This document shows positions 1 to 64,000 of a stretch of 64,000 nt of DNA, one piece after another. Under the pieces are notes generated by a model that did no database searches, was not told the DNA's origin, and worked only from the letters and a program-made list of their open reading frames with translations. The stretch's first letter is position 1; each line of letters opens with the position of its first letter. The position numbers and the translations under genes were made by a program. Location of the stretch: assembly GCA_016187945.1 (NCBI GenBank), contig JACPIT010000006.1, positions 124,001 through 188,000 on the forward strand, given 5' to 3'. This DNA is from Opitutia bacterium. GTDB lineage: Bacteria > Verrucomicrobiota > Verrucomicrobiia > Opitutales > Opitutaceae.

Positions 1-459
1 GAGGCCTGGAGCTACGCGACGACCGGCAAGGAATACAGCGACGGCTCGATCCACCTGCAGGACTGGCCGACCGCCCCCGCGGAGTGGACCGATGCGACGC
101 TCGACACCGAATTCGCCGCGCTGCTCAAACTCCGCGCCAAGGTCACCGAGACCCTCGAGCCGCTCCGCCAGGCCGGCAACATCGGTAAATCGCTGGATGC
201 GACGCTCGGTTTCTCCGGTGCACCCGACAGCGCGGAGATGGTTGCACTCGCGAAACACCGCGATTTCCTGCCCGAGTTCTTCATCGTTTCCGCCGTCGCT
301 CTGGAACCAAAATCCGGCGCGGCCCTCGAAATCAAACCGCTCAACGCCCGCGAGGCCGGCAACACGCGTTGCCCGCGCTGCTGGCGCTGGGTTCCGGCCC
401 TCGCTCATTCTCCGCACGGAGAGGTTTGCCCTCGCTGCCTCGAAGCCCTTAATTCCTGA
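1..459 (+). CDS. ileS: Isoleucyl-tRNA synthetase, C-terminal part
   Basis: The frame is open from base 1 and encodes the last 152 residues of the enzyme that charges tRNA-Ile in the cytoplasm; the 5' part lies outside the window. The tail carries the IleRS C-terminal zinc finger, with CPRC at residues 124-127 and a second CPRC at 143-146 (counted from the window edge), followed almost at once by the stop at 457. The stretch before it fits the segment behind the anticodon-binding domain. lspA lies one gene downstream, an ileS-lspA neighbourhood seen in many bacteria, which supports the call. Confidence 0.93.
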   Translation, partial: EAWSYATTGKEYSDGSIHLQDWPTAPAEWTDATLDTEFAALLKLRAKVTETLEPLRQAGNIGKSLDATLGFSGAPDSAEMVALAKHRDFLPEFFIVSAVALEPKSGAALEIKPLNAREAGNTRCPRCWRWVPALAHSPHGEVCPRCLEALNS

Positions 460-471
460 CCCCACTCTCCT

Positions 472-1434
472 ATGGCCAAGTCCACGAAACACCCCGCCAA
501 AAAGCTTGTGAAGAAAGCCGCTCCCGCCAAATCCGCCAAGCCGGCGAAAACCCTCCCGGCCAAAAAAGAGCCCGCGCCCACGAAGGTCGCCGCCAAGCCC
601 GTCGCGGCCAAGCCCGCCGCGGCGAAGCACGAGCCCTCGAAATCCGAGGCGCCCAAAGCTAAAGGCGCGATGACCGCGGCCGATTTGAAGCGCATGATTC
701 TCGAGCGCAAATCCGCGGGCCCGGCGAAATCCATTTCCTTCTCGCTCGATGAAGTCCGCGAGATCGCGAAGAAAAACGAGTCGACCGTCCCCTCCGCCGA
801 GAAAACCGCCAAGACCGCCAAAGCCGCCAACGGCAAGGCCGCCGACGCGCAGGCGAAGACCGACAAGCCGCACAAACCGAACCACGTGAAGGCGGCCTCG
901 CTCGCCGACATCCTTGGCTTCGCGCCCGGCAAGAAGACGCACAAAGCGGTCATCGTCCACGAAGACGACGTGCCCGAGAAATTCCGCCGCTACTACAAGA
1001 TGCTCACCGAACTCCGCGCCATCGTGCTGGAGCAACTCGGCGAACACACCGAGGACACGCTGATGAAGTCCTCGAAGGACGACTCCGGCGATCTCTCCGG
1101 CTATGGCCAGCACATGGCCGACGCCGGCACCGACACCTTCGACCGCGACTTCGCGCTCTCGCTCGTCTCGAGCGAGCAGGAGGCTCTTTCCGAGATCGAG
1201 GCCGCCATCAAGCGCATCCACGACGGCACCTACGGCATCTGCGAAGCCACGCAGAAACCGATCGCGAAGGAGCGCCTGCTCGCCGTTCCCTTCACCCGCT
1301 ATTCCGCCGAGGCCCAGAAAGACGTCGAACGCCACTCGCATCGCTCCCAGCAACGCGGCGGCTTGTTCGGCGATGCCGGCGACGAAGAAGGTGGCGGCAA
1401 AATGTCCGACGACGACTCGGGCGGCGACGAGTGA
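472..1434 (+). CDS. DksA/TraR-like protein with a basic N-terminal tail
   Basis: 320 residues. Residues 1-75 are low-complexity Lys/Ala/Pro, like a histone H1 tail. Residues ~165-300 match the DksA/TraR core: an acidic helical stretch with GYGQHMAD, then the DGTYGICE segment that normally opens the C4 zinc finger. Only one of the four expected zinc cysteines remains (Cys257); CxxC has become CEAT and the second CxxC is absent, so metal binding is probably lost. DksA family proteins bind the RNA polymerase secondary channel; the basic tail may add DNA binding (inference). The C-terminus is Gly/Asp-rich. It starts 12 bases after ileS and may be cotranscribed with it. Confidence 0.8.
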   Translation: MAKSTKHPAKKLVKKAAPAKSAKPAKTLPAKKEPAPTKVAAKPVAAKPAAAKHEPSKSEAPKAKGAMTAADLKRMILERKSAGPAKSISFSLDEVREIAKKNESTVPSAEKTAKTAKAANGKAADAQAKTDKPHKPNHVKAASLADILGFAPGKKTHKAVIVHEDDVPEKFRRYYKMLTELRAIVLEQLGEHTEDTLMKSSKDDSGDLSGYGQHMADAGTDTFDRDFALSLVSSEQEALSEIEAAIKRIHDGTYGICEATQKPIAKERLLAVPFTRYSAEAQKDVERHSHRSQQRGGLFGDAGDEEGGGKMSDDDSGGDE

Positions 1435-1443
1435 CGGTATTTT

Positions 1444-1575
1444 CGATTTTGGATTTCCGATTTTCGAATTGATGCCCGACCCAGCACCAACGGCCGGAAT
1501 GCGTTCGGCAGTCTCGCCTCAATCGAGAATCGAGTCCAGCCCGCAGGGCCTCGGCCATCAAAAATCGAAAATTCA
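1444..1575. repeat. Inverted pair of seven-base-period arrays (CGATTTT family)
   Basis: 1444-1471 reads as four consecutive heptamers of the pattern CGATTTT / GGATTTC / CGAATTG. 1555-1575 carries the complementary pattern (aaatcga, aaattca). The two arms can pair. The interior (1476-1554) is coding-like but of no recognised family and includes both candidate lspA start codons. Confidence 0.6.
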
Positions 1576-2065
1576 GCGCGCCCTCGCCTACCGCCGTCTC
1601 TGGCTCGTGGCGCTCGGCGTCTACGTGCTCGACCAGCTCACGAAGCACGCCATCGAGGCGCGCCTGCCTTATCCAACGTTCGGTCCGCCGGGACACATCG
1701 AGATCGTGCCGGGCTTTTTCAACCTCGTGCACGTCGGCAACACTGGCGCGGCATGGAGCATTCTCAGCGGTCGCGGCCATTGGCTCGGCGTGCTGGCGGT
1801 GATCACACTCGTCGCGATCTACTTCTGGCGCCACACCCTCGGCCTGCGCAACGGCGTCGTCCAACTCTGCTTCGGCGGACTCTGCGGCGGCACCATCGGC
1901 AATCTCACCGATCGCCTGCGGGTCGGCCACGTCGTCGACTTCCTCGATTTTCACTTCGGGAGCTACATCTATCCGACGTTCAACGTCGCCGACATCGGCA
2001 TCGTGTGCGGCGTGTTCGGCTACATCATCTGGTCCCTCCGACAGCCGAGCCCGCCTGAGGGCTGA
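1472..2065 (+). CDS. lspA: Lipoprotein signal peptidase (signal peptidase II)
   Basis: Inner-membrane aspartyl protease that cleaves prolipoprotein signal peptides. The C-terminal ~160 residues are a complete LspA: an LDQLTKH first helix, GNTGAAWS, then GNLTDRLR, VVDFLDFH and FNVADIGI, which include the two catalytic aspartates. The start is uncertain. No ATG or TTG lies close to the first membrane helix; the nearest in-frame ATGs are at 1472 and 1499. Both place about 25-36 extra residues in front, encoded by an inverted repeat (1444-1575), so the repeat seems to supply the N-terminus. The 37-base gap after the DksA-like gene is itself mostly repeat. Confidence 0.9.
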   Translation: MPDPAPTAGMRSAVSPQSRIESSPQGLGHQKSKIQRALAYRRLWLVALGVYVLDQLTKHAIEARLPYPTFGPPGHIEIVPGFFNLVHVGNTGAAWSILSGRGHWLGVLAVITLVAIYFWRHTLGLRNGVVQLCFGGLCGGTIGNLTDRLRVGHVVDFLDFHFGSYIYPTFNVADIGIVCGVFGYIIWSLRQPSPPEG

Positions 2066-2146
2066 AAAACTCCAAATCACAAACGTCCAAACTCCAAATA
2101 TCCGCTGCGGCTTTGGCGTTTGGACGTTTGGAATTTGGGATTTCAG
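2066..2146. repeat. Inverted heptad arrays, CCAAAC family, filling the lspA-yicC gap
   Basis: The left arm (2068-2103) repeats CCAAA followed by two or three variable bases; the right arm (2110-2145) is the complementary TTTGG pattern. Read on the minus strand, the right arm has units starting AAA every 7 bases (one step of 8). The element takes up nearly the whole 94-base gap between the converging lspA and yicC genes. Confidence 0.7.
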
Positions 2147-2159
2147 GAGTAAGCACCGC

Positions 2160-3023
2160 TCACTCGACGTTCGCCATCTGCTCGCGCACGCGCTCGAGCT
2201 CGTTCTTGCACTCGATCACCCGCTGGCTGATTTGCAGGTCGTTCGCCTTGCTGCCGATGGTGTGAATCTCTCGGCCGATTTCCTGGAGGATGAACTCGGC
2301 CTTCCGACCGACTTCACCCTCGGAGCGCAGCAACTCCCGGAGCTGGCTCAGGTGACTGCGCAGGCGCGTGATCTCCTCGGTCACGTCCACGCGGTCGGCG
2401 AACAGCGCCACTTCCTTCAGCACGCGCTCGTCGCTCACGTCGAGCTCGAGCCCGGCGCCGCGCAGGCGTTGGAGTAGCTGGTCGCGGTAATTCGGTGCGA
2501 CCTGCGGCGCGCGCGCAGCGATGGCCTCGACCTGCGTGTGGAGCTTGGCGATCCGTCCGAGAAAATCCACGAGCAGCGCCTCGCCTTCCTTCGCGCGCAT
2601 CGCGCCGAGGCCGCGCAACGCCGCCAGCAACGCCTGCTCCACGGCCGGCCACGCTTGCTCCGCCGCGCCGAGTTGGCCGCCGCCGCTTTGCGCGCTGGCG
2701 ATTTCCCAGAGCAGCTCCGCCGTCGGCTCGAACGACACGCCGCGCGCCTGCGCGAGCGACTTCAGCCGCTTCAGCGTGTCCGCCACGGCGTCTTCGTCCC
2801 AATCCATTTCCGCGCCGCCGGCGACCTCGACGACGACATGCACCTTGCCGCGCGCGACCGCCTTGCGCACCGCCTCGGCGACCGGCGCTTCGAGCGAATC
2901 CCAGGCATCCGGCAGCGCCATCGTCAAATCGAGTCCTCGGCGGTTGACCGAGTTCACCTGCACGGTGATCGCGTGCGCTGCGAAATTGGCCGATCCGCGG
3001 CCGAAACCTGTCATGGAATTCAT
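2160..3023 (-). CDS. yicC: YicC/YloC family endoribonuclease
   Basis: 287 residues starting MNSMTGFGRG, the family's hallmark N-terminus. The start at 3023 was chosen for that match; the frame stays open upstream only because it reads through a repeat arm. The C-terminus has the typical EVGRKAEFILQEIGREIHTIGSKAND segment. YicC proteins are cytoplasmic RNases reported to act in RNA decay. It is preceded by the four-helix-bundle gene at 3068-3436 and converges on lspA. Confidence 0.92.
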   Translation of the reverse strand: MNSMTGFGRGSANFAAHAITVQVNSVNRRGLDLTMALPDAWDSLEAPVAEAVRKAVARGKVHVVVEVAGGAEMDWDEDAVADTLKRLKSLAQARGVSFEPTAELLWEIASAQSGGGQLGAAEQAWPAVEQALLAALRGLGAMRAKEGEALLVDFLGRIAKLHTQVEAIAARAPQVAPNYRDQLLQRLRGAGLELDVSDERVLKEVALFADRVDVTEEITRLRSHLSQLRELLRSEGEVGRKAEFILQEIGREIHTIGSKANDLQISQRVIECKNELERVREQMANVE

Positions 3024-3027
3024 CGCG

Positions 3028-3060
3028 AAAAGTCCAAACGCCAAACGGCCAAACGCCAAA
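3028..3060. repeat. Left arm of the CCAAAC inverted repeat around the four-helix-bundle gene
   Basis: AAAGTCC, AAACGCC, AAACGGCC and AAACGCC units with a ~7-base period. The arm spans the gap between the yicC start (3023) and the four-helix-bundle stop (3068). Its partner is 3438-3472. Confidence 0.7.
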
Positions 3061-3067
3061 GCTAAAG

Positions 3068-3436
3068 TCAGCGCATCGGGCCGCATTCCAACTTCTTGAC
3101 GATCGTCGTCAGGATCAGCTTCAGCTCGTGGGCTTCTTGGACCAGCGCCGCACGTGTTTCGTCGAGCACGCGATTATCAGCCGTGTTCACCAGCCGCAGC
3201 CACAGCCGGCACTCTTTTGCTTCTTTGCGCGCTATCCGAAACCGCATCACGCGGTCCTTGGCGCCCAACGACTCGTTCGCTTCGATGCAATTCGCCGCGA
3301 CTGAACCCGAGGCGCGGACGAGCTGCTTGACGTCCTCGATGTTCCCCACGGTTCGCGGCAAAGCCCGAATAAACTGTCGCACGTCCGCCGCGAATTTTTC
3401 AGTTCGCTCCTCCAAATCGTGGGGTTTGTCCGGCAC
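3068..3436 (-). CDS. Four-helix-bundle protein (S23 / 23S rRNA-intervening-sequence family)
   Basis: 122 residues, about the usual family length. It is mostly helical, with the family core RASGSVAANCIEANESLG (residues ~42-59) and RFRIARKEAKECRLWLRL (~66-83). Family members occur in rRNA intervening sequences and as stand-alone genes; the accessory protein Avd of diversity-generating retroelements has the same fold. Molecular function is unknown. The likely start is GTG at 3436, directly behind a repeat arm and without a visible Shine-Dalgarno. The gene sits exactly between two inverted CCAAAC arms (3028-3060 and 3438-3472), which fill both flanking gaps and even include the trpB stop codon, as if gene plus arms were one inserted unit. 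Confidence 0.88.
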   Translation of the reverse strand: MPDKPHDLEERTEKFAADVRQFIRALPRTVGNIEDVKQLVRASGSVAANCIEANESLGAKDRVMRFRIARKEAKECRLWLRLVNTADNRVLDETRAALVQEAHELKLILTTIVKKLECGPMR

Positions 3437-3437
3437 G

Positions 3438-3469
3438 CTTTGGAGTTTGGACGTTTGGCGTTTGTGATT

Positions 3470-3472
<3 letters not shown>
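3438..3472. repeat. Right arm of the CCAAAC inverted repeat around the four-helix-bundle gene
   Basis: TTTGGAG, TTTGGACG, TTTGGCG and TTTGTG units, complementary to 3028-3060. It begins next to the GTG of the four-helix-bundle gene and ends on the trpB stop codon (3470-3472). Confidence 0.7.
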
Positions 3473-4684
<1,212 letters not shown>

Positions 4685-4746
4685 CGGCCCAACGGGTAGG
4701 CTCGCACCCCGCAAACGCAAACGCGTTTTCCCGTTATGCCAGTCGC

Positions 4747-6273
4747 TCAGCGCCGGCCGGCACCGGCCGGCGACGCGGCGGGCGCGGGCGGCTCGACGCG
4801 CGCGAGCAACGCGACGATCACTTCGCGCGGCAGCGAGAGCACGTTCACGAGATGGCTGACGGAGTTCACGGTGGCGAGCGCGCGCGACTGGAAATCGATC
4901 ATCTTGATCGGCGGGTAGCCCGAGAACATCGGCTGCTTGCCGTGCGTCTGCCAGTAGACCGCGTCCTTCGGCGCGTCGCACACGAGGCCCGTCACCCACA
5001 AGCCCGCGCCGTCGCACACGGCTTCGAGCAAGCCTTCGCGTTGGACGCGCGCGCTGAACTGCCGGTAGCGCTCCGCGTTCGGGTGCGCGATCAGTGCGGC
5101 GGCGATCCGCTCGACGCGCAGCTCCTGCAACGGCTGGGCCAGCAACCGGCGAAATGCCGCCTCGGCCGTGGCCTCGTCGCGTGCGATCGAGGAGAGTTCG
5201 AACTGCGTCAACTGCTGCTCGAACTCGCCGAACGGCGGGCCGTAGAAATCGAGCATCACTTGCGCCGCGCCCGCATCGCCGAGCGCCGCGAGACGGAGCA
5301 CTTGGTGGCGCGCATAAAAGGGATTCAGCGGACCGCTGAACGGCGCCCGCAAGCTCTTCAGCGCGCGCGGGGTGTCGCCTGCACGCGCGTCGAATTCGGC
5401 CCGCAGCAGGAGCTGCGCGTGCGGCGCGAGCGAGGCGATCGTCGGCTCCGTCTTCTCGCGCAATTCCACCGCGTCGGTGGCGCTGAGCGAGCGCACCGCG
5501 AGCAAGGCCGAGCGCACCCAGACCGCCGAGCGGTCGGAATCCGCCTTCGCCATCGCGAGGCTGAATTGCGCGAGCCGCCGCATCCGATCGAGCGACAGCA
5601 ACGTGTCGTGATAAACGATGGCCGTCCGTCCGGACTGCGCCGGGTGCTCCCGCAGGAGTCGCTCGAACTGCTCGTCCGAGGAGAGCACGCTCCCTTGAAA
5701 CATCGCGATCTGCGCGAGCATCAGCGCGGCGTCGTAGTTGCGCGGATCGCGCTGCTGTGCGGAAAGGAGCGCGAGATGCGCCTCGTTCAGCCGGCCATGC
5801 GCGAACGCCCCGACTGCCCGCCGGAAAAGATGCCGCGATTGCGCGGGACGGATTTCATGCCACTTGCCGGGCCACGCGACCTGCGTGAACGAAATCGGCG
5901 CACCGCCCGCCGCGCGCAAAAACACGAGCGTCGCTCCCGCGCCGACCAGAAACAGCACCACGAGCGCCGCGCCGCTCCAGGCGACCGCCCGGCCCCAAAA
6001 CGGCCGCACCTGCGACGCATGGACCGAGCAGCGCCAGCCGTCCGGCGTCTCGACGAGCAGCGGGCACACCGCGCGGAACCGCGCCGGCTCGTGCCAGTGC
6101 GTCGCCGCATCGCAGCGCACGCGGCCGGGAATGCTGTCGTCGCTCTCGTTCTGGCAGGGACAGCGGCCGGTGCGCCCGCGAACGACGTAGGCGGTTTTGC
6201 GCGCATTCCACAGAAACAACGCGCCGACAAATCGTCCGGCATCGGCGAGCCAATGGATCGGGCGGCGCAGCAT
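4747..6273 (-). CDS. Membrane protein with Cys-rich N-terminus and TPR-like helical region (function unknown)
   Basis: 508 residues; family not recognised. Residues ~1-75 face one side of the membrane and have several Cys and His ([27 protein letters not shown]), resembling a metal-binding module. One membrane helix follows ([20 protein letters not shown]), then a long Ala/Leu-rich helical region suggestive of tetratricopeptide-like repeats. The ATG at 6273 has a GGGGTGA-like Shine-Dalgarno 11 bases upstream. A GTG at 6288 overlaps the stop of the upstream PEP-CTERM gene as GTGA and is the alternative start. The close coupling suggests the two products work together. Confidence 0.7.
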
Positions 6274-6284
6274 CAGCGCGAGCG

Positions 6285-7238
6285 TCACCCCTGCTGCTCG
6301 ACTGCGCGCGGCCGCGAACGCCGCCGATAGGCAACCCAACCGCCGGCGAGCAGCAACGCGCCGAGTTGCGCGTAGGTCGCCGGCTCGGGCACGCGGCCGA
6401 GGGCGTCGATTGGCGGCGTAATCGCGCCGAGGTCGGCCCACGTCGACGTGTTTTCGGCCGTGCCGTTGACCAGCGCATCGTGACTCGCGCCGAAAAGATC
6501 CTGATTCAGCGCGTTCGTCTGCGTCGAAGTGAACGCGATGTAGGAAATTTTCGCCGTGTAGTCGTAGACGAAATTGGAAAACGACGCACCGGCGTAGGCA
6601 CGGATGCCGGCCTGGATGTTCGCGAAACTGATCGCGAACGTCATCCAGGAGTCCTGCGTGCCGGCGAAGTTGTAGCCGTCGTTCGTCGCCACGAGGTCGT
6701 AAGTCGAGTTGACGACGAGACTGACCTTCGTCGTCTGGTTCGTATCGATCGTCCAGCTCGTCGAACTCGGTCCGGTGTTCGTGTCGGTGCCGGGCGTGCC
6801 GAAATAGATCGTGCGCGTGCGGTTGTTCACGTTGCCCGAGCCTTCGGACATCACCATCATCACGTCGACGGAGCCGTTGCCATCGAGGTCGAGGCCGAGG
6901 CCGACGTTGCCGCCGTTGCCGCCGAACTTGTCGGCGCCCGCGTAGTCGTCGAAGCGGAAGCGCCACATCACGGAGTCCGTGCCGCCGATCGTGCCGGCTT
7001 TTTGCTGCATGCCGTAGTGCGTCGCATCGCCGACGTAGTCGTCGGTGTGCTGGCCGGTTTGCTGATCGCTTTGCGGATCGATCATCACGGCGCCCGCACC
7101 GGTCGTCCAATAATTCCACCCCGTCGTGTCGGTGACGCTGATGGCGGATTGGGCGCGGAGGACAACCGCGCTCAACACCATCGCGAGGCCGAAAACGGCG
7201 GCGCGAGCCTGACGGCGAATGGCGTGGCTGAGGTTCAT
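6285..7238 (-). CDS. PEP-CTERM sorting-domain secreted protein
   Basis: 317 residues. An N-terminal signal peptide (roughly residues 1-30, ending near VVLRAQS) is followed by a beta-rich exported domain with Asp/Asn/Gly loops. The C-terminus is a PEP-CTERM signal: VPEPATYAQ, a hydrophobic helix, then RRRSRPR. Such proteins are processed by an exosortase (not in this window) and go to the cell surface or exopolysaccharide. The start at 7238 gives the best signal peptide. The domain has no family I can name. Its stop overlaps the possible GTG start of the next gene. Confidence 0.87.
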   Translation of the reverse strand: MNLSHAIRRQARAAVFGLAMVLSAVVLRAQSAISVTDTTGWNYWTTGAGAVMIDPQSDQQTGQHTDDYVGDATHYGMQQKAGTIGGTDSVMWRFRFDDYAGADKFGGNGGNVGLGLDLDGNGSVDVMMVMSEGSGNVNNRTRTIYFGTPGTDTNTGPSSTSWTIDTNQTTKVSLVVNSTYDLVATNDGYNFAGTQDSWMTFAISFANIQAGIRAYAGASFSNFVYDYTAKISYIAFTSTQTNALNQDLFGASHDALVNGTAENTSTWADLGAITPPIDALGRVPEPATYAQLGALLLAGGWVAYRRRSRPRAVEQQG

Positions 7239-7283
7239 CTGACCGCGATCTGACAGGGTTTCACCCCAAATGAAAACCACGCA

Positions 7284-7328
7284 GAGGGCCATGGCTTCTC
7301 GGCCCTATTGGCTAGGGCCTAGGCCTAG
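7284..7328. repeat. Palindromes between the phosphatase and PEP-CTERM genes
   Basis: 7284-7306 pairs AGGGCC with GGCCCT around a 10-base loop. 7312-7328 is a run of CTAGG/CCTAG palindromes ending 2 bases before the phosphatase stop. No T-run follows, so a terminator is not clear. Confidence 0.4.
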
Positions 7329-7330
7329 TT

Positions 7331-8764
7331 TCAGGAGCGATTTCTGATCGTGAGCAGCGTGAAATCGTCGCGTGGCTCGCCCCGACTGAAACTGCTGACT
7401 GCCCTCAAGATAGTGGCGTTGATGTCTGAGGCGGGCTGGTCGTAAGCGCTGCGCACGGTGTCGGCCAAGCGGGTATTGCCGAACTCCCGACCGTCGTCGT
7501 TCGGCGCCTCGGTCAAGCCGTCGGTGAAAAGCACGAGCACGGCGCCCGCACCGAAGCTCAACTCGCGATCCGCGATCACGGCATCGAACACTTCCCCGTC
7601 CACCAAACCGAGCGGCATGCCGTCGGAGCCGACGAACTCGTGCGCAAAACTCCGCGCGTTCGTCTGCGCCAGCAACGGCAGTTCGTGTCCGGCGCGTGCG
7701 AGCACCAGGTGCGAGCGCGCGACGTCGATGATGGCGTAGGTCATCGTCACATACATGCCGGCGCGGATGTCAGGCGAGAGCGAGCGGTTGAGTTCCTTCA
7801 TCACCTCGGCCGGCGACGTGTGCCGCGGCGCGATCGCGCGCAGCGACGTGCGGCAAATCGCCATCAGCAACGACGCGGAGATGCCCTTGCCCGAAACGTC
7901 GGCCACGGCGACGCCGAGGCGTCCGCCTTCGAGCGGAAACACGTCGTAGAAATCGCCGCCGACTTTCTGCGCGGTCATGTAGCGCGCGTCGATCTCGAGG
8001 CCGGGCACGAGCGGCATCTCGCGCGGGAGGAGCATCTGCTGGACGTCGCTCGCGAGCGTGAGATCGAGATCGATGCGCTGCTTCTCGACTTCCAGCGCGA
8101 CGAAATCGGCGTTGTGCACCGCGAGACCGGCCTGCTCGGCGAGCGCTTCGACGAGCGAGTAATCCGTCTCGGTGAACGGCAGGCCGTCGGCCGCGTTGCA
8201 GACGCAGAGCACGCCGATGAGTTTTTCGCGCACCATGATCGGAGCCGCGATGACGGAGCGCACGACAAGCGCCGGATCGTCGTGCTTGACGATGCGCGGA
8301 TCGCCCGGCGCGTTGACGACGAGTTCGCCGTGCCCGGTGGCCGCGACGCGCCCGACGACGCCCTCGCCCACGGGAAACGATTCCGAGCGCAGCACCTGTT
8401 CGATGAATTTCGCGCGCGAGCCCATCTGCATGCGTTGCGCGTCCTGGATCGGCCGGTGCGGCGGGAACAGTCCCTCGACCGCCACGCCGCGCATCATGTC
8501 GTCGGGGCCTCGCTCGAAAATGCACGCGCTCAGCGCGCTGGTGCTCTGAATCGAAGCGTGGACGATGCGCTGGTAGAGTTCCTCGCGCGAGAGCCGCTCG
8601 CCGATCGCATCGACCATGGTGTGCATGTAATCGAGCACGATCTGGCGCTCCTCGAGTAGCGAGGTCTTCTCTTCCTCGACGCGCGCCGCCTGACGCTGCG
8701 CCCGCCAGTAGAGGGCGTAGACGAGAACCGCGCCGGACATCGCGCCGAGGAGGAACAACATCAT
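7331..8764 (-). CDS. GAF-domain PP2C (RsbU/SpoIIE-type) serine phosphatase
   Basis: 477 residues: one N-terminal membrane helix (residues ~2-20), a short coiled segment, a GAF domain (~60-215; ends VLCVCNAADGLPFTETD...ALAEQAGLAVHNA) and a C-terminal PP2C domain (~245-475) with GGDFYDVFPL, VADVSGKGISASLLMA and LFTDGLTEAPN, which carry the metal-binding aspartates. In partner-switching systems such phosphatases dephosphorylate a STAS anti-anti-sigma factor. A STAS gene lies immediately upstream (8995-9510), so the two probably form a signal pathway. Start: two consecutive ATGs at 8764/8761. Confidence 0.9.
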   Translation of the reverse strand: MMLFLLGAMSGAVLVYALYWRAQRQAARVEEEKTSLLEERQIVLDYMHTMVDAIGERLSREELYQRIVHASIQSTSALSACIFERGPDDMMRGVAVEGLFPPHRPIQDAQRMQMGSRAKFIEQVLRSESFPVGEGVVGRVAATGHGELVVNAPGDPRIVKHDDPALVVRSVIAAPIMVREKLIGVLCVCNAADGLPFTETDYSLVEALAEQAGLAVHNADFVALEVEKQRIDLDLTLASDVQQMLLPREMPLVPGLEIDARYMTAQKVGGDFYDVFPLEGGRLGVAVADVSGKGISASLLMAICRTSLRAIAPRHTSPAEVMKELNRSLSPDIRAGMYVTMTYAIIDVARSHLVLARAGHELPLLAQTNARSFAHEFVGSDGMPLGLVDGEVFDAVIADRELSFGAGAVLVLFTDGLTEAPNDDGREFGNTRLADTVRSAYDQPASDINATILRAVSSFSRGEPRDDFTLLTIRNRS

Positions 8765-8830
8765 GGTCCGGACACGTTGAAATCACGCGCGCGGAAAGCC
8801 GAGCTGATTTCGGCGGAGAGGCAGGGCCGG

Positions 8831-8986
8831 GTAGCGTCGCCGCTGACGCTACTCTGAAGCAGGCAGGCGTGCCGTAGCGCCGGTCTGTGACCGGCGTGAG
8901 GACGCCCGCAGCGCGCGTTGCCTGGAAATTCCAGAACCAGTCCCCGCAGCGCAGCTTCATTGTCGCCGGTCGGAGACCGGCGCTAC
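8831..8986. repeat. REP-like palindromes with GTAG heads
   Basis: 8831-8852 is GTAGCGTC, a six-base loop, then GACGCTAC. 8874-8896 (GTAG plus a CGCCGGTC/GACCGGCG hairpin) pairs with 8963-8986, which ends CTAC. Together they fill much of the 230-base gap between the phosphatase and STAS genes. The layout matches REP doublets (REPINs). Confidence 0.7.
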
Positions 8987-8994
8987 TCGGCTAC

Positions 8995-9510
8995 TCAGCG
9001 GCCGGTCTCGAGTCGGCTGCGCAGGAACGCGAGCACGTCCTGGAATTTCGCAGCGTTGGCCGAGTCGGCGGTGACGAGATTCTCGTGCGCTTCGAGCACG
9101 AGTTTCGCGCTTTCGATCTCGTCCTTCTTCTGCTCCGTGAGCGCCTGCGACTGGCTGCCGTCGAAGCTGAGGTTCGTCGAGCCGGCGTCGACGGTCGCGA
9201 GGCGATGCAGGCCGAGGTTGCGGATGAGCTCGAGATTGCGCTCGCCGACTCGAACCAGCGTGACGCTGCCGGGCGGGTTGAGCTTCTTCATCTGCAATGC
9301 AGCGCCGGCCAGCACGCCGAGGAACGTGCTGTCCATGCTCGTGCAGGCGTGGAAATCGAGGACGAAGCGCGTCTTCCCCTGCTTCACCATCTCGCTGAAG
9401 AAATCCTTCAGACTGCCGCTGTTCGTGAACGCCGCGCGCCCCTCGATGCGGACGAGCACCGGGTCGGAGTAGGCGTTGACGAGGAAAACGGGTTTGGCTG
9501 CTTCGGGCAT
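8995..9510 (-). CDS. STAS-domain anti-sigma factor antagonist
   Basis: 171 residues. The N-terminal half is a STAS domain (~residues 8-100) with FHACTSMDSTFLGVLAG, where one serine is the expected phosphorylation site. The C-terminal ~55 residues form an extra acidic helix. Such proteins release a sigma factor by binding its anti-sigma kinase when unphosphorylated. The PP2C phosphatase gene next to it is the likely activator; no anti-sigma kinase gene is in the window. The start at 9510 (MPEAAKP) follows a repeat element; earlier in-frame starts would read through that element. Confidence 0.87.
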   Translation of the reverse strand: MPEAAKPVFLVNAYSDPVLVRIEGRAAFTNSGSLKDFFSEMVKQGKTRFVLDFHACTSMDSTFLGVLAGAALQMKKLNPPGSVTLVRVGERNLELIRNLGLHRLATVDAGSTNLSFDGSQSQALTEQKKDEIESAKLVLEAHENLVTADSANAAKFQDVLAFLRSRLETGR

Positions 9511-9520
9511 GCAATGAAAG

Positions 9521-9573
9521 GTAGGGCGAATCCTCTGGATGAGCCGCGGCTCGTCGAGGACGACTCGCCCTAC
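9521..9573. repeat. REPIN-like inverted repeat (GTAGGGCGA family)
   Basis: Starts GTAGGGCGA, ends TCGCCCTAC, with a GAGCCGCGGCTC palindrome in the middle. It fills the gap between the acnA stop and the STAS start. The same family occurs at 24993-25068 and 61932-62004. Confidence 0.75.
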
Positions 9574-9585
9574 CGTTTTTAGCAA

Positions 9586-12414
<2,829 letters not shown>

Positions 12415-12420
12415 TGCGGG

Positions 12421-12514
12421 AAAAATTTCAAACGCCAAACGGCCAAACTCCAAAATTGGGAGCGAGCAGCGTCGGCGTGTTTGGGATTTGGCGTTTTGGA
12501 GTTTGGACCTTGGC
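12421..12514. repeat. Inverted heptad arrays (CCAAAC family)
   Basis: Left arm 12429-12455 (AAACGCC, AAACGGCC, AAACTCC units) and right arm 12480-12512 (TTTGG pattern) are complementary. They fill the 105-base gap between the acnA start (12414) and the peroxiredoxin stop (12520). Confidence 0.7.
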
Positions 12515-12519
12515 GAAGC

Positions 12520-12993
12520 TTACTTCGCGAGCGCCGCTTTGACCTTCTCGAAGCTCGGGAGGTCTTTCGGCGTGGGCGTTTGCTCGGAGTATTTGATCAC
12601 GCCGTCCTTGCCGATGACGAACGCGGCGCGCGCCGACGTGTCGCCGACGCCGGCGAGATTCGGGAACACCACGTCGTAGGCCTTCGTGACCGTCTTGTTC
12701 AAATCGGAGAGCAGCGTGACCGTGATCTTGTTGGCCTTCGCCCAGGCCTCGTGCGTGAACGGGCTGTCGACGCTGATGCCGTAGACGGCCGCGCCGAGGT
12801 CCGCGTAGCCGGAGAGGCCGTTCGAGATGTCGCACATCTCCGCCGTGCACACGCCGGTGTAGGCCAGCGGGAAGAACAGCAACACGACCTGCTGCTTGCC
12901 GAAGTGGTCGCTGAGCTTGATGTCCTTGAGACCGTCCGCGGTCTTGGTCTTCAGGGTGAAATCCGGGGCATTGGTGCCGACTGCGAGAGCCAT
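12520..12993 (-). CDS. Peroxiredoxin (AhpC/TSA; PrxQ/AhpE-like)
   Basis: 157 residues, a single thioredoxin-fold domain that reduces peroxides in the cytoplasm. The active-site segment FFPLAYTGVCTAEMC has the peroxidatic cysteine and a second Cys five positions on (CxxxxC), as in PrxQ/Bcp proteins; the surrounding FFPLAYTGVC resembles AhpE. The conserved Thr (YTGVC) and a downstream Arg (SARAAFVI) are present. It is divergent from tyrS across a 216-base gap that likely holds both promoters. A thioredoxin-like reductant is not encoded nearby. Confidence 0.93.
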   Translation of the reverse strand: MALAVGTNAPDFTLKTKTADGLKDIKLSDHFGKQQVVLLFFPLAYTGVCTAEMCDISNGLSGYADLGAAVYGISVDSPFTHEAWAKANKITVTLLSDLNKTVTKAYDVVFPNLAGVGDTSARAAFVIGKDGVIKYSEQTPTPKDLPSFEKVKAALAK

Positions 12994-13209
12994 GGTGGAG
13001 TGTGGATTGAGGTTGTGGAGTTGGCCGAGAGGAACGGCGGCGAAAGAAGGGGCAAAGTAGAGCCCGGCTCAAGCGCGCGGCAACCCCCTTTTCGCCTTAT
13101 GAGCCGGCTTACTTTTTTCGCGGCGCTCCTCATTAGTTGCGCGCGTCCCGGCATACTCAACTCTCCCCTTGCCTCCCGCGCGGCCCCGCCCGTTAACTCG
13201 CCCCTCGTC

Positions 13210-14520
13210 ATGCACGACATCCTGGCCGAACTCGAGTGGCGTGGCCTCTACGCCGACAGCACAGACCGCGAAGCGCTCGCCCAGCGCCTCGCCGCGGGTC
13301 CGCTGACGCTGTATTGCGGCTTCGACCCGACCGCCGACTCGCTCCACGTCGGCAACCTCGTGCCGCTGTTCGCGCTCCGCCGCTTCCAACTCGCCGGCCA
13401 CCACCCGATCGCCCTCGCCGGCGGCGCCACCGGCATGGTCGGCGACCCCTCCGGCAAATCCGACGAGCGCAATCTCCAGACGCCCGAGCAGGTCGCCCAT
13501 AACATCGCCGCCGTGCGCACGCAGCTTTCCAAGTTCCTCGAGTTCGACGCCGCCAAAACTCCGGCACACAATCCCGCGCGCCTCGTTAACAACGGCGACT
13601 GGATCGGCCCGATGTCGTTCCTCGAATTCCTCCGCGACGTCGGCAAATACGTCACCGTGAATTCCATGGTCGCGAAGGACTCCGTGCGCTCCCGCATGGA
13701 AGACCGCGCCAGCGGCATCAGCTTCACGGAGTTCAGCTACATGCTGCTCCAAGGCTACGACTTCTTCCACCTGCGGAAGGAATTCAACTGCGAGCTGCAA
13801 GTCGGCGCCACCGACCAGTGGGGCAACATCACCGTCGGCACCGAGCTCACCCGCAAGAAACTCGGCGCCACCGTCTGGGGTCTCGTCTTCCCGCTGCTCA
13901 CCAAAGCCGACGGCTCGAAATACGGCAAAACGGCCACCGGCACCGTCTGGCTCGATCCGAAGAAGACCAGCCCGTATCGCTTCTACCAGTTCTTCGTGAA
14001 CGTCGACGACGCCGACGTCATCAAGCTGCTCAAGACGCTCACGTTCCTCTCGCGCGAAGAGATCGCCGCCCTCGAAGCCGAACTCACCGCCAACCCCGGC
14101 GCCCGCGCCGCGCAGAAAGCGCTCGCCCGCGAGATGACCACGCTCGTCCACGGCGCCGACGCCCTCGCCGCCGCGCTGAAGGCCAGCGAAATCCTCTTTG
14201 GCGGCTCGCTCGACGGCGTCACCGAAGCGATCTTCAACGACGTCGTCGGTGAAGTGCCGACCAAGGCGTTTAATCATGCCAGCGTGGGCGAACCGCGCGT
14301 CCCCATCGTCGATCTCGTCGTTTTTTCCGGTCTGGCGCCGTCCAAGGGCCAAGCGCGAAAAGATATCGAATCTGGTGGAATCTACGTGAACAACAACCGC
14401 GTCGACATGACGTTCACGCTCACCCCCGAGACGCTATTGTTTGACCGATATCTTCTCCTCCGGAAAGGGAAACGGAACTACGCCGTCCTCGACTGTTCGT
14501 TCGGTAAAGTCGTTTCGTAA
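13210..14520 (+). CDS. tyrS: Tyrosyl-tRNA synthetase
   Basis: 436 residues. Class I synthetase with the HIGH-like motif in GFDPTADSLHVGNL and the KMSKS-like motif KYGKTATGTVW; the C-terminal S4 RNA-binding domain has GQARKDIESGGIYVNNNRV. The start at 13210 (MHDILAELEWRG) is where homology begins. The frame is open far upstream, but that is only an open shadow of acnA. It is divergent from the peroxiredoxin gene. Confidence 0.96.
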   Translation: MHDILAELEWRGLYADSTDREALAQRLAAGPLTLYCGFDPTADSLHVGNLVPLFALRRFQLAGHHPIALAGGATGMVGDPSGKSDERNLQTPEQVAHNIAAVRTQLSKFLEFDAAKTPAHNPARLVNNGDWIGPMSFLEFLRDVGKYVTVNSMVAKDSVRSRMEDRASGISFTEFSYMLLQGYDFFHLRKEFNCELQVGATDQWGNITVGTELTRKKLGATVWGLVFPLLTKADGSKYGKTATGTVWLDPKKTSPYRFYQFFVNVDDADVIKLLKTLTFLSREEIAALEAELTANPGARAAQKALAREMTTLVHGADALAAALKASEILFGGSLDGVTEAIFNDVVGEVPTKAFNHASVGEPRVPIVDLVVFSGLAPSKGQARKDIESGGIYVNNNRVDMTFTLTPETLLFDRYLLLRKGKRNYAVLDCSFGKVVS

Positions 14521-14564
14521 TTGGGACTTCACCTCGTGACAGCCGAGTTCGCTTCGGCCGTCGC

Positions 14565-14858
14565 TCAAAAATCCGAGCGGCGGATCAGCCTCTCACTGCG
14601 CGTGACGTGCACGATGAAAACGTGTTCGCCCTCCACACGGTAGAAAACGCGGACGGGCGGCACCACGAGTTGGCGATAGCGCGTGCCGGCGAGTTCACGC
14701 GGTTTGCCTCCCGCCAACGGGAAACGCGCGAGCTGTTCCACCCGGGTGAGCACGCGCGCCACAAAGCGAGCCGCAGCCACAGGTTTATCGAGCGCGATAT
14801 GCGCCGCGATCGCGTCAAACTCGTCCAGCGCCGGATCGGACCAAATTATTTCAGCCAT
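14565..14858 (-). CDS. RelE/ParE-family toxin
   Basis: 97 residues, the usual toxin size. MAEIIWSDPALDEFDAIAAHIA, then RVEQLARFP, then a conserved tail YRQLVVPPVRVFYRVEGEHVFIVHVTRSER: the RelE/ParE beta-sheet with its basic cleft. RelE members cleave mRNA on ribosomes and ParE members poison gyrase; the sequence alone does not decide which. Its start codon lies inside the end of the upstream small gene (13-base overlap), the standard antitoxin-toxin layout. Confidence 0.87.
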   Translation of the reverse strand: MAEIIWSDPALDEFDAIAAHIALDKPVAAARFVARVLTRVEQLARFPLAGGKPRELAGTRYRQLVVPPVRVFYRVEGEHVFIVHVTRSERLIRRSDF

Positions 14859-15070
14859 CGCGCGAGCCGCTTCTTGGCCCGTGCATGCCTGGTGACCTTG
14901 CCGTCCGCGATCGCCTGCTCCCCGCGCGCCAAACCTTCCAGCAACCGCAACCTCCGCTGCATCGCTTCGTAGGCCTTGGCCTCGACCACGTAGGCGGTCA
15001 CTACGTCCTCTCGCACCATCGGGGCGGGTGACTCGCCCTGCGCATAGGTCGGATTACGCCCGCGTTTCAT
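14846..15070 (-). CDS. Probable antitoxin partner of the RelE/ParE toxin
   Basis: 74 residues from ATG at 15070 (other in-frame ATGs at 15100 and 15019). The second half, from YVVEAKAYEAMQRRLRLLEGL, is helical and ends in a strongly basic tail (RHARAKKRLARWLK), as in Phd/YefM-like antitoxins. The N-terminal DNA-binding part is short, so the family is inferred mainly from position. Overlap with the toxin suggests translational coupling and autoregulation. Confidence 0.7.
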   Translation of the reverse strand: MKRGRNPTYAQGESPAPMVREDVVTAYVVEAKAYEAMQRRLRLLEGLARGEQAIADGKVTRHARAKKRLARWLK

Positions 15071-15119
15071 TGCCGTCGGATGAAACACAACGACGTGCAC
15101 GCGTCAATCCCGTGGCCCC

Positions 15120-15788
15120 CTACTCCATCCCGATATCCTTGCACCCTGGCACCGTCGACAAGCGCGTGATCAGCTCGTGCTCGTTCGCCTTGTCGCGGAT
15201 CTTCACGACCACTTTCAGCACGATTTCGTTCGACTGGATGTTCTTCGTGAAACTCTGCGACTTCACCTCGACGTCGAGCGCCGTCAATTGCTGATGGACA
15301 CAATCCACGACGCCTGGGCCGTCCTCCGCGCGGATCGTGATCGTGTGCGTCGAGGTGTGCACGATCACGCGCTTCTCCCACTTGTCCATGATCGTGAGCG
15401 TGAACATCAGCACCGCCGCCGTGAACGTCGCGGCGAAAAAATAGCCCGCGCCCACCGCGAGGCCGATGATCGCCACCGTCCAGAGCGACGTCGCCGTCGT
15501 GAGTCCCTTGATGTTCGAGCCGAATCGGATGATCGCCCCCGCGCCGAGAAAGCCGACGCCGGAGACGACCTGCGCCGCGAGCCGCGCCGGATCGCCCAGA
15601 AAGCCCCCGGTGCGCGACTGCGCCGCGATTTGCAGCGACACGATCATCGCCAGCGTCGCGCCGATCGCGAGGATCGTGTGCGTGCGCAACCCTGCCGGCT
15701 GACTGTGCCGCTCGCGCTCCAAACCGACCAGCCCGCCGAACAACGCCGACAGCGCGAGTCGCACCACCATTTCAAATTCGGTCAACAT
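15120..15788 (-). CDS. MgtC/SapB family inner-membrane protein
   Basis: 222 residues. The N-terminal ~135 residues are the MgtC/SapB membrane domain: LFGGLVGLERERHSQPAGLRTH and VSGVGFLGAGAIIRFG are its signature motifs, with about five helices. The C-terminal ~80 residues form a soluble ACT-like domain. MgtC proteins affect Mg2+ homeostasis and ATP synthase activity in pathogens; in free-living bacteria the role is uncertain. No Mg2+ transporter or riboswitch is visible next to it. Confidence 0.9.
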   Translation of the reverse strand: MLTEFEMVVRLALSALFGGLVGLERERHSQPAGLRTHTILAIGATLAMIVSLQIAAQSRTGGFLGDPARLAAQVVSGVGFLGAGAIIRFGSNIKGLTTATSLWTVAIIGLAVGAGYFFAATFTAAVLMFTLTIMDKWEKRVIVHTSTHTITIRAEDGPGVVDCVHQQLTALDVEVKSQSFTKNIQSNEIVLKVVVKIRDKANEHELITRLSTVPGCKDIGME

Positions 15789-15904
15789 CGAGTGGCCGCA
15801 GCCGGCACACCGGCCGCCGCGGCTGCATTACTTATCGGCACAACCGGCGCCAAACTCAACTGCGGAGCGATTCTGCGCCTTGCTGCCGAACCGCCCATCG
15901 ATCC

Positions 15905-15977
15905 GTAGGGGCGCAGTCTTGCTGCGTCCCTGTCGCAACACGCCCGAGCGAAGGGCGCAGCAAGTCTGCGCCCCTAC
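15905..15977. repeat. REPIN-like inverted repeat (GTAGGGGCGCAG family)
   Basis: Left arm starts GTAGGGGCGCAG, right arm ends CTGCGCCCCTAC; each arm can also fold on itself. It lies in the 286-base gap between the DUF1338 and MgtC genes, where I see no gene. A separate GC-rich palindrome is near 15,795-15,825. Confidence 0.7.
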
Positions 15978-16074
15978 AAGCGCCGGCATCGGAACCCGAG
16001 CGACAGCGCCGGCGCACCGTCAGCGCGAAGATTCACGTGCACTCGCGTCCCTTCGCGGCCCCGGCGCCTCCCCC

Positions 16075-17781
16075 TTATTGCTCCCGCAACCCGAGTTCGC
16101 GCAGCGTCGCCGCGCGCGACTCGGCTTCAAGTGCAGCGTAGGTTTCGTTCGGGTCGATGATCGTGCGACCGAGAATTTCCTCGAGCTGCGCCTGCGTGTA
16201 AGTCGGCTTCGCGTGCGCCGTCGACTGCGTGCCGTATTGCTGGAGATTTGAAGCGAAGATGCCCGCGGCGCTGATCGGCAAAAAATCCTCGTAGCGCAGC
16301 CCGTCGATCGCGACGAAGCCCGCGCGCGCGAGCGCGACGAGGAGACGCGTCTCGGCTACGAGGTGCGCGTCGCGGTCCCCCGCGACGCCTGTCGCCGCCG
16401 GGGACAGCGGCGACCACCTTTTGAATCCGCCATCTTTCGCTGCCGCGCGCCCCGCCGCCGTCGCGCTGAAGCGCGCAAACACCAGCCCCTGTTCCACCAG
16501 CTCGAACAGTTGCTTTGGGAACGGCGCGAACGCCTCGCTCGCGAGCCGCTCGTAGGCCGCGAAATCCTTCTTCGCGAGCCCCGGATGTCTCTCTTTCGCC
16601 GCGTCCGCCGCGGCGAGGCAGCGGTCGTAGAGTTCGCGGCCCTTCGGCGTCGTCGCGTAGAAGCGCTGCTCGATCTCGCCGAAGCGCGCGGTGTGCGTCG
16701 AGTTCACGATGGTGCCGTCGGGATTGGTGAATTGCACGGGCTCGGTCAGCGCCTTGTAGGAATCCTGCCGGAGCAGCACGGGCGTGTCCGCGGCCGGTCC
16801 TTCGGTCGAGTCTTTGAAACCCGAGTGCTTGTGCCGCGAGAGGTTCAAGTCGTCCTGCTTCAGACGCTTCGTGAGCGCGTCGACGTTCGCGGCCGCCGCG
16901 CCGGCTGGCAGTTCCACGAGCTCGAACGCGGCGAGTTCCTCCGCCGCGAGATGTTTGAAGTGGAGCCGCAGGTAGTCGCGGTCGCATTGCGCCACTAAGT
17001 GTTCGAGCGCGAGCGTCACGTGCGCGCGAAACGCCGCCTCGCCGATCTCGCCAAGGCAGAACTTCATCGCGCTCGTGTAGACGTCCATCCACAGCGTGTT
17101 CGGCGTGAGATGATTCAGGTGGTGCGACTCGAAGCACGCGATGTCCGCCGCGATCTTGAAACCGGCCTTGCTCAGCGCTTCGTAGAGCGCGTGATCCCGC
17201 GCATGGCCGGTCCATTTGAAAATCCGCCCGGTCGCCTCGCGCATCAGCGCCTCGGCGTCGCCCGAGCTCAGGCCGCCGTCGCGCTCACCTTGTTCGATCA
17301 GGCGCTTCGCCTCGACGGAAAACACCTGCCGCGTGGCCAGCAACGCCTCGATCCGCGCGCGCGTCGCCGGATCGAAGTAGTCCGTCATCAACAGCGACGT
17401 GAAGACGCGGTGCTCGGGGTTCAGCCGCGAGCGAAACGCCGTCGCGATGATCGGCTGACTCTTCGCGCCGACGTTCGTCATGTCGTAGAACGCATGCGGC
17501 TCCATCGCGAACTGCGCGAAGAACCGCCCGATCCAGCGATACTCGTCGGGCCGCCCGATGCGGATGGCGCCGTGACGCTCGCCGCTCGTTTTCTCGAGTT
17601 GCTCAGCGGTGATCGCGAAGCCGCGCCAGAGCTGGCCGAGCAACGTGCCGATCGCCTCGTTGCAGACGCGATTCACGAGGAGCGATTTGTCGTAGAGTGG
17701 CACCTCGCTCCCGAACATGCGCGAGAGTTCGGCAAACAGCCGGTGCTGCATCTCCAGTTTGTCGGCATGGACGGCAGGCAT
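16075..17781 (-). CDS. DUF1338 / HglS-YdcJ family 2-oxoadipate dioxygenase/decarboxylase
   Basis: 568 residues. Family members are Fe(II) enzymes of the VOC fold; characterised HglS turns 2-oxoadipate into D-2-hydroxyglutarate in lysine breakdown. Visible family segments include LMTDYFDP (~residue 127), FESHHLNHLTPNT (~220) and FTNPDGTIVNSTHTARFGEIEQRFY. It is about 100 residues longer than YdcJ/HglS. Part of the extra length (residues ~448-475) covers a GTCGCCGC...GCGGCGAC hairpin at 16391-16414, which looks like a repeat inserted in frame. No other lysine-degradation genes are nearby. Confidence 0.85.
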   Translation of the reverse strand: MPAVHADKLEMQHRLFAELSRMFGSEVPLYDKSLLVNRVCNEAIGTLLGQLWRGFAITAEQLEKTSGERHGAIRIGRPDEYRWIGRFFAQFAMEPHAFYDMTNVGAKSQPIIATAFRSRLNPEHRVFTSLLMTDYFDPATRARIEALLATRQVFSVEAKRLIEQGERDGGLSSGDAEALMREATGRIFKWTGHARDHALYEALSKAGFKIAADIACFESHHLNHLTPNTLWMDVYTSAMKFCLGEIGEAAFRAHVTLALEHLVAQCDRDYLRLHFKHLAAEELAAFELVELPAGAAAANVDALTKRLKQDDLNLSRHKHSGFKDSTEGPAADTPVLLRQDSYKALTEPVQFTNPDGTIVNSTHTARFGEIEQRFYATTPKGRELYDRCLAAADAAKERHPGLAKKDFAAYERLASEAFAPFPKQLFELVEQGLVFARFSATAAGRAAAKDGGFKRWSPLSPAATGVAGDRDAHLVAETRLLVALARAGFVAIDGLRYEDFLPISAAGIFASNLQQYGTQSTAHAKPTYTQAQLEEILGRTIIDPNETYAALEAESRAATLRELGLREQ

Positions 17782-17864
17782 GAGAACGGCCTAGGAAACC
17801 GTCGCCGGCCGCGAAAGCAAGGTGCCACACGTTCGCCCAATGCCCCAACGCCGACAATCAGGAG

Positions 17865-20800
17865 TCAGCCTCTCCTGCGATCGCCTGTCACCACGAGGCG
17901 GAACCGAAACGCACTCGCCGCTCCCGCGAGCGCGATGAACACCCAACTCGGCGCGCCTCCGCCACCACCGGAACCACTGCCGCCCGTGGCGCCGCCATTC
18001 GACGGTGGCGGAGGCGGCGTCGTGATGGTGAGCGTTGCCAAACTGCTCGTGGTCGAGCCCCACGAATTCGTCACCACCACCGAGTAGCTCGCCGCGTCGG
18101 TGCTGGCGACCGAGCTGAGGGTGTAGGTCGCGTTGGTCGCTCCGGCGATGTCGACGTTGTTCTTCTTCCATTGGTAAGTGAGCGTGCCTTCGCCCGTGGC
18201 GCTGACGGAGAACGACGCGCTGCCCCCGGTGTTGACGCTGACGCTGGCGGGTTGCGTCGCGATCACCGGCACGTTGCCGACGACGGCGAGGGTGGACACC
18301 ACGCCGGCTGGAGTGATCTTCCGGATCGCGCCGTTGCCGGTGTCGGCGATGTAGAGGTTGCGCGCGCCGTCGAATGCCAAGGCTTCGGGAGCGTTGAACA
18401 AAGCTTGCGCCGCCGATCCGTCGGCGAGTCCGCTCACCGTCGGCACACCGGCAAACGTCGTCACGAAACCGGTCGTATCGACCTTGCGGATGGTGTGATT
18501 GCCGGTGTCGGCAATGTAGAGATTGCCGTCGCCATCCATGGCGAGGCCGGTGGGTTTGTTGAATCGCGCAGCGGTTCGCGAGCCGTTCGTCGCACCGGCG
18601 CTGCTCGGCGCACCGAGATAGGTGCCGACTTGGCCGTTGGGGAGAATGACGCGAATCGTGTTACTGCCTTGGTCGGAAACAAAGATCGTGCCGTAGCCGT
18701 TGTTGCCGTTGCTCCATGACATCGAGCCGAAGGTATCGCGGCGCACCACGATGCCGGTCGGCAGGTTCAGACCGGCTGCGGTGCCGACGCCGTCGGCGAA
18801 TCCGGGTGAGCCGGCGCGTCCGGCCAACGTGGTGACGCGACCGCCCGAGATCATGCGCACGAGATGATTGGATTGATCGGCGACGAGGTAGTTGCCCGCG
18901 AGGTCGGCGCTCATGCCGACGGGCGCGTAGAATGTGGCGGACGCATTCTCGGCGTCGACGGCGCCCGCAGCGCCGGTGCCGGCGACCGTGTTCACGAGAC
19001 CGACGGCGGAGACGGAGCGGATCGTGTTGTTGCCGGTGTCGGCGAGCACGAGCGAACCGTCGTCCGCGAGCACGAAGCCGCCGGGCTCATTGAACCGCGC
19101 ACTGGTGCCGATGCCGTTGATCGCACCGGACTGCCCGAGTTGGCCGGCGATGACCGAGAGCTTCAGATCCGCGCCGATCTTCGCCACCGTGTGCGTGGCA
19201 GCATCGGTCACGTAGAGATGGCCGCTTTTGTCGACGACGAGCGCCACCGGCAGCCCGAGCGGGCTTGCGATCACAGTGAGCTTCGAGGCGGGACTGGTGG
19301 CCGTGAACTGGCCATTCGTGACGACGTAACGATAGAGAAAATTGTTCATCGCGGCGGTCGGCTGGAGGATTTCGAGCATGGTCGAGTGCACCCCGGCGTA
19401 GGTCGCACCATCGGTGAGGTCCGTCCAAGTCGTGCCGTTATCCGTGGAAATTTGCCAGGTGACGGAGCCGCGTCCGCCCGTCTGCGCGCGGAACGCGACC
19501 TCTTTGCCGCTGATCGCGGTTTGCTCCGCGAGCAGCGAAACCGCAAAGCCGAGCGTCGTCACTGTCTGCGTGACCGAGCCGGCGGCGTTGGTCACCGCGA
19601 TGCTGTAGACGCCCGCTGAATCGATCGATGCGGACGAAAGGGTGAGCGTGGACGCGGTCGCGCCTGCGAGATCGACGCCGTCTTTTTTCCATTGGTAGGA
19701 AAACGGCGCCGTGCCCGCGGCGCTGACGGACATCGTCACGGAGCCGCCCGCGGTGACCGATTCCGGGGCCGAGAGCACGGTCACGGTGGGAGGGACGATC
19801 ACGGTCAGCAACGCCGGGCGATCCCCGGGCTTCAGGACCGGGCCGGGAGTGTTGCGGTTCGATGCCCCCGCGTCGCCCAGTTGTCCGTAGTAACCGTAAC
19901 CCATCGCCAGCAGCGATCCGTCCGTGGGTCGGAAAAAAGAGTGATAGTAGCCGCCAGAAACCGTCGCGACCGAACTCGCGATCGCGACCGGCGCGTAGCG
20001 GTTCGTGTTGGTGCCATCGCCCAACTGACCGTAGCTGTTGCCACCCATGCCCCACAGGCTTCCATCCGTCCTGACGTAGAGCGAGTGATCGTAGCCGGCG
20101 GCGGCAGTCGCGACGCGCGAATCGATCATCACGGGAGAATAGTAAGTGCCGTAGCTCGTGCCGGTGCCGAGCGGTCCGTTGTAGTTGTAACCCGTGCCCC
20201 AAAGCGTGCCGTCGGTTTTCACAAAGAGCATGTGCAGGTTGCCGGCCGATACGCTGTCGACACCGGTGGCGACTTGCACCGGCAAGTAGCGGTGCGTGCT
20301 CGTGCCGTCTCCAAGCGAGCCGTAGTAGTTGTTGCCCATCGCCCACAACGTCCCGTCCGTCTTCACGAAATAGCTTTGGCTGCCGGCCGCCGCGATCGTG
20401 CGCACGTTCGAGGCGACCGACACCGGGGAAAGTCGGTTGCTGCTCGAGCCATCGCCCAACTGACCGTAGTAGTTGTAGCCCGTCGCCCACAGCGTGCCGT
20501 CCGTTTTCAGAAAAAGGCTGTGGTTGCCGCCCGCCGCGATCGCGGCGACGCCCGAAGCGATTTGCACCGGTGACAGCCGGTTCGTTCCGGAACCGTCGCC
20601 GAGTTGACCCGCGCCATTGTTGCCCATGCCCCACAACGTCCCGTCTGATTTCAGAAAGAGAGCATGGTAAGCGCCGGTCGATACCGCCGTCACGCCCGTC
20701 GCAATCTGCACGGGCAGGAAGCGGGTGTTCGTCGTGCCATCGCCGAGCTGGCCGTAGTAGTTGTTGCCGACGCCCCACAACGTCCCGTCCGCGCTGGTGA

Positions 20801-21224
20801 ACAGACTGAACATGTAGCCGGCCGAAAACGCCGGCCCGAATCCCGTGTAAGTGCGCGCGGAGCCGACGCTGTTCGTCACTTCGACGGCGTAGATGCCCGC
20901 GTCGCCGAGCTGCACATTGGTCAACGTGTAGCTGGCGCTCGTCGCGCCGGCTATCGGCGTCGTTCCGCGATACCATTGGTAACTTAACGGCGCCGTGCCC
21001 GAAGCCGAGACGGAGAAAGTCGCGTTTTGTCCGAGCACGACCGTTTGCGACGCGGGAGCCTGCGTGATCTCCGGCGCGGTCTGGGCCATCGACCATACCG
21101 GCAGCGCCGCGACCGTCACCATCGCAGCCGCGCGCACGGAGCGTCGCATCGCGTTTCCGACCGTGCTAAATCGACGGCACAGGCGTTCGAGTCGAAAGGG
21201 AGAGACCGCATTCATGGCGTTCAT
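17865..21224 (-). CDS. Giant secreted RCC1/NHL/Ig repeat protein with Gly-rich C-terminal anchor
   Basis: 1119 residues. Order: signal peptide (~residues 25-50, ending SMAQTAP), an Ig-like domain (~50-130), about seven RCC1-type repeats (~135-480, each with TDGTLW.G.NYYGQLGDG), two Ig-like regions (~485-690), about five NHL repeats (~690-980; YIADTGNHTIRKV pattern), a final Ig domain, then a Pro/Gly linker, GGGGGAPSW, a hydrophobic helix and a basic tail. The tail resembles GlyGly-CTERM sorting signals. A GGAGGG Shine-Dalgarno 8 bases before ATG 21224 decides the start. Probably a surface adhesin or interaction scaffold (inference). Confidence 0.87.
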   Translation of the reverse strand: MNAMNAVSPFRLERLCRRFSTVGNAMRRSVRAAAMVTVAALPVWSMAQTAPEITQAPASQTVVLGQNATFSVSASGTAPLSYQWYRGTTPIAGATSASYTLTNVQLGDAGIYAVEVTNSVGSARTYTGFGPAFSAGYMFSLFTSADGTLWGVGNNYYGQLGDGTTNTRFLPVQIATGVTAVSTGAYHALFLKSDGTLWGMGNNGAGQLGDGSGTNRLSPVQIASGVAAIAAGGNHSLFLKTDGTLWATGYNYYGQLGDGSSSNRLSPVSVASNVRTIAAAGSQSYFVKTDGTLWAMGNNYYGSLGDGTSTHRYLPVQVATGVDSVSAGNLHMLFVKTDGTLWGTGYNYNGPLGTGTSYGTYYSPVMIDSRVATAAAGYDHSLYVRTDGSLWGMGGNSYGQLGDGTNTNRYAPVAIASSVATVSGGYYHSFFRPTDGSLLAMGYGYYGQLGDAGASNRNTPGPVLKPGDRPALLTVIVPPTVTVLSAPESVTAGGSVTMSVSAAGTAPFSYQWKKDGVDLAGATASTLTLSSASIDSAGVYSIAVTNAAGSVTQTVTTLGFAVSLLAEQTAISGKEVAFRAQTGGRGSVTWQISTDNGTTWTDLTDGATYAGVHSTMLEILQPTAAMNNFLYRYVVTNGQFTATSPASKLTVIASPLGLPVALVVDKSGHLYVTDAATHTVAKIGADLKLSVIAGQLGQSGAINGIGTSARFNEPGGFVLADDGSLVLADTGNNTIRSVSAVGLVNTVAGTGAAGAVDAENASATFYAPVGMSADLAGNYLVADQSNHLVRMISGGRVTTLAGRAGSPGFADGVGTAAGLNLPTGIVVRRDTFGSMSWSNGNNGYGTIFVSDQGSNTIRVILPNGQVGTYLGAPSSAGATNGSRTAARFNKPTGLAMDGDGNLYIADTGNHTIRKVDTTGFVTTFAGVPTVSGLADGSAAQALFNAPEALAFDGARNLYIADTGNGAIRKITPAGVVSTLAVVGNVPVIATQPASVSVNTGGSASFSVSATGEGTLTYQWKKNNVDIAGATNATYTLSSVASTDAASYSVVVTNSWGSTTSSLATLTITTPPPPPSNGGATGGSGSGGGGGAPSWVFIALAGAASAFRFRLVVTGDRRRG

Positions 21225-21300
21225 GGGCTTTGCCCTCCATGACAAGCCTCGCCCCCCGACCCGCTACTCGCTGCCCCCCGTCGCCGCAGTCTCGATCGCG

Positions 21301-21618
21301 TTACGACGCCGTGAATTTCAATCCGACGATGCCCGCCACGATCAGCACCATGCATGCGAGGCGCGCGGCAGTGGCCGGCTCTTTGAACAACACGATGCCG
21401 GCGATCGCCGTGCCGACGGCGCCGATCCCCGTCCAGATCGCGTAGCTCGTGCCGAGCGGCAGACCTTTCACCGCCTGCGCGAGACACCAGAAACTCGCGA
21501 GCATCAGCACGACCGTGACGACACTCGGCCCCAGCTTCGAGAAGCCGTCCGTGTATTTCAGCCCGACCGCCCAGGAAATCTCGAGCAGCCCGGCAACGAT
21601 GAGCCAGAGCCAAGGCAT
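21301..21618 (-). CDS. sugE: SugE/Gdx-type small multidrug resistance transporter
   Basis: 105 residues, four membrane helices. MPWLWLIVAGLLEISWAVGLKYTDGFSKL has the essential membrane Glu and the WAVGLKYT motif of the SugE/Gdx subgroup, which exports guanidinium in exchange for protons; LGTSYAIWTGIGAVGTA is the SMR signature. The start at 21618 matches the family N-terminus. I found no guanidine riboswitch in the upstream 280 bases, which hold a CCAAAC inverted repeat instead. Confidence 0.93.
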   Translation of the reverse strand: MPWLWLIVAGLLEISWAVGLKYTDGFSKLGPSVVTVVLMLASFWCLAQAVKGLPLGTSYAIWTGIGAVGTAIAGIVLFKEPATAARLACMVLIVAGIVGLKFTAS

Positions 21619-21627
21619 GGCCCGACT

Positions 21628-21746
21628 GAAACCCCAAACTCCAAATGCCAAACTCCAAAGCACGCTCGCCGTGCGACGCATCGCCGCGCGAGACATCAGC
21701 GCGCGCAGACTTTGGCCTTTGGACGCTTGGCGTTTGCGATTTCCCA
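21628..21746. repeat. Inverted heptad arrays (CCAAAC family)
   Basis: Left arm 21628-21660 has AAACCCC, AAACTCC, AAATGCC, AAACTCC in strict seven-base register. Right arm 21711-21746 is the complementary TTTGG pattern. The ~50-base interior is not recognisable. It lies between the divergent sugE and ferredoxin-oxidoreductase genes. Confidence 0.75.
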
Positions 21747-21900
21747 ACTCTACCCCTTTCGGCGTAAGCATCCAAACCAACCCCTGCGCATCCTCGCGCA
21801 AGCGCTGCACAGAGGCGCCGCGCGCTCGCGATTACCATGGGGAAAACCACGCCGCGTCGCGCGACTGACCTCGTCCGAGCGGCCTCCCGCCCTCCCCGTC

Positions 21901-23316
21901 ATGATCGCCTCCGCCCGACCGAAACCGTTTCTCCAGCCGGAGTATTGCAAGGGTTGCCTGCGCTGCGTCGACGCGTGCCCCAAGCACTGCATTTCCCCCG
22001 GCCACGAAATCAATCCCGCCACCGGCCTCATCCCGGTCGAGCTCGACCTCGAAGCCTGCAACGGCTGCTCGCTCTGCATGCAGGCCTGCCCCGAGCCGTT
22101 CGGCCTTCGCCCCGAGACCGAGCGCGGTCGCGAAAATCTCGCGGGCCGCGGCGACGACTTCGACCTGCAAGACCCCGCCAAACTCTTCGGCCCGAAACCG
22201 ATCACCGTCGAACCCGCGCGCGACGAGCCCGACGTCCGCATCGCGCTCCCCGCGTGCGAGCCGCTCGTGTTGAAAGGCAACTATGCCGCCGCGATCGGCG
22301 CACTGCTCGCCGGTTGCCGTCACGTCTTCGGTTACCCGATCACGCCATCCACCGAAGGCGCCGAGCTGATGGCGAAAATCCTCCCGAAACTCGACGGCGC
22401 GTTCGTGCAAGCCGTCTCCGAAACCGCCGCGGTGAACATGATGTATGGCGCCGGCGGCTCCGGCGTGCCGTGCATGACTTTCACCAGCGGTCCCGGTTTC
22501 TCGCTCATGCTCGAAGGCGTCAGCTACATGATCGGCGCGGAATTGCCCGGCGTGTTCGTCGACGTCATGCGCGGCGGCCCCGGCCTCGGCAATCTCGGCC
22601 CCGAGCAAGCCGACATCAAGCTCGCCTGCCGCGGCCTCGGCCACGGCAACACCCACGCCATCGTCCTCGCGCCGGGCACGCCGCAGGAGATGCTCGACCT
22701 CGCGATGGACGCCTTCGACCTCACGTTCCGCTATCGCCTCCCGGTCGTGATCCTCGGCGACGGTTACTTGGGCCAGATGACCGGCATCGTGCGCCTCCCG
22801 GAGTTCATGATTCGCCGCGGCCGTCCGTCGTGGGCCGTCTGCGGCGACCGCGGCCATCGCCACAATCTCATCACGTCGATCGACCTCCTCGAAACCGATC
22901 TCGAGCAACGCAACGAGCACCTGAATCGCAAATACGCCGCCATCGCCGCCGCCGAGCAGCGCGCCGATCTCTACCGTTGCGAAGACGCCAACGTCGTCGT
23001 CGTCGCCTGCAACACCCCCGCGCGCATGGCCAAGGGCGCCGTCGAAGTTGCGCGCGCCGAGGGCCTGAAGGTTGGCCTCTTCCGCCCGATCTCGCTGTGG
23101 CCGTTTCCGATCAGCGCGCTGGCCGATCTGCTCCCGCAGACGAAGCGCCTCGTCGTCGTCGAAGCCGGTCCCGGTCAACTCGAGGACGAGCTACGCCTCG
23201 CGCTCAGCCACGCCGGGTTCGCCACGCCGCGCATCGAGCACGTCCGCCGCCACGGCGGCGTCCTCCCCTCACAACGCGAAATCCTCAACCAACTGCTCGG
23301 CCAGCCCGCGACCTGA
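21901..23316 (+). CDS. 2-oxoacid:ferredoxin oxidoreductase, alpha subunit fused to a 2[4Fe-4S] ferredoxin domain
   Basis: 471 residues. Residues 16-26 (CKGCLRCVDAC) and 53-63 (CNGCSLCMQAC) are two [4Fe-4S] motifs. From ~100 on it is the pyrimidine-binding alpha subunit: GNYAAAIGALLAGCRHVFGYPITPSTEGAELM, TFTSGPGFSLMLEG, then the C-terminal domain II (LFRPISLWPFP). With the TPP subunit downstream it oxidatively decarboxylates a 2-oxo acid to acyl-CoA, reducing ferredoxin. The arrangement resembles Vor/Kor enzymes (branched-chain or 2-oxoglutarate); the substrate is not decided by sequence. Start ATG 21901. Confidence 0.9.
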   Translation: MIASARPKPFLQPEYCKGCLRCVDACPKHCISPGHEINPATGLIPVELDLEACNGCSLCMQACPEPFGLRPETERGRENLAGRGDDFDLQDPAKLFGPKPITVEPARDEPDVRIALPACEPLVLKGNYAAAIGALLAGCRHVFGYPITPSTEGAELMAKILPKLDGAFVQAVSETAAVNMMYGAGGSGVPCMTFTSGPGFSLMLEGVSYMIGAELPGVFVDVMRGGPGLGNLGPEQADIKLACRGLGHGNTHAIVLAPGTPQEMLDLAMDAFDLTFRYRLPVVILGDGYLGQMTGIVRLPEFMIRRGRPSWAVCGDRGHRHNLITSIDLLETDLEQRNEHLNRKYAAIAAAEQRADLYRCEDANVVVVACNTPARMAKGAVEVARAEGLKVGLFRPISLWPFPISALADLLPQTKRLVVVEAGPGQLEDELRLALSHAGFATPRIEHVRRHGGVLPSQREILNQLLGQPAT

Positions 23317-23320
23317 CTCG

Positions 23321-23342
23321 TTGGAGGGCGCCGCACCTCCAA
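23321..23342. repeat. GGAG-headed palindrome between the oxidoreductase genes
   Basis: TTGGAGG, a GC core, then CCTCCAA. GGAG is the second tetranucleotide head described for REP elements; the hairpin sits 5 bases after the alpha-subunit stop. Confidence 0.55.
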
Positions 23343-23392
23343 CTTCAACCTAAACCTCAAACTTCAACCGGCGCCCGCAGGGCGCTTCTCCC

Positions 23393-24826
23393 ATGAGCGG
23401 TGTCTTCTACGAAAAATTCGAGCGCCACGCCCACGGCGAAGGCCTCAAGGCCCACGTCACGCATTACTGCCCCGGCTGCGGCCACGGCGTCGTCCACCGC
23501 GACATCGCCGACCTCGTCAAGGAACTCGACGTGCAAGACCGCACGATCTTCATCTCGCCCGTCGGCTGCTCCGTGTTCGCCTACTACTATTTCGACACCG
23601 GCAACTCCCAGGCCGCGCACGGCCGCGCGCCCGCCGTCGCCCTCGGCCACAAACTCGCCGCCCCCGAGTCGCTCGTCATTTCCTACCAAGGCGACGGCGA
23701 CCTCGCCTCCATCGGCCTCGCCGAGACGATCTCCATCGCGCAAATGGGCCTGCCGCTGACCGTCGTCTTCATCAACAACGCGATCTATGGCATGACCGGC
23801 GGACAACTCGCACCCACCTCGCTCGTCGGCCAGAAAACCGCCACCAGCCCCGAAGGCCGCACGCGCGCCATGGGCCAGCCGCTGAAAATGGCCGAGCTCA
23901 TCGCACAGCTCGACGGTCCCATCTACGTCGAACGCGTCGCGCTCTACGACGCGAAGAACCGCGTCAAAGCCCGCCGCGCGATCAAGAAGGCCCTGCAAAA
24001 TCAGCTCGAAGGCCGCGGCTACTCGTTCATCGAAGTCCTCTCCGAGTGCCCCACGCACCTCAAACTCTCGCCCGTCGAAGCCGAGAAATGGGTGCAGGAA
24101 AACATGGAGCCCGTCTTCCCGCTCGGCGTGAAAAAAGACCTCAGCGCCACCACGCCGCCGTGGTTCAAAGGTCCGCATCCGTCTTTCGAACCTGAGTCCG
24201 TCCTCGGCCTCAGCGGCGCCGAGCCCGCGCTCGCCGAGCAACACCGCGCTGCCTGGCCCGCGCACTTCGCGAAACGCGACCTCTCGTTCAAATTCGCCGG
24301 CTCCGGCGGCGACGGCGCACAAACCGCCGCGCTGCTCCTCGTCCGCGCCGCCATCGAGCTCGGCTACGACGCCACGCACATCCCCGCCTACGGCCCCGAG
24401 TCGCGCGGCGGCACGAGCTACGCCGATGTCCACATCGCCGCCCACGAGGTGCTCAACCCCGCCGCCCCCGAGCCCGACGTGCTCATCGCCTTCAACGCCC
24501 CGAGCCTCACCAAATTCGCGCACACCGTCGTCCCCGGCGGCACGATCCTCTACGACAGCACCATCGTCACCGTCGCGCCCACCGACCTCCCGCCCGGCCG
24601 CAACGTCCTCGCGATCCCGTTCACCAAAATCGCCGCCGACCTCGGCAAGCCGATGGTGAAAAACGTCGTCGCGCTCGGCGCGTTGCAAGCCAGCACCCGC
24701 CTGCTCCCCGACAACGCGCTCATCGAAACCCTCGCGCACGTGCTCAAGGACAAGGCCGCCGTCCTCCCGCTCAACCAAGCCGCCTTCGCCGCCGGCCTCG
24801 CGGCGGCGACGCCGGTCACCGCATGA
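23393..24826 (+). CDS. 2-oxoacid:ferredoxin oxidoreductase, fused beta (TPP) and gamma subunits
   Basis: 477 residues. Residues ~1-240 are the TPP-binding beta subunit: HYCPGCGHGVVHR (25-37), SPVGCSVF, the TPP/Mg2+ motif YQGDGDLASIG and FINNAIYGMTGGQ. Residues ~300-477 are the gamma domain: KFAGSGGDGAQTAALLL and AYGPESRGGTSYADVHI. A fused beta-gamma chain next to a ferredoxin-alpha chain gives a complete enzyme from two genes. The gap of 76 bases to the alpha gene holds one palindrome. Together with the acyl-CoA synthetase downstream it would form a 2-oxo acid to ATP route. Confidence 0.92.
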   Translation: MSGVFYEKFERHAHGEGLKAHVTHYCPGCGHGVVHRDIADLVKELDVQDRTIFISPVGCSVFAYYYFDTGNSQAAHGRAPAVALGHKLAAPESLVISYQGDGDLASIGLAETISIAQMGLPLTVVFINNAIYGMTGGQLAPTSLVGQKTATSPEGRTRAMGQPLKMAELIAQLDGPIYVERVALYDAKNRVKARRAIKKALQNQLEGRGYSFIEVLSECPTHLKLSPVEAEKWVQENMEPVFPLGVKKDLSATTPPWFKGPHPSFEPESVLGLSGAEPALAEQHRAAWPAHFAKRDLSFKFAGSGGDGAQTAALLLVRAAIELGYDATHIPAYGPESRGGTSYADVHIAAHEVLNPAAPEPDVLIAFNAPSLTKFAHTVVPGGTILYDSTIVTVAPTDLPPGRNVLAIPFTKIAADLGKPMVKNVVALGALQASTRLLPDNALIETLAHVLKDKAAVLPLNQAAFAAGLAAATPVTA

Positions 24827-24830
24827 CCAA

Positions 24831-24925
24831 TCTTTCTCTCTCCTCTTTCTCTTAGTCTTTCTCCCCGTCCGTCCGATCGCGTCGCGCAGCCGCGCCGAGA
24901 GAAAGAGAAAGACTAAGAGAAAGAC
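24831..24925. repeat. Long inverted polypyrimidine/polypurine repeat
   Basis: 24831-24864 is CTTTCTC-rich with a CTTAGTC centre; 24896-24925 is its GAAAGAG/GACTAAG complement. About 20 bases match exactly. It lies between the oxidoreductase and acyl-CoA synthetase genes and could fold as a stable hairpin in the transcript. Confidence 0.7.
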
Positions 24926-24950
24926 AAAAGAAACGACCCCGCCTCCTCCG

Positions 24951-27359
24951 TTGAATCGCGCGCCGCAAAACCCCGCGCCCCCCGCCGCCTCGGTAGGGCG
25001 AGTCGTCCCCGACGAGCCGTCTTCCGCTGCGGCCGCAACCCACGGCTCGTCGGGACGACTCGCCCTACCTTCCGCCTTCGTCTGCGAATCCGCCGCCTAC
25101 GAGCTCCTCACGCGCGCCGGCCTCCACCCTCCGCGCCACGCCGCGCTCGACTCCGTGGGCCAGCGCGCTTGCGCGCGCCTCTTCGCGCCCGGCGACCCCA
25201 TCGTCCTAAAAGGCCTCGGCGACGAACTCTGGCACAAATCCGAACTCGGCTGCGTGCGCTTCCTGCCCTTCGACTCCGCGCGTCTCACCTCCGAAGCCGC
25301 CGCCATGCGCGCACGCGTCGAAACGCACGGCCACGCGTGGATCGCCGCGCTCGCCTGCGAACGCATCGCGATTCAGCGCCAGCGCGACCTTCCGTCCGAA
25401 GCCTTCGTCTCGCTCTCGCGCACCGACGCCGGCTGGGTCGTGCTCTGCGGCTTCGGCGGCCTGCAAGCCAACGCCCTCGCCGAACTCGCCCCGCCCTGCC
25501 GCTGGCCAATCGACGTCGTCACCCCCGAGCAAGCGCTCACCGATTTCAGCGCCCACCTGCTCGGCCGCGCCTGGCTCGGCGATCTCCGCGACACGCACCC
25601 GCTCACGACCGGCGAAGACCTGCGCGCGTTCTTCGCCTCGCTCTGGCAACTCGCCGCGCTCGCCGAAGCGGAAGGCCTCGCGTTGCTCGAGCTGAATCCC
25701 GTCGCGCTCGACCCGACCGGCACGCCGCGCCCGCTCGACGCCGTGGGCCAGCGCGCTTGCGCGCGCTCCCCCGAACGCCACGCGCCTCCGGCCGACTTCC
25801 TCGCCGCACTCCGCACCCCGCGCCGCATCGCGCTGGCCGGCGTCTCCGCGCAAGAAGGCGGCGTCGGCCGCACGATCCTCGACAATCTCCGCCGCTACGC
25901 GCTCCCGCCCGGGGATCTGATCCTCGTCAAGAAGCTCGCCCCAGACGATGGAGGGCGGCGCTCCATCGCCGCCGAGACCAGGTGGCCCGCGACCTCCGGG
26001 CGCGGGTCGGAGCAGGACCGACCGTCGTCCGCAATCACCCGCCCTCGGAGAGGCCGGGCCACCGAAGACGAAACGCTCACGCGTTCCGCTACGCCCCAAA
26101 CAGAATTCCTCGGCCTCCCCTGTATCCCCGACGTCGCTCCGCTGCGCGACGCGCCCGTCGATCTCCTGATCCTCGCGCTCCCCGCGCCCGCCGCCGCGGC
26201 GACGCTCGAAGCCCTCATCGCGCAAGGCGAGGGCGCCAGCTGCGTCGCGCTCGTCGCCGGCGGCATCGGCGACGGTGCCGACACGACCGGTCTCGGCGCG
26301 CGCCTCTCGACGCTCCTCCGCGAAACGCGCGCCGCCGGCCGCTGGACGCCCGCCGTGCTCGGCCCGAATTTTCTCGGCCACTGGTCGCCCGCGCTCGACC
26401 TCGACAGCTCGTTCATCCCGACTGAAAAACTCGCTGCGCCCGCGCGCACCGGCGGCGAGTTGACGCTGCTCAGCCAAAGCGGCGCGTTCCTCCTCTGCCG
26501 CCGCTCGCGCCAGCCGCAACTCCGCTTCGGCCTCGGCATCGCGCTCGGCAACCAGATGGACGTCGCGATGTGCGACGTGCTCGCCGCCCTCGCGAGCGAA
26601 GAACACCCCGGCCCGGTCGCGTGCTACGTCGAAGGCTTCGGCCCCGGACAACTCGCGCCGTTCGCGCAGGCCGCGCGCGAACTCGCCTCGCGTGGCGCGC
26701 GCGTCCTGTTGCACCGCGCCGGCCGCACCGAGGCCGGACAGGCCGCCGCCGCGAGCCACACCGGCGCGATGGCCGGCGACCTCGCGCTCGAGCGCGAGCT
26801 GCTCGAACGCAGCGGCGTGCGCTTCACCGGTTCGATCGCCGAATTCGACGCCGCGCTCGCCTGGCTCGGCGCTTACCCGCGCCTCACTAAAGGCCCCGTG
26901 GCGCTGCTCACCAACGCCGGCTTCGAGAGCGTAAACGGCTCCGATCTTTTCGGCCGCGATCTTCCCGCCGCGACGCTCGACGCGAACGCCACCGCGACGC
27001 TCGCGGCCGCGCTCGCCGCGAAAAACCTTGGCGGACTCGTCAGTCCTCGACTGCCCCTCGACCTACCCCCCATGGCCGACGAGTCCGCTTTCCTTTCCAC
27101 CGCAGAAATCCTGCTGCGGGAGAGCGCCGTGCTGGTGGTCGGGCTCGTGCCGTTCACGCGCCAGCTCGCGACCGCGCCCGATCCCGCGCGGGAATTCGCG
27201 CGCCGCCTCGCCGCCCTCGCGCGCAACGCCGGCAAACCGCTCGCCGTGGCCGTCGATGCCGGGCCGGCCTACGAAGAATATCGCGCGGCCTTCGCCGCGG
27301 AAGGCGTGCCGACCTTCGACCGCGTCGAGAACGCGCTGCTGGGACTGCGGGTGTTGTAA
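24951..27359 (+). CDS. ADP-forming acyl-CoA synthetase (beta-alpha fusion) carrying in-frame repeat insertions
   Basis: 802 residues from TTG 24951; no ATG or GTG start lies before the conserved region. Residues ~42-275 are the ATP-grasp (beta) part (KGLGDELWHKSELG, LLELNPVAL). ~280-802 are the CoA-binding and ligase (alpha) parts, with ALAGVSAQEGGVGRTILDNL, LGPNFLG, LLSQSGAF and the phosphohistidine His603 in AASHTGAMAGD. The enzyme turns acyl-CoA, ADP and Pi into acid, CoA and ATP. Four blocks look foreign: residues ~15-40, 69-76, 265-272 and 333-383 are encoded by palindromic repeats also seen in intergenic DNA. The frame stays open through all of them. It probably uses acyl-CoA made by the oxidoreductase upstream. 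Confidence 0.88.
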   Translation: MNRAPQNPAPPAASVGRVVPDEPSSAAAATHGSSGRLALPSAFVCESAAYELLTRAGLHPPRHAALDSVGQRACARLFAPGDPIVLKGLGDELWHKSELGCVRFLPFDSARLTSEAAAMRARVETHGHAWIAALACERIAIQRQRDLPSEAFVSLSRTDAGWVVLCGFGGLQANALAELAPPCRWPIDVVTPEQALTDFSAHLLGRAWLGDLRDTHPLTTGEDLRAFFASLWQLAALAEAEGLALLELNPVALDPTGTPRPLDAVGQRACARSPERHAPPADFLAALRTPRRIALAGVSAQEGGVGRTILDNLRRYALPPGDLILVKKLAPDDGGRRSIAAETRWPATSGRGSEQDRPSSAITRPRRGRATEDETLTRSATPQTEFLGLPCIPDVAPLRDAPVDLLILALPAPAAAATLEALIAQGEGASCVALVAGGIGDGADTTGLGARLSTLLRETRAAGRWTPAVLGPNFLGHWSPALDLDSSFIPTEKLAAPARTGGELTLLSQSGAFLLCRRSRQPQLRFGLGIALGNQMDVAMCDVLAALASEEHPGPVACYVEGFGPGQLAPFAQAARELASRGARVLLHRAGRTEAGQAAAASHTGAMAGDLALERELLERSGVRFTGSIAEFDAALAWLGAYPRLTKGPVALLTNAGFESVNGSDLFGRDLPAATLDANATATLAAALAAKNLGGLVSPRLPLDLPPMADESAFLSTAEILLRESAVLVVGLVPFTRQLATAPDPAREFARRLAALARNAGKPLAVAVDAGPAYEEYRAAFAAEGVPTFDRVENALLGLRVL
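24993..25068. repeat. REPIN-like element inside the acyl-CoA synthetase frame
   Basis: GTAGGGCGAGTCG...CGACTCGCCCTAC, same family as 9521-9573 and 61932-62004. It is translated near the N-terminus if the TTG start at 24951 is right. Confidence 0.75.
25147..25177. repeat. GGCCAGCGCGCTTGCGCGCG unit, copy 1 (in frame)
   Basis: Encodes LDSVGQRACAR. All but two of its bases are repeated at 25735-25765, in the same frame. Related units lie in intergenic DNA at 29530-29588 and 31377-31431. Confidence 0.75.
25735..25765. repeat. GGCCAGCGCGCTTGCGCGCG unit, copy 2 (in frame)
   Basis: Encodes LDAVGQRACAR at the junction between the ATP-grasp and CoA-binding domains. Confidence 0.75.
25947..26100. repeat. 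Composite palindromic insert (in frame)
   Basis: Opens with GATGGAG...CTCCATC (25947-25967), followed by GGTGGCCCG (25981) pairing with CGGGCCACC (26055-26063). It encodes ~51 Arg/Ser/Thr-rich residues that interrupt the CoA-binding domain between LVKKLAPDD and EFLGLPCIPD. Confidence 0.65.
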
Positions 27360-27377
27360 CCGAGGGTTCGCTTGTTT

Positions 27378-27451
27378 GTAGCAGCCGACGTAAGGAGGCT
27401 GAGTGCACTCGCGACGCAGGCCCAAGCCAGCCTCCTTACGTCGGCTGCTAC
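27378..27451. repeat. Perfect 23-bp inverted repeat (GTAGCAGCCGACG family)
   Basis: Arms 27378-27400 and 27429-27451, starting GTAGCAGCC and ending GGCTGCTAC. It lies between the converging acyl-CoA synthetase and pgl genes. There is no T-run, so it is not a classical terminator. A further arm of this family is at 28455-28482. Confidence 0.8.
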
Positions 27452-27466
27452 GAGGCAAGCGCGCGC

Positions 27467-28210
27467 TTACTCCGCCAGAAACTTCGCCGCCGCCGCTTCG
27501 TCGACAAGCCAAACGACTTTGTCGCGCAGGTTCTTCATCACCTGCGCGGGAATTCTCTTCGGATCGTAGTCGCCCGCGAGCACGCGGTGCAGCATCTCGG
27601 CCTTGCTCGCGCCGAGCACCATCACGACGACGAGACCGCACGCCTTCAACCCGCTCGGCGTGAGCGTGAGCCGCCAGCCTTTTTCCGGCACGTCGATCGC
27701 CGCAAAAAAACTGCCGCCGTCGTCGCGCAGCAGCGGGCTGCCGGGAAACAGCGAGAGCGTGTGACCATCCTCGCCCATGCCTGCGAAGCACACGTCGAAC
27801 GTGCGGTCGCGGCCGAACCACGGCGCGTTCAGGCGACCGAACTCCACCGCCGCCATACCGGGCGCGATGTTCGTCGACCACGGGTGCTTGCGATCGGCCG
27901 GGATGGCGAGCGGCTTCAGCAGCAGGCGGTCGGCGTTGCCGAAATTGCTCTCGTAGGAATCCGGCCGCACATAGCGCTCGTCGCTCACGAACCAGTGCGC
28001 CGTCGCGAGCGTCGTCGGCGAGAGCGCGTCCTTCGCGACGCACCATTGATAAAATTCCTTCGGCGTCGATCCGCCGGTGAGGGCCCAGGTGAAATGTTTC
28101 CGCGGCGGGAGCTGGCCGCGCTGGCCTTCCGCGACGAACACCGCCGTGCGGAAGCAATCTTCCTTCGAGCCGATGAACACCCGACCGTAGCTGGAGCTGA
28201 GTTCCTTCAT
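27467..28210 (-). CDS. pgl: 6-phosphogluconolactonase
   Basis: 247 residues, usual size. Hydrolyses 6-phosphogluconolactone in the oxidative pentose phosphate pathway. Motifs: TWALTGGSTPKEFYQ (substrate phosphate), FVSDERYVRPDSYESNFG, and CFAGMGEDGHTLSLFPGS with the catalytic histidine. The start at 28210 begins directly next to a GC hairpin. opcA and zwf follow upstream on the same strand, giving zwf-opcA-pgl order of transcription. Confidence 0.94.
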   Translation of the reverse strand: MKELSSSYGRVFIGSKEDCFRTAVFVAEGQRGQLPPRKHFTWALTGGSTPKEFYQWCVAKDALSPTTLATAHWFVSDERYVRPDSYESNFGNADRLLLKPLAIPADRKHPWSTNIAPGMAAVEFGRLNAPWFGRDRTFDVCFAGMGEDGHTLSLFPGSPLLRDDGGSFFAAIDVPEKGWRLTLTPSGLKACGLVVVMVLGASKAEMLHRVLAGDYDPKRIPAQVMKNLRDKVVWLVDEAAAAKFLAE

Positions 28211-28537
28211 CCCGCGCTCATGGAGCGCGGGAAAGGGACAAGTGCCAAGGCGCAAGTTCCAAGACCGCCGCGGCCGACGGACGATGGTTGCGGCGGGAGG
28301 GGCTTCACGCCCCGACGGTGAACGCCGACGGCGGACGAGATTCACGAGCGAAGAACCGCGACCCTCGTCCTGTGATGGGAGCCGGTCCGAGAGTCGCGTG
28401 TTGCGGTCGCTTCGTCGGCCCAGCGTCGGGGCGCCCCCCGCCCACCAGCCTGCCTCTACAGCCTCCTCACGTCGGCTGCTACGGCTCTTGTCACTTGTCA
28501 CTTGCCCCTTCCACGCCGCGCCTTCGCGCGGCGTGGC
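28211..28537. repeat. Mirrored composite repeat filling the pgl-opcA gap
   Basis: A 327-base stretch without a gene. Outer ends are GC hairpins: 28211-28231 (CCCGCGCTC/GAGCGCGGG) touching the pgl start codon, and 28511-28536 (CCACGCCGCG/CGCGGCGTGG) one base from the opcA stop. Inside each comes a heptad array: CAAG plus three bases at 28239-28266, and CTTG plus three bases at 28487-28507. The centre holds further hairpins, including a GTAGCAGCCGACG-family arm. Confidence 0.75.
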
Positions 28538-29503
28538 TCAGTGAAACATCGCCTCGCTCAGCGCTTCCGCCGGGTCGAGCAGGCGGGCGTTGGCGGTGAG
28601 CGTCGTGCGGCCGTGGCCGAGGTCGCCTTCGAATTCGGCGGTGCGGCCGTTCAGGTCGGCCGACCACACGAAGGTCTTCTTCGGGTCGCGATAGTTGAAC
28701 GCGATATCGAAGCAGCCTTTGCACTCCTTCGGCACGATGCCGAAATCGATGCCGCTCTCCGGATCGGCGCCGCAGCGCAGCAGGCCTTTTTTCAGCCAGC
28801 TGATCATGGCGGCGGCCTCGGCGTTCAGGTCGTCGCGATGCGTGATCTTCACGGCGCGCAGGCCGTCGACGATGTCCGCCGGCGCGTAGCGGCTGAGGAA
28901 TTGCCCGATCGTCTGCCGCAGCGGACGCGTGCGCGTGTAGGCGAGATCGCGCACGGCCGAGGGATTCGGCCACGGAAACGAGAACGCGTCGTGCGGCACC
29001 AGCGCGCTGTCGAACAGCACGCGGCGCGAGCGCGTCAGCAGGTAGTCGTAAGCGGCGAGCCGGTTGTTCGACGCGAAGCGGTGCGCCCAGTAGTAGAGCG
29101 GCAGGTCGGTGGAGAGGCACACCGACACCTGGTTCTGCAGGAAGTCGTGCGTGCCGAGCGGATACGCGAGCAACACGAACTCGCAGCAGCGCGTGTCCTT
29201 GCCGGATTTGCCGAGGAAACACTCGCCGTAGATTTTCGCGCGGAAAAGCTTCTCGGCGGCGGGATCGGACTCGGGACAGAGCACGACGACGCGGCACGGA
29301 TAGCGCTTCGCGAACTCGACCGTCGTGCGGAACTGCTGCTCGGCGTCGTCCGGCGTCGTGTTGAGTCCGAGGTGCAGCACGAGGTTGAGCTGCATCGCGC
29401 GACTCTCCTTCGCCGGCGTGTCGGCCCAGAGTTTTTTGAAGCCGGCGTTGATCCCGCCGACGGGCACCTCGATACCGGGGAGGGCGTTGAAGAGGGCATG
29501 CAT
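28538..29503 (-). CDS. opcA: Glucose-6-phosphate dehydrogenase assembly protein OpcA-like
   Basis: 321 residues. OpcA-type proteins activate or assemble glucose-6-phosphate dehydrogenase in cyanobacteria and actinobacteria. The call rests on overall pattern (RVVVLCPESD, SVCLSTDLPLYYWAHRF, then SRRVLFDSALVP) and on its place between zwf and pgl. A C-terminal segment has CGADPESGIDFG and KECKGCFDIAF with several Cys, which might form a redox switch (inference). The start at 29503 gives MHALFNALPGIEVPVGGIN. Confidence 0.82.
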   Translation of the reverse strand: MHALFNALPGIEVPVGGINAGFKKLWADTPAKESRAMQLNLVLHLGLNTTPDDAEQQFRTTVEFAKRYPCRVVVLCPESDPAAEKLFRAKIYGECFLGKSGKDTRCCEFVLLAYPLGTHDFLQNQVSVCLSTDLPLYYWAHRFASNNRLAAYDYLLTRSRRVLFDSALVPHDAFSFPWPNPSAVRDLAYTRTRPLRQTIGQFLSRYAPADIVDGLRAVKITHRDDLNAEAAAMISWLKKGLLRCGADPESGIDFGIVPKECKGCFDIAFNYRDPKKTFVWSADLNGRTAEFEGDLGHGRTTLTANARLLDPAEALSEAMFH

Positions 29504-29529
29504 CAGCGGGAGGGAGCAGAAGCCGTCCC

Positions 29530-29588
29530 GTAGGCCAGCGCGCTTGCGCGCGCAAGAACGTCATTCGGCGCGCGCAAGCGCGCTGACC
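29530..29588. repeat. REPIN-like pair (GTAGGCCAGCGCGCTTGC family)
   Basis: Left arm GTAGGCCAGCGCGCTTGCG, right arm ends CGCAAGCGCGCTG. Intergenic relative of the two in-frame units in the acyl-CoA synthetase gene. Confidence 0.75.
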
Positions 29589-29616
29589 CTCCGGGGGAAA
29601 ATTTTTCGACACTCAT

Positions 29617-29666
29617 CTTGTTACTTGGTCCTTGTCCCTTGTTACTTGCCGGCGCGGCGCGCCGGC
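29617..29666. repeat. CTTG heptad array plus GC hairpin after the zwf stop
   Basis: CTTGTTA, CTTGGTC, CTTGTCC, CTTGTTA, CTTGCCG in strict seven-base register (29617-29651), overlapping a GCCGGCGC/GCGCCGGC hairpin (29648-29666) that ends exactly at the zwf stop codon. Confidence 0.8.
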
Positions 29667-31208
29667 TCACGGTTCGCGCCACGCGTGGCCGTTGGCCGCG
29701 AGGAGCGCCTCGGCGGATCTAGGCCCCCACGAGCCGGCGGTGTAGCTGTCGAGTCCGGCGCGTTTCTGGTCGCGCCAGAATTCGAGGATCGGCGTCATCA
29801 GCTCCCACGAACGCTCCGTCTCGTCGCCGCGGATGAAGAGCGTGCCGTCGCCGATCATCGCGTCGAGCACGAGGCGCTCGTAAGCCTCGGGCGTGTTCGA
29901 GCCGAAGGTCGTCGCGTATTTGAAATTCATCTTCACCGGCTGCGTGCGCGTCTCGAGGCCGGGGATCTTCGCGTTGAGGATCATGCTCATGCCCTCGTCG
30001 GGCTGGATCTGGAACGCGAGCGTGTTGGCCGCGAGTTGGAAGCGGTCGGAGTCGGCGAAAATGTTTCCGGGCGCGCGCTTGAAGCGGATCGCGATTTCGG
30101 TGACGCGGCGCGCCATGCGCTTGCCGGAGCGGATGTAGAACGGCACGCCGTGCCAGCGCCAGTTGTTGATGTTCAGGCGGAGCGCCGCGAACGTCTCGGT
30201 CGTCGAGCCGGGCGTGACGTCCTTCTCGCGCAGGTAGCCGGGCTGCGGCTTGCCGCCAAGGATGCCGTCGTCGTATTGCGCGCGGGCGACGTCGCTGTTC
30301 GGGCCGTCGAGGCGCAGCGGCTGCATGGCGCGGAGGAGTTTCACCTTCTCGTCGCGGATCGCCTCGGCGTCGAGCGACACGGGCGGCTCCATCGCGGTGA
30401 GCGCGACGAGTTGCATCGTGTGATTCTGGATCATGTCGCGCAGCGCGCCGCTCTGCTCGTAGTAACCGGCGCGCGCCTCGACGCCGACTTCCTCGGCGAC
30501 GGTGATCTGCACATGATCGACGAAGTTGCGGTTCCAGAGCGGCTCGAAGATGGCGTTGGCGAAACGCTGCACGAGCAAGTCCTGCACGGTCTCCTTGCCG
30601 AGGTAGTGGTCGATGCGGAAGACCTGCGACTCCTCGAACACGGACGTCAGCTCCTGGTTGAGCGCCTTCGCGCTGGTGAGGTCGCGGCCGAAGGGTTTTT
30701 CGATGATGACCTTCGACTGAGTCGGCTTGCCGAGGTGGCGCGCGGCGAGACCGCTCGCGCCGAGGTTCTGGATGATCGGCGCGAAGACCGACGGCGGCGT
30801 GGAGATGTAGAACAGCGCCTGGAGATCCTGCCCGATTTCTTTTTCGAGATGGGAAATTTTCTGCGCGAGCTTGGTAAACGCGGCCGCCTCGTCGTAGCCG
30901 CCGCTGACGTAGAGCGTGCGCGGGGCGAGGCGCGACCAGACGTCGTCGCGCAGTTCGCGGCGCGAGAACTCCTTGATGGCGTCGACGGAGAGCTTCTGAA
31001 ATTCCGCGTCGGGCATCGGCTTGCGCCCGTAGCCGATGAGGAAGAAGTCGGCGGGCAGCAGGCCGTCGATCGCGAGATTGTAGATCGCAGGCGTGAGCTT
31101 GCGCGCCGTCAGGTCGCCGGAGGCGCCAAAGATGACGACGACCGTCGGCGGGGCGCCGCGGTGCTTGCTGAGGCCGTGAAGGAAAGGATGCCGCTCGTGG
31201 TCAGGCAT
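29667..31208 (-). CDS. zwf: Glucose-6-phosphate 1-dehydrogenase
   Basis: 513 residues. First enzyme of the oxidative pentose phosphate pathway (glucose-6-phosphate to 6-phosphogluconolactone, NADP-linked). VIFGASGDLTARKL is the dinucleotide fold; RIDHYLGKETVQ is the substrate/active-site motif. The start at 31208 (MPDHERHPFLHGLSKH) lies close to the conserved region. First gene of the zwf-opcA-pgl cluster; an A/T-rich region at 31,240-31,310 probably holds its promoter. Confidence 0.96.
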   Translation of the reverse strand: MPDHERHPFLHGLSKHRGAPPTVVVIFGASGDLTARKLTPAIYNLAIDGLLPADFFLIGYGRKPMPDAEFQKLSVDAIKEFSRRELRDDVWSRLAPRTLYVSGGYDEAAAFTKLAQKISHLEKEIGQDLQALFYISTPPSVFAPIIQNLGASGLAARHLGKPTQSKVIIEKPFGRDLTSAKALNQELTSVFEESQVFRIDHYLGKETVQDLLVQRFANAIFEPLWNRNFVDHVQITVAEEVGVEARAGYYEQSGALRDMIQNHTMQLVALTAMEPPVSLDAEAIRDEKVKLLRAMQPLRLDGPNSDVARAQYDDGILGGKPQPGYLREKDVTPGSTTETFAALRLNINNWRWHGVPFYIRSGKRMARRVTEIAIRFKRAPGNIFADSDRFQLAANTLAFQIQPDEGMSMILNAKIPGLETRTQPVKMNFKYATTFGSNTPEAYERLVLDAMIGDGTLFIRGDETERSWELMTPILEFWRDQKRAGLDSYTAGSWGPRSAEALLAANGHAWREP

Positions 31209-31376
31209 GGCGCGCACAGTGCTCTCATCGCTCCGCCCCGCCAACAAATTATTGCCGGATGACACGAGCGTGTGACGTGTGCCGAATTTTCGCGGACGAT
31301 AAAATATTCAGCGCGCGGCGTCTGATCGGCCTCCACTTCGACACCTTCGCGCCTGAGCCGGGAGATGCAGTTGCCT

Positions 31377-31431
31377 GTGGGCCAGCGAGCTTGCTCGCGC
31401 TCCTTGGGCGCCCGCTAGCGGGCTGGCCCAC
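31377..31431. repeat. REPIN-like pair (GTGGGCCAGCG family)
   Basis: GTGGGCCAGCGAGCTTGCTC at the left and GCTAGCGGGCTGGCCCAC at the right. Variant of the GGCCAGCGCGCTTGC family with a GTGG head. Confidence 0.7.
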
Positions 31432-31528
31432 GCTCGCACTTTTCAGTCTTGGAATTTCGGAGGAAAATCGGGGCCAACTGCATGAGTCCGGCTCAGCTGT
31501 AGGAACCAAGAGCCCGCTACGCGCCCCT

Positions 31529-31580
31529 CCATCCACCGTCCTCCGTCTTCAGCCCTCAGTCCGCCGTCTTCCGTCCTCCG
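31529..31580. repeat. Heptad array (CCGTCYT family) after the yraN stop
   Basis: Seven units in strict register: CCATCCA, CCGTCCT, CCGTCTT, CAGCCCT, CAGTCCG, CCGTCTT, CCGTCCT, ending 2 bases from the yraN stop codon. Confidence 0.8.
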
Positions 31581-31582
31581 AG

Positions 31583-32053
31583 CTAATCGAGCGAACCGCT
31601 CTGGCGCGCGGCGTGGTAGCTCTTCGGGAAGAGCGCGACGTTTTCGAAATGCATGCACTGCGGCGGCAGACGATCGCTCAGGCCGACCTCGACCACGTCG
31701 AAGCGGAACGTGCGCGGCGGCGACGAGAGCGCGCTCAGATACGCGTGCACCGCGCGGCGCAGCGCGCGCTTCTTGCGGTCGTCGACGGCGTGATAGCCGG
31801 GCACGAGCGCGTCGACGCTGCGCGATTTCACCTCGACGAAGACCAGCACCTCGCCGTCGCGCGCGACGAGGTCGATCTCGTCGCGGCGGTCGCGCGGGCT
31901 GTGCCAGTTCCGCGCGACGATCGCGAAGCCATGTCGCTTCTGCAAAAAGTCCGCCGCGGCCGCTTCACCGCGGGCTCCCGCCTCGTGCGCGGCGGGAGTT
32001 TCTCCGCCCTGCGCCGCGAGTTTCAACCACACGTCGTTGAGCCAGGCCAGCAT
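31583..32053 (-). CDS. YraN family (UPF0102) putative endonuclease
   Basis: 156 residues. GARGEAAAADFLQKRHGFAIVARNWHS, DEIDLVARDGEVLVFVEVKSRS and VDDRKKRALRRAVHAYL match the YraN family, which has a PD-(D/E)xK-like nuclease fold (the D...EVK residues are present). The biological role is not established; distant similarity to Holliday-junction resolvases is known. The start at 32053 is preceded by a 111-base divergent gap to the pilB gene. Confidence 0.92.
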   Translation of the reverse strand: MLAWLNDVWLKLAAQGGETPAAHEAGARGEAAAADFLQKRHGFAIVARNWHSPRDRRDEIDLVARDGEVLVFVEVKSRSVDALVPGYHAVDDRKKRALRRAVHAYLSALSSPPRTFRFDVVEVGLSDRLPPQCMHFENVALFPKSYHAARQSGSLD

Positions 32054-32164
32054 GGGTAGTTCTCCCTCGACGACGCGGTTTTTTTGACCTACACGCAAGA
32101 GCGATTTAGCACGCCGTCGCTCTTTTGTTTCGGTTCGCGCGGCGCGAGCGTCAACTGACCTGAC

Positions 32165-34366
32165 ATGGCCAATCCCAGCAATCTCACCGGCACGCTTCGG
32201 CGCTCGCTGCTCATCAAAGTCATCTCGAAGCCCGCGCCGAGCCGCGAGGACGTCAACTCCGTCATCGAGCTCACTGCGAGCAAGGTCGTCGAGGCGCTCC
32301 AGGCGCAGTCGATGACGCTCTACCTCGTCGAGGGCGGCGAGATCGCGTTCAAGCAGGTCTATTACTCGCCGTCGCTCTGGGGACAGGACAAGGACAAGGA
32401 ACTTCAATTCAAGGAGACGGCGAAAAAACTCCTGGCGCTCCGCCTGCCCGCCGGCACCGGCAACGTCGGCAAAGTCATCCAGACCGGCGAGCCACTTTTC
32501 TTCAGCAACAAGGGCCCCGAGGCCGCCTCGCTGAAAAACATGAACACGGGCTTCGAGGTGCACTCGATGCTCACCGTGCCGCTGAAGACGAACATCGTCA
32601 TCGGCGCCATCCAAGTTCTCAATAAAGAGCCCTCGGCGGGCACGAACGGGCAGTTCACGCAGAAGGATCTCGGGATGCTCCAGGAAGTCGCGGAGTATTC
32701 CTCGACGCTGATCCAGCGCATGCTGGACCCGAAGTTCCAGCTCAGCGCCGAAGACACCGCGAAGTTCATCGCGCGGTTCACCGATCTCCCGCTCGTCACC
32801 AAAGTCGAGGACGGCGAGATCGACGAGAAACTCGTCGAGGTGATCGGCGACGCCGTGATCCGGCGCGAACAGGTTTTCCCGGTCAAGAAAGTCGGCACCA
32901 ACGGCGTCAGCGTGCTGATGACCAACCCGCTCGACTACGCGAAGCGCGAGTCGTTCCAGACCGCTTGCGAGCTCCACATCGAGGACGTGCGCGTCATCCC
33001 CGCCAGCTACCTCGACGAGCTGCTGAAGAAATTCTTCAAGGACTCCAAGGCCGCCGCCGGCCCCAAGGTCGAGCAGGACGACGTCGATATCAGCGAAGTC
33101 GCCGACATCATCGGCACCGCCTACAGCGAAGGCGGCAGCAGCGAGGTGAAGGCCGAGGAACTCGACAAGGAGGACTCCGCCCCGATCATCCAGCTCGTCA
33201 ACCGCATCATCGAAGACGCCTACATCGCCGGCGCATCGGACATCCATATCGAGCCGCAGGAAAAAGAGCTCATGGTCCGCTACCGCATCGACGGCATGTG
33301 CGTGGAAAAACTCCGCCTCCCGAAACAGGTCATCGGCGCCATGGTCGCCCGCCTGAAGATCATGTGCAACCTCGACATCTCCGAGCGCCGGTTGCCGCAG
33401 GACGGACGCATCGTCTTCAAAAAGTATACGAAGAAGAACATCGACATCGACCTGCGCGTCGCCACCGGCCCGATGAACCACGGCGAGAAGGTCGTCATGC
33501 GTATCCTCGACAAACAGAAGTCCACGCTGCCGCTCCCCGCCCTCGGTTTCTCCGACGAGAATCTCGCCAAATACCGCGAGTGCATCCGCCAGCCCTACGG
33601 CATGATTCTGCACTGCGGCCCGACCGGCTCCGGCAAGTCGATGACGCTCTACTCCGCGCTCGGCGAAGTGAACACGCCCGACGTGAACATCCAGACCGCG
33701 GAAGACCCGATCGAATACACGCTCGGCGGCATCAACCAGATGCAGATGAACCGCCAGATCGGACTCACCTTCGCTCGCGCGCTCCGCTGCTACCTCCGCA
33801 TGGACCCCGACATCATCCTCGTCGGCGAAATCCGCGACGAGGAAACCGCCGGCATCGCCGTCGAAGCCGCGCTCACCGGCCACTTGCTCGTCTCCACGCT
33901 CCACACCAACGACGCGCCGTCGACGGTCGCGCGTCTCGGTGAGATGGGCGTCGAGGTGTTCAACATTTCCGCCTCGCTCGTCTGCGTCTGCGCGCAACGC
34001 CTCCTCCGCCGTGTCTGCAAGAACTGCAAAGTGAAATACAAGCCCGAGGGCCGCGAGTGGGAGATCCTCAAGAAAGCGCTCCAACTCGACGGCGAGCCAC
34101 CGGAAATTTTCAAAGCCAATCCCGGCGGCTGCCACATCTGCGGCGGCACCGGCTACAAGGGCCGCGTCGGCATCCACGAGCTGATGACGAACTCCGAGGA
34201 ACTGACCGAGGCGATCAACAAGGAGGCGGAGGTCGCCGAGCTGAAACGCGTCGCGATGAAGAACGGCATGAAGACGCTCCACCAGGACTCGATGCTGAAG
34301 GTGAAGATGGGCCTGACGACGATGGAAGACGCCCTCGCGAACGTCCCGCCGGATTTGATTCTGTAA
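32165..34366 (+). CDS. pilB: GAF-domain PilB/GspE-type secretion ATPase
   Basis: 733 residues. Residues ~20-185 form a GAF-like sensor domain, ~195-305 the MshEN/T2SSE N-terminal domain, ~340-720 the assembly ATPase: Walker [11 protein letters not shown] (~485), the Asp and His boxes ([32 protein letters not shown]), Walker [14 protein letters not shown], and a tetracysteine CKNC...CHIC. It powers type IV pilus extension or type II secretion. The GAF domain suggests ligand control of the motor. No other pil/gsp gene is nearby. Confidence 0.92.
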
Positions 34367-34628
34367 AGACAGGCGGGGTTCAGCGCTCAACGATTGGTTT
34401 CTCGCTCCGTAGCGGGGATCGTCACCGCCTCGCCGCTCTTCGCTCCCGAATCGGAAGAGCCGATCCGGTCCGGAGTGAATGGGGAGAGCCGCGCGCCTCT
34501 TCCCCGAAGCGCAGCACCGTCGCCACTTTCGCGTTGCCGACCGCACGAGCGGGGGAGACAAATCCGAAACGTGATTCTGGCGGGGCCACGCCGGAAAACA
34601 CACTCAGCGATTTCGAACTCGCCCGGCA

Positions 34629-35474
34629 ATGGCCCATTCCCAAACCGACCACGCAGAAAGCTCGGCGTCCATCAAGGAAGTGGCACATCGGTTCCTCGAC
34701 GAAACGGGAGACACCACGTTCTACGGCTCAGGCAAGAAACTCATTCTCGGCGCTCATGGCGTATCCTTGAGCTTCGGCATGGGAATTGTGCGAATCGACC
34801 GGCCACTCGCCGACGTGCGCCAGGAACTGGCCGCGCTTCAGCGTGAGGTTGAGCAAGACCCTTTGCTGAACGTCCTTCCCAGCGTCGAGAGGCGCATTCG
34901 CTCCGGCGGATTTTTCTTTCATGCCTGCAAGGATTCACCCGACGTGCGCTCGGTATTGATGCACTATCTCCGCGAACTCCCGTGCGAAGCGGAAATTGTG
35001 ATGGGGCGAAAAATCCCCGCTATCTTTGAGAGACGTCACCACGGCAAAGACGAAGAATTCTACGCCGACATGCTATCTCACCTGTTAAAACGCCGCATGA
35101 AACGTGAACGAAAACTCGTGCTCAATGTCGCCGAACGCGGCTCCAGCACCCGCGAGCATGTTCTCGCCGAAGCCTTGTGGCTCGCGCTCGAACGTGCGCA
35201 CGATTGGGGCGGGCTCGATGCGATCAAGAGTCACGTCGTCTTCAACGTGCAGACGCCCCGCACCGAACCGCTCCTGACCGTGTCCGACTACTTGTGCTGG
35301 TCCGTGCAGCGTGTTTTTGAACAAGGCGAAACCCGCTATTACGATTACCTCGTCGACAAAATTCGCCTCGTCGTGGACCTCTATGACCATTCTCGCTACG
35401 ACGGCCACAGGAACTACTATACCAAGAAAAATCGGCTCACCGCTGCAAACAAGTTAGGCCCACCGTTTGCCTGA
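34629..35474 (+). CDS. DUF3800 domain protein (RNase H-like, possible defence function)
   Basis: 281 residues. HRFLDETGDTTFYG near the N-terminus and LLTVSDYLCWSVQRVFEQGE near the C-terminus are the usual two ends of DUF3800, where the Asp residues belong to a predicted RNase H-like site. Function is unknown; DUF3800 genes often sit near restriction or phage genes. An Mrr-type enzyme gene follows 437 bases downstream. Its GC content is lower than that of its neighbours, which hints at transfer. The start ATG 34629 follows a 262-base gap without recognisable features. Confidence 0.75.
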   Translation: MAHSQTDHAESSASIKEVAHRFLDETGDTTFYGSGKKLILGAHGVSLSFGMGIVRIDRPLADVRQELAALQREVEQDPLLNVLPSVERRIRSGGFFFHACKDSPDVRSVLMHYLRELPCEAEIVMGRKIPAIFERRHHGKDEEFYADMLSHLLKRRMKRERKLVLNVAERGSSTREHVLAEALWLALERAHDWGGLDAIKSHVVFNVQTPRTEPLLTVSDYLCWSVQRVFEQGETRYYDYLVDKIRLVVDLYDHSRYDGHRNYYTKKNRLTAANKLGPPFA

Positions 35475-35911
35475 GCGACTCAACGTCGCGACGTCATGAA
35501 GACGACTTTCAGCAAGGGCAGACCCACATCACCTATCGGTCCGAGTTGGCCTCCAGTCAAACCCTCCATCGCCGGCGATTTGTAAGCGCAGAACAATGTC
35601 GCGGTTCCCATTCTTCCAACACAAGGGCAACATGAACATCCGTTTCAAAACTCGGAGAGCTGAAGGCGGCCCGAAACATCCCCCGCTTGTCGCCGCGGCG
35701 AACGACGTCTGGCGCGCCCACCTTGCCAACAAAAAACCCGCTGCGGCAACAGCGGGTCGGGAAAGTGATACCGGGCTGGTTGTTCCGTATCGAGCCTGCG
35801 AGAGGCACCCGGCGAAATGAAACAAAGCCAAGCACCCGCCCGCTTCAAGAGCCAAAATCCGCCTCCAACTCCCGCTCGGCCGTCTGTTTCTCCCTTTGAC
35901 CATTAACTCCC
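35475..35911. other. 437-base stretch without a clear gene
   Basis: It holds a minus-strand terminator-like hairpin (35731-35757) and an imperfect hairpin at 35768-35792. A short plus-strand frame at 35596-35820 (74 residues, including NKKPAAATAGRESD) runs through the terminator and has no recognised family; I do not call it a gene. Composition is closer to the DUF3800 gene than to the chromosome backbone. Confidence 0.45.
35731..35757 (-). terminator. Intrinsic terminator-like hairpin on the minus strand
   Basis: ACCCGCTG/CAGCGGGT stem with a six-base loop; on the minus strand it is followed by six T. No minus-strand gene lies upstream of it, so it may end an unseen small RNA or be a relic. 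Confidence 0.6.
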
Positions 35912-36847
35912 ATGCCCATCCCCACCTTCGACCGCCTGCTCCGCCCCGTCCTCGTGTTGGCCACGAAAGAACCGATCACGCGCAACACCGCGACGGAAGC
36001 CATGATCAAGGAGTTCAAGCTGAGCCCCGAGGACGCCGCGCACCGTCTGGCCAGCGGCGGCTCCACCATTCGCAACCGCGTCGGTTGGGCGATGACCTTC
36101 CTCACCAAGGCCGGCCTGATCGCTAAAGTCGCGCCCAAGACTTACCGCGCCACACCGACCGCCACCGAATTTCTCCAGCAGCACCCCGAGCGAATTCGCG
36201 ATGCCGACCTGAAGACGATCCCGGGTTACGAGGAGGCTTGGGCCGCCGGCAGCGCCAAACGACGCGAGAAGGAAATCGCCGCCGGCTCGCGCGGTCTTTC
36301 CGAGGCCGAAAGCACCGCCACCCCGCACGAAATCATCGCCGGCCAGATCGAAGCCCTTCAGTCGGACCTGCGCGGACGGCTGCTCCAAACGATCGTCGAC
36401 CAGACCCCGGAATTTTTCGAACGGCTGGTTCTCGATGTATTGCAGGCGATGGGTTACGGCGGTGCCCGAGAGAACTCCATCCAGCATGTGGGCGGCAGCG
36501 GGGACGAGGGTATCGACGGCCGTATCAATCAGGATGCACTCGGGCTCGACCAGTTGCTCGTGCAGGCGAAGAAATACCGTCCCGACCGCATCATCGACCG
36601 TAAAGAAGTGCAGGCCTTCATCGGTTCGCTCGCAGGCCAAGGTGTGACGAAAGGTGTGTTCATCACCACGAGTGGATTTCAGCCGAGTGCGCGAGAATTC
36701 ATCCAGCGAGGCTCGACGACCAAGATCGTGCTCGTCGACGGCGAGATGCTAATCGATCTCATGCTGCGTCACGGGATCGGCGTTCGCGTGGCCCAAAAAT
36801 TCGAAGTCCATGAGATTGATCAAAACTACTTCGAGGAAGCAGAGTAA
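35912..36847 (+). CDS. mrr: Mrr-family type IV restriction endonuclease
   Basis: 311 residues. The N-terminal ~100 residues are the Mrr winged-helix domain (TFDRLLRPVLVLA, IRNRVGWAMTFLTKAGLI). The C-terminal domain (~165-290) is the Mrr catalytic PD-(D/E)xK fold: FFERLVLDVLQAMGYGG, HVGGSGDEGIDGRI and LLVQAKKY supply the D-QxK residues, then TKGVFITTSGF. Mrr enzymes cut DNA carrying foreign methylation. No methyltransferase accompanies it, as expected for type IV. Together with the DUF3800 gene this may be a small defence patch. Confidence 0.92.
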   Translation: MPIPTFDRLLRPVLVLATKEPITRNTATEAMIKEFKLSPEDAAHRLASGGSTIRNRVGWAMTFLTKAGLIAKVAPKTYRATPTATEFLQQHPERIRDADLKTIPGYEEAWAAGSAKRREKEIAAGSRGLSEAESTATPHEIIAGQIEALQSDLRGRLLQTIVDQTPEFFERLVLDVLQAMGYGGARENSIQHVGGSGDEGIDGRINQDALGLDQLLVQAKKYRPDRIIDRKEVQAFIGSLAGQGVTKGVFITTSGFQPSAREFIQRGSTTKIVLVDGEMLIDLMLRHGIGVRVAQKFEVHEIDQNYFEEAE

Positions 36848-36900
36848 TGTGCCCATACGGCCCGCGTTGTAGCCACCCTCCTAGTCGAAGAAACTTCCCC

Positions 36901-37344
36901 ATGACTCCTCCCGATCTCCCTCCCCTGCTCCGCGACCAACGCAAAGTCGATGCGCAGCACCTCAAGCTGCTCGCGGTGTTTCACTACGTGCTCGCCGGAC
37001 TCTCGCTCGTGGGACTCGCGTTTCTGGGCCTGCATTGGGCGCTGATGCGCGCGGTCATGACGATGCCCCAGCATGGCGGAAACCCGCCACCGCAACAGGT
37101 GTTCGCGATCTTCCGGTGGTTCTACGCCTTCGCGGGTTTCTTCATCATCACCGGCGGCGCGCTGACGCTCGTGTCGGGCCTGTGCATCGCGCGGCGGAAA
37201 GCGCGGATGTTTTCGCTCGTGGTGGCAGGACTTAGTTGCCTGATGTTCCCCTTCGGCACGGCGCTCGGCGTGTTCACGCTGGTCGTGCTGCTGCGCGAAA
37301 GCGTCGTGGAACTTTACGGAACCGAGACCGCAGGCTCGCCATGA
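36901..37344 (+). CDS. Small membrane protein of unknown function
   Basis: 147 residues with about three to four membrane helices (HYVLAGLSLVGLAFLGLHW; FAGFFIITGGALTLVSGLCIA; a third at ~115-138) and a QQVFAIFRWFYAF segment. Similar uncharacterised proteins are common in Verrucomicrobia and other bacteria. The start at 36901 was preferred to 36847, whose extra residues lack hydrophobic or conserved character. Its stop overlaps the next start as ATGA, so it is translationally coupled to the PrsW-like gene. Confidence 0.75.
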   Translation: MTPPDLPPLLRDQRKVDAQHLKLLAVFHYVLAGLSLVGLAFLGLHWALMRAVMTMPQHGGNPPPQQVFAIFRWFYAFAGFFIITGGALTLVSGLCIARRKARMFSLVVAGLSCLMFPFGTALGVFTLVVLLRESVVELYGTETAGSP

Positions 37345-38972
37345 CCGAGTCGCGCTCGCGTTGGCAACAGTTCCTGTCCCACGCATCGCGCAGTCGCTCG
37401 TTTCTGTGGCGGCTCGTGATCGCCTTCGTCGCAACCGGTGTCGCGGTCGGGGCAATTCTTCACACCCTCCGGCCCGCGAAATCGTATCTATTCGGCGAAC
37501 GCGTGCTGGCGCGAATCGGCGTCGCAGCGCACGCCGGCGATCCCGACGCTCCGCTCGCTACCGGGGCGGCGGACGGCCTCGCCGACGCATTTGCCGAGGA
37601 GCTGGCGCCCGAATCGTTGCGATTCTTTGACGTGCTGCGGAGTGTGCCGACCCTCGCGCCACACGTGGTCGCCGCGGACTTCGCCGCGCTCCACACGGCG
37701 CTCGCGCGCAGGTTCGACGAGCCGCGAGCAGGGCTGGCGCTGGATTTTTTCGCTGCGTGGCAATCTGTGGATGAAGGCGCGTTCGCGCGCCTCGAGCAGC
37801 GCGCGGCCCAACCCGCGCCGCTCCGCTTCACGCGCTACGCTTTCGGGCGAGTGCTCATGCGCCACGAGAATTTCGGGGCGGCATTCGAGATGTTCGCCCG
37901 GGAAGGCGAGGCCGACGACGCCACCGAGTCGCGTTACATGGCCGTCCGCGCCCTGGTGAAGGCGAAAGACTTCGCGCGGCTCGAACTGCTGCTCCGAGAT
38001 CCGCGTTACGCGCCCTATTCCAGTCCCGGTCTGGCACTCGAAGCTGCCACGGAGTCGCGTCGCTGGGCCGAAATGCTGCGGTTGATCCCGGCCGTGCAAA
38101 TCGATTCCTACGAACCGGAGCTCCTGCTCGTCTCCGCCGTGGCCGGCGTGACCTGGGCCTTGTTTCTGTTTCATCTCGGACAAGTCGCCTCGCCGTTTTC
38201 GCGAACCGGTCTGCTCTGCGGGAGCGGACTCCTCGCCGGTGTGCTCAGCACGACGGTGACGATCTTCCTCGTGGTCGTGCAAGACGACGTTCTCGGCTTC
38301 CGCGAGGGCACGGAAATCGTCCATCGATTCGCCTACAATATCGGTGGCGTCGGTGCGCGCGAAGAGCTCTCGAAGCTGCTCCTTTTCGCTCCACTGATAC
38401 TCTTTCTGCGGAAACGAGACGACGAACTCGAGGTGTTGACCGTCGCTTGCTTCGTCGGACTCGGCTTCGCGGTCGAGGAAAACGTCTCGTATTTTGCCAC
38501 CTCGGCGGCCGCGAGCGCACCGGGTCGTTTTTTGACCGCGAACTTCTTCCACATCGCCCTCACCGGCGTGAACGGTCTCGCCCTTTACCGCGCCTGCACC
38601 CGCGGCATGGGCGGCCTCAACGATCTGCTACTCGTGTTTCCGCTCAGTATTCTGGCCCACGGAGCCTACGACGCGCTCCTCGATTTGCCGCAGGTCGAGC
38701 GCAGCGAATACTTCGCCATGATCGCCTACGTCGGCTTCTGCTTCTACTTCTTCAGCCGCGCGCGACCGCTGCGCGCCGACCGGCGCACGACCGTCAGCCT
38801 GACGGGCGCGTTCGTGACCGGCGTCGCGTTGGTCGCAGCAACAGTGATTGCATTTCAAATGGCGACGCTCGGCATTAAGGCCGGAGCGAATCTGATCTTC
38901 TCCGAACTGATCGGCAGCGCGGCACTGCTCATCGTATTCTTCCATGAATTCGACGAAACGCTGACCGCGTGA
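37341..38972 (+). CDS. PrsW-family glutamic-type intramembrane protease
   Basis: 543 residues. An N-terminal membrane helix and a soluble ~230-residue region of no known family are followed by a PrsW membrane domain. Family motifs: NIGGVGAREELSKLLLF with the EE pair, CFVGLGFAVEENVSYF with a second pair of Glu, FFHIALTGVNGLAL and LAHGAYDALLD. PrsW cleaves anti-sigma factors within the membrane in Bacillus; CAAX-protease-like folds are related. The target here is unknown. The start ATG at 37341 overlaps the upstream stop (ATGA). Confidence 0.87.
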   Translation: MTESRSRWQQFLSHASRSRSFLWRLVIAFVATGVAVGAILHTLRPAKSYLFGERVLARIGVAAHAGDPDAPLATGAADGLADAFAEELAPESLRFFDVLRSVPTLAPHVVAADFAALHTALARRFDEPRAGLALDFFAAWQSVDEGAFARLEQRAAQPAPLRFTRYAFGRVLMRHENFGAAFEMFAREGEADDATESRYMAVRALVKAKDFARLELLLRDPRYAPYSSPGLALEAATESRRWAEMLRLIPAVQIDSYEPELLLVSAVAGVTWALFLFHLGQVASPFSRTGLLCGSGLLAGVLSTTVTIFLVVVQDDVLGFREGTEIVHRFAYNIGGVGAREELSKLLLFAPLILFLRKRDDELEVLTVACFVGLGFAVEENVSYFATSAAASAPGRFLTANFFHIALTGVNGLALYRACTRGMGGLNDLLLVFPLSILAHGAYDALLDLPQVERSEYFAMIAYVGFCFYFFSRARPLRADRRTTVSLTGAFVTGVALVAATVIAFQMATLGIKAGANLIFSELIGSAALLIVFFHEFDETLTA

Positions 38973-39111
38973 TCCGCGTTCATCCCGCTCCTCCGCACCT
39001 CCCGTCTCGCAACCTCGGTAACGGCCGGCCGCATCCGCTGCGCGTCGGTTGCTCGCGTTCGACGCGCAAAACAGGTTCGTCTACGCACGCACGTGATCCC
39101 AGCAATTGGGC

Positions 39112-39816
39112 ATGCCCGCACGACCCTTCGACTATTTTCGCATCCGCGAAGTCCGCAGCTTCGCCGAACTCGTCAGCACGCCGCTGCGCGACGGCGTCAA
39201 CGCGCTCTGCTGGACACGCTCGCTCGCGGGAGACTTCGGCGAGGTGGCGGCACAGTTGGCGATCCGCGACGAGGGCATTCACGAACTCGACGAGGAGCGA
39301 CTGCGCGCGCTGCCGTTGACTGCGGCGGGACGTCTCGCGGTCGAAGCGATGCTCGGCGATTTCCGGCTGCTGCGCGATCGCCAGCTCGATCCCGTGCTCA
39401 ACTACATCAACGGCTGCACGCGCGACGATGAGCACGCGATCGTGGCGACGGATGTGTTTTCGTTTCACGCCGATCGCGCCCCCGTCGCGATCGACACTTA
39501 TCTCTGCACGTATTTCGGCCCGTCCAGCGAAGGCCTCCGCAACGAAGATGTGCAGCGCCGCGTCGATCATCCGCCGACGCGCGCCCGCCTGCTCGAACTC
39601 TACGGCGGCAAGGACGACGACGGCTTCGGTGAATTTCTGTCCGACCACAGCTACGACCTGCACTACGCGCCGGCAGCGGAGGCTCAGCCGTTTTCGTTCG
39701 GCAATTTCAATCTCTGGCGCATCGCGCTGGATTATCCCGGCAATCCCGTGCCGCCGTGCATCCACCGCGCGCCGGAAACGCGACCCGGCGAAACGCGTTT
39801 GCTGCTGATCAGTTGA
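39112..39816 (+). CDS. Conserved protein resembling DUF1826
   Basis: 234 residues, cytoplasmic. RDGVNALCWTRSLAGDFGEVA near the N-terminus and FSFHADRAPVAIDTYLCTYFGPSSEGL in the middle fit the DUF1826 pattern (a conserved FHxD and a TYxG segment), which suggests a metal-binding cupin-like core; this is inference. The C-terminal third (HYAPAAEAQPFSFGNFNLWRIAL) is unusual for the family. The start at 39112 was preferred over TTG 39106. The flanking gaps (140 and 156 bases) carry no other gene. Confidence 0.55.
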   Translation: MPARPFDYFRIREVRSFAELVSTPLRDGVNALCWTRSLAGDFGEVAAQLAIRDEGIHELDEERLRALPLTAAGRLAVEAMLGDFRLLRDRQLDPVLNYINGCTRDDEHAIVATDVFSFHADRAPVAIDTYLCTYFGPSSEGLRNEDVQRRVDHPPTRARLLELYGGKDDDGFGEFLSDHSYDLHYAPAAEAQPFSFGNFNLWRIALDYPGNPVPPCIHRAPETRPGETRLLLIS

Positions 39817-39925
39817 GCGTCTGTTCCTCATAAAACGCGTGGCCGGGTCCGGACCGTCGACAACCACCTGTCGAATTCTCAGCGGTTCGCGGCCATCCGC
39901 GCGATTCGCGGGCGGGGCGCCTTCT

Positions 39926-39952
39926 TTTCGTGTGTTTCGTTTTTTTCGTGGT
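39926..39952. repeat. Nine-base tandem repeat TTTCG(T)n
   Basis: Three units: TTTCGTGTG, TTTCGTTTT, TTTCGTGGT, ending 20 bases before the VF530-family start. Periodicity is nine bases, unlike the heptad arrays. Confidence 0.5.
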
Positions 39953-39972
39953 TACCTCCCGAATTGTCTCTC

Positions 39973-40197
39973 ATGGCCGAATTCAAATCCAACGACCCGC
40001 TCCACGGCATCACGCTCGAGAAACTGCTCACCGAACTTGTCGCGGAGTTCGGCTGGGCCGAGTTGGGGCGGCGCGTGCCGGTGCGGTGTTTTCTTTTCGA
40101 CCCGAGCGTCAAGTCGAGCCTGACGTTTCTGCGCAAAACGCCGTGGGCGCGTGCGAAGGTCGAGGAGATCTACGTCACGTGGAAGCGAGGCCTTTGA
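39973..40197 (+). CDS. VF530-family (DUF2132) putative DNA-binding protein
   Basis: 74 residues, usual size. [34 protein letters not shown] and [21 protein letters not shown] are nearly the whole family consensus. The structure of the Vibrio member is helical and similar to SAP-like or HMG-like DNA-binding folds; function is not established. The ATG at 39973 ([12 protein letters not shown]) is preferred over 39964. The downstream gene follows after 54 bases. Confidence 0.92.
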
Positions 40198-40251
40198 GTG
40201 CCAAGCCTCACGGCTTCCGCTACCCGCCTCGGTGGTAACTTTCGTTCGTCC

Positions 40252-40905
40252 ATGTTTCGCCTCACCCGCTCCCGTCGTCTCTCCCGCCGCTCGCGGGCCG
40301 TGTCCGCCGTGATCGGCATCGCGGCGGTGTTGTGGATGGTTTGGTCGTTCGCGTTTCGGAGCGCGGTCGCGCCGCCGGAGGTCTTGATTGCGCTGCCCGC
40401 CGAGCGGTTGTCGTTCGCCAAACTCGCCGCGGACGAGGACATCGTGGTCACGCGCACGTCGTTCAGGCGCACGCCCGTCGAACTGCGGTTTCGCCGCGAC
40501 GGCGCGGAGACGAAGCTGATCGTGTCGGAAGTTATCTGGTCGGAGAGCGATCGCGCGTGGAAGATGCTGCGCGTATTGAAGGTCCGACCGCTCACCGCTG
40601 CGGAGGCGGCGGGCCTCGACGCGGTGGTGGCCGACATGCGACGGCGGCGCGAGCCCGCGACCGGCCATTTCGCCACCTACTCGCTCGCGTTCCGGCGCGC
40701 CGACATCGAGATCGGGCGCGAGAAGCTGTTCGAAAATTTCCTGCTCGATCGGCGGACCGCCGCGCGACTCCCGGCCGGCGACGCCGCCGAGGGCGAGGAA
40801 GCCGCCGAAGCGACCGCGAGCGCGCACGGCGTCGCGCCCGAGGAATTCCGGAAGTGGGTGACGTTCGAAATGCTCCTCCCGTCCGACGACGAAACGGAGA
40901 TCTAA
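40252..40905 (+). CDS. Hypothetical protein with N-terminal membrane anchor
   Basis: 217 residues, no family recognised. A very basic N-terminus (MFRLTRSRRLSRRSRA) is followed by one membrane helix (VSAVIGIAAVLWMVWSFAF) and a soluble domain with many Arg and Glu. GC skew and codon use fit a real gene rather than a shadow. The start could be 40198 (touching the VF530 stop) or 40252; the latter puts the anchor at the N-terminus. Confidence 0.55.
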   Translation: MFRLTRSRRLSRRSRAVSAVIGIAAVLWMVWSFAFRSAVAPPEVLIALPAERLSFAKLAADEDIVVTRTSFRRTPVELRFRRDGAETKLIVSEVIWSESDRAWKMLRVLKVRPLTAAEAAGLDAVVADMRRRREPATGHFATYSLAFRRADIEIGREKLFENFLLDRRTAARLPAGDAAEGEEAAEATASAHGVAPEEFRKWVTFEMLLPSDDETEI

Positions 40906-40948
40906 CCCGGAAATTTCACCCGCAGAGCGAAGCACGCGACGCAGCGCA

Positions 40949-41110
40949 GTAGCGGAATTCGTAAGAATTTCGCCGCTGCCGAGGCGCGAAAACCCCACGG
41001 TTTCCGCTACGCGGCGAAATATCCCGGCTAGCCGGCCGATTCTTTCGGCCACCGGCGGAACCCAAGCGACTAAGCCGAGCGGCTACGCGTCGCTCGGCCG
41101 GGGTCTACGA
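40949..41110. repeat. Cluster of GTAG-type palindromes
   Basis: 40949-41010 runs from GTAGCGGAA to TTCCGCTAC with an inner GAATTC..GAATT hairpin. Two more hairpins follow (GGCCGA/TCGGCC near 41,035; GCCGAGCG/CGCTCGGC near 41,075-41,099). They occupy most of the 212-base gap between the converging genes. Confidence 0.6.
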
Positions 41111-41117
41111 TGGCCGC

Positions 41118-41678
41118 TCACGGCCAGAGCCAGAGAAACACGCCCCACGTGCCGGCGCCATAGAGCGCGGAGTCGAACAGGTATTTCGCCGACGCCGACC
41201 ACGGACGCATCATCCAAATCGACTCCTGCACCGTGCCGAAGCCGTGCGCGATGAACGTGACCGCGCCCGCGAGTTTGGCTGCAGCGCTCGCGTGGCTGTG
41301 ATCCAGACCGCACACGCGCGCGGCGAGGTAGCCGGCAACCGCGGCGACGATCAGCGCCCACACGAACCACATGCCGAGAAATTTTCCGATGTTCGGCACG
41401 CCGTTGGGTCCGATGGTCATGTGTCCGACCGGACCTTCCTCGTATTTCTTCCGCATGGCGTCGCTGGCCATGTCCTTCATGTCGCCGCAACGCGGGATGA
41501 CGTAGCGGCCGGGCGCGGGGTTGCCGGCGCGGATCGCGTCGCGGATGGCGTCCTCGTTGGCGAACGCGCCGTAGTCGCCGGCGTGCCATTTCACGACCAT
41601 GTGGATGAGCGAGCTGATGACGAACACGACCACTGCGCTGAGCAGGATCGGCAACCAGAGTGCAATCAGGGTATTCAT
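41118..41678 (-). CDS. Conserved membrane protein of unknown function
   Basis: 186 residues with three to four membrane helices (IALWLPILLSAVVVFVISSLIHMVV; FLGMWFVWALIVAAVAGYLAA; AGAVTFIAHGFGTV; a final GAGTWGVFLWLWP). A conserved segment HMVVKWHAGDYGAFANEDAIRDAIR and GRYVIPRCGDMKDM lies between helices 1 and 2. Such proteins are widespread but uncharacterised. The start at 41678 (MNTLIALWLP) gives a membrane helix at once. Confidence 0.8.
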   Translation of the reverse strand: MNTLIALWLPILLSAVVVFVISSLIHMVVKWHAGDYGAFANEDAIRDAIRAGNPAPGRYVIPRCGDMKDMASDAMRKKYEEGPVGHMTIGPNGVPNIGKFLGMWFVWALIVAAVAGYLAARVCGLDHSHASAAAKLAGAVTFIAHGFGTVQESIWMMRPWSASAKYLFDSALYGAGTWGVFLWLWP

Positions 41679-41788
41679 GAGCGTGGGATTTTTCGGGCCG
41701 AGGGATTTCGTCGCCCAAGGGGTGCAAAACCACTCGCAGAAGAGCCGCGCGGGCGGAAGCCGGAAAATGTGCGACGCCCGGCGTTATG

Positions 41789-41813
41789 AAGGGGCGATAT
41801 CATATCGCCCTTC
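41789..41813. repeat. GGGCGATA/TATCGCCC hairpin
   Basis: An eight-base perfect stem with a TCA loop just downstream of the serine hydrolase stop (41841, minus strand). No T-run, so termination is possible but not clear. Confidence 0.5.
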
Positions 41814-41840
41814 GGGGAGAGCTGGGTGCTGTTGTTCCGC

Positions 41841-43124
41841 TTATTTCAGCGCTTGGTAGATGACCGGCTTGTAGCGGTGATTGAGGTTAGCGCCTTCCGT
41901 CGGGCGGAGCTGCATCATGAGGAGCATCACGAGTCGCTCCTTCGGATCGACCGCGTATTCGGGATAATAGGCGCTGCCCCAACCGAACGCGCCCTGCCCG
42001 ATGTTCTCGCCGAGCTTGCCAGGGTCTTCGTTCACCCAGAAACCGAGTCCGAAGGCGCGCGTGTTCCACTTGAAGAGGTCGCCGGTGTGGTTGACGTGCA
42101 TCAGCGCCACTGTGCGCGGGCTGAGCAGGCGAACGCCGTCGAGTTCGCCGCCGTTCGCGAGCATTTGAAGGAACCGACCGTAGTCGCTCGCCGTGGAGAC
42201 GAGACCGGCGCCGCCGGAGAAGAGCTTCCGCGGGCCGTCGATGAAGTCGGTGCGCTTCGAGTCCTCCATACGCGTGAGTTTGCCGTTCACCAGGCCGTAG
42301 ACGACGGCGAGACGGTCGGCCTTCTCCTTCGGCAAATAGAAACATGTGTCCTTCAAACCGAGCGGGCGGCAGATGCGCTGCTCGATGAATTGATCGAGCG
42401 GCTGGCCGGAGATGACTTCGACGAGGTAGCCGAGCACGTCGGTGCCGTAGCCGTAGTCGAAGCCCTCGCCGGGCTGCGTCGCGAGCGGGAGTTTGGCCAG
42501 GCGCTTCACCGCGTCGCCGATCGTCTCGTCGTGATCGATGAGATACCAACCGTGGAGCTTGGCCTTCTTGTAGTCGTCGATCGCCGCGAAGTCGCCGTAA
42601 GTCAGCCCGGCGGTGTGCGTCATGAGGTCGTGGATCGTGATGCCGCGCCTGGCGGGGACGGTGACGTATTTGACGTCGCTCGGCGAACCGGGCGGCGGCG
42701 GCACGGCCACGATGGAGCGCGAGAACTCGGGAATCCATTTACTGATCGGATCGCCCAGGAGGAAATGGCCTTCCTCGTAGAGCATGAGCGCGGCGACGGT
42801 CGTGAACGCTTTGCTCATCGAGGCGACGCGGAAGATCGCGTCCGTGCGCATCGGAATGCGGTTCTCGACATCCATGTAGCCGTAGGCCTTGAACACGGCG
42901 TCCTGCCCGTCGCGTTTCACGATCGCCACGGCGCCGGCGAGTTTGCCGGCGTCGATCTCGCGCTGGATCGTCGCGTCGAGCCGCTGGAGTCGCTGCGGAT
43001 CGAAGCCGAGCGCGGCCGGATCGGCGGCGCGCAGCGAAATGGAAACGAAGACGAACGCCGCGGCACACGCCGCGAGCCGACGAGGAGTGAGAAGACGCAG
43101 CATACGACGCAGAGCGAACCGCAT
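41841..43124 (-). CDS. Secreted class C beta-lactamase-type serine hydrolase
   Basis: 427 residues with a signal peptide (~residues 1-33, ending SISLRAADP). The beta-lactamase/penicillin-binding fold has the nucleophile in VASMSKAFTT (SxxK) and a tyrosine in FDYGYGTDVLGYLVE in place of the YxN motif; FGLGFWVNEDPG and GAFGWGSAYYPEY are also typical of the EstB-like branch. The substrate is unknown: esterase, D-peptidase or lactamase are possible. The start at 43124 gives the best signal peptide; 43103 is an alternative. Confidence 0.9.
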   Translation of the reverse strand: MRFALRRMLRLLTPRRLAACAAAFVFVSISLRAADPAALGFDPQRLQRLDATIQREIDAGKLAGAVAIVKRDGQDAVFKAYGYMDVENRIPMRTDAIFRVASMSKAFTTVAALMLYEEGHFLLGDPISKWIPEFSRSIVAVPPPPGSPSDVKYVTVPARRGITIHDLMTHTAGLTYGDFAAIDDYKKAKLHGWYLIDHDETIGDAVKRLAKLPLATQPGEGFDYGYGTDVLGYLVEVISGQPLDQFIEQRICRPLGLKDTCFYLPKEKADRLAVVYGLVNGKLTRMEDSKRTDFIDGPRKLFSGGAGLVSTASDYGRFLQMLANGGELDGVRLLSPRTVALMHVNHTGDLFKWNTRAFGLGFWVNEDPGKLGENIGQGAFGWGSAYYPEYAVDPKERLVMLLMMQLRPTEGANLNHRYKPVIYQALK

Positions 43125-43209
43125 TCTCGGACGCTTGGTAAGCTCGAAGTGTGTGCACCGCGCCGAGTCGTCGTCGGCGCCGACCTGACTCGGCACGAAA
43201 AGTAAAGAT

Positions 43210-43229
43210 CCCCGGAGCAAGCTCCGGGG
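43210..43229. terminator. CCCCGGAG/CTCCGGGG hairpin, possible minus-strand terminator
   Basis: A perfect eight-base stem with a CAAG loop, followed on the minus strand by a weak T-rich run (ATCTTTACTTTT). It could end transcription from the EF-hand gene before the hydrolase gene. Confidence 0.45.
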
Positions 43230-43363
43230 CATTTGAAAAGACCTCTGCAAACCCGTTCGAGCCCCATGCAATCCACACTCAATCCCGTTCTGCCGACCAA
43301 GCCGAAGCAAGCTTCAGGGTATCGGACCCACAGCGAATGGCTGTCATTGGGAGAAATCCGGGC

Positions 43364-43660
43364 TCAACCCTTTTTCTTGTGCTTCGGAGCGCCGGCGGCG
43401 AATTCCTCGCGACTGAGCGAGCCGTTGCCGTCCTTGTCGAGCTCCTTGAATTTCGCCTTCGCTTCGTCGGCGCTCATGCGCGCCGCGGTGAACTCGACGA
43501 ATTCCGTCTCGGTGAGTTTGCCGTCGCCGTCTTTGTCGGCCTTCACGAACGGACCCTTTTTCTTACCTTCCTTGCCGTGATGTTCGGCTTCCTGCGCAAA
43601 GGTGGCGGTGGAGAAAACGAGAGCGGCGGCGGCCGCGGCGATGAACAAGCGATTTTTCAT
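43364..43660 (-). CDS. Secreted EF-hand calcium-binding protein
   Basis: 98 residues. Signal peptide (~1-22, ending TATFAQEA), then two EF-hands: ADKDGDGKLTETEF (~residues 40-53) and LDKDGNGSLSREEF (~73-86), both with the canonical DxDxDG loop. The ends are Lys-rich. Probably a periplasmic or extracellular calcium-binding protein. Confidence 0.92.
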   Translation of the reverse strand: MKNRLFIAAAAAALVFSTATFAQEAEHHGKEGKKKGPFVKADKDGDGKLTETEFVEFTAARMSADEAKAKFKELDKDGNGSLSREEFAAGAPKHKKKG

Positions 43661-43856
43661 GGGTTAGTGGGAGGGGGTTGAAGCGGCAAAGACGCTCGCT
43701 CGCGGATTTGGTTACAGGGCCCCGCGAACCCGCGGCGCTCCCGTGAAATCTCGCGTCCCCGGAACCCGGTATCGCGCCCGGCTCCGCCGGCCCCGCCCCC
43801 CCGGAGCTGACGCGTCCGCGCTTCCGCGTCGGCGGATCGTAGCGCGACCGGAAAAC

Positions 43857-45143
43857 TCAGCGCGCCGAGCCGAGCGTGAAGGAAAACGTCGCCCCCTCGC
43901 CCGGACGCGCCTCGGCCCAGATGCGGCCGCCGTGCTTGTCGATCACGCGCGCGACGATCGTCAGGCCGACGCCGGTGCCGGCGTAGTCCGCCGCGTGATG
44001 CAGGCGGCGGAACGGCGTGAAGAGCTTCGTCGCCTCGGCCATCGCGAAGCCGGCGCCGTTATCGCGCACGTAGAACGTCCGCACGCCGTCGCCGTGCGCG
44101 AAGTGGCCGAGTTCGACGCGCGCGCCGGGCGTGTGTCGCGTGAATTTCCACGCGTTCGAGAGCAGGTTCTCCAGCGCGATGCGCAGCAGCGGCGCGTCGC
44201 CCTCCACCGGCTCGCTCGGCGGTGCGACGAACTCCACCGCGCGTTCCGGCTCGCGTCCGCGCAACTCGCGGGCGATCTCGTGGGCCAGCGCGGTGAGGTC
44301 GACCGGGGCGACGTTCAACTCCGCTTCGCGAATGCGCGCGAGCCGCAGGAGATCGTCGATCAACGCCGACATGCGCGTGACCTGCGTCGGAATTTTCAGC
44401 AGGAGCTCGCGCGCCTTCGCGTCGAGCGCGTCCGCACTCGTGAGCCGCAGCAGGTCGGCGCAAGCGGCGATGATCGCCAGCGGCGCGCGCAAGTCGTGCG
44501 ACACCGACGCGGAGAACGACTGCAGCTCCTCGTTTGCGTTTTCGAGCTGCCGCGTGCGCTCGCGGACCCGTTTTTCCAACTCGCCGTAGACGCGGACGTT
44601 TTCCAGTGCGACCGCGGTCGTGCTCGCGAGCGCCTGCAACACCTGCACCTCCTCGTCCGTCGCGCGATGCGACTGCGACCAGTAGTTGCCGATCGCGCCG
44701 ATGGGATTCGCCGCGCGGATCGGCACCATCACGAGGCTCTGCACGAACGTGCGGCGATACGCGTCGACCGGCACGCGCGGGTCGGCGAACACATCCTCGA
44801 TCACGACCGGTTCGCCGTGCCGCATCGCCCAGCCGCTCACGCACGCCTCCATCGGGAAACGCTGTCCCTTCCAGAGCGGCGCGATGGCGTCCTCGTCGAA
44901 GTAGTAGCATTGCTCGCCGTCGCGCAGGACGAAGGTTGCGCCGTCGGCGTGCGTCAGCTCGCGCGCCGCGTGGCGGACGATTTCGCGCACCGCCTCGATC
45001 GAGTGCGCGAGCGACAAATCCTGCACGGCGCGCACGAGCCGGGCGGCGGTCGGTGGCAGGGCGGAATACGCTTCGGACGAGAGCGGCGGGACGACGCCAA
45101 ACTCCGTGGATGCCGACGCAGAAGAACGGATGGGAGCGTGCAT
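43857..45143 (-). CDS. GAF-domain sensor histidine kinase
   Basis: 428 residues, no membrane helix, so cytoplasmic. GAF domain (~residues 55-185; ends NPIGAIGNYWS), a coiled coil, HisKA dimerisation domain with the phospho-His in SFSASVSHDLRAPLAII (~223), and a HATPase domain with the N box (LENLLSNAWKFT), G1 (VRDNGAGF), F box and G2 (GTGVGLTIVARV). No response regulator lies next to it, so it is an orphan. The start at 45143 (MHAPIRSSASAS) was chosen over a longer frame. Confidence 0.92.
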   Translation of the reverse strand: MHAPIRSSASASTEFGVVPPLSSEAYSALPPTAARLVRAVQDLSLAHSIEAVREIVRHAARELTHADGATFVLRDGEQCYYFDEDAIAPLWKGQRFPMEACVSGWAMRHGEPVVIEDVFADPRVPVDAYRRTFVQSLVMVPIRAANPIGAIGNYWSQSHRATDEEVQVLQALASTTAVALENVRVYGELEKRVRERTRQLENANEELQSFSASVSHDLRAPLAIIAACADLLRLTSADALDAKARELLLKIPTQVTRMSALIDDLLRLARIREAELNVAPVDLTALAHEIARELRGREPERAVEFVAPPSEPVEGDAPLLRIALENLLSNAWKFTRHTPGARVELGHFAHGDGVRTFYVRDNGAGFAMAEATKLFTPFRRLHHAADYAGTGVGLTIVARVIDKHGGRIWAEARPGEGATFSFTLGSAR

Positions 45144-45460
45144 AACGAAACCTCCGATTCTTGCCTCCCGTGGCCCGGCGGCAGGCGTGGATGACTTTTG
45201 CGGCGGCAATAAAAACCAGTCCGGTCGCCGAGTAAAGTCCGGACCCGGGAGCCAACGCGCGCCCCCCGCGCTCCGTCAGGTTCCCGCGCGGCCAGTTTGC
45301 CGGCATCGTGCGGCGCGTCGTCAACACCGCCATCGTCGCGCTCGTGCTCATCGTGCGCGGCATGTGAGCCACACCGGCGGCGCGAAATTGCCGTGTTGCC
45401 ACCGGTGCGCGGGTGCGGCTTGCTCGCGCACGTTTCCGCGCCGGGCCAGCGCGGCGCCCT
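45144..45460. other. 317-base divergent gap
   Basis: It separates the histidine kinase and M48 peptidase genes, so it should contain both promoters, but I cannot place them. GC-rich imperfect palindromes lie near 45,370-45,440. A 19-residue hydrophobic frame at 45308-45367 has no ribosome-binding site. Confidence 0.5.
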
Positions 45461-47419
45461 ATGAATGCGCTGAAATTCCGCTTCGTCTGGCTGGCCCTCG
45501 CGCTCGCCGCACTCGTCAACGCCCGCGCTGCCCAAACCCGCTCGCAGCGCGATCCGGCCATCGAAGGCCCGATCGTCGAGGAACTCCGCGCCGCCGCGCC
45601 GGCAGCGGTCGAGGCGTTTCGCGCCGCGACCGCGGCGTTCGACGCCGACGAGTTCGCCAAAGCCGAGCCGCTCTACCGGCAGGTGCTCGCGCAGCAGCCG
45701 AACTTCGACGCCGCGCTGCGCCGCCTCGGCGCTTGCGTCGTCCGCCAGGGCCGGCGCGCCGAGGGTCTGCAGCTCATCGAGCGCGCCGTCGCCGTCCGTC
45801 GCTCGATGCCGAACCTCATTTCGCTGGCGAGCGAACTCGCGTTTCCCGAAAAGGGCGAGGCGTCGCAGGCCGACCGCGAGAAAGCGTTCGGGCTCGCGCT
45901 CGAGTGCCGGAACCTGCCCGGCGGCGACGATCTCCAAGTCCTCGTCACGATCGCGCAGCTCGGCCTCCGATTGGACCGGATCGCCGCGGTGCGATCGGCC
46001 GTGGACGAGATGCTTCGGCTTCGTCCGGATAGTTTCGCGCCGCACTACTACGCGGCCATCGTCGCCGCGATCGACGAGCATTGGATTCTCGCCGCCGACG
46101 AAATCCGCCGGGCGGAAAAACTCGGCCTCGATCCGGCGGCGGCGGAGAACTTCCTCGCCTCCGGCGTGCGCTCGCGCGCGACGGCGTGGCGGGCGGTGCG
46201 GGCGAGCTTGTGGACGGTCGCCGCTTGGGCGGGCGGACTGGCGTTGCTCTACGTCGTCGGTTTCGCGTTGTCGCGGGCGACGCTGCGCCAGATCGAGCGG
46301 TCCGATCCAGCCGTCGCGGTCAATCCGGCCGAGCTGCGTCTGCGAAAAATCTACCGCTCCGTGCTCAACGTCGCGGGCGTCTATTACTACATCTCGCTGC
46401 CCATCGTGGCGGTGATCGTCGTCGGGCTCGCGGCGGCGTTGATCTACGGCTTTCTCGTCGCCGGTCGGATTCCGATCAAGCTCGCGGTGATCGTCGTCAT
46501 CGGCGCGGGCGCGACGGTGTGGGCGATGGGGCGTTCGCTGTTTCTGAAGGTGAATGCCGAAGACCCCGGCCGCGTGTTGCAGCGCGGCGAGGCGGAGAAA
46601 CTCTGGCAACTCGTCGAGAGCGTCGCCGCGCGCTTGCAGACGCGCCCGGTCGACGAGATTCGCCTGACCGTCGGCACCGAGCTGTGCGTCTACGAGCGCG
46701 GCACCTGGCGCGAGAAGCTGCAGAACCGCGCGCAGCGCGTGCTCGTCGTCGGCGCGGCGGTGTTGAACGACTTCAAGCAGGAGCATTTCCGCAGCGTGCT
46801 GGCGCACGAATACGGCCACTTCGCCAATCGCGACACCGCCGGCGGCGACATCGCGCTGCGCGTGCAGAACGACATGATCAAGTTCGTCCACGCGATGGTC
46901 GCCGCAGGCCAGGCGAGCTGGTTCAACGCGGCGTTCCACTTCCTGCGGTTCTACGATTTCCTGTTCCGGCGCATCAGCCACGGCGCGACGCGCCTGCAGG
47001 AGGTGCTCGCGGATCGCGTCGCCGCGCAGGCGTTCGGCGCGGCGGCGTTCGAGGGCGGCTTGAAGCACGTCATCCGCGCGAGCGTGGATTTCGACGCCCG
47101 CGCCGAGGTCGAAGTGACCGCCGCGCGGACGGACCGCCGGCCGCTGCGCAATCTCTACGACAACTCCGTCGCCGCGCCGTCGCTCGTCGTGGAGAAAAAT
47201 TTCGCCGAGGTGCTCAACCGGCCGACGACCGACGACGACACGCACCCTGGACCGAACGATCGCTTCCGGCTCGTGCAACGCGTGCCGTTCGCGGCGACCG
47301 AGCCGCTGGCCGGCGACGTGTGGGATCTGTTCAACGACCGCGAGGGAGTCGTGCGCGAGATGATGGAGACGGTGCAGAAGAACGTCGCGCGGCACTACGA
47401 CCTGGGCGAGTCGGTTTGA
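45461..47419 (+). CDS. TPR-containing M48-type zinc metallopeptidase
   Basis: 652 residues. A signal peptide or anchor at 1-25, TPR-like repeats (~40-230; PLYRQVLAQQPNFDAALRRLG), two or three membrane helices (~255-350), then an M48 peptidase domain: VLAHEYGHFANRD holds HExxH, and RLQEVLADRVAA the downstream Glu ligand. M48 enzymes act at the inner membrane or periplasm in protein quality control (HtpX/BepA group). Start 45461 (MNALKFRFVWLALALAAL). The hairpin after its stop is oriented for the opposite strand. Confidence 0.88.
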   Translation: MNALKFRFVWLALALAALVNARAAQTRSQRDPAIEGPIVEELRAAAPAAVEAFRAATAAFDADEFAKAEPLYRQVLAQQPNFDAALRRLGACVVRQGRRAEGLQLIERAVAVRRSMPNLISLASELAFPEKGEASQADREKAFGLALECRNLPGGDDLQVLVTIAQLGLRLDRIAAVRSAVDEMLRLRPDSFAPHYYAAIVAAIDEHWILAADEIRRAEKLGLDPAAAENFLASGVRSRATAWRAVRASLWTVAAWAGGLALLYVVGFALSRATLRQIERSDPAVAVNPAELRLRKIYRSVLNVAGVYYYISLPIVAVIVVGLAAALIYGFLVAGRIPIKLAVIVVIGAGATVWAMGRSLFLKVNAEDPGRVLQRGEAEKLWQLVESVAARLQTRPVDEIRLTVGTELCVYERGTWREKLQNRAQRVLVVGAAVLNDFKQEHFRSVLAHEYGHFANRDTAGGDIALRVQNDMIKFVHAMVAAGQASWFNAAFHFLRFYDFLFRRISHGATRLQEVLADRVAAQAFGAAAFEGGLKHVIRASVDFDARAEVEVTAARTDRRPLRNLYDNSVAAPSLVVEKNFAEVLNRPTTDDDTHPGPNDRFRLVQRVPFAATEPLAGDVWDLFNDREGVVREMMETVQKNVARHYDLGESV

Positions 47420-47428
47420 GCGACGCTC

Positions 47429-47458
47429 AAATAAAACGCCCGCACAGATGTGCGGGCG
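47429..47458 (-). terminator. Intrinsic terminator of the alginate operon
   Basis: CGCCCGCACA/TGTGCGGGCG perfect ten-base stem with a two-base loop; on the minus strand it is followed by TTTTATTT. It lies ~80 bases beyond the PL7 lyase stop and closes the operon; the plus-strand M48 gene converges on it. Confidence 0.85.
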
Positions 47459-47539
47459 TGAGACCAAGCTGAATTTTGCGGTCAGCAACCGCGGACGACG
47501 AACAACCGGGGCCGGCTGAAGCCCGGACCTACCTCGCGG

Positions 47540-49780
47540 CTACGGATGCACGTGCGTGAGCGAGTAGAAGGTCGCTTGGGCGTAGTCGTCGGTCGTGCCG
47601 GTGTTGTTCTGGTTGTAGACGCCGGCCTTGAAGTAGAGGTCGAGGCCGTCGTAGCCGGACTCGATCGTGTAGTTTACGGTGGTCGTCGTGCCGCCTTGCG
47701 GCGTGACTTTCACCGTGAGCGTGTGGCCGACGACTTTGATTTCGTAGCTCCACGTCTGGCCTAGCAGGATGCCGTTGGACGGATTCAGGTTGTTCGGGTC
47801 GCCGAGGATCGGGACGTAGGTGTTCGCGCCGGAGGACGGGTGGTCGTGGCCGAAGTAGATCGCGCCGCGCGTGTCGCTGGGGCGCTTGTGAAAATACAGG
47901 CGGATGACTTCGGTGCTCGGGCCGTGGATCTGGCCGACGATCACGCGGCCGACTTTCGCGGAGTCGCCGGTGGTGGAAACGTGGTCGACGGTGAGCGTGG
48001 CGTTCATCGTGCCGTCGACGCCGCCGGCGCCGCTCTTGATCGAGCTGCTGGAGGTCGAGGTGACCCAGTTGTTCGCGTGCGCGCCGGCGGAGCCGCTCGG
48101 CGCGAGCATCTCGCGCAACTCCGAGCGCGCGTAGCTCGAGCCGCCGGTCGTGTCGCCGAGATTGGGCGCTTTGAAAACCATGCCGCCGGTGTCGGGGTCG
48201 GTGAAGAACCAGTCGGGGTGCTCGTAGCCGGCGGTGAGTTCGGCGGCGCTGTGCTCCTCGGCGTTGTTGATCGGCAGCGTGATTTTCCAGTGCGAGAGAT
48301 CGAAGTTCGTTCCGGGCGGCGCGTTCGGGTCGAGGCCGTTGGTCGTGATCGTGTAGGTCGCGCTGGTGACGTTGCTGTCGGTCATGCCCGCGGCGTAGGC
48401 GATCGCCTTCAGCGTCGTCGTCGCGCTCACGGCGACCGGAGCGGTGTAGATTGTGCCGCTGGACGAAGTCGGAGCGGTGCCGTTGGTCGTGTAACGGATC
48501 GTGGCGCCGCTGGTCGTGGTGGAGATCGTGACGTTTTGCGCGCTCGAATACGTGCCGGCCGCCGGGCTGAAGGTCGGCGCGGCGACTTGCGGCGGCGGCG
48601 GGCTCGCGATCGTGTAGGTCGCAGTCGTCACCGTGCTGTCGGTCATGCCGGATTGGTAGGCGATGGCTTTCAGCGTCGTGGTCGCGGCGATGTTCACCGG
48701 AGCGGAATAAATCGTGCCGGTCGTCGGAGTGGGCGTCGCGCCGTTGGTCGTGTAGCGGATCGTGGCGCCGCTCGTGGCGGAGGTGATCGTGACGTTCTGG
48801 GCGGTGCTGTAGGTGCCGCCGGCGGGGCTGAAGACGGGCGCGGCGACGTTGTTCGTGCCGACGGGCGGCGGCGTGTTGTTGTCGAGCGTGACGGCAACGA
48901 GATCGACGAGGCCGTTGGCCTCGCGGCAGCGCAGCTCGAACGTGTGCGTGCCGGCGGCGACGCTGCTGTAGGACTTGTTGCGCCACGTGAACTGGTTCGT
49001 CGAATCGAAGGTGAACTGCGACCAACTGCCGGAGTCGAGGCGCGCCCAGACGGAATCGGAGCTGGTGTTGGCGGCTTTGGCTTTGATCTGCAGGTAAACC
49101 GTCGCGGGCGACGCGAGCGTGAAGGTGTAGACGAGGCCGCCGGCCGCGGGCGCGGAGCCGGTGCTGTTGACGAGTTCCTTGAGGGCGGTGCCGCCGGAAG
49201 CCGCGGCGTCGCTGACGAGCGACCAATAGGAGGAGTTGTAGCCGACGGTCTGCGCCTCGACAGTGAACGGCACGGTGCCGGTGGAGCCGCCGCCGCTGGA
49301 GCCGACGATGCCCCAGACTTCGAGTTCGCTGATGCTGTTCCAGCCGTTGCCGGAGGAGTTGCCGTGGCCGACGATGCGGACGTAGCGCGCGGGCGTGTCG
49401 GCGAAGTCGAAGGTTTCGAAATTCGTCGTCGTGCCGCTGCTGTTGCCGGACCACACGGTGGTGAACGCGAGGCCGTCGGTGGAGACGCGAATCTCGAAGT
49501 TTTCCGTGCGGGTGTTGCCCTGATACCAGGCGATCTTCACGTAGCTGACCGTCTGCGACGGGCCGAGATCGAAGGTGATGAAGGCGCCGTCGCCCTGGCC
49601 GGCCCAGCGCGTGCTGAGGTTGCCGTCGACGGCGTTGGCGGGCACGGCGTTGTTGGCGGTGTCGTAGGTGCTCGCGGTGACGGCGGAGGCGGGGATCGAG
49701 AATTTCGTGATCGTTTGCGAGAAAAGCGCGGGAGTCGCGCCGAGGACAAAGAACAGGAGGAGGAACAGGGTGCGTTTCAT
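47540..49780 (-). CDS. Secreted multi-domain PL7 alginate lyase
   Basis: 746 residues with a signal peptide (ends LFSQTITK). Order: F5/8-type (CBM32-like) domain (~25-158), a second carbohydrate-binding domain of CBM6/35 type (~167-300), two chitobiase C-terminal-like beta domains (~310-395 and ~405-485; each FSPA.GTYS.AQNVTI), then the PL7 catalytic domain (~505-746). PL7 signatures: ARSELREM, GQIHG and YFKAGVYNQN, holding the catalytic Arg, Gln, His and Tyr. It cleaves polymeric alginate by beta-elimination outside the cell. Last gene of the operon, 171 bases after the esterase gene. Confidence 0.95.
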   Translation of the reverse strand: MKRTLFLLLFFVLGATPALFSQTITKFSIPASAVTASTYDTANNAVPANAVDGNLSTRWAGQGDGAFITFDLGPSQTVSYVKIAWYQGNTRTENFEIRVSTDGLAFTTVWSGNSSGTTTNFETFDFADTPARYVRIVGHGNSSGNGWNSISELEVWGIVGSSGGGSTGTVPFTVEAQTVGYNSSYWSLVSDAAASGGTALKELVNSTGSAPAAGGLVYTFTLASPATVYLQIKAKAANTSSDSVWARLDSGSWSQFTFDSTNQFTWRNKSYSSVAAGTHTFELRCREANGLVDLVAVTLDNNTPPPVGTNNVAAPVFSPAGGTYSTAQNVTITSATSGATIRYTTNGATPTPTTGTIYSAPVNIAATTTLKAIAYQSGMTDSTVTTATYTIASPPPPQVAAPTFSPAAGTYSSAQNVTISTTTSGATIRYTTNGTAPTSSSGTIYTAPVAVSATTTLKAIAYAAGMTDSNVTSATYTITTNGLDPNAPPGTNFDLSHWKITLPINNAEEHSAAELTAGYEHPDWFFTDPDTGGMVFKAPNLGDTTGGSSYARSELREMLAPSGSAGAHANNWVTSTSSSSIKSGAGGVDGTMNATLTVDHVSTTGDSAKVGRVIVGQIHGPSTEVIRLYFHKRPSDTRGAIYFGHDHPSSGANTYVPILGDPNNLNPSNGILLGQTWSYEIKVVGHTLTVKVTPQGGTTTTVNYTIESGYDGLDLYFKAGVYNQNNTGTTDDYAQATFYSLTHVHP

Positions 49781-49951
49781 GGGGGAGCAGCCGCGCAGCG
49801 GGGCGCGCGCGGCTTCAGCGTGGAGCGTGGATTACCGGGCGAAAAACGGTCTCGCCGCACAGCGAAACCGGCGGGGTTCATCGGATAGGAGCGAGAGCGC
49901 TCAGGGCGGAGGACGAGCCGCCCGGAGGGTGCGTGGAGGTGACATGGGGGT

Positions 49952-50899
49952 TTAGGGAGAAACCGTTTTCGTCGCCGGCGTGAGCCAGCCGTGGCTGCGC
50001 ATCCACTCGGCGGCGCGTTGCGGCCACTCGGAGGTCGGACCGTAGCCGGCGCGCAGGCCGAAGCCGTGCGGGCCTTTTTCGTAGAGGTGCAACTCGGCGG
50101 GCACGCCGGCGGCGCGGAGCGCGCGGTAGAACGCGAGCGAGTTCTCGAGCGGCACGGAGGTGTCTTCCTGACTCGCGACGAGAAAGGCGGGCGGCGTGTC
50201 TTTCGTGACGTGGCGGTCGACCGAGAGCAGGTCGAGCAGCGCGGGCGGAGGATTTTTGCCGAGCAACGCGTCGCGCGAGCCGCGGTGCATCGCGGGATCG
50301 TCCATGAACACGACGGCGTATTGCATCACCATGAAATCCGGCCGGCCGCTGATCGCGTCGAGCGGCGCGCCGGTCTTGCCGTCGGGGTGTTCGTAGAGCG
50401 TGCCGGCGCAGGCGACGAGGTGGCCGCCGGCGGACGAACCGAAAAGACCGATGCGGTGCGGATCGACGCCGAACTCCGCGGCGCGCGCGCGCACGAGGCG
50501 CACAGCGCGGAGCACGTCGCGCAGCGGCGCGGGGTGGCCGTATTCCTTGAGGCGGTATTTGAGAATGAACACGGAGACGCCGAGCGAGTTGAGCCAGCGC
50601 GCCATGCCGTTACCCTCGTTCGTGACGGCGAGGCGGACGTAGCCGCCGCCGGGGCAGACGATCGCGGCGGTGCCGACGGCTTTGTCGGCGGGCGCGGGGA
50701 AATACGTGAGCGTGGGCGCCTGCACGTTGTAGACGCGTCCGTCCTGCACGTATTCGTCGCCGGCGTTCGGCTGCGCGCCGGGAACGCCTTCCGGCCAAAG
50801 CGGAATCACGGCGTGCGCGGATGCCGCGTCGGTCGCGGCGTCGCTCAGTGCAGTCGACGCCAGAGCGAGCAGAGCGCAAAATCGCCGAACGTGATTCAT
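49952..50899 (-). CDS. Secreted alpha/beta-hydrolase, acetyl-xylan-esterase-like
   Basis: 315 residues with a signal peptide (~1-21). Esterase/lipase fold of the BD-FAE/Axe2 type: CPGGGYVRLA (oxyanion loop), GLFGSSAGGHLVAC (nucleophile Ser in GxSxG), FLVASQEDTSVP (acid) and GPHGFGL (His). In an alginate locus it could remove O-acetyl groups from bacterial alginate (inference), since brown-algal alginate is not acetylated. It begins 2 bases after the TonB receptor stop, so it is cotranscribed. Confidence 0.87.
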   Translation of the reverse strand: MNHVRRFCALLALASTALSDAATDAASAHAVIPLWPEGVPGAQPNAGDEYVQDGRVYNVQAPTLTYFPAPADKAVGTAAIVCPGGGYVRLAVTNEGNGMARWLNSLGVSVFILKYRLKEYGHPAPLRDVLRAVRLVRARAAEFGVDPHRIGLFGSSAGGHLVACAGTLYEHPDGKTGAPLDAISGRPDFMVMQYAVVFMDDPAMHRGSRDALLGKNPPPALLDLLSVDRHVTKDTPPAFLVASQEDTSVPLENSLAFYRALRAAGVPAELHLYEKGPHGFGLRAGYGPTSEWPQRAAEWMRSHGWLTPATKTVSP

Positions 50900-50901
50900 G
50901 G

Positions 50902-53253
50902 TCAGAACGTGACGTCGTAGGTGACGGCGAAGCTGCGGCGGTCGCCTTGGCCGCCGGAGCCGAAGGTGTAGCGGCGATCGAGGATGTTGCCGGCGTTGAG
51001 TTGGATTTTCTGGCGGTAGCGGCCGACCTTGAACTTGTAGCCGACACCCGCATCGACGACGGCGGAGGGTGCGTTGGCGACGCTCTCGCGTCCGTCGTCG
51101 ACGCGCACGGAGCCGCTGGTGACGAGCGCGCCCTCGGCGAGATTCGGGAAAAGCAAGATGCCGTTCGGAAGGCGGCTGTTCACGATCGGGTTCGACGCCG
51201 ACGCGGTGAGGTTGCGGCCGGTGGAGGGATTCACGAGGGCGCTCGCCGTGTAGCGGACGCCGGCCGTGGCGTAGAAACCTTTCAGTTTGCCCTGCTTCAG
51301 TTCGTATTTGGCGCCGACACCGAGCGTGTCGCGCGGGGCGCGGCGCGGCGTGCTGCCGATGAGGTGGCGGGCGACGTCGTTGCGGACGATCGTCGCGTCG
51401 GTGTAGCCGTAGCCGCCAAAGAACTGGAGCGACGGCGTGACGACCCAGTTGAAATCGAGTTCGACGCCCTTCGATCGCTGCTCGCCGGTGACGTAGGTGA
51501 TGTTCGTCGTCGAGTCGGTGGTGGCGACGTTCTCGAGCGTGATGTCGAAGTAACCGAGCGTGAAAGTGAGGCGGTTGTCGAGCAGGCCGGCCTTGACGCC
51601 GGCCTCCCAGCCGCGGCCGTCTTCGTTGGGCAGCGGGAAGCTCGCGCCGTTGGCGTCCTTGCCGACGCCGAACTGCGGGACGAACGACGTGCTCTTGTTC
51701 GCGTAGAGCGTGATCGCGGGGAGCACGCGGTAATTCGCGCCGAGCTGGTGCGTGTAGGCGTGCGCGCTGAACTCCGTGCGCGTGACGGGCGCGGTGGTGA
51801 GGTCGTCGTTGACGCTCTTCGAACTGTCGTAGCGCAGGCCGGCGAGCACGATGAGTTTGCCGTCGAGCATCGTCGCGCGCTCGCTGAGGAACGCGCCGTA
51901 GATGTCGATGCGGCTGTCGTCTTTTTGAATCGTGCTGTAGAGCGACGGATTGTCGATGTAGCTGACGAAGCCGTAGTCGGGATCGGCCACGCTGAGGCCG
52001 CTCGCGACAGCGGCGGGGAACGCGGCGTTGGTCGCGGCGTCGTATTGCTCGGGCGCTTGCGTCTGGCGCTGATAGTCGAGCGTGAAGAGGAGCTTGTGCT
52101 TGATCGCGCCGGTCTCGAACGACGCGAGCAGGTCGTTCTGCCAGCTCAAGCCGCCCTCGGGAAACGGCCGGTAGCGCGCGGTGCCTCGCTGCGTGCGGCC
52201 GGTGGTGGCGTTGTATTGGTCGCGGCCGCCGACCTCCTGGCGCACGAGACCGCGGTCGAACCAGTTCGCGCTGCTGCGGAAGGTGAAGATCGGGCTGAAG
52301 CGGTGCTCGAGCGTCGCGGTGAGGTTCTTCACGTAGCGGTTCGAGAAGTTGTGCGGCCCTTGCGGGTTGAAATCGATCAGCTCGGTGGCGAGCCGCACGT
52401 AGCGGTTGTAGGTGCGATTCTGCGACGGCACGCGATACGGGTCCGCGGTCGTCTGGACGAGGAGGGGGACGTTTGCGGACGAGATCGCTTGCTCGCGGCG
52501 CTCGAGAAACTCGGCTTCGACGAGCAGGCTGGTGTTGATCGATGGGCGCCAGAGGAGCTGGCCGGAAATCGTGCCTTGGTAGCGGAACTTGAACGGCTGG
52601 TCGTAGCGCCGCTCGTCGAGCGCGCCGTCGATGCGGTAGAAAAGTTTTCCGCTGCCGCCGAGCGGGCCGGTGGTCGACGCCTGGACGCGGTGCGAGTCGT
52701 TCGTGCCGGCGGTGACGGTGAAACGATCCTCGTTTTTCACGCGCGGCTTGCGCGTGACGAAGTTGATCGTGCCGCCCGGGAAAACGGCGCCGTAGATCGA
52801 CGCGGCGGGGCCTTTGATGACTTCGGCACGCTCGATGTTGACCTTGTCGATGAGGCCAATGCGGCGAAAGCCGTTGCGCAGTTGCACGTCGCCGTCGAAG
52901 CCGCGGATTTGGTAGCCGGTCGAGATCGTCTCGTAGCCGACGACGTTGGACGTGTAGCCCATCTGCTCGCGGAATTCGAGGGCGTTGAAGTCGTCCATGA
53001 ACTCGCCGGTGACGACGCTGACCTTGAACGGCAGATCGCGGATGCTCGACGCGATGCGCGTGCCGGTGGTCGACTCGGACGAGGTGTATTCGGAGGCCGA
53101 CGAGGCGGTGACGGCGAATTCCTGGAGCGTGACGACTTCGTCGTTGGCGGGAGATGTTTCCGGCGCGCGGGTCGGTGCGGTTTGCGCGACCAGAGCGCTA
53201 CCGGCAAGCAGCGGAAGCGCGGCAATACGGACAAGAACGGAACGAAGGTTCAT
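50902..53253 (-). CDS. TonB-dependent outer-membrane receptor 1
   Basis: 783 residues. Signal peptide (~1-24, ending LVAQTAPTR), plug domain (~40-165: LQEFAVTAS as TonB box region, IRDLPFKVSVVTGEFMDDF, RAEVIKGPAASIYGAVFPGGTINFVTRKP), then a 22-strand barrel ending in SFAVTYDVTF. Homology pattern is of the FhuE/siderophore type, but its place in the operon points to alginate oligosaccharides. No SusD partner exists. It shares many segments with receptor 2, so they probably arose by duplication. Confidence 0.92.
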   Translation of the reverse strand: MNLRSVLVRIAALPLLAGSALVAQTAPTRAPETSPANDEVVTLQEFAVTASSASEYTSSESTTGTRIASSIRDLPFKVSVVTGEFMDDFNALEFREQMGYTSNVVGYETISTGYQIRGFDGDVQLRNGFRRIGLIDKVNIERAEVIKGPAASIYGAVFPGGTINFVTRKPRVKNEDRFTVTAGTNDSHRVQASTTGPLGGSGKLFYRIDGALDERRYDQPFKFRYQGTISGQLLWRPSINTSLLVEAEFLERREQAISSANVPLLVQTTADPYRVPSQNRTYNRYVRLATELIDFNPQGPHNFSNRYVKNLTATLEHRFSPIFTFRSSANWFDRGLVRQEVGGRDQYNATTGRTQRGTARYRPFPEGGLSWQNDLLASFETGAIKHKLLFTLDYQRQTQAPEQYDAATNAAFPAAVASGLSVADPDYGFVSYIDNPSLYSTIQKDDSRIDIYGAFLSERATMLDGKLIVLAGLRYDSSKSVNDDLTTAPVTRTEFSAHAYTHQLGANYRVLPAITLYANKSTSFVPQFGVGKDANGASFPLPNEDGRGWEAGVKAGLLDNRLTFTLGYFDITLENVATTDSTTNITYVTGEQRSKGVELDFNWVVTPSLQFFGGYGYTDATIVRNDVARHLIGSTPRRAPRDTLGVGAKYELKQGKLKGFYATAGVRYTASALVNPSTGRNLTASASNPIVNSRLPNGILLFPNLAEGALVTSGSVRVDDGRESVANAPSAVVDAGVGYKFKVGRYRQKIQLNAGNILDRRYTFGSGGQGDRRSFAVTYDVTF

Positions 53254-53317
53254 GGGAGTGAAGAGATGAACGGAGCCGGCGAATCACGGGGGAACGCACC
53301 GCGCGATCGCGGAACGC

Positions 53318-55873
53318 TCAGAAGGTGGTGCCGACGGTGAGGACGAATTGCCGCGGTTTGCCGCGGGCCTGGTTCGCCGGGTAGTAGTTTTCGTCGGTGA
53401 GGTTTTTGACGTTGAGCGTGACGTCCCACTTCTGCCGGGCGCGTTTCCACGAGTAGCCGATCGCGGCGTCGAAGAGATAATACTCGGGGAGGAACAGCGC
53501 GGGGTTGGCGGTGCGCTGCGCTTTTTGCGACGAGTAGCTGCCGCCGCCCGCGATCCAAAGGCCTTTGACGGAGTCCGCTGTGAAGTTGTAGCGCGTCCAG
53601 AGGCTCGCGAGGCGCTCGGCGGAGCCTTCGGGCGTGGCGCCGAGGAGGAGGCGCGTGGCGTCGTTGAAACCCTGGAGATACGCGGCGTAGTCGCCGGAAA
53701 CTTTCGGATCGGTCGCGAGGCGCGGCGTGGGCAGCGTCACCTTCGTGGTGCGGATGTCCATCGTCGTGTAGGTCGCGTAGATTTGCCAGTTGTCGGTCGG
53801 CGAGAGGGTGAACTCGAGTTCGACGCCCTCGCTCTGGTCGACGGTGCCTTGCTTGCTGAACGTGACCTCGGTGGTGGAGAGCACGCCGTTGGCGTTGAGG
53901 CCGACGACGGGCTGGCGCACGGTGACGATGCGGTCGGCGCGCTCGAGGTGGAACCATGTCGCGGTGCCGGAGACGCGGCCGTTGAGGAAATCGGTTTTGT
54001 AGCCGAACTCGTAGCCCATGCCGCGCGTCGGCGCGGCCGGCGTGCGGATCGATTGCGGGTTCGTCGTGGCGTTGAGCGGAATCGCCGGGTTGTAGGCCGG
54101 GTTCTCGATCGTGAGCGAGGTGCCGTCGACGAGGAACGAGCGAGAGTAGTTCGCGAACAGCAGCGAGTCGCGCGTAACGTGCCAGCCGGCGCCGAACTGC
54201 GGCGTGGTTTTGTTGACGTCGTAGGTGAAACCCGACGAGCCGCCGGCGCGGTAACGATCGTAGCGCGCGCCGCCGATGAGCACGAGACGGTCGTCGAACG
54301 CTTTCGCGGTGAGCACGCCGTAGTAGGCGTCCTCGCGTCCACGCGTGAAGCCGCCCGCGCTAACGACGGGCAGGCCGTATTCGTCGAAGTCGGTCGAGCG
54401 GTCCCAGGTGGATCGATCGAAGTAGTTCCACGGCGTGAACGGCAGCGCCGGATCGGTCGCGCTGTAGTTGCCGTAGGAGGAGCTGGAGCTGAGCGTCATG
54501 CCGCCGCCGGTGCGGCTGTATTGGCGGTAGGCGCCGAAGAGCGGCGAGAGCTTGACGCCGGCGAACTCGTATTTGCCGGAGAGGTCGACCTGGTAGGTGT
54601 TGAACGCGTCGGCGCTCGTCTGGATGCGCTTGCGGCGGTTGAGGAGGACGCTGGCGGTTTTCGTCGGGTCGTTGAGGACGGCGGTGGGATTCGCGAGGTA
54701 GTCGCGGAGGTAGTCGAAATACGAGACGCTCGACGTGCGATACGCGGCGGTGGGCGTGACATCCCACTGCGCGAGGCCGGTGAGCTTGTAGGCGACGTTG
54801 CGGGTGTTCCAACTGTAGTTGCCGCGCGCGACCCAGTGGTCGCCGATCTGGAGATTCAGCTCGGCGTTGAAGTTCTCGTAGTCGGCCTTCTTGTAGTCGT
54901 GGTCGCCCTGGTAGTTGAAGTCGTCGGCGATCGGCGGCGCGCCGAGGAAGCCGAGGTTGATCGAGCCGGCGTCGAAAAGGCCTTGCTGGTAACTGCGGTC
55001 GGAGACCTTCACGAACGTCGACGCGCTCGGCGCGCCGCTGAAGCCTGCGACCTGCACGTTCGGCTGCATGCCGACCGGCGGCTCCTCGCGGCGGCTGAGT
55101 TTCTCGTAGTCGAGGACGAGCGACATTTTCTTCGTGAGCTGCACCGCGAGCGACGGCGCGAAGAGCCACGTGTGCGTGTCGCCCGTGACGGCCCACTTCG
55201 GATCCTGATTCCACGAGCCGACGACGCGCACGCCGACGCGGTCGGTGATCGGCTGATTCACGTCGGCGACGACGCGGTAGTCACCTTGGTCGCCAATCGA
55301 AGTTTTCAGCGCGAAGAACTGCCGCGTCACGGGGCGCTTCGTGATGTAGTTCACGGTGCCGCCGGGCACGATCTGGCCGTAGAGGAGCGATGACGGACCT
55401 TTCATGACTTCGACGCGCGCGACGTTGGCGCTGTCGGTGTTGCGGTTGCCGGCGAAGCCGTTGCGTTGCGGTGGCACGTCGCCGTCGAAACCGCGGATCG
55501 AGAAACGATTGTTGCCCGCGACGAAACTTTTGTCGCCGCTCGTCACGCCCGGCGCGTAGCGCAGCACGTCCTGCAGATCGAGCGCGCCGAGGTCGTTGAT
55601 GAATTGCTCGGTAAACGCGCTGACCGTGAACGGCAGATCCTTGATCGGCGTGTCGATGCGCGTGGCGGAAACGGAGTTTGCGGCGCGGTAGCCAACGTCC
55701 TTGTCGGTCGAGACGGTGAAGGTCGGGAGCGTCACGACGCCGTCGTCGCGCGCCGGTGCGGGCGCGGCGGTGGATTGCGCGAAAGCGAGCGGGGACAGCA
55801 GCGCGAACGCCGACAGAGCGAGGCGCCAGTCGGCGGTAGAACGTTTGACGGAGGGGGTTGTTCTTGGGGTCAT
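53318..55873 (-). CDS. TonB-dependent outer-membrane receptor 2
   Basis: 851 residues from ATG 55873 (MTPRTTPSVKRS), with a signal peptide ending AFAQSTAAP. Plug motifs: LPTFTVSTDKD, IKDLPFTVSAFTEQFINDLGALD, SIRGFDGDVPPQRNGF and RVEVMKGPSSLLYGQIVPGGTVNYITKRP; the barrel ends RQFVLTVGTTF with a terminal Phe. A C-terminal TonB receptor segment (NLTDENYYPANQARGKPRQF) is present. It lies 55 bases after the MFS gene and 64 before receptor 1. Two receptors may handle oligomers of different length or composition (inference). Confidence 0.92.
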   Translation of the reverse strand: MTPRTTPSVKRSTADWRLALSAFALLSPLAFAQSTAAPAPARDDGVVTLPTFTVSTDKDVGYRAANSVSATRIDTPIKDLPFTVSAFTEQFINDLGALDLQDVLRYAPGVTSGDKSFVAGNNRFSIRGFDGDVPPQRNGFAGNRNTDSANVARVEVMKGPSSLLYGQIVPGGTVNYITKRPVTRQFFALKTSIGDQGDYRVVADVNQPITDRVGVRVVGSWNQDPKWAVTGDTHTWLFAPSLAVQLTKKMSLVLDYEKLSRREEPPVGMQPNVQVAGFSGAPSASTFVKVSDRSYQQGLFDAGSINLGFLGAPPIADDFNYQGDHDYKKADYENFNAELNLQIGDHWVARGNYSWNTRNVAYKLTGLAQWDVTPTAAYRTSSVSYFDYLRDYLANPTAVLNDPTKTASVLLNRRKRIQTSADAFNTYQVDLSGKYEFAGVKLSPLFGAYRQYSRTGGGMTLSSSSSYGNYSATDPALPFTPWNYFDRSTWDRSTDFDEYGLPVVSAGGFTRGREDAYYGVLTAKAFDDRLVLIGGARYDRYRAGGSSGFTYDVNKTTPQFGAGWHVTRDSLLFANYSRSFLVDGTSLTIENPAYNPAIPLNATTNPQSIRTPAAPTRGMGYEFGYKTDFLNGRVSGTATWFHLERADRIVTVRQPVVGLNANGVLSTTEVTFSKQGTVDQSEGVELEFTLSPTDNWQIYATYTTMDIRTTKVTLPTPRLATDPKVSGDYAAYLQGFNDATRLLLGATPEGSAERLASLWTRYNFTADSVKGLWIAGGGSYSSQKAQRTANPALFLPEYYLFDAAIGYSWKRARQKWDVTLNVKNLTDENYYPANQARGKPRQFVLTVGTTF

Positions 55874-55928
55874 GTGAAAAGTGCGCGTGGCACTGCGTGG
55901 TTTTTCTCGAGGTCGCCGACCGGCGGGT

Positions 55929-57248
55929 TCAGTTCCGGTCAGTGACAGCAGGCGAATCAAGGCGGCGAATCGTGCCGCACAAAATGAAGACCGCCGCGAT
56001 GCCGAGCGGCACGAGCGCCGTGCCCATGAGGAACACCGGCACGTAACTGATTTTGCTCAACGCCGGCACGAGCCACGTGCTGAAGACCAGCACGCCGAGC
56101 ACGGCGCTCATGCCGCCGACGCCCGCGACCGTGCCGACCGACGAGCCGGCGAAGAAGTCGCTCGGGAGCGTCTGGACGTTGTTGATCATCACCTGGAATC
56201 CGCAGAGCACGACCGCGATCGCGAGCACCGCGACGAGCGGCGACGCCGCGAACGCACCGGCGACGAATCCCGGCAACGTCAACGCGCCGCCGAGGAGAAT
56301 GACCCGTTTGCGCGCGCGATCGACTGACCAGCCGCGACCGATGAGATGGCCGGACATCCAGCCGCCGCTGAGGCTGCCGATGACCGCGCCGACATATGGC
56401 ACCCATCCGAAGAGACCGATGGACTTCACGTCGAAGCCGAAGCGATCCGCGAGGTAGATCGGCAGCCAGTTCACGAACAACCACCAGATCGGATCGAGGA
56501 AGAAGCGCGAAACAATCACGCCCCACGCCTCGCGATGCGCGAGCAGCGAGCCGAGCGACGCCGCGCGCGCCGGAGCTGGCGCGGCAGGCGTGGACGCGGC
56601 GGAGTCCGCCTGCGTGGCCTGAGCCGCGTCGTCGCCGAGGATGTGCGCGCGCTCCTCGGGTGAAACCCACGGGTGCTTGTCGGGCGTCGAGCGCGCGAGA
56701 ATCCACCACGGAATCAACCACAGCAGCCCGAGCGCGCCGACGACCACGAACGTCGCGCGCCAACCGAAGAACGAAAACAGCAGCGCGATCAACGGCGCGG
56801 ACACGACCGCACCGAGCGACGCGCCGGCATTGAAGATGCCCTGGGCGAGCGCCCGCTCGTGGCGCGGGAACCACTCGGCGACGGCCTTCGTCGCGCCCGG
56901 CCAGTTGCCCGCTTCGGAAAAACCGAGCACGCCGCGCGCGAGCGAGAGCGTCGCGAGACTGCGCGCGAGCGCGTGTCCCGCGCACGCGAGCGACCACACC
57001 GTCACCGAGAGCACGAAGCCCACCCGCGTGCCGACGCGATCGAAGATGCGCCCCGACACCGCCTGCCCGAGCGCGTAGAGCACCATGAACGCCGAGACGA
57101 TGTTCGCGTAGTCGCCCTTGGAGAGCTGCGTGTCCGCCGAAATGCTCGGCCACATCACCGCGAGCGAGGTGCGATCGACGTAATTGATCACGGTCGCGAC
57201 CGCGATCAGGCCGATGATTCCCCAGCGGATCTGTGAGCGACGTGGCAT
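55929..57248 (-). CDS. MFS transporter of the hexuronate (ACS) family
   Basis: 439 residues with 12 predicted membrane helices. NYVDRTSLAVMWPSI in helix 1 and GFSEAGNWPGATKAVAEWFPRHERALA between helices 4 and 5 are typical of ExuT-like anion:cation symporters, which import hexuronates. In this locus it is expected to carry unsaturated uronates from the periplasm. Start 57248 (MPRRSQIRWGI). It begins 4 bases after the KdgF-like gene stop. Confidence 0.92.
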   Translation of the reverse strand: MPRRSQIRWGIIGLIAVATVINYVDRTSLAVMWPSISADTQLSKGDYANIVSAFMVLYALGQAVSGRIFDRVGTRVGFVLSVTVWSLACAGHALARSLATLSLARGVLGFSEAGNWPGATKAVAEWFPRHERALAQGIFNAGASLGAVVSAPLIALLFSFFGWRATFVVVGALGLLWLIPWWILARSTPDKHPWVSPEERAHILGDDAAQATQADSAASTPAAPAPARAASLGSLLAHREAWGVIVSRFFLDPIWWLFVNWLPIYLADRFGFDVKSIGLFGWVPYVGAVIGSLSGGWMSGHLIGRGWSVDRARKRVILLGGALTLPGFVAGAFAASPLVAVLAIAVVLCGFQVMINNVQTLPSDFFAGSSVGTVAGVGGMSAVLGVLVFSTWLVPALSKISYVPVFLMGTALVPLGIAAVFILCGTIRRLDSPAVTDRN

Positions 57249-57252
57249 GCGG

Positions 57253-57603
57253 TCAGTTTTTCGGGAGAAACTCCGCGCGCATCGGCGAGAACACGTCGAC
57301 GAGCACGCCCGCCTCGAGCGCCGTGGCGCCATGCAGCACGTCCGAAGGGATGTAGTAGAAATCCCCGCCGCGCAGCACGCGTTCCTCGCCGCCGATGTGC
57401 ACGCGGAACGCGCCGTCTTTCACGAAGGTGATCTGCACGTGCGGGTGCCGGTGCAGCGCGCCGACCGCGCCGGCCGCGAACTCGACGTAGGCGGCCATGA
57501 GTTGGTCGCCGTAGGCCATCACCTTGCGCCGCACTCCCCCACCCTGGTCTTCCCAAGGGATCGAGTCGAACGCGATGAAGAGCTGTTCCTTTTGAACGAA
57601 CAT
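57253..57603 (-). CDS. kdgF: KdgF-like cupin
   Basis: 116 residues (120 if it starts at 57615). Single cupin domain: VGALHRHPHVQITFVKDGAFRVHIGGEERVLRGGDFYYIPSDVLHGATAL holds the metal-binding His pair, Gln/Glu and last His. KdgF enzymes speed the opening of 4,5-unsaturated monouronates to DEH/DKI in alginate and pectin use. Size and operon position match KdgF well. It is 19 bases from PL17. Confidence 0.87.
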   Translation of the reverse strand: MFVQKEQLFIAFDSIPWEDQGGGVRRKVMAYGDQLMAAYVEFAAGAVGALHRHPHVQITFVKDGAFRVHIGGEERVLRGGDFYYIPSDVLHGATALEAGVLVDVFSPMRAEFLPKN

Positions 57604-57622
57604 TGGGGAAATCATGGGGAAA

Positions 57623-59818
57623 TCAGTTGCGACGCAGCGCGGCGTTGCCGGTCCAGGTGTAGGTTTTGCCGTTCGCCTCGATGCGGCGCTCGGCCTTCGC
57701 GTCAGCGGCGCGGTTGGTGATCGTCAGCGTCCACGCGAGACCGCCCGCGCCCGCGATGGCGACGACCGTGCCCTCGTCTGTCGCAGCGAGCACGCGCACG
57801 GATTTGATTGTCGGGAAACCGCCCGTCGTGAACTCTTTCGTGCCGTCCCAGACGCCGTGCGGCTCGAGCACGCTGGCGAACACCTTGTTCGCACCGCGCG
57901 TGCGCAGCATGAACGCCGCCTCGTTGCGCAGGTTGAAATTCGGGTCGTTCGCGCCGATGCGCGTCATCACGAGCTGTGTCGCCGCATCGGCGGCTGCGGT
58001 GACCGTGTAGTAGCGGCTGCCGTTGAGCCAAGTGAACTGCACCGGGCCGCTCGCCGTGCCCTCGGCCTCGAGCCAGAGGTGTTGATAGCCGTGATCCTTG
58101 CCGAGCGGATGGCGCTCGGTCGTGGCGACTTTCATCGGCACGTTCGTCGCGAGGAAGTGACCTTGATAGTAGAACGGCAGATCGTAGTCGTGCTCGGTCG
58201 CCGACGTCGCACGCAGCACGTCGACGAGCACGGGAAACGCGAGCCGCGGATCGCGCACGAGCGCGAGCGTGCGCTGCATCGCGACGCCTTTGACGGCCGT
58301 GGTGTCGCGCGCGCTGACGACCTGGAAGTCCGCGTCGCTCGCGTCGAAGAAATGCGCGTCGGAATGCTGATGCTCGGCCGCTTCGTAATCACCGCCGTAT
58401 TGCGTGCTCTGGTCGACGACGAGCGCGTTGTGCGCGACCGTCTGCTTCGCGTAAGTCTTGTTTTCCTTCAGGTAGCGACCGCCCCACTTCTGCTCGACGT
58501 TCACCCAGCGCGCCGAGCCGTAGTCGGAGAGAATTTCGCGGCCTTGATCGTAGTAGATCACGCTGAGTTTGTCGTAGTGGCCGTGCTCCATGCCGAACGC
58601 GGAATATTTCAAAACCGCGAGCGACTGGCTGCCGCCCGACTTCGCGCGCAGCAGCGCCACGCCGCCGTCGGTCCCGCGCGGGCCGTCGCCGTAGGCCACG
58701 CTGCGATATTCGAACGCGGGCGGCTGCGGATTCGCGGCGAGCGCCCGCGCCACCGCGAGGCCCGCGGCATTGAGCGCCACGGCGCCTTGCCGTTTCGCGA
58801 TGCCGAGGAGGTGCGCGTCGCGTCCGTAGCGGACGCAGGCCCAGTCGACCGCGAGAATGACTTCGGGCGACTGGAAGGTTTTCTCCTTCATCGCGTCGTT
58901 GAAAGGAATGAACTCGCCGTTGACCGAGGTGAGCTGGAGGAGCGAATCGACCGCCCGGCACAGCACGCCGTCGCGGCGCGCGAAGACTTTCAACTCGGGC
59001 TGGTTGTTTTCGATCACCTGCGCGAACACGTAGAACGGCATGATGACGTAGCGCGCGTAGTAGGGCCCTTCACAATAGTAGCCGTCGGGCGCGTAGAGTT
59101 CGTCGAGCTGCTTGAACCAGCCGCCGGTCTTGCCGTCCATCTTCGAGCCGTAGAGGGCCTTCTTCACGAGTTCGTCGTCACCCATCGCATAGCCAGCCAT
59201 GCCGACCGCGGTCGCGGCCCATGTGCCGTGGTTGTGGATGCGGTCGAACTCGGCGGCCCGCTCGTCGGCGAGGAAATGCGCCATCGGCTCGAAGATGTTT
59301 TTCTCGAACCGCGCCCGCTCGTCCGGGGTGAGTGTATCGTGGACGCAGTCGTAGGCTTGGGACGCGTGCACGAGCCAGACGCACTCGTTGAGGCTCTGGT
59401 GAAACAGGCGACCCGGCGATGAGCTGGCGGCGGCGGGGTGATTGCCGAGCGTCGGGTAGAGCGCCGCGTATTTTTCGAGCATCGCCTTCACGAAGGCCGC
59501 GTAGCGCGCCTCGCCGGTGACTTGATAAAGAAAACCTGCGAGCTGCATCTCGGCGTAATTCGCCTTGTGGCGCTCGTGCGTGTAGCCGGCGGCGTCTTTC
59601 GGTTGCGGCACGTCGATCGGCGCGGCGAGCGCGCGCTCGACCTTTGCCGTCGCCTCGGCGAGCGCCGCGTCGAACAGCGGCGTGTGACCGCGCGCCGCGC
59701 GGATTTCCTGCACCTCGGCGGGCGTCAGCAGCAATCGCGGGTGGACGCCCCCCGACGCCGCGAACACCGCGACGGCACACGCGGCGAAGAAGATGGATGC
59801 GGCGACGACGGCCTTCAT
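57623..59818 (-). CDS. PL17 oligoalginate lyase
   Basis: 731 residues with a signal peptide (~1-23, ending AVFAASGG). An alpha/alpha-toroid (~30-370) is followed by a heparinase II/III-like beta-sandwich. Active-site motifs: RIHNHGTWAATA (Asn-His), CEGPYYARYVIMPFY (catalytic Tyr) and FGMEHGHYDKLSVIYYD. PL17 releases unsaturated monouronate from alginate oligomers in the periplasm. The start at 59818 (MKAVVAAS) gives a clean signal peptide; GTG 59833, overlapping the upstream stop as GTGA, is an alternative. Confidence 0.94.
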   Translation of the reverse strand: MKAVVAASIFFAACAVAVFAASGGVHPRLLLTPAEVQEIRAARGHTPLFDAALAEATAKVERALAAPIDVPQPKDAAGYTHERHKANYAEMQLAGFLYQVTGEARYAAFVKAMLEKYAALYPTLGNHPAAASSSPGRLFHQSLNECVWLVHASQAYDCVHDTLTPDERARFEKNIFEPMAHFLADERAAEFDRIHNHGTWAATAVGMAGYAMGDDELVKKALYGSKMDGKTGGWFKQLDELYAPDGYYCEGPYYARYVIMPFYVFAQVIENNQPELKVFARRDGVLCRAVDSLLQLTSVNGEFIPFNDAMKEKTFQSPEVILAVDWACVRYGRDAHLLGIAKRQGAVALNAAGLAVARALAANPQPPAFEYRSVAYGDGPRGTDGGVALLRAKSGGSQSLAVLKYSAFGMEHGHYDKLSVIYYDQGREILSDYGSARWVNVEQKWGGRYLKENKTYAKQTVAHNALVVDQSTQYGGDYEAAEHQHSDAHFFDASDADFQVVSARDTTAVKGVAMQRTLALVRDPRLAFPVLVDVLRATSATEHDYDLPFYYQGHFLATNVPMKVATTERHPLGKDHGYQHLWLEAEGTASGPVQFTWLNGSRYYTVTAAADAATQLVMTRIGANDPNFNLRNEAAFMLRTRGANKVFASVLEPHGVWDGTKEFTTGGFPTIKSVRVLAATDEGTVVAIAGAGGLAWTLTITNRAADAKAERRIEANGKTYTWTGNAALRRN

Positions 59819-59829
59819 GGTTCGGCGTT

Positions 59830-60585
59830 TCACGCGAAGAAGATGCCGCCGTTGATCTCGAGCGATTCGCCGTTGATGAACGACGCGCGCTCCGACGCGA
59901 GGAACGCGATCGCCTCGGCGACTTCCTCCGCCCGGCCCTCGCGCCCGAGCGGAGTCATCCCGGCGACGCGCTGCCGCACCTCGGGTTTCGTGAAAGTGTC
60001 GTGGAACTGCGTGGCGATCATGCCGGGCGAAACGCAGTTCACGCGAATGCGGCGCGGCCCGAGTTCCTTCGCCATCGCGCGCGTGAAGTTCGACACACCC
60101 GCCTTCGCCGTTGCGTAGGCGCTCGCACCCGGCCCGCCGCCGTCGCGCGCGGCTTGCGAAGAGACGTTCACGATCGCGCCGCCGTCCGGCATCAGCGGGA
60201 GCGCGGCTTTCGTCGCGAGGAAGACGCTTTTCAAATTCAGCGCGATCACCTGGTCCCAGAACGCCTCGTCCATTTCGGCGATCGTCTTCCGCGCCACGAG
60301 GCCGCCTGCGAGATTCACGAGCACGTCGAGGCGTCCGTTGCCGGCGCGGCCGGCCGCTTCGACGATCCGCGCGACGTCCACGGCGACCGCGATGTCACCT
60401 TGCGCCAGCACGCCGTGTCCGCCCGCGGCTTCGATGGCGCGCAGGGTCTCTTCGGCCGCGCCGCGGTTGCTGCGGTAGTTGACGACGACGGTCGCGCCGA
60501 GCGCGGCGAGTCGCACCGAAGTCGCGCGCCCGATGTCGCGCGCGCCACCGGTGACGAGGGCAGTCTTGCCTTGGAATTCGAGCAT
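59830..60585 (-). CDS. SDR oxidoreductase, probable DEH reductase
   Basis: 251 residues, classical short-chain dehydrogenase: TGGARDIGRA cofactor loop (an Asp replaces the usual Gly), NLAGG, and the Ser-Tyr-Lys triad in VSSQAARD...ASAYATAKAGVSNF. VVNYRSNRGA after strand 2 suggests NADPH preference. In alginate loci such enzymes reduce DEH (4-deoxy-L-erythro-5-hexoseulose uronate) to KDG. First gene of the operon. No KDG kinase or aldolase is in the window; those must be elsewhere. Confidence 0.88.
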   Translation of the reverse strand: MLEFQGKTALVTGGARDIGRATSVRLAALGATVVVNYRSNRGAAEETLRAIEAAGGHGVLAQGDIAVAVDVARIVEAAGRAGNGRLDVLVNLAGGLVARKTIAEMDEAFWDQVIALNLKSVFLATKAALPLMPDGGAIVNVSSQAARDGGGPGASAYATAKAGVSNFTRAMAKELGPRRIRVNCVSPGMIATQFHDTFTKPEVRQRVAGMTPLGREGRAEEVAEAIAFLASERASFINGESLEINGGIFFA

Positions 60586-60655
60586 AGAAAGGACGAGAGA
60601 AAGGGGTGTCTGGAAGCGTCGGCTTCGCGAGGGGTGAGCGAAAAGAGAACGAAAA

Positions 60656-60684
60656 ATTCAGCTCAGTCAAACGTTTTAGTGCAA
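60656..60684 (-). promoter_or_regulatory. Possible LacI operator and promoter of the alginate operon
   Basis: The 202-base gap between the LacI gene and the operon holds CAAACGTTTTA (60668-60678) with the perfect palindrome AAACGTTT, whose central CG is typical of LacI-family sites. On the minus strand TTGCAC (60684-60679) could be a -35 box, placing the palindrome in the spacer; the -10 (CTGAAT near 60661) is poor. About 70 bases separate it from the SDR start. Confidence 0.4.
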
Positions 60685-60787
60685 CGATTGACTATTTCAG
60701 GAAATCCCCGTCTGTCATGTCATTATCCTCTGATCTCCTGCGTTTTCTGCTAGGCGATCGGGAAAGCATCGGCAGTTTCGCGCCCCG

Positions 60788-61855
60788 CTAGCGCGGCCGC
60801 GACTGCGCCGTGGATTCGCGCACGACGAGCTCGGGCGTCAACGTGAGGTGCTCCGGAGCGCTCCGGCTCTTTTCCTCCATGCGACCGATGAGCAGGTCGA
60901 CCGCGGATTTCATGAGCGCTTCGAGCGGCTGGCGCACGGTTGTGAGCGGTGGGTTCACGATCTGGCAAAGATGGATGTCGTCGAAGCCCACCACGGAAAT
61001 CTCGCGCGGAATGCCGAGGCCGAGTTCGCGGCAACCCGCGTAGATGCCGACCGCAGTCATGTCGTTGATCGCGAAAAACGCCGTCGGTGGCTCCGGCAAT
61101 TTCAACAACGCGACCGCCGCCGCGCGCCCGATCTCGGTGACGATTTCCTCATCGTCGCTCGGGTTCACGTTTTCCGTCCACTCCAGTCGCGCGTCGGGCA
61201 CGATGCCGGCGGCGCGGAGCGTGGCGCGGTAACCTTCGAGACGGTCGCGCCGGTTCGCCGAGGAAATCGGCCCGGACACGAACGCGATGCGGCGATGCCC
61301 GAGCGCGAGCAGGTGCTCGATCGCGAGCTTGGCGCCGAGAGCGTTGTCGACGCGCACGCTGTCGAGTTCGAGACCGGCGTCGTTGAGCGTCAGGCGATCG
61401 AACGCCACGACCTGCAAGCCGCGTCTCGTCACGCCCGCCATATGGCGCAGCGACAGCGGCGACGAGCCGAGGATCACGCCGCGAATGCCGCGCGCGAGCA
61501 TCGACTCGACGTAGCGCTGCTCGCGCTCCGGGTTGCCCTCGGCGTTGCAGAGCAGCACCTGGTAATTCTTCGCCTCGGCCGCGTGCTCGACGCAGCGCGC
61601 GAACTCGCCCCAAAACGGATTCGCCACCGTCGGCACGACGAGCCCGATCGTCGGGACGTAACCGGTCTTGAGCGCGCGCGCCATCTCGTTGGTCGAGTAA
61701 CCGAGGTCGGCCACGGCTTTCAGCACGCGTTCCGACGTGTCAGGCCGCATGCGGTCGAGTTTGCCGTTCAGCACGAGCGAAACCGTCGAGGTGGAAACAC
61801 CCGCGGCCTTCGCGACGTCGTGGATCGTGACTCGTCCCACCGGCTGATTCGGCAT
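60788..61855 (-). CDS. LacI-family transcription regulator of the alginate locus
   Basis: 355 residues. N-terminal helix-turn-helix VTIHDVAKAAGVSTSTVSLVLNGK (8-31), hinge helix ALKTGYVPTIGLVVP, and a periplasmic-binding-protein-like sensor domain (VVAFDRL..., FFAINDMTAVGIYAG, SVVGFDDIHLCQIVNPPLTTVRQP). The usual LacI repressor architecture. It sits just upstream of the operon on the same strand and probably responds to an alginate breakdown product (inference). Confidence 0.93.
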   Translation of the reverse strand: MPNQPVGRVTIHDVAKAAGVSTSTVSLVLNGKLDRMRPDTSERVLKAVADLGYSTNEMARALKTGYVPTIGLVVPTVANPFWGEFARCVEHAAEAKNYQVLLCNAEGNPEREQRYVESMLARGIRGVILGSSPLSLRHMAGVTRRGLQVVAFDRLTLNDAGLELDSVRVDNALGAKLAIEHLLALGHRRIAFVSGPISSANRRDRLEGYRATLRAAGIVPDARLEWTENVNPSDDEEIVTEIGRAAAVALLKLPEPPTAFFAINDMTAVGIYAGCRELGLGIPREISVVGFDDIHLCQIVNPPLTTVRQPLEALMKSAVDLLIGRMEEKSRSAPEHLTLTPELVVRESTAQSRPR

Positions 61856-61931
61856 TTGTCAGCCGAAATACAGGAACGCGCGCAAACGGCAAGCGAGGCG
61901 TGCGGCGGAGCGCGGACCGCGCGCTCAAGCG

Positions 61932-62004
61932 GCAGGGCGAGTCGTCTCGACAAGCCGCGAGCGGCACGCGGACACGACCGGCTCGTCGGGACGACTCGCC
62001 CTAC
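61932..62004. repeat. REPIN-like inverted repeat (GTAGGGCGA family)
   Basis: GCAGGGCGAGTCG at the left and CGACTCGCCCTAC at the right; the left head is GCAG instead of GTAG. Same family as 9521-9573 and 24993-25068. Confidence 0.7.
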
Positions 62005-62014
62005 CACCGGCTGC

Positions 62015-62038
62015 AAAAAAGCCCGCGTCACCGCGGGC
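62015..62038 (-). terminator. Intrinsic terminator of smc
   Basis: GCCCGCG/CGCGGGC stem with a four-base loop; on the minus strand followed by six T. It lies 58 bases after the smc stop. Confidence 0.85.
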
Positions 62039-62039
62039 T

Positions 62040-62091
62040 CTTGGAACTTGGCACTTGTTACTTGCCACTTGCGCGCCGCCACGGCGGCGCG
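62040..62091. repeat. CTTG heptad array plus GC hairpin after the smc stop
   Basis: CTTGGAA, CTTGGCA, CTTGTTA, CTTGCCA, CTTGCGC in strict seven-base register (62040-62074), overlapping a CGCGCCGCC/GGCGGCGCG hairpin (62072-62091) that ends 4 bases from the smc stop. Same layout as after zwf and opcA. Confidence 0.8.
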
Positions 62092-62095
62092 GCGC

Positions 62096-64000
62096 TTACG
62101 CCTCGACCGGCTTCGGGCGCGCGTTGCGCACGGCGTCGGCGACGGTCGTCGGCAACGCCTCGGCTTCGCCGCTGACCTTGTCGAATTTCATCGAGAGCGT
62201 GCGCGACACGCCGCGCTCCTGCATCGTCACGCCGTAGATCGCGTCGGCGGCGGCGATGGTGCTCTTGTTGTGCGTGATGATGATGAACTGCGAGCTGTCC
62301 ACGAACTGCTTCAGCAGGTTCGTGAAGCGGTGAATGTTCGACTCGTCGAGCGGCGCGTCGAGTTCGTCGAGCAAGCAGAACGGCGACGGCTTCACCATGT
62401 AGAGCGCGAACAGCAGCGCGACCGCCGTGAGCGTCTTCTGACCGCCGGAGAGCAGCGTGATGCCCTTGAGCTTCGTGCCCGGCGGCTGCGCCACGATCTC
62501 GATGCCGCTCTCGAGCGGATCCTCAGCCGTGATGAGTTCGATCTCCGCGCGGCCGCCGCCGAACAGGATGTTGAACGTGTAGGCGAAATTTTTGCGGATC
62601 TGCTCGAAGGTGACTTTGAACTGCTCGAGCGACGTGTGGTTGATGTCGTCGATGGCTTTGAGCAGCGCGGCCTTGGCGTTCGTGAGGTCGTCGACCTGGT
62701 TTTTCAGGAACTCGTAACGCTGTTTCAGCTCCGAGTATTCCTCGATCGCGACGAGATTCACCGCGCCCATCGAGCCGAGGCGCTGACGCAGCGCGTCGAC
62801 CTCGCTCTTGATCACGGTCCAATCCGTGTTCTCCATCGCCGCAAAATCGGCCTCCGTCGGCTCGCCCTTTTCCTTCTTCTTTTTGCGACGGGGCTTCGCG
62901 GGCTCGGCAGCAGGGGCATCTGCAGCCGCGGGCGCGGCGCCGTCAGGGGCGCCGGCGCCCACCTGCTCGGCGGCGGCGGCTTCAACCGGAGCGGCAGCGG
63001 GCAACGCCTTCGGCAGTCCGGCGTCCTCCGTCTTCGCTCCGCCGTTCTCGTCCTCCTCGTCGAGGTCGAGATCCTTCATGCCCTCGGGCTCGTCGTCGGC
63101 GTGCCAGAGCAGGTGCTTCCAATCGAGCGTCGAGATGTCCGTCTGGAACTCGTGCGTGACTTCGTCGATGAGGAACTGCAGGCGCGCGCGCGTCTCGGCG
63201 ACTTTCACTTCGGTGCGCGACAGCTCGGACATCGACGCTTCGGCCTCAGTGCGGATCGAACTCATGCCGGCTTCGACCGAGTTGATCTCGGATTCGATCG
63301 ACGTGAGTTCGTTGCGGACGGATTCGACGTTCTGCTGGGCGACGGCGAGCGTCGTGGCGATTTCCTCGGCTCGGGCGCGCTGGCCGGCGGACTCGTTCTC
63401 GAGCTGCGAAATCTGCTCGGTCCACGACTCGACCTCGATCTCGCGCTCGTCGTGCAAATCGGCGAGCTGCGCGCGGCGGCGCTCCATCTCGGAGAGGCCG
63501 CGATCGAGCACTTCGACCTTTTGGCGACGCTCGGCGAGTTCGAGGCGGGCCTGCGCGAGGCCTTCCTTCTTGCCGTCGCGCTCGGCGCGCTTGCCGGAAA
63601 TTTCCGCTTCGGTCTGCGCGATCTTCTGCTTCTGCGCCTCGACCTCGCCCTGTGCCTCGGCCAGTTGCGCCTGGGCCTTCGCGTGGCGCGCAAGGGCTTC
63701 CTGGTGATCGCGCTGGAGATTGCCGAGCTCGTTCTGCATGCGCCCGAGGCGATTCGCCGCCTCGTCGTGCGCGCGCTGGGCGTTTTTCTCTTCGCTGTGG
63801 AGCGTCGCGGCCTGCTGCGAGGCGGCGAGCACGTCCTTGCGCTTCTGCTCGAGCGTCTGCTCGGCCTCGTTCAGCGCGGTGTTCAGCTTCTCGATCAGCG
63901 CCTTCTGCTCGTCGTGCGCGGTCTGCTCGGCGACGACGGCCTTGCCCGTCTCGCGCAGATCGACTTCGCGCTGCACGATCGAGTTCGCCGGCTTCTTGTG
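62096..64000 (-). CDS. smc: Chromosome segregation protein SMC, C-terminal part
   Basis: The last ~634 residues; the 5' part lies beyond the window. A long coiled coil (64,000 to ~63,150) is followed by an acidic then Ala/Pro-rich insertion (~62,840-63,105, including KPRRKKKKEKGE), a short coil with ALRQRLGSMGAVNLVAIEEY, and the C-terminal ATPase lobe: the signature motif LSGGQKTLTAVALLFA and Walker B FCLLDELDAPLDE. SMC dimers with ScpAB compact and segregate chromosomes. The ~85-residue low-complexity insert between coil and head is unusual; the head motifs are intact. Confidence 0.95.
   Translation of the reverse strand, partial: HKKPANSIVQREVDLRETGKAVVAEQTAHDEQKALIEKLNTALNEAEQTLEQKRKDVLAASQQAATLHSEEKNAQRAHDEAANRLGRMQNELGNLQRDHQEALARHAKAQAQLAEAQGEVEAQKQKIAQTEAEISGKRAERDGKKEGLAQARLELAERRQKVEVLDRGLSEMERRRAQLADLHDEREIEVESWTEQISQLENESAGQRARAEEIATTLAVAQQNVESVRNELTSIESEINSVEAGMSSIRTEAEASMSELSRTEVKVAETRARLQFLIDEVTHEFQTDISTLDWKHLLWHADDEPEGMKDLDLDEEDENGGAKTEDAGLPKALPAAAPVEAAAAEQVGAGAPDGAAPAAADAPAAEPAKPRRKKKKEKGEPTEADFAAMENTDWTVIKSEVDALRQRLGSMGAVNLVAIEEYSELKQRYEFLKNQVDDLTNAKAALLKAIDDINHTSLEQFKVTFEQIRKNFAYTFNILFGGGRAEIELITAEDPLESGIEIVAQPPGTKLKGITLLSGGQKTLTAVALLFALYMVKPSPFCLLDELDAPLDESNIHRFTNLLKQFVDSSQFIIITHNKSTIAAADAIYGVTMQERGVSRTLSMKFDKVSGEAEALPTTVADAVRNARPKPVEA

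What the first reader, a model, noticed from the sequence alone, without database searches (positions are those of the whole stretch)
24951..26100. One acyl-CoA synthetase gene carries four in-frame palindromic insertions
Residues ~15-40, 69-76, 265-272 and 333-383 are encoded by palindromes that match intergenic REP-like families (9521, 61932, 29530, 31377). Two copies of the GGCCAGCGCGCTTGC unit keep the same frame (VGQRACAR) and almost the same neighbouring bases. The frame stays open through all of them. This recalls Rickettsia palindromic elements, which insert in frame into proteins, but the units here look like GTAG-headed REPs. The gene may be tolerant to insertion, or may be decaying.
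Basis: partly seen in the sequence, partly recalled or inferred. Interest (0 to 1): 0.72.

Follow-up and report, generated by a model that had tools for sequence, protein, structure and literature searches.

The report
Mobile repeats inserted inside an enzyme
In a bacterium related to Opitutus, short hairpin repeats of mobile type have landed in frame inside an acyl-CoA synthetase gene, and inside other conserved genes, apparently without breaking them, and related species carry different repeats, or none, at the same spots; the kind of event is known, but the repeated use of the same protein sites is worth a closer look.

Summary
The palindromes are real and at the stated places. The gene (24951-27359, TTG start) encodes a fused ADP-forming acyl-CoA synthetase of an Opitutaceae genome. 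Against 29 orthologues sites 2 and 4 are lineage-specific in-frame insertions, site 1 is extra in a variable N-terminus, and site 3 is not an added block: ancestral LDAVGRR sequence was overwritten by a REP core (net +1 codon). The elements are GTAG/GTGG-headed REPs and REPINs: six units of five families, three stacked at site 4. Two families flank a RAYT transposase gene elsewhere in the genome. Site 4 is a recurrent landing place: relative G005 has an unrelated palindromic repeat there. dN/dS to an outgroup equals that of relatives, so decay is not supported. The same occurs in Mfd, a SNF2 helicase and YyaL (compared with relatives) and in five further candidate genes. At the Mfd sites species tend to carry their own resident REP variant, and relative G007, with no copy of the two variants counted, is empty at all four E1 sites tested. 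Intragenic GTAG REPs, most numerous in Opitutus terrae, were reported in 2013 (PMC3733652): a new, unusually rich member of a known kind. The gain/replacement/loss at fixed protein sites is the newer part.

The parts
24951..27359 (+). fused ADP-forming acyl-CoA synthetase gene (ATP-grasp, CoA-binding, succinyl-CoA-ligase-like domains), TTG start, 802 aa
   Evidence: ORF; Pfam/NCBIfam; PDB relatives; fold match 9y43_B TMt 0.77
24992..25069 (.). site 1: complete REPIN of family E1 (two inverted GGTAG-headed REPs, 78 nt), residues 15-40
   Evidence: family flanks a RAYT gene at G000:C11
25155..25178 (+). site 2: single GTGG-headed REP of family E2 (VGQRACAR), net +6 residues against relatives
25743..25766 (+). 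site 3: single E2 REP core overwriting an ancestral LDAVGRR-like stretch, net +1 residue
25947..25973 (+). site 4, element a (GGTGGAGGGCGGCGCTCC family; the weakest of the five families)
   Evidence: copy in L108
25981..26063 (.). site 4, element b: REPIN GGTGGCCCGCGACC...CCGGGCCACC, partly shared with relative G007
26069..26093 (-). site 4, element c: single REP, reverse strand reads CGTAGCGGAACGCGTGAGCGTTTCG
25945..26095 (+). whole site-4 block, residues about 333-381; no insert in 25 of 29 relatives

Best explanation
These are REP and REPIN elements (short non-autonomous palindromes thought to be copied by RAYT, a Y1/HUH single-strand transposase) that got into the gene at a few places where changed or extra residues are tolerated: the N-terminal tail, the stretch just before strand 83-90, and above all the loop after strand 323-326 in the CoA-binding domain. 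Because these elements are GC-rich they hold few stop codons, and selection kept only events whose net length preserved the frame. Translation then yields insert peptides, disordered in the case of sites 1 and 4. Site 4 has been hit repeatedly, in this genome by three families and in a relative by an unrelated palindromic repeat. Shown: lineage-specific presence, family membership, RAYT genes flanked by two of the families, open frame, purifying selection on the rest of the gene. Inferred: movement by RAYT, translation of the inserts, harmlessness for the enzyme, and copying of site 2 from site 3.
For: Empty sites: 25 of 29 relatives lack any insert at site 4, and the extra residues of site 2 are unique to this genome among the 29 of 30 rows that cover it. 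G005 carries at site 4 a different palindrome (REERSEEAIQLDCHGALRAPRND) whose core occurs at 22 places of that genome with up to 2 mismatches, 10 of them exact, control 0. Families: E1 84 BLAST matches counted per strand, 40 of 142 candidates scored; E2 10 exact 15-mers, of which all 8 outside the gene have an inverted partner within 110 nt with up to 4 mismatches; E4 47 matches, 40 of 108 candidates scored. RAYT: 8 Y1_Tnp matches, the one at C11 with E1 arms on both sides and the one at C12 with E2 arms on both sides. Selection: dN/dS to G003 0.277 for this gene, 0.286 for G007 and 0.273 for G001. Model: pLDDT under 50 only in 1-39 and 333-381. Same pattern in Mfd, SNF2 helicase and YyaL.
Against: Site 1 lies in a variable N-terminus; only the absence of another ATG/GTG/TTG before the conserved region (read by eye) argues that it is translated, and the TTG has no clear Shine-Dalgarno sequence. 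Low pLDDT is expected for any segment without homologues in the alignment. No proteomics. E4a, b and c could not be tied to a RAYT (none within about 1.5 kb of the 8 Y1_Tnp matches). With 2 mismatches the genome-wide E2 count (163) does not exceed the control (193), so only exact or paired copies are secure. Direct dN/dS between this gene and G007 (0.327) or G001 (0.296) is above that of G007-G001 (0.226). The genome is a 16-contig assembly, 95.7% complete.
Confidence: 0.88

Rival explanations
1. The gene is a pseudogene in early decay that collects insertions because nothing selects against them.
For: Several inserts in one gene; G000-G007 dN/dS of the beta part is 0.487, higher than 0.257 for G007-G001, and the whole-gene values with G000 (0.327, 0.296) exceed 0.226 for G007-G001.
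Against: No stop or frameshift in 802 codons; dN and dN/dS to the outgroup G003 equal those of the relatives without the inserts of sites 1-3; net lengths respect the frame; other conserved genes (Mfd, SNF2, YyaL) show the same.
Confidence: 0.07
2. The inserts were kept for a function, for example as RNA hairpins that tune translation or mRNA life, or as linkers that changed the enzyme.
For: REPs are thought to act at the RNA level (PMC3733652, passages); site 1 sits at the 5' end of the message; E4b seems shared with G007 (spacer of equal length, 14 of 27 identical, shuffle P 0.014).
Against: Presence is patchy among close species, different repeats occupy the same site, and G001, the sister of G007, has none.
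Confidence: 0.1
3. The segments are ordinary protein sequence that happens to be palindromic.
For: True in part for site 3, where LDAVGRR is ancestral and G007, G001, G003 and G012 already have CTCGACGCCGTGGGCC.
Against: Site 2 has no counterpart in any relative that covers it and site 4 none in 25 of 29, and they match repeat families found across the genome.
Confidence: 0.02

Closest known systems
Intragenic GTAG REPs (Di Nocera et al. 2013, PMC3733652; section 15 and passages read, supplements not seen; the author name is recalled)
   Same: GTAG/GTGG-headed palindromes inside ORFs as singles, dimers and groups; highest number of GTAG ones in Opitutus terrae, of the same bacterial family (recalled); double inserts in its uvrA genes; recB of two Xanthomonas species hit at about the same site; flexible linkers or loops proposed.
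   Different: Here six units of five families in one gene, three families stacked at one site, and comparison with close relatives showing empty, shared, replaced and truncated states at fixed sites.
REPINs and RAYT (PMC3116915, 2011; passages read)
   Same: Inverted REP pair with spacer; RAYT association; excision of REP doublets reported.
   Different: Described there as lying in extragenic space; here inside protein-coding frames.
Rickettsia palindromic elements, RPE (from passages in PMC3733652)
   Same: Palindromic repeats inserted in frame in protein genes.
   Different: End in CGTC according to PMC3733652 and occur in Rickettsia; here GTRG-headed, GC-rich, with RAYT genes, in Verrucomicrobiota.

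Membership tests
GTAG REP / REPIN | GTAG or GTGG head at the foot of a stem-loop | tested here: met
   E1 GGTAGGGC.., E2 GTGGGCC.. (GTAGGCC at 29530), E4b GGTGG/GGTAG, E4c CGTAGCGG on the reverse strand. E4a GGTGG in a genomic copy but GATGG here: weaker. The folding itself was not computed.
GTAG REP / REPIN | many copies in the genome | tested here: met
   E1: 69 arms of one variant with up to 1 mismatch; E2: 10 exact; E4b about 17 other places and E4c about 15 (the weaker half at E 0.06-0.2), counted by hand; E4a only a few.
GTAG REP / REPIN | inverted pair with variable spacer (REPIN) | tested here: met
   E1 spacers 10-34 nt in 21 parsed copies; E2 paired in 8 of 8 exact copies outside the gene; at sites 2, 3 and 4c only single REPs.
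GTAG REP / REPIN | association with a RAYT (Y1 transposase) gene | tested here: met
   For E1 (L127) and E2 (L128). Not found for E4a, b, c.
GTAG REP / REPIN | mobilisation by that RAYT | not testable with these tools
   needs biochemistry
GTAG REP / REPIN | location outside genes | tested here: not met
   These copies are intragenic; 6 of the 22 distinct E1 places held lie in frame inside genes (hand count). Extragenic location is usual, not required (PMC3733652).
Rickettsia palindromic element | insertion in frame into protein genes | tested here: met
Rickettsia palindromic element | CGTC-tagged units in Rickettsia | tested here: not met
   GTRG heads; relatives are Opitutaceae, Candidatus Didemnitutus
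ADP-forming acyl-CoA synthetase | domain set and fold | tested here: met
   NCBIfam equivalog cut-offs not reached, so the substrate is open

The most novel reading that the evidence does not exclude
A small set of protein loops in this genus act as long-lived docking places for REPs: elements are gained, overwritten by the species' own current REP variant or by another family, truncated in frame and lost, so that the sequence of a loop in conserved proteins such as Mfd follows the history of the resident RAYT/REP system rather than that of the protein.
Probability: 0.4. Interest if true: 0.65.

Novelty: new member of a known kind. Interest (0 to 1): 0.48.

Why it matters
It gives a set of natural in-frame insertion experiments in conserved proteins, with empty, filled, replaced and shortened states in related species. 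That allows a direct test of how mobile hairpins create new protein segments, and of whether RAYT chooses targets or selection alone picks the loops.

Tried and rejected
Decay of the gene: not supported, on dN/dS and distances to G003. Site 3 as an insertion: rejected. A count of E2 with 2 mismatches as evidence of a family: rejected, as the control is as high. Of the 12 in-frame rows, L073 and L082 were dropped as chance matches to a lone 15-mer, and two rows (L068, L092) are the gene itself. The codon test is lenient (threshold 0.15; L061 scores 0.17 and 0.19). Loci L157-L159 were left out as fragments (27 of 30 loci used, plus G000, G007, G001; three of the 27, L141, L146 and L152, are partial). 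That every REP lands at a pre-existing GTRG: seen at site 3, not seen at Mfd A or SNF2, so not claimed. Shared origin of the Mfd A element in G000 and G012: equal spacer length, but 7 of 29 spacer bases alike, so open; likewise SNF2 G000-G002, equal length, 9 of 24 alike (P 0.15), though both share an odd right arm. The first codon-usage script had one training gene out of frame; it was rerun corrected.

Full report
What the gene is. The window is part of a 5.47 Mb, 16-contig genome. The nearest named relatives are Candidatus Didemnitutus and other Opitutaceae. The gene at 24951-27359 encodes 802 residues with ATP-grasp, CoA-binding and succinyl-CoA-ligase-like domains and follows genes for a 2-oxoacid:ferredoxin oxidoreductase. 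The model (mean pLDDT 83.8) matches 3-hydroxypropionyl-CoA synthetase 9y43 (TMt 0.77). The only ATG, GTG or TTG ahead of the conserved N-terminal region is the TTG at 24951 (codons read by eye), so if the enzyme is made with that region, site 1 is translated.

What the inserts are. Site 1 is a complete REPIN: two inverted REPs GGTAGGGCGAGTCGTCC(C)CGACGAGCCG with a spacer; 21 parsed copies of this family (E1) in this genome have spacers of 10 to 34 nt. Sites 2 and 3 carry GTGGGCCAGCGCGCTTGCGCGCGC, one arm of family E2; the 8 exact copies outside the gene all have an inverted partner within 110 nt (up to 4 mismatches). Site 4 holds three neighbours: element a, REPIN b and single REP c, each with relatives elsewhere in the genome, a with only a few. 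Eight Y1_Tnp matches are present; the one at C11 has E1 arms on both sides and the one at C12 has E2 arms on both sides, the arrangement called a REPtron (term from PMC6006769, passages read). None of the three site-4 families was found beside a Y1_Tnp match.

Are they insertions? One search found matches in 20 of 95 genomes, the own one included; 13 relatives hold a near-full orthologue. One search gave 30 named loci, of which 27 entered the alignment of 30 rows with G000, G007 and G001. The only internal extra blocks of 4 or more residues are site 2 (this genome only) and site 4 (this genome, G007, G003, G012, G005); the N-terminus and C-terminal tail also vary. At site 3 the relatives have LDAVGRR-like sequence; G007, G001, G003 and G012 share the DNA CTCGACGCCGTGGGCC, so here 21 nt were replaced by 24 nt that complete a REP core. 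The 11 bases in front of the site-2 REP equal the ancestral bases in front of site 3 but for one, while relatives lack them at site 2; the simplest reading is that site 2 was copied from site 3 (inference).

Site 4 as a recurrent target. G005 has there a palindromic repeat of another kind, found at 22 places of its genome with up to 2 mismatches, 10 of them exact, control 0. G003 and G012 have a short block of unknown origin. G007 shares REPIN b with this genome at the same position, with a 27-nt spacer of equal length and 14 identical bases (shuffle P 0.014). Yet G007 and G001 are sisters on this gene (support 0.987 to 1.0) and G001 is empty, with the sequence usual in outgroups. Excision, recombination or two insertions remain possible.

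Function and selection. dN/dS to the outgroup G003 is the same for this gene (0.277) as for G007 (0.286) and G001 (0.273). Direct pairs with this gene are somewhat higher (0.327 with G007, 0.296 with G001, against 0.226 for G007-G001), most in the beta part with G007 (0.487) (Nei-Gojobori counts by my own script). The model leaves only 1-39 and 333-381 below pLDDT 50; this agrees with disordered insert peptides but is also what a lack of homologues gives. Site 2 lies in a predicted helix (70-77) of good confidence.

Not a peculiarity of this gene. Of 65 distinct elements examined from the fetched loci of three searches (not all copies in the genome), eight outside this gene lie in frame in other genes: Mfd, YyaL/DUF255, an HrpA-like RNA helicase, a SNF2 helicase, a WD40 protein, an alpha-amylase, a TPR protein and a sialidase-like protein (domains from Pfam; the names Mfd, HrpA and YyaL are my reading). 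By hand, 6 of the 22 distinct E1 places held are in frame inside genes, this one included. Three were compared with six relatives. Mfd site A: filled in G000, G012, G005 (and G003, cut by a contig end), empty in G001, G007, G002. Mfd site B: E1 type in G000, G002, G012, another GGTAG-headed palindrome in G001 and G005, empty in G007, no data for G003. SNF2: filled in G000 and G002, a remnant in G005, empty in G007, G001, G003, G012. YyaL: filled in G000 and, altered, in G003, a half in G001, empty in G007 and G005; no match in G012 and G002, which are 86% and 73% complete. The other five were not compared with relatives.

Species-own variants. With up to 1 mismatch on both strands, the arm variant with TTCTCCGAACGAGC occurs 34 times in G003, 29 in G012, 15 in G005, once each in G000 and G001, and 0 in G007 and G002; the variant with CGTCCCGACGAGC occurs 69 times in G000, 19 in G001, 13 in G005, 5 in G002, 2 in G012, 1 in G003 and 0 in G007. 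At the Mfd sites G012 carries its own variant in all four arms and the cut G003 in the one seen; G000 has its own in both arms of site A and in the right arm of site B, G002 in the right arm of site B. Against this, the left arms of site B in G000 and G002 and the site A element of G005 are of a third kind (CCTCCGGAYGAGCC) that I did not count. G007 is empty at all four E1 sites tested; in the 54 kb of G007 that I held (overlaps included) no E1 arm was found with up to 6 mismatches, but the third kind was not counted genome-wide. At Mfd B the 29-nt spacer is 24 of 29 identical between G000 and G002, hence one old insertion; G012 has the same length with 14 of 29 identical to G000 (P 0.034), which fits an old insertion with arms later overwritten but does not prove it.

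Known or new. PMC3733652 (2013; section 15 and passages read, supplements not seen) reports REPs inside genes in several species, most GTAG ones in Opitutus terrae, double inserts in its uvrA genes, and recB of two Xanthomonas species hit at about the same site. The kind is therefore known, in a related bacterium. In eight library searches (listings and starts of abstracts seen) I saw no account of turnover of intragenic REPs at fixed sites between sister species; that is a limited search of open-licence papers.

Verdict. Ordinary in kind, rich in detail: a new member of a known kind, with a testable new question about docking loops.

Noticed in passing
27378-27451: Another perfect GTAG-headed palindrome (arms 24 nt, 100%) just after the stop codon of the gene.
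   Followed up: no
24837-24931: Imperfect AG/CT-rich palindrome between the oxidoreductase gene and the TTG start; relatives G007 and G001 have Ser/Phe- and Lys/Arg/Glu-rich translations in that stretch.
   Followed up: no
L036 (G000:C3), Mfd: Two in-frame E1-type REPINs in one transcription-repair coupling factor, at sites that vary between species.
   Followed up: partly
L050 (G000:C9:1167482), HrpA-like helicase: E1 insert plus a second repeat-like stretch VGRAGFSRPPSAADRQGPAKAGPT in the same protein.
   Followed up: no
G007: No copy of the two E1 arm variants counted with up to 1 mismatch, though its sister G001 has 20: an apparent loss of a REP family from a genome.
   Followed up: partly
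L097 (G000:C15:74477): REPIN of family b directly after what looks like a signal peptide of a TonB-dependent receptor, possibly in frame (read by eye); it is not among the rows.
   Followed up: no
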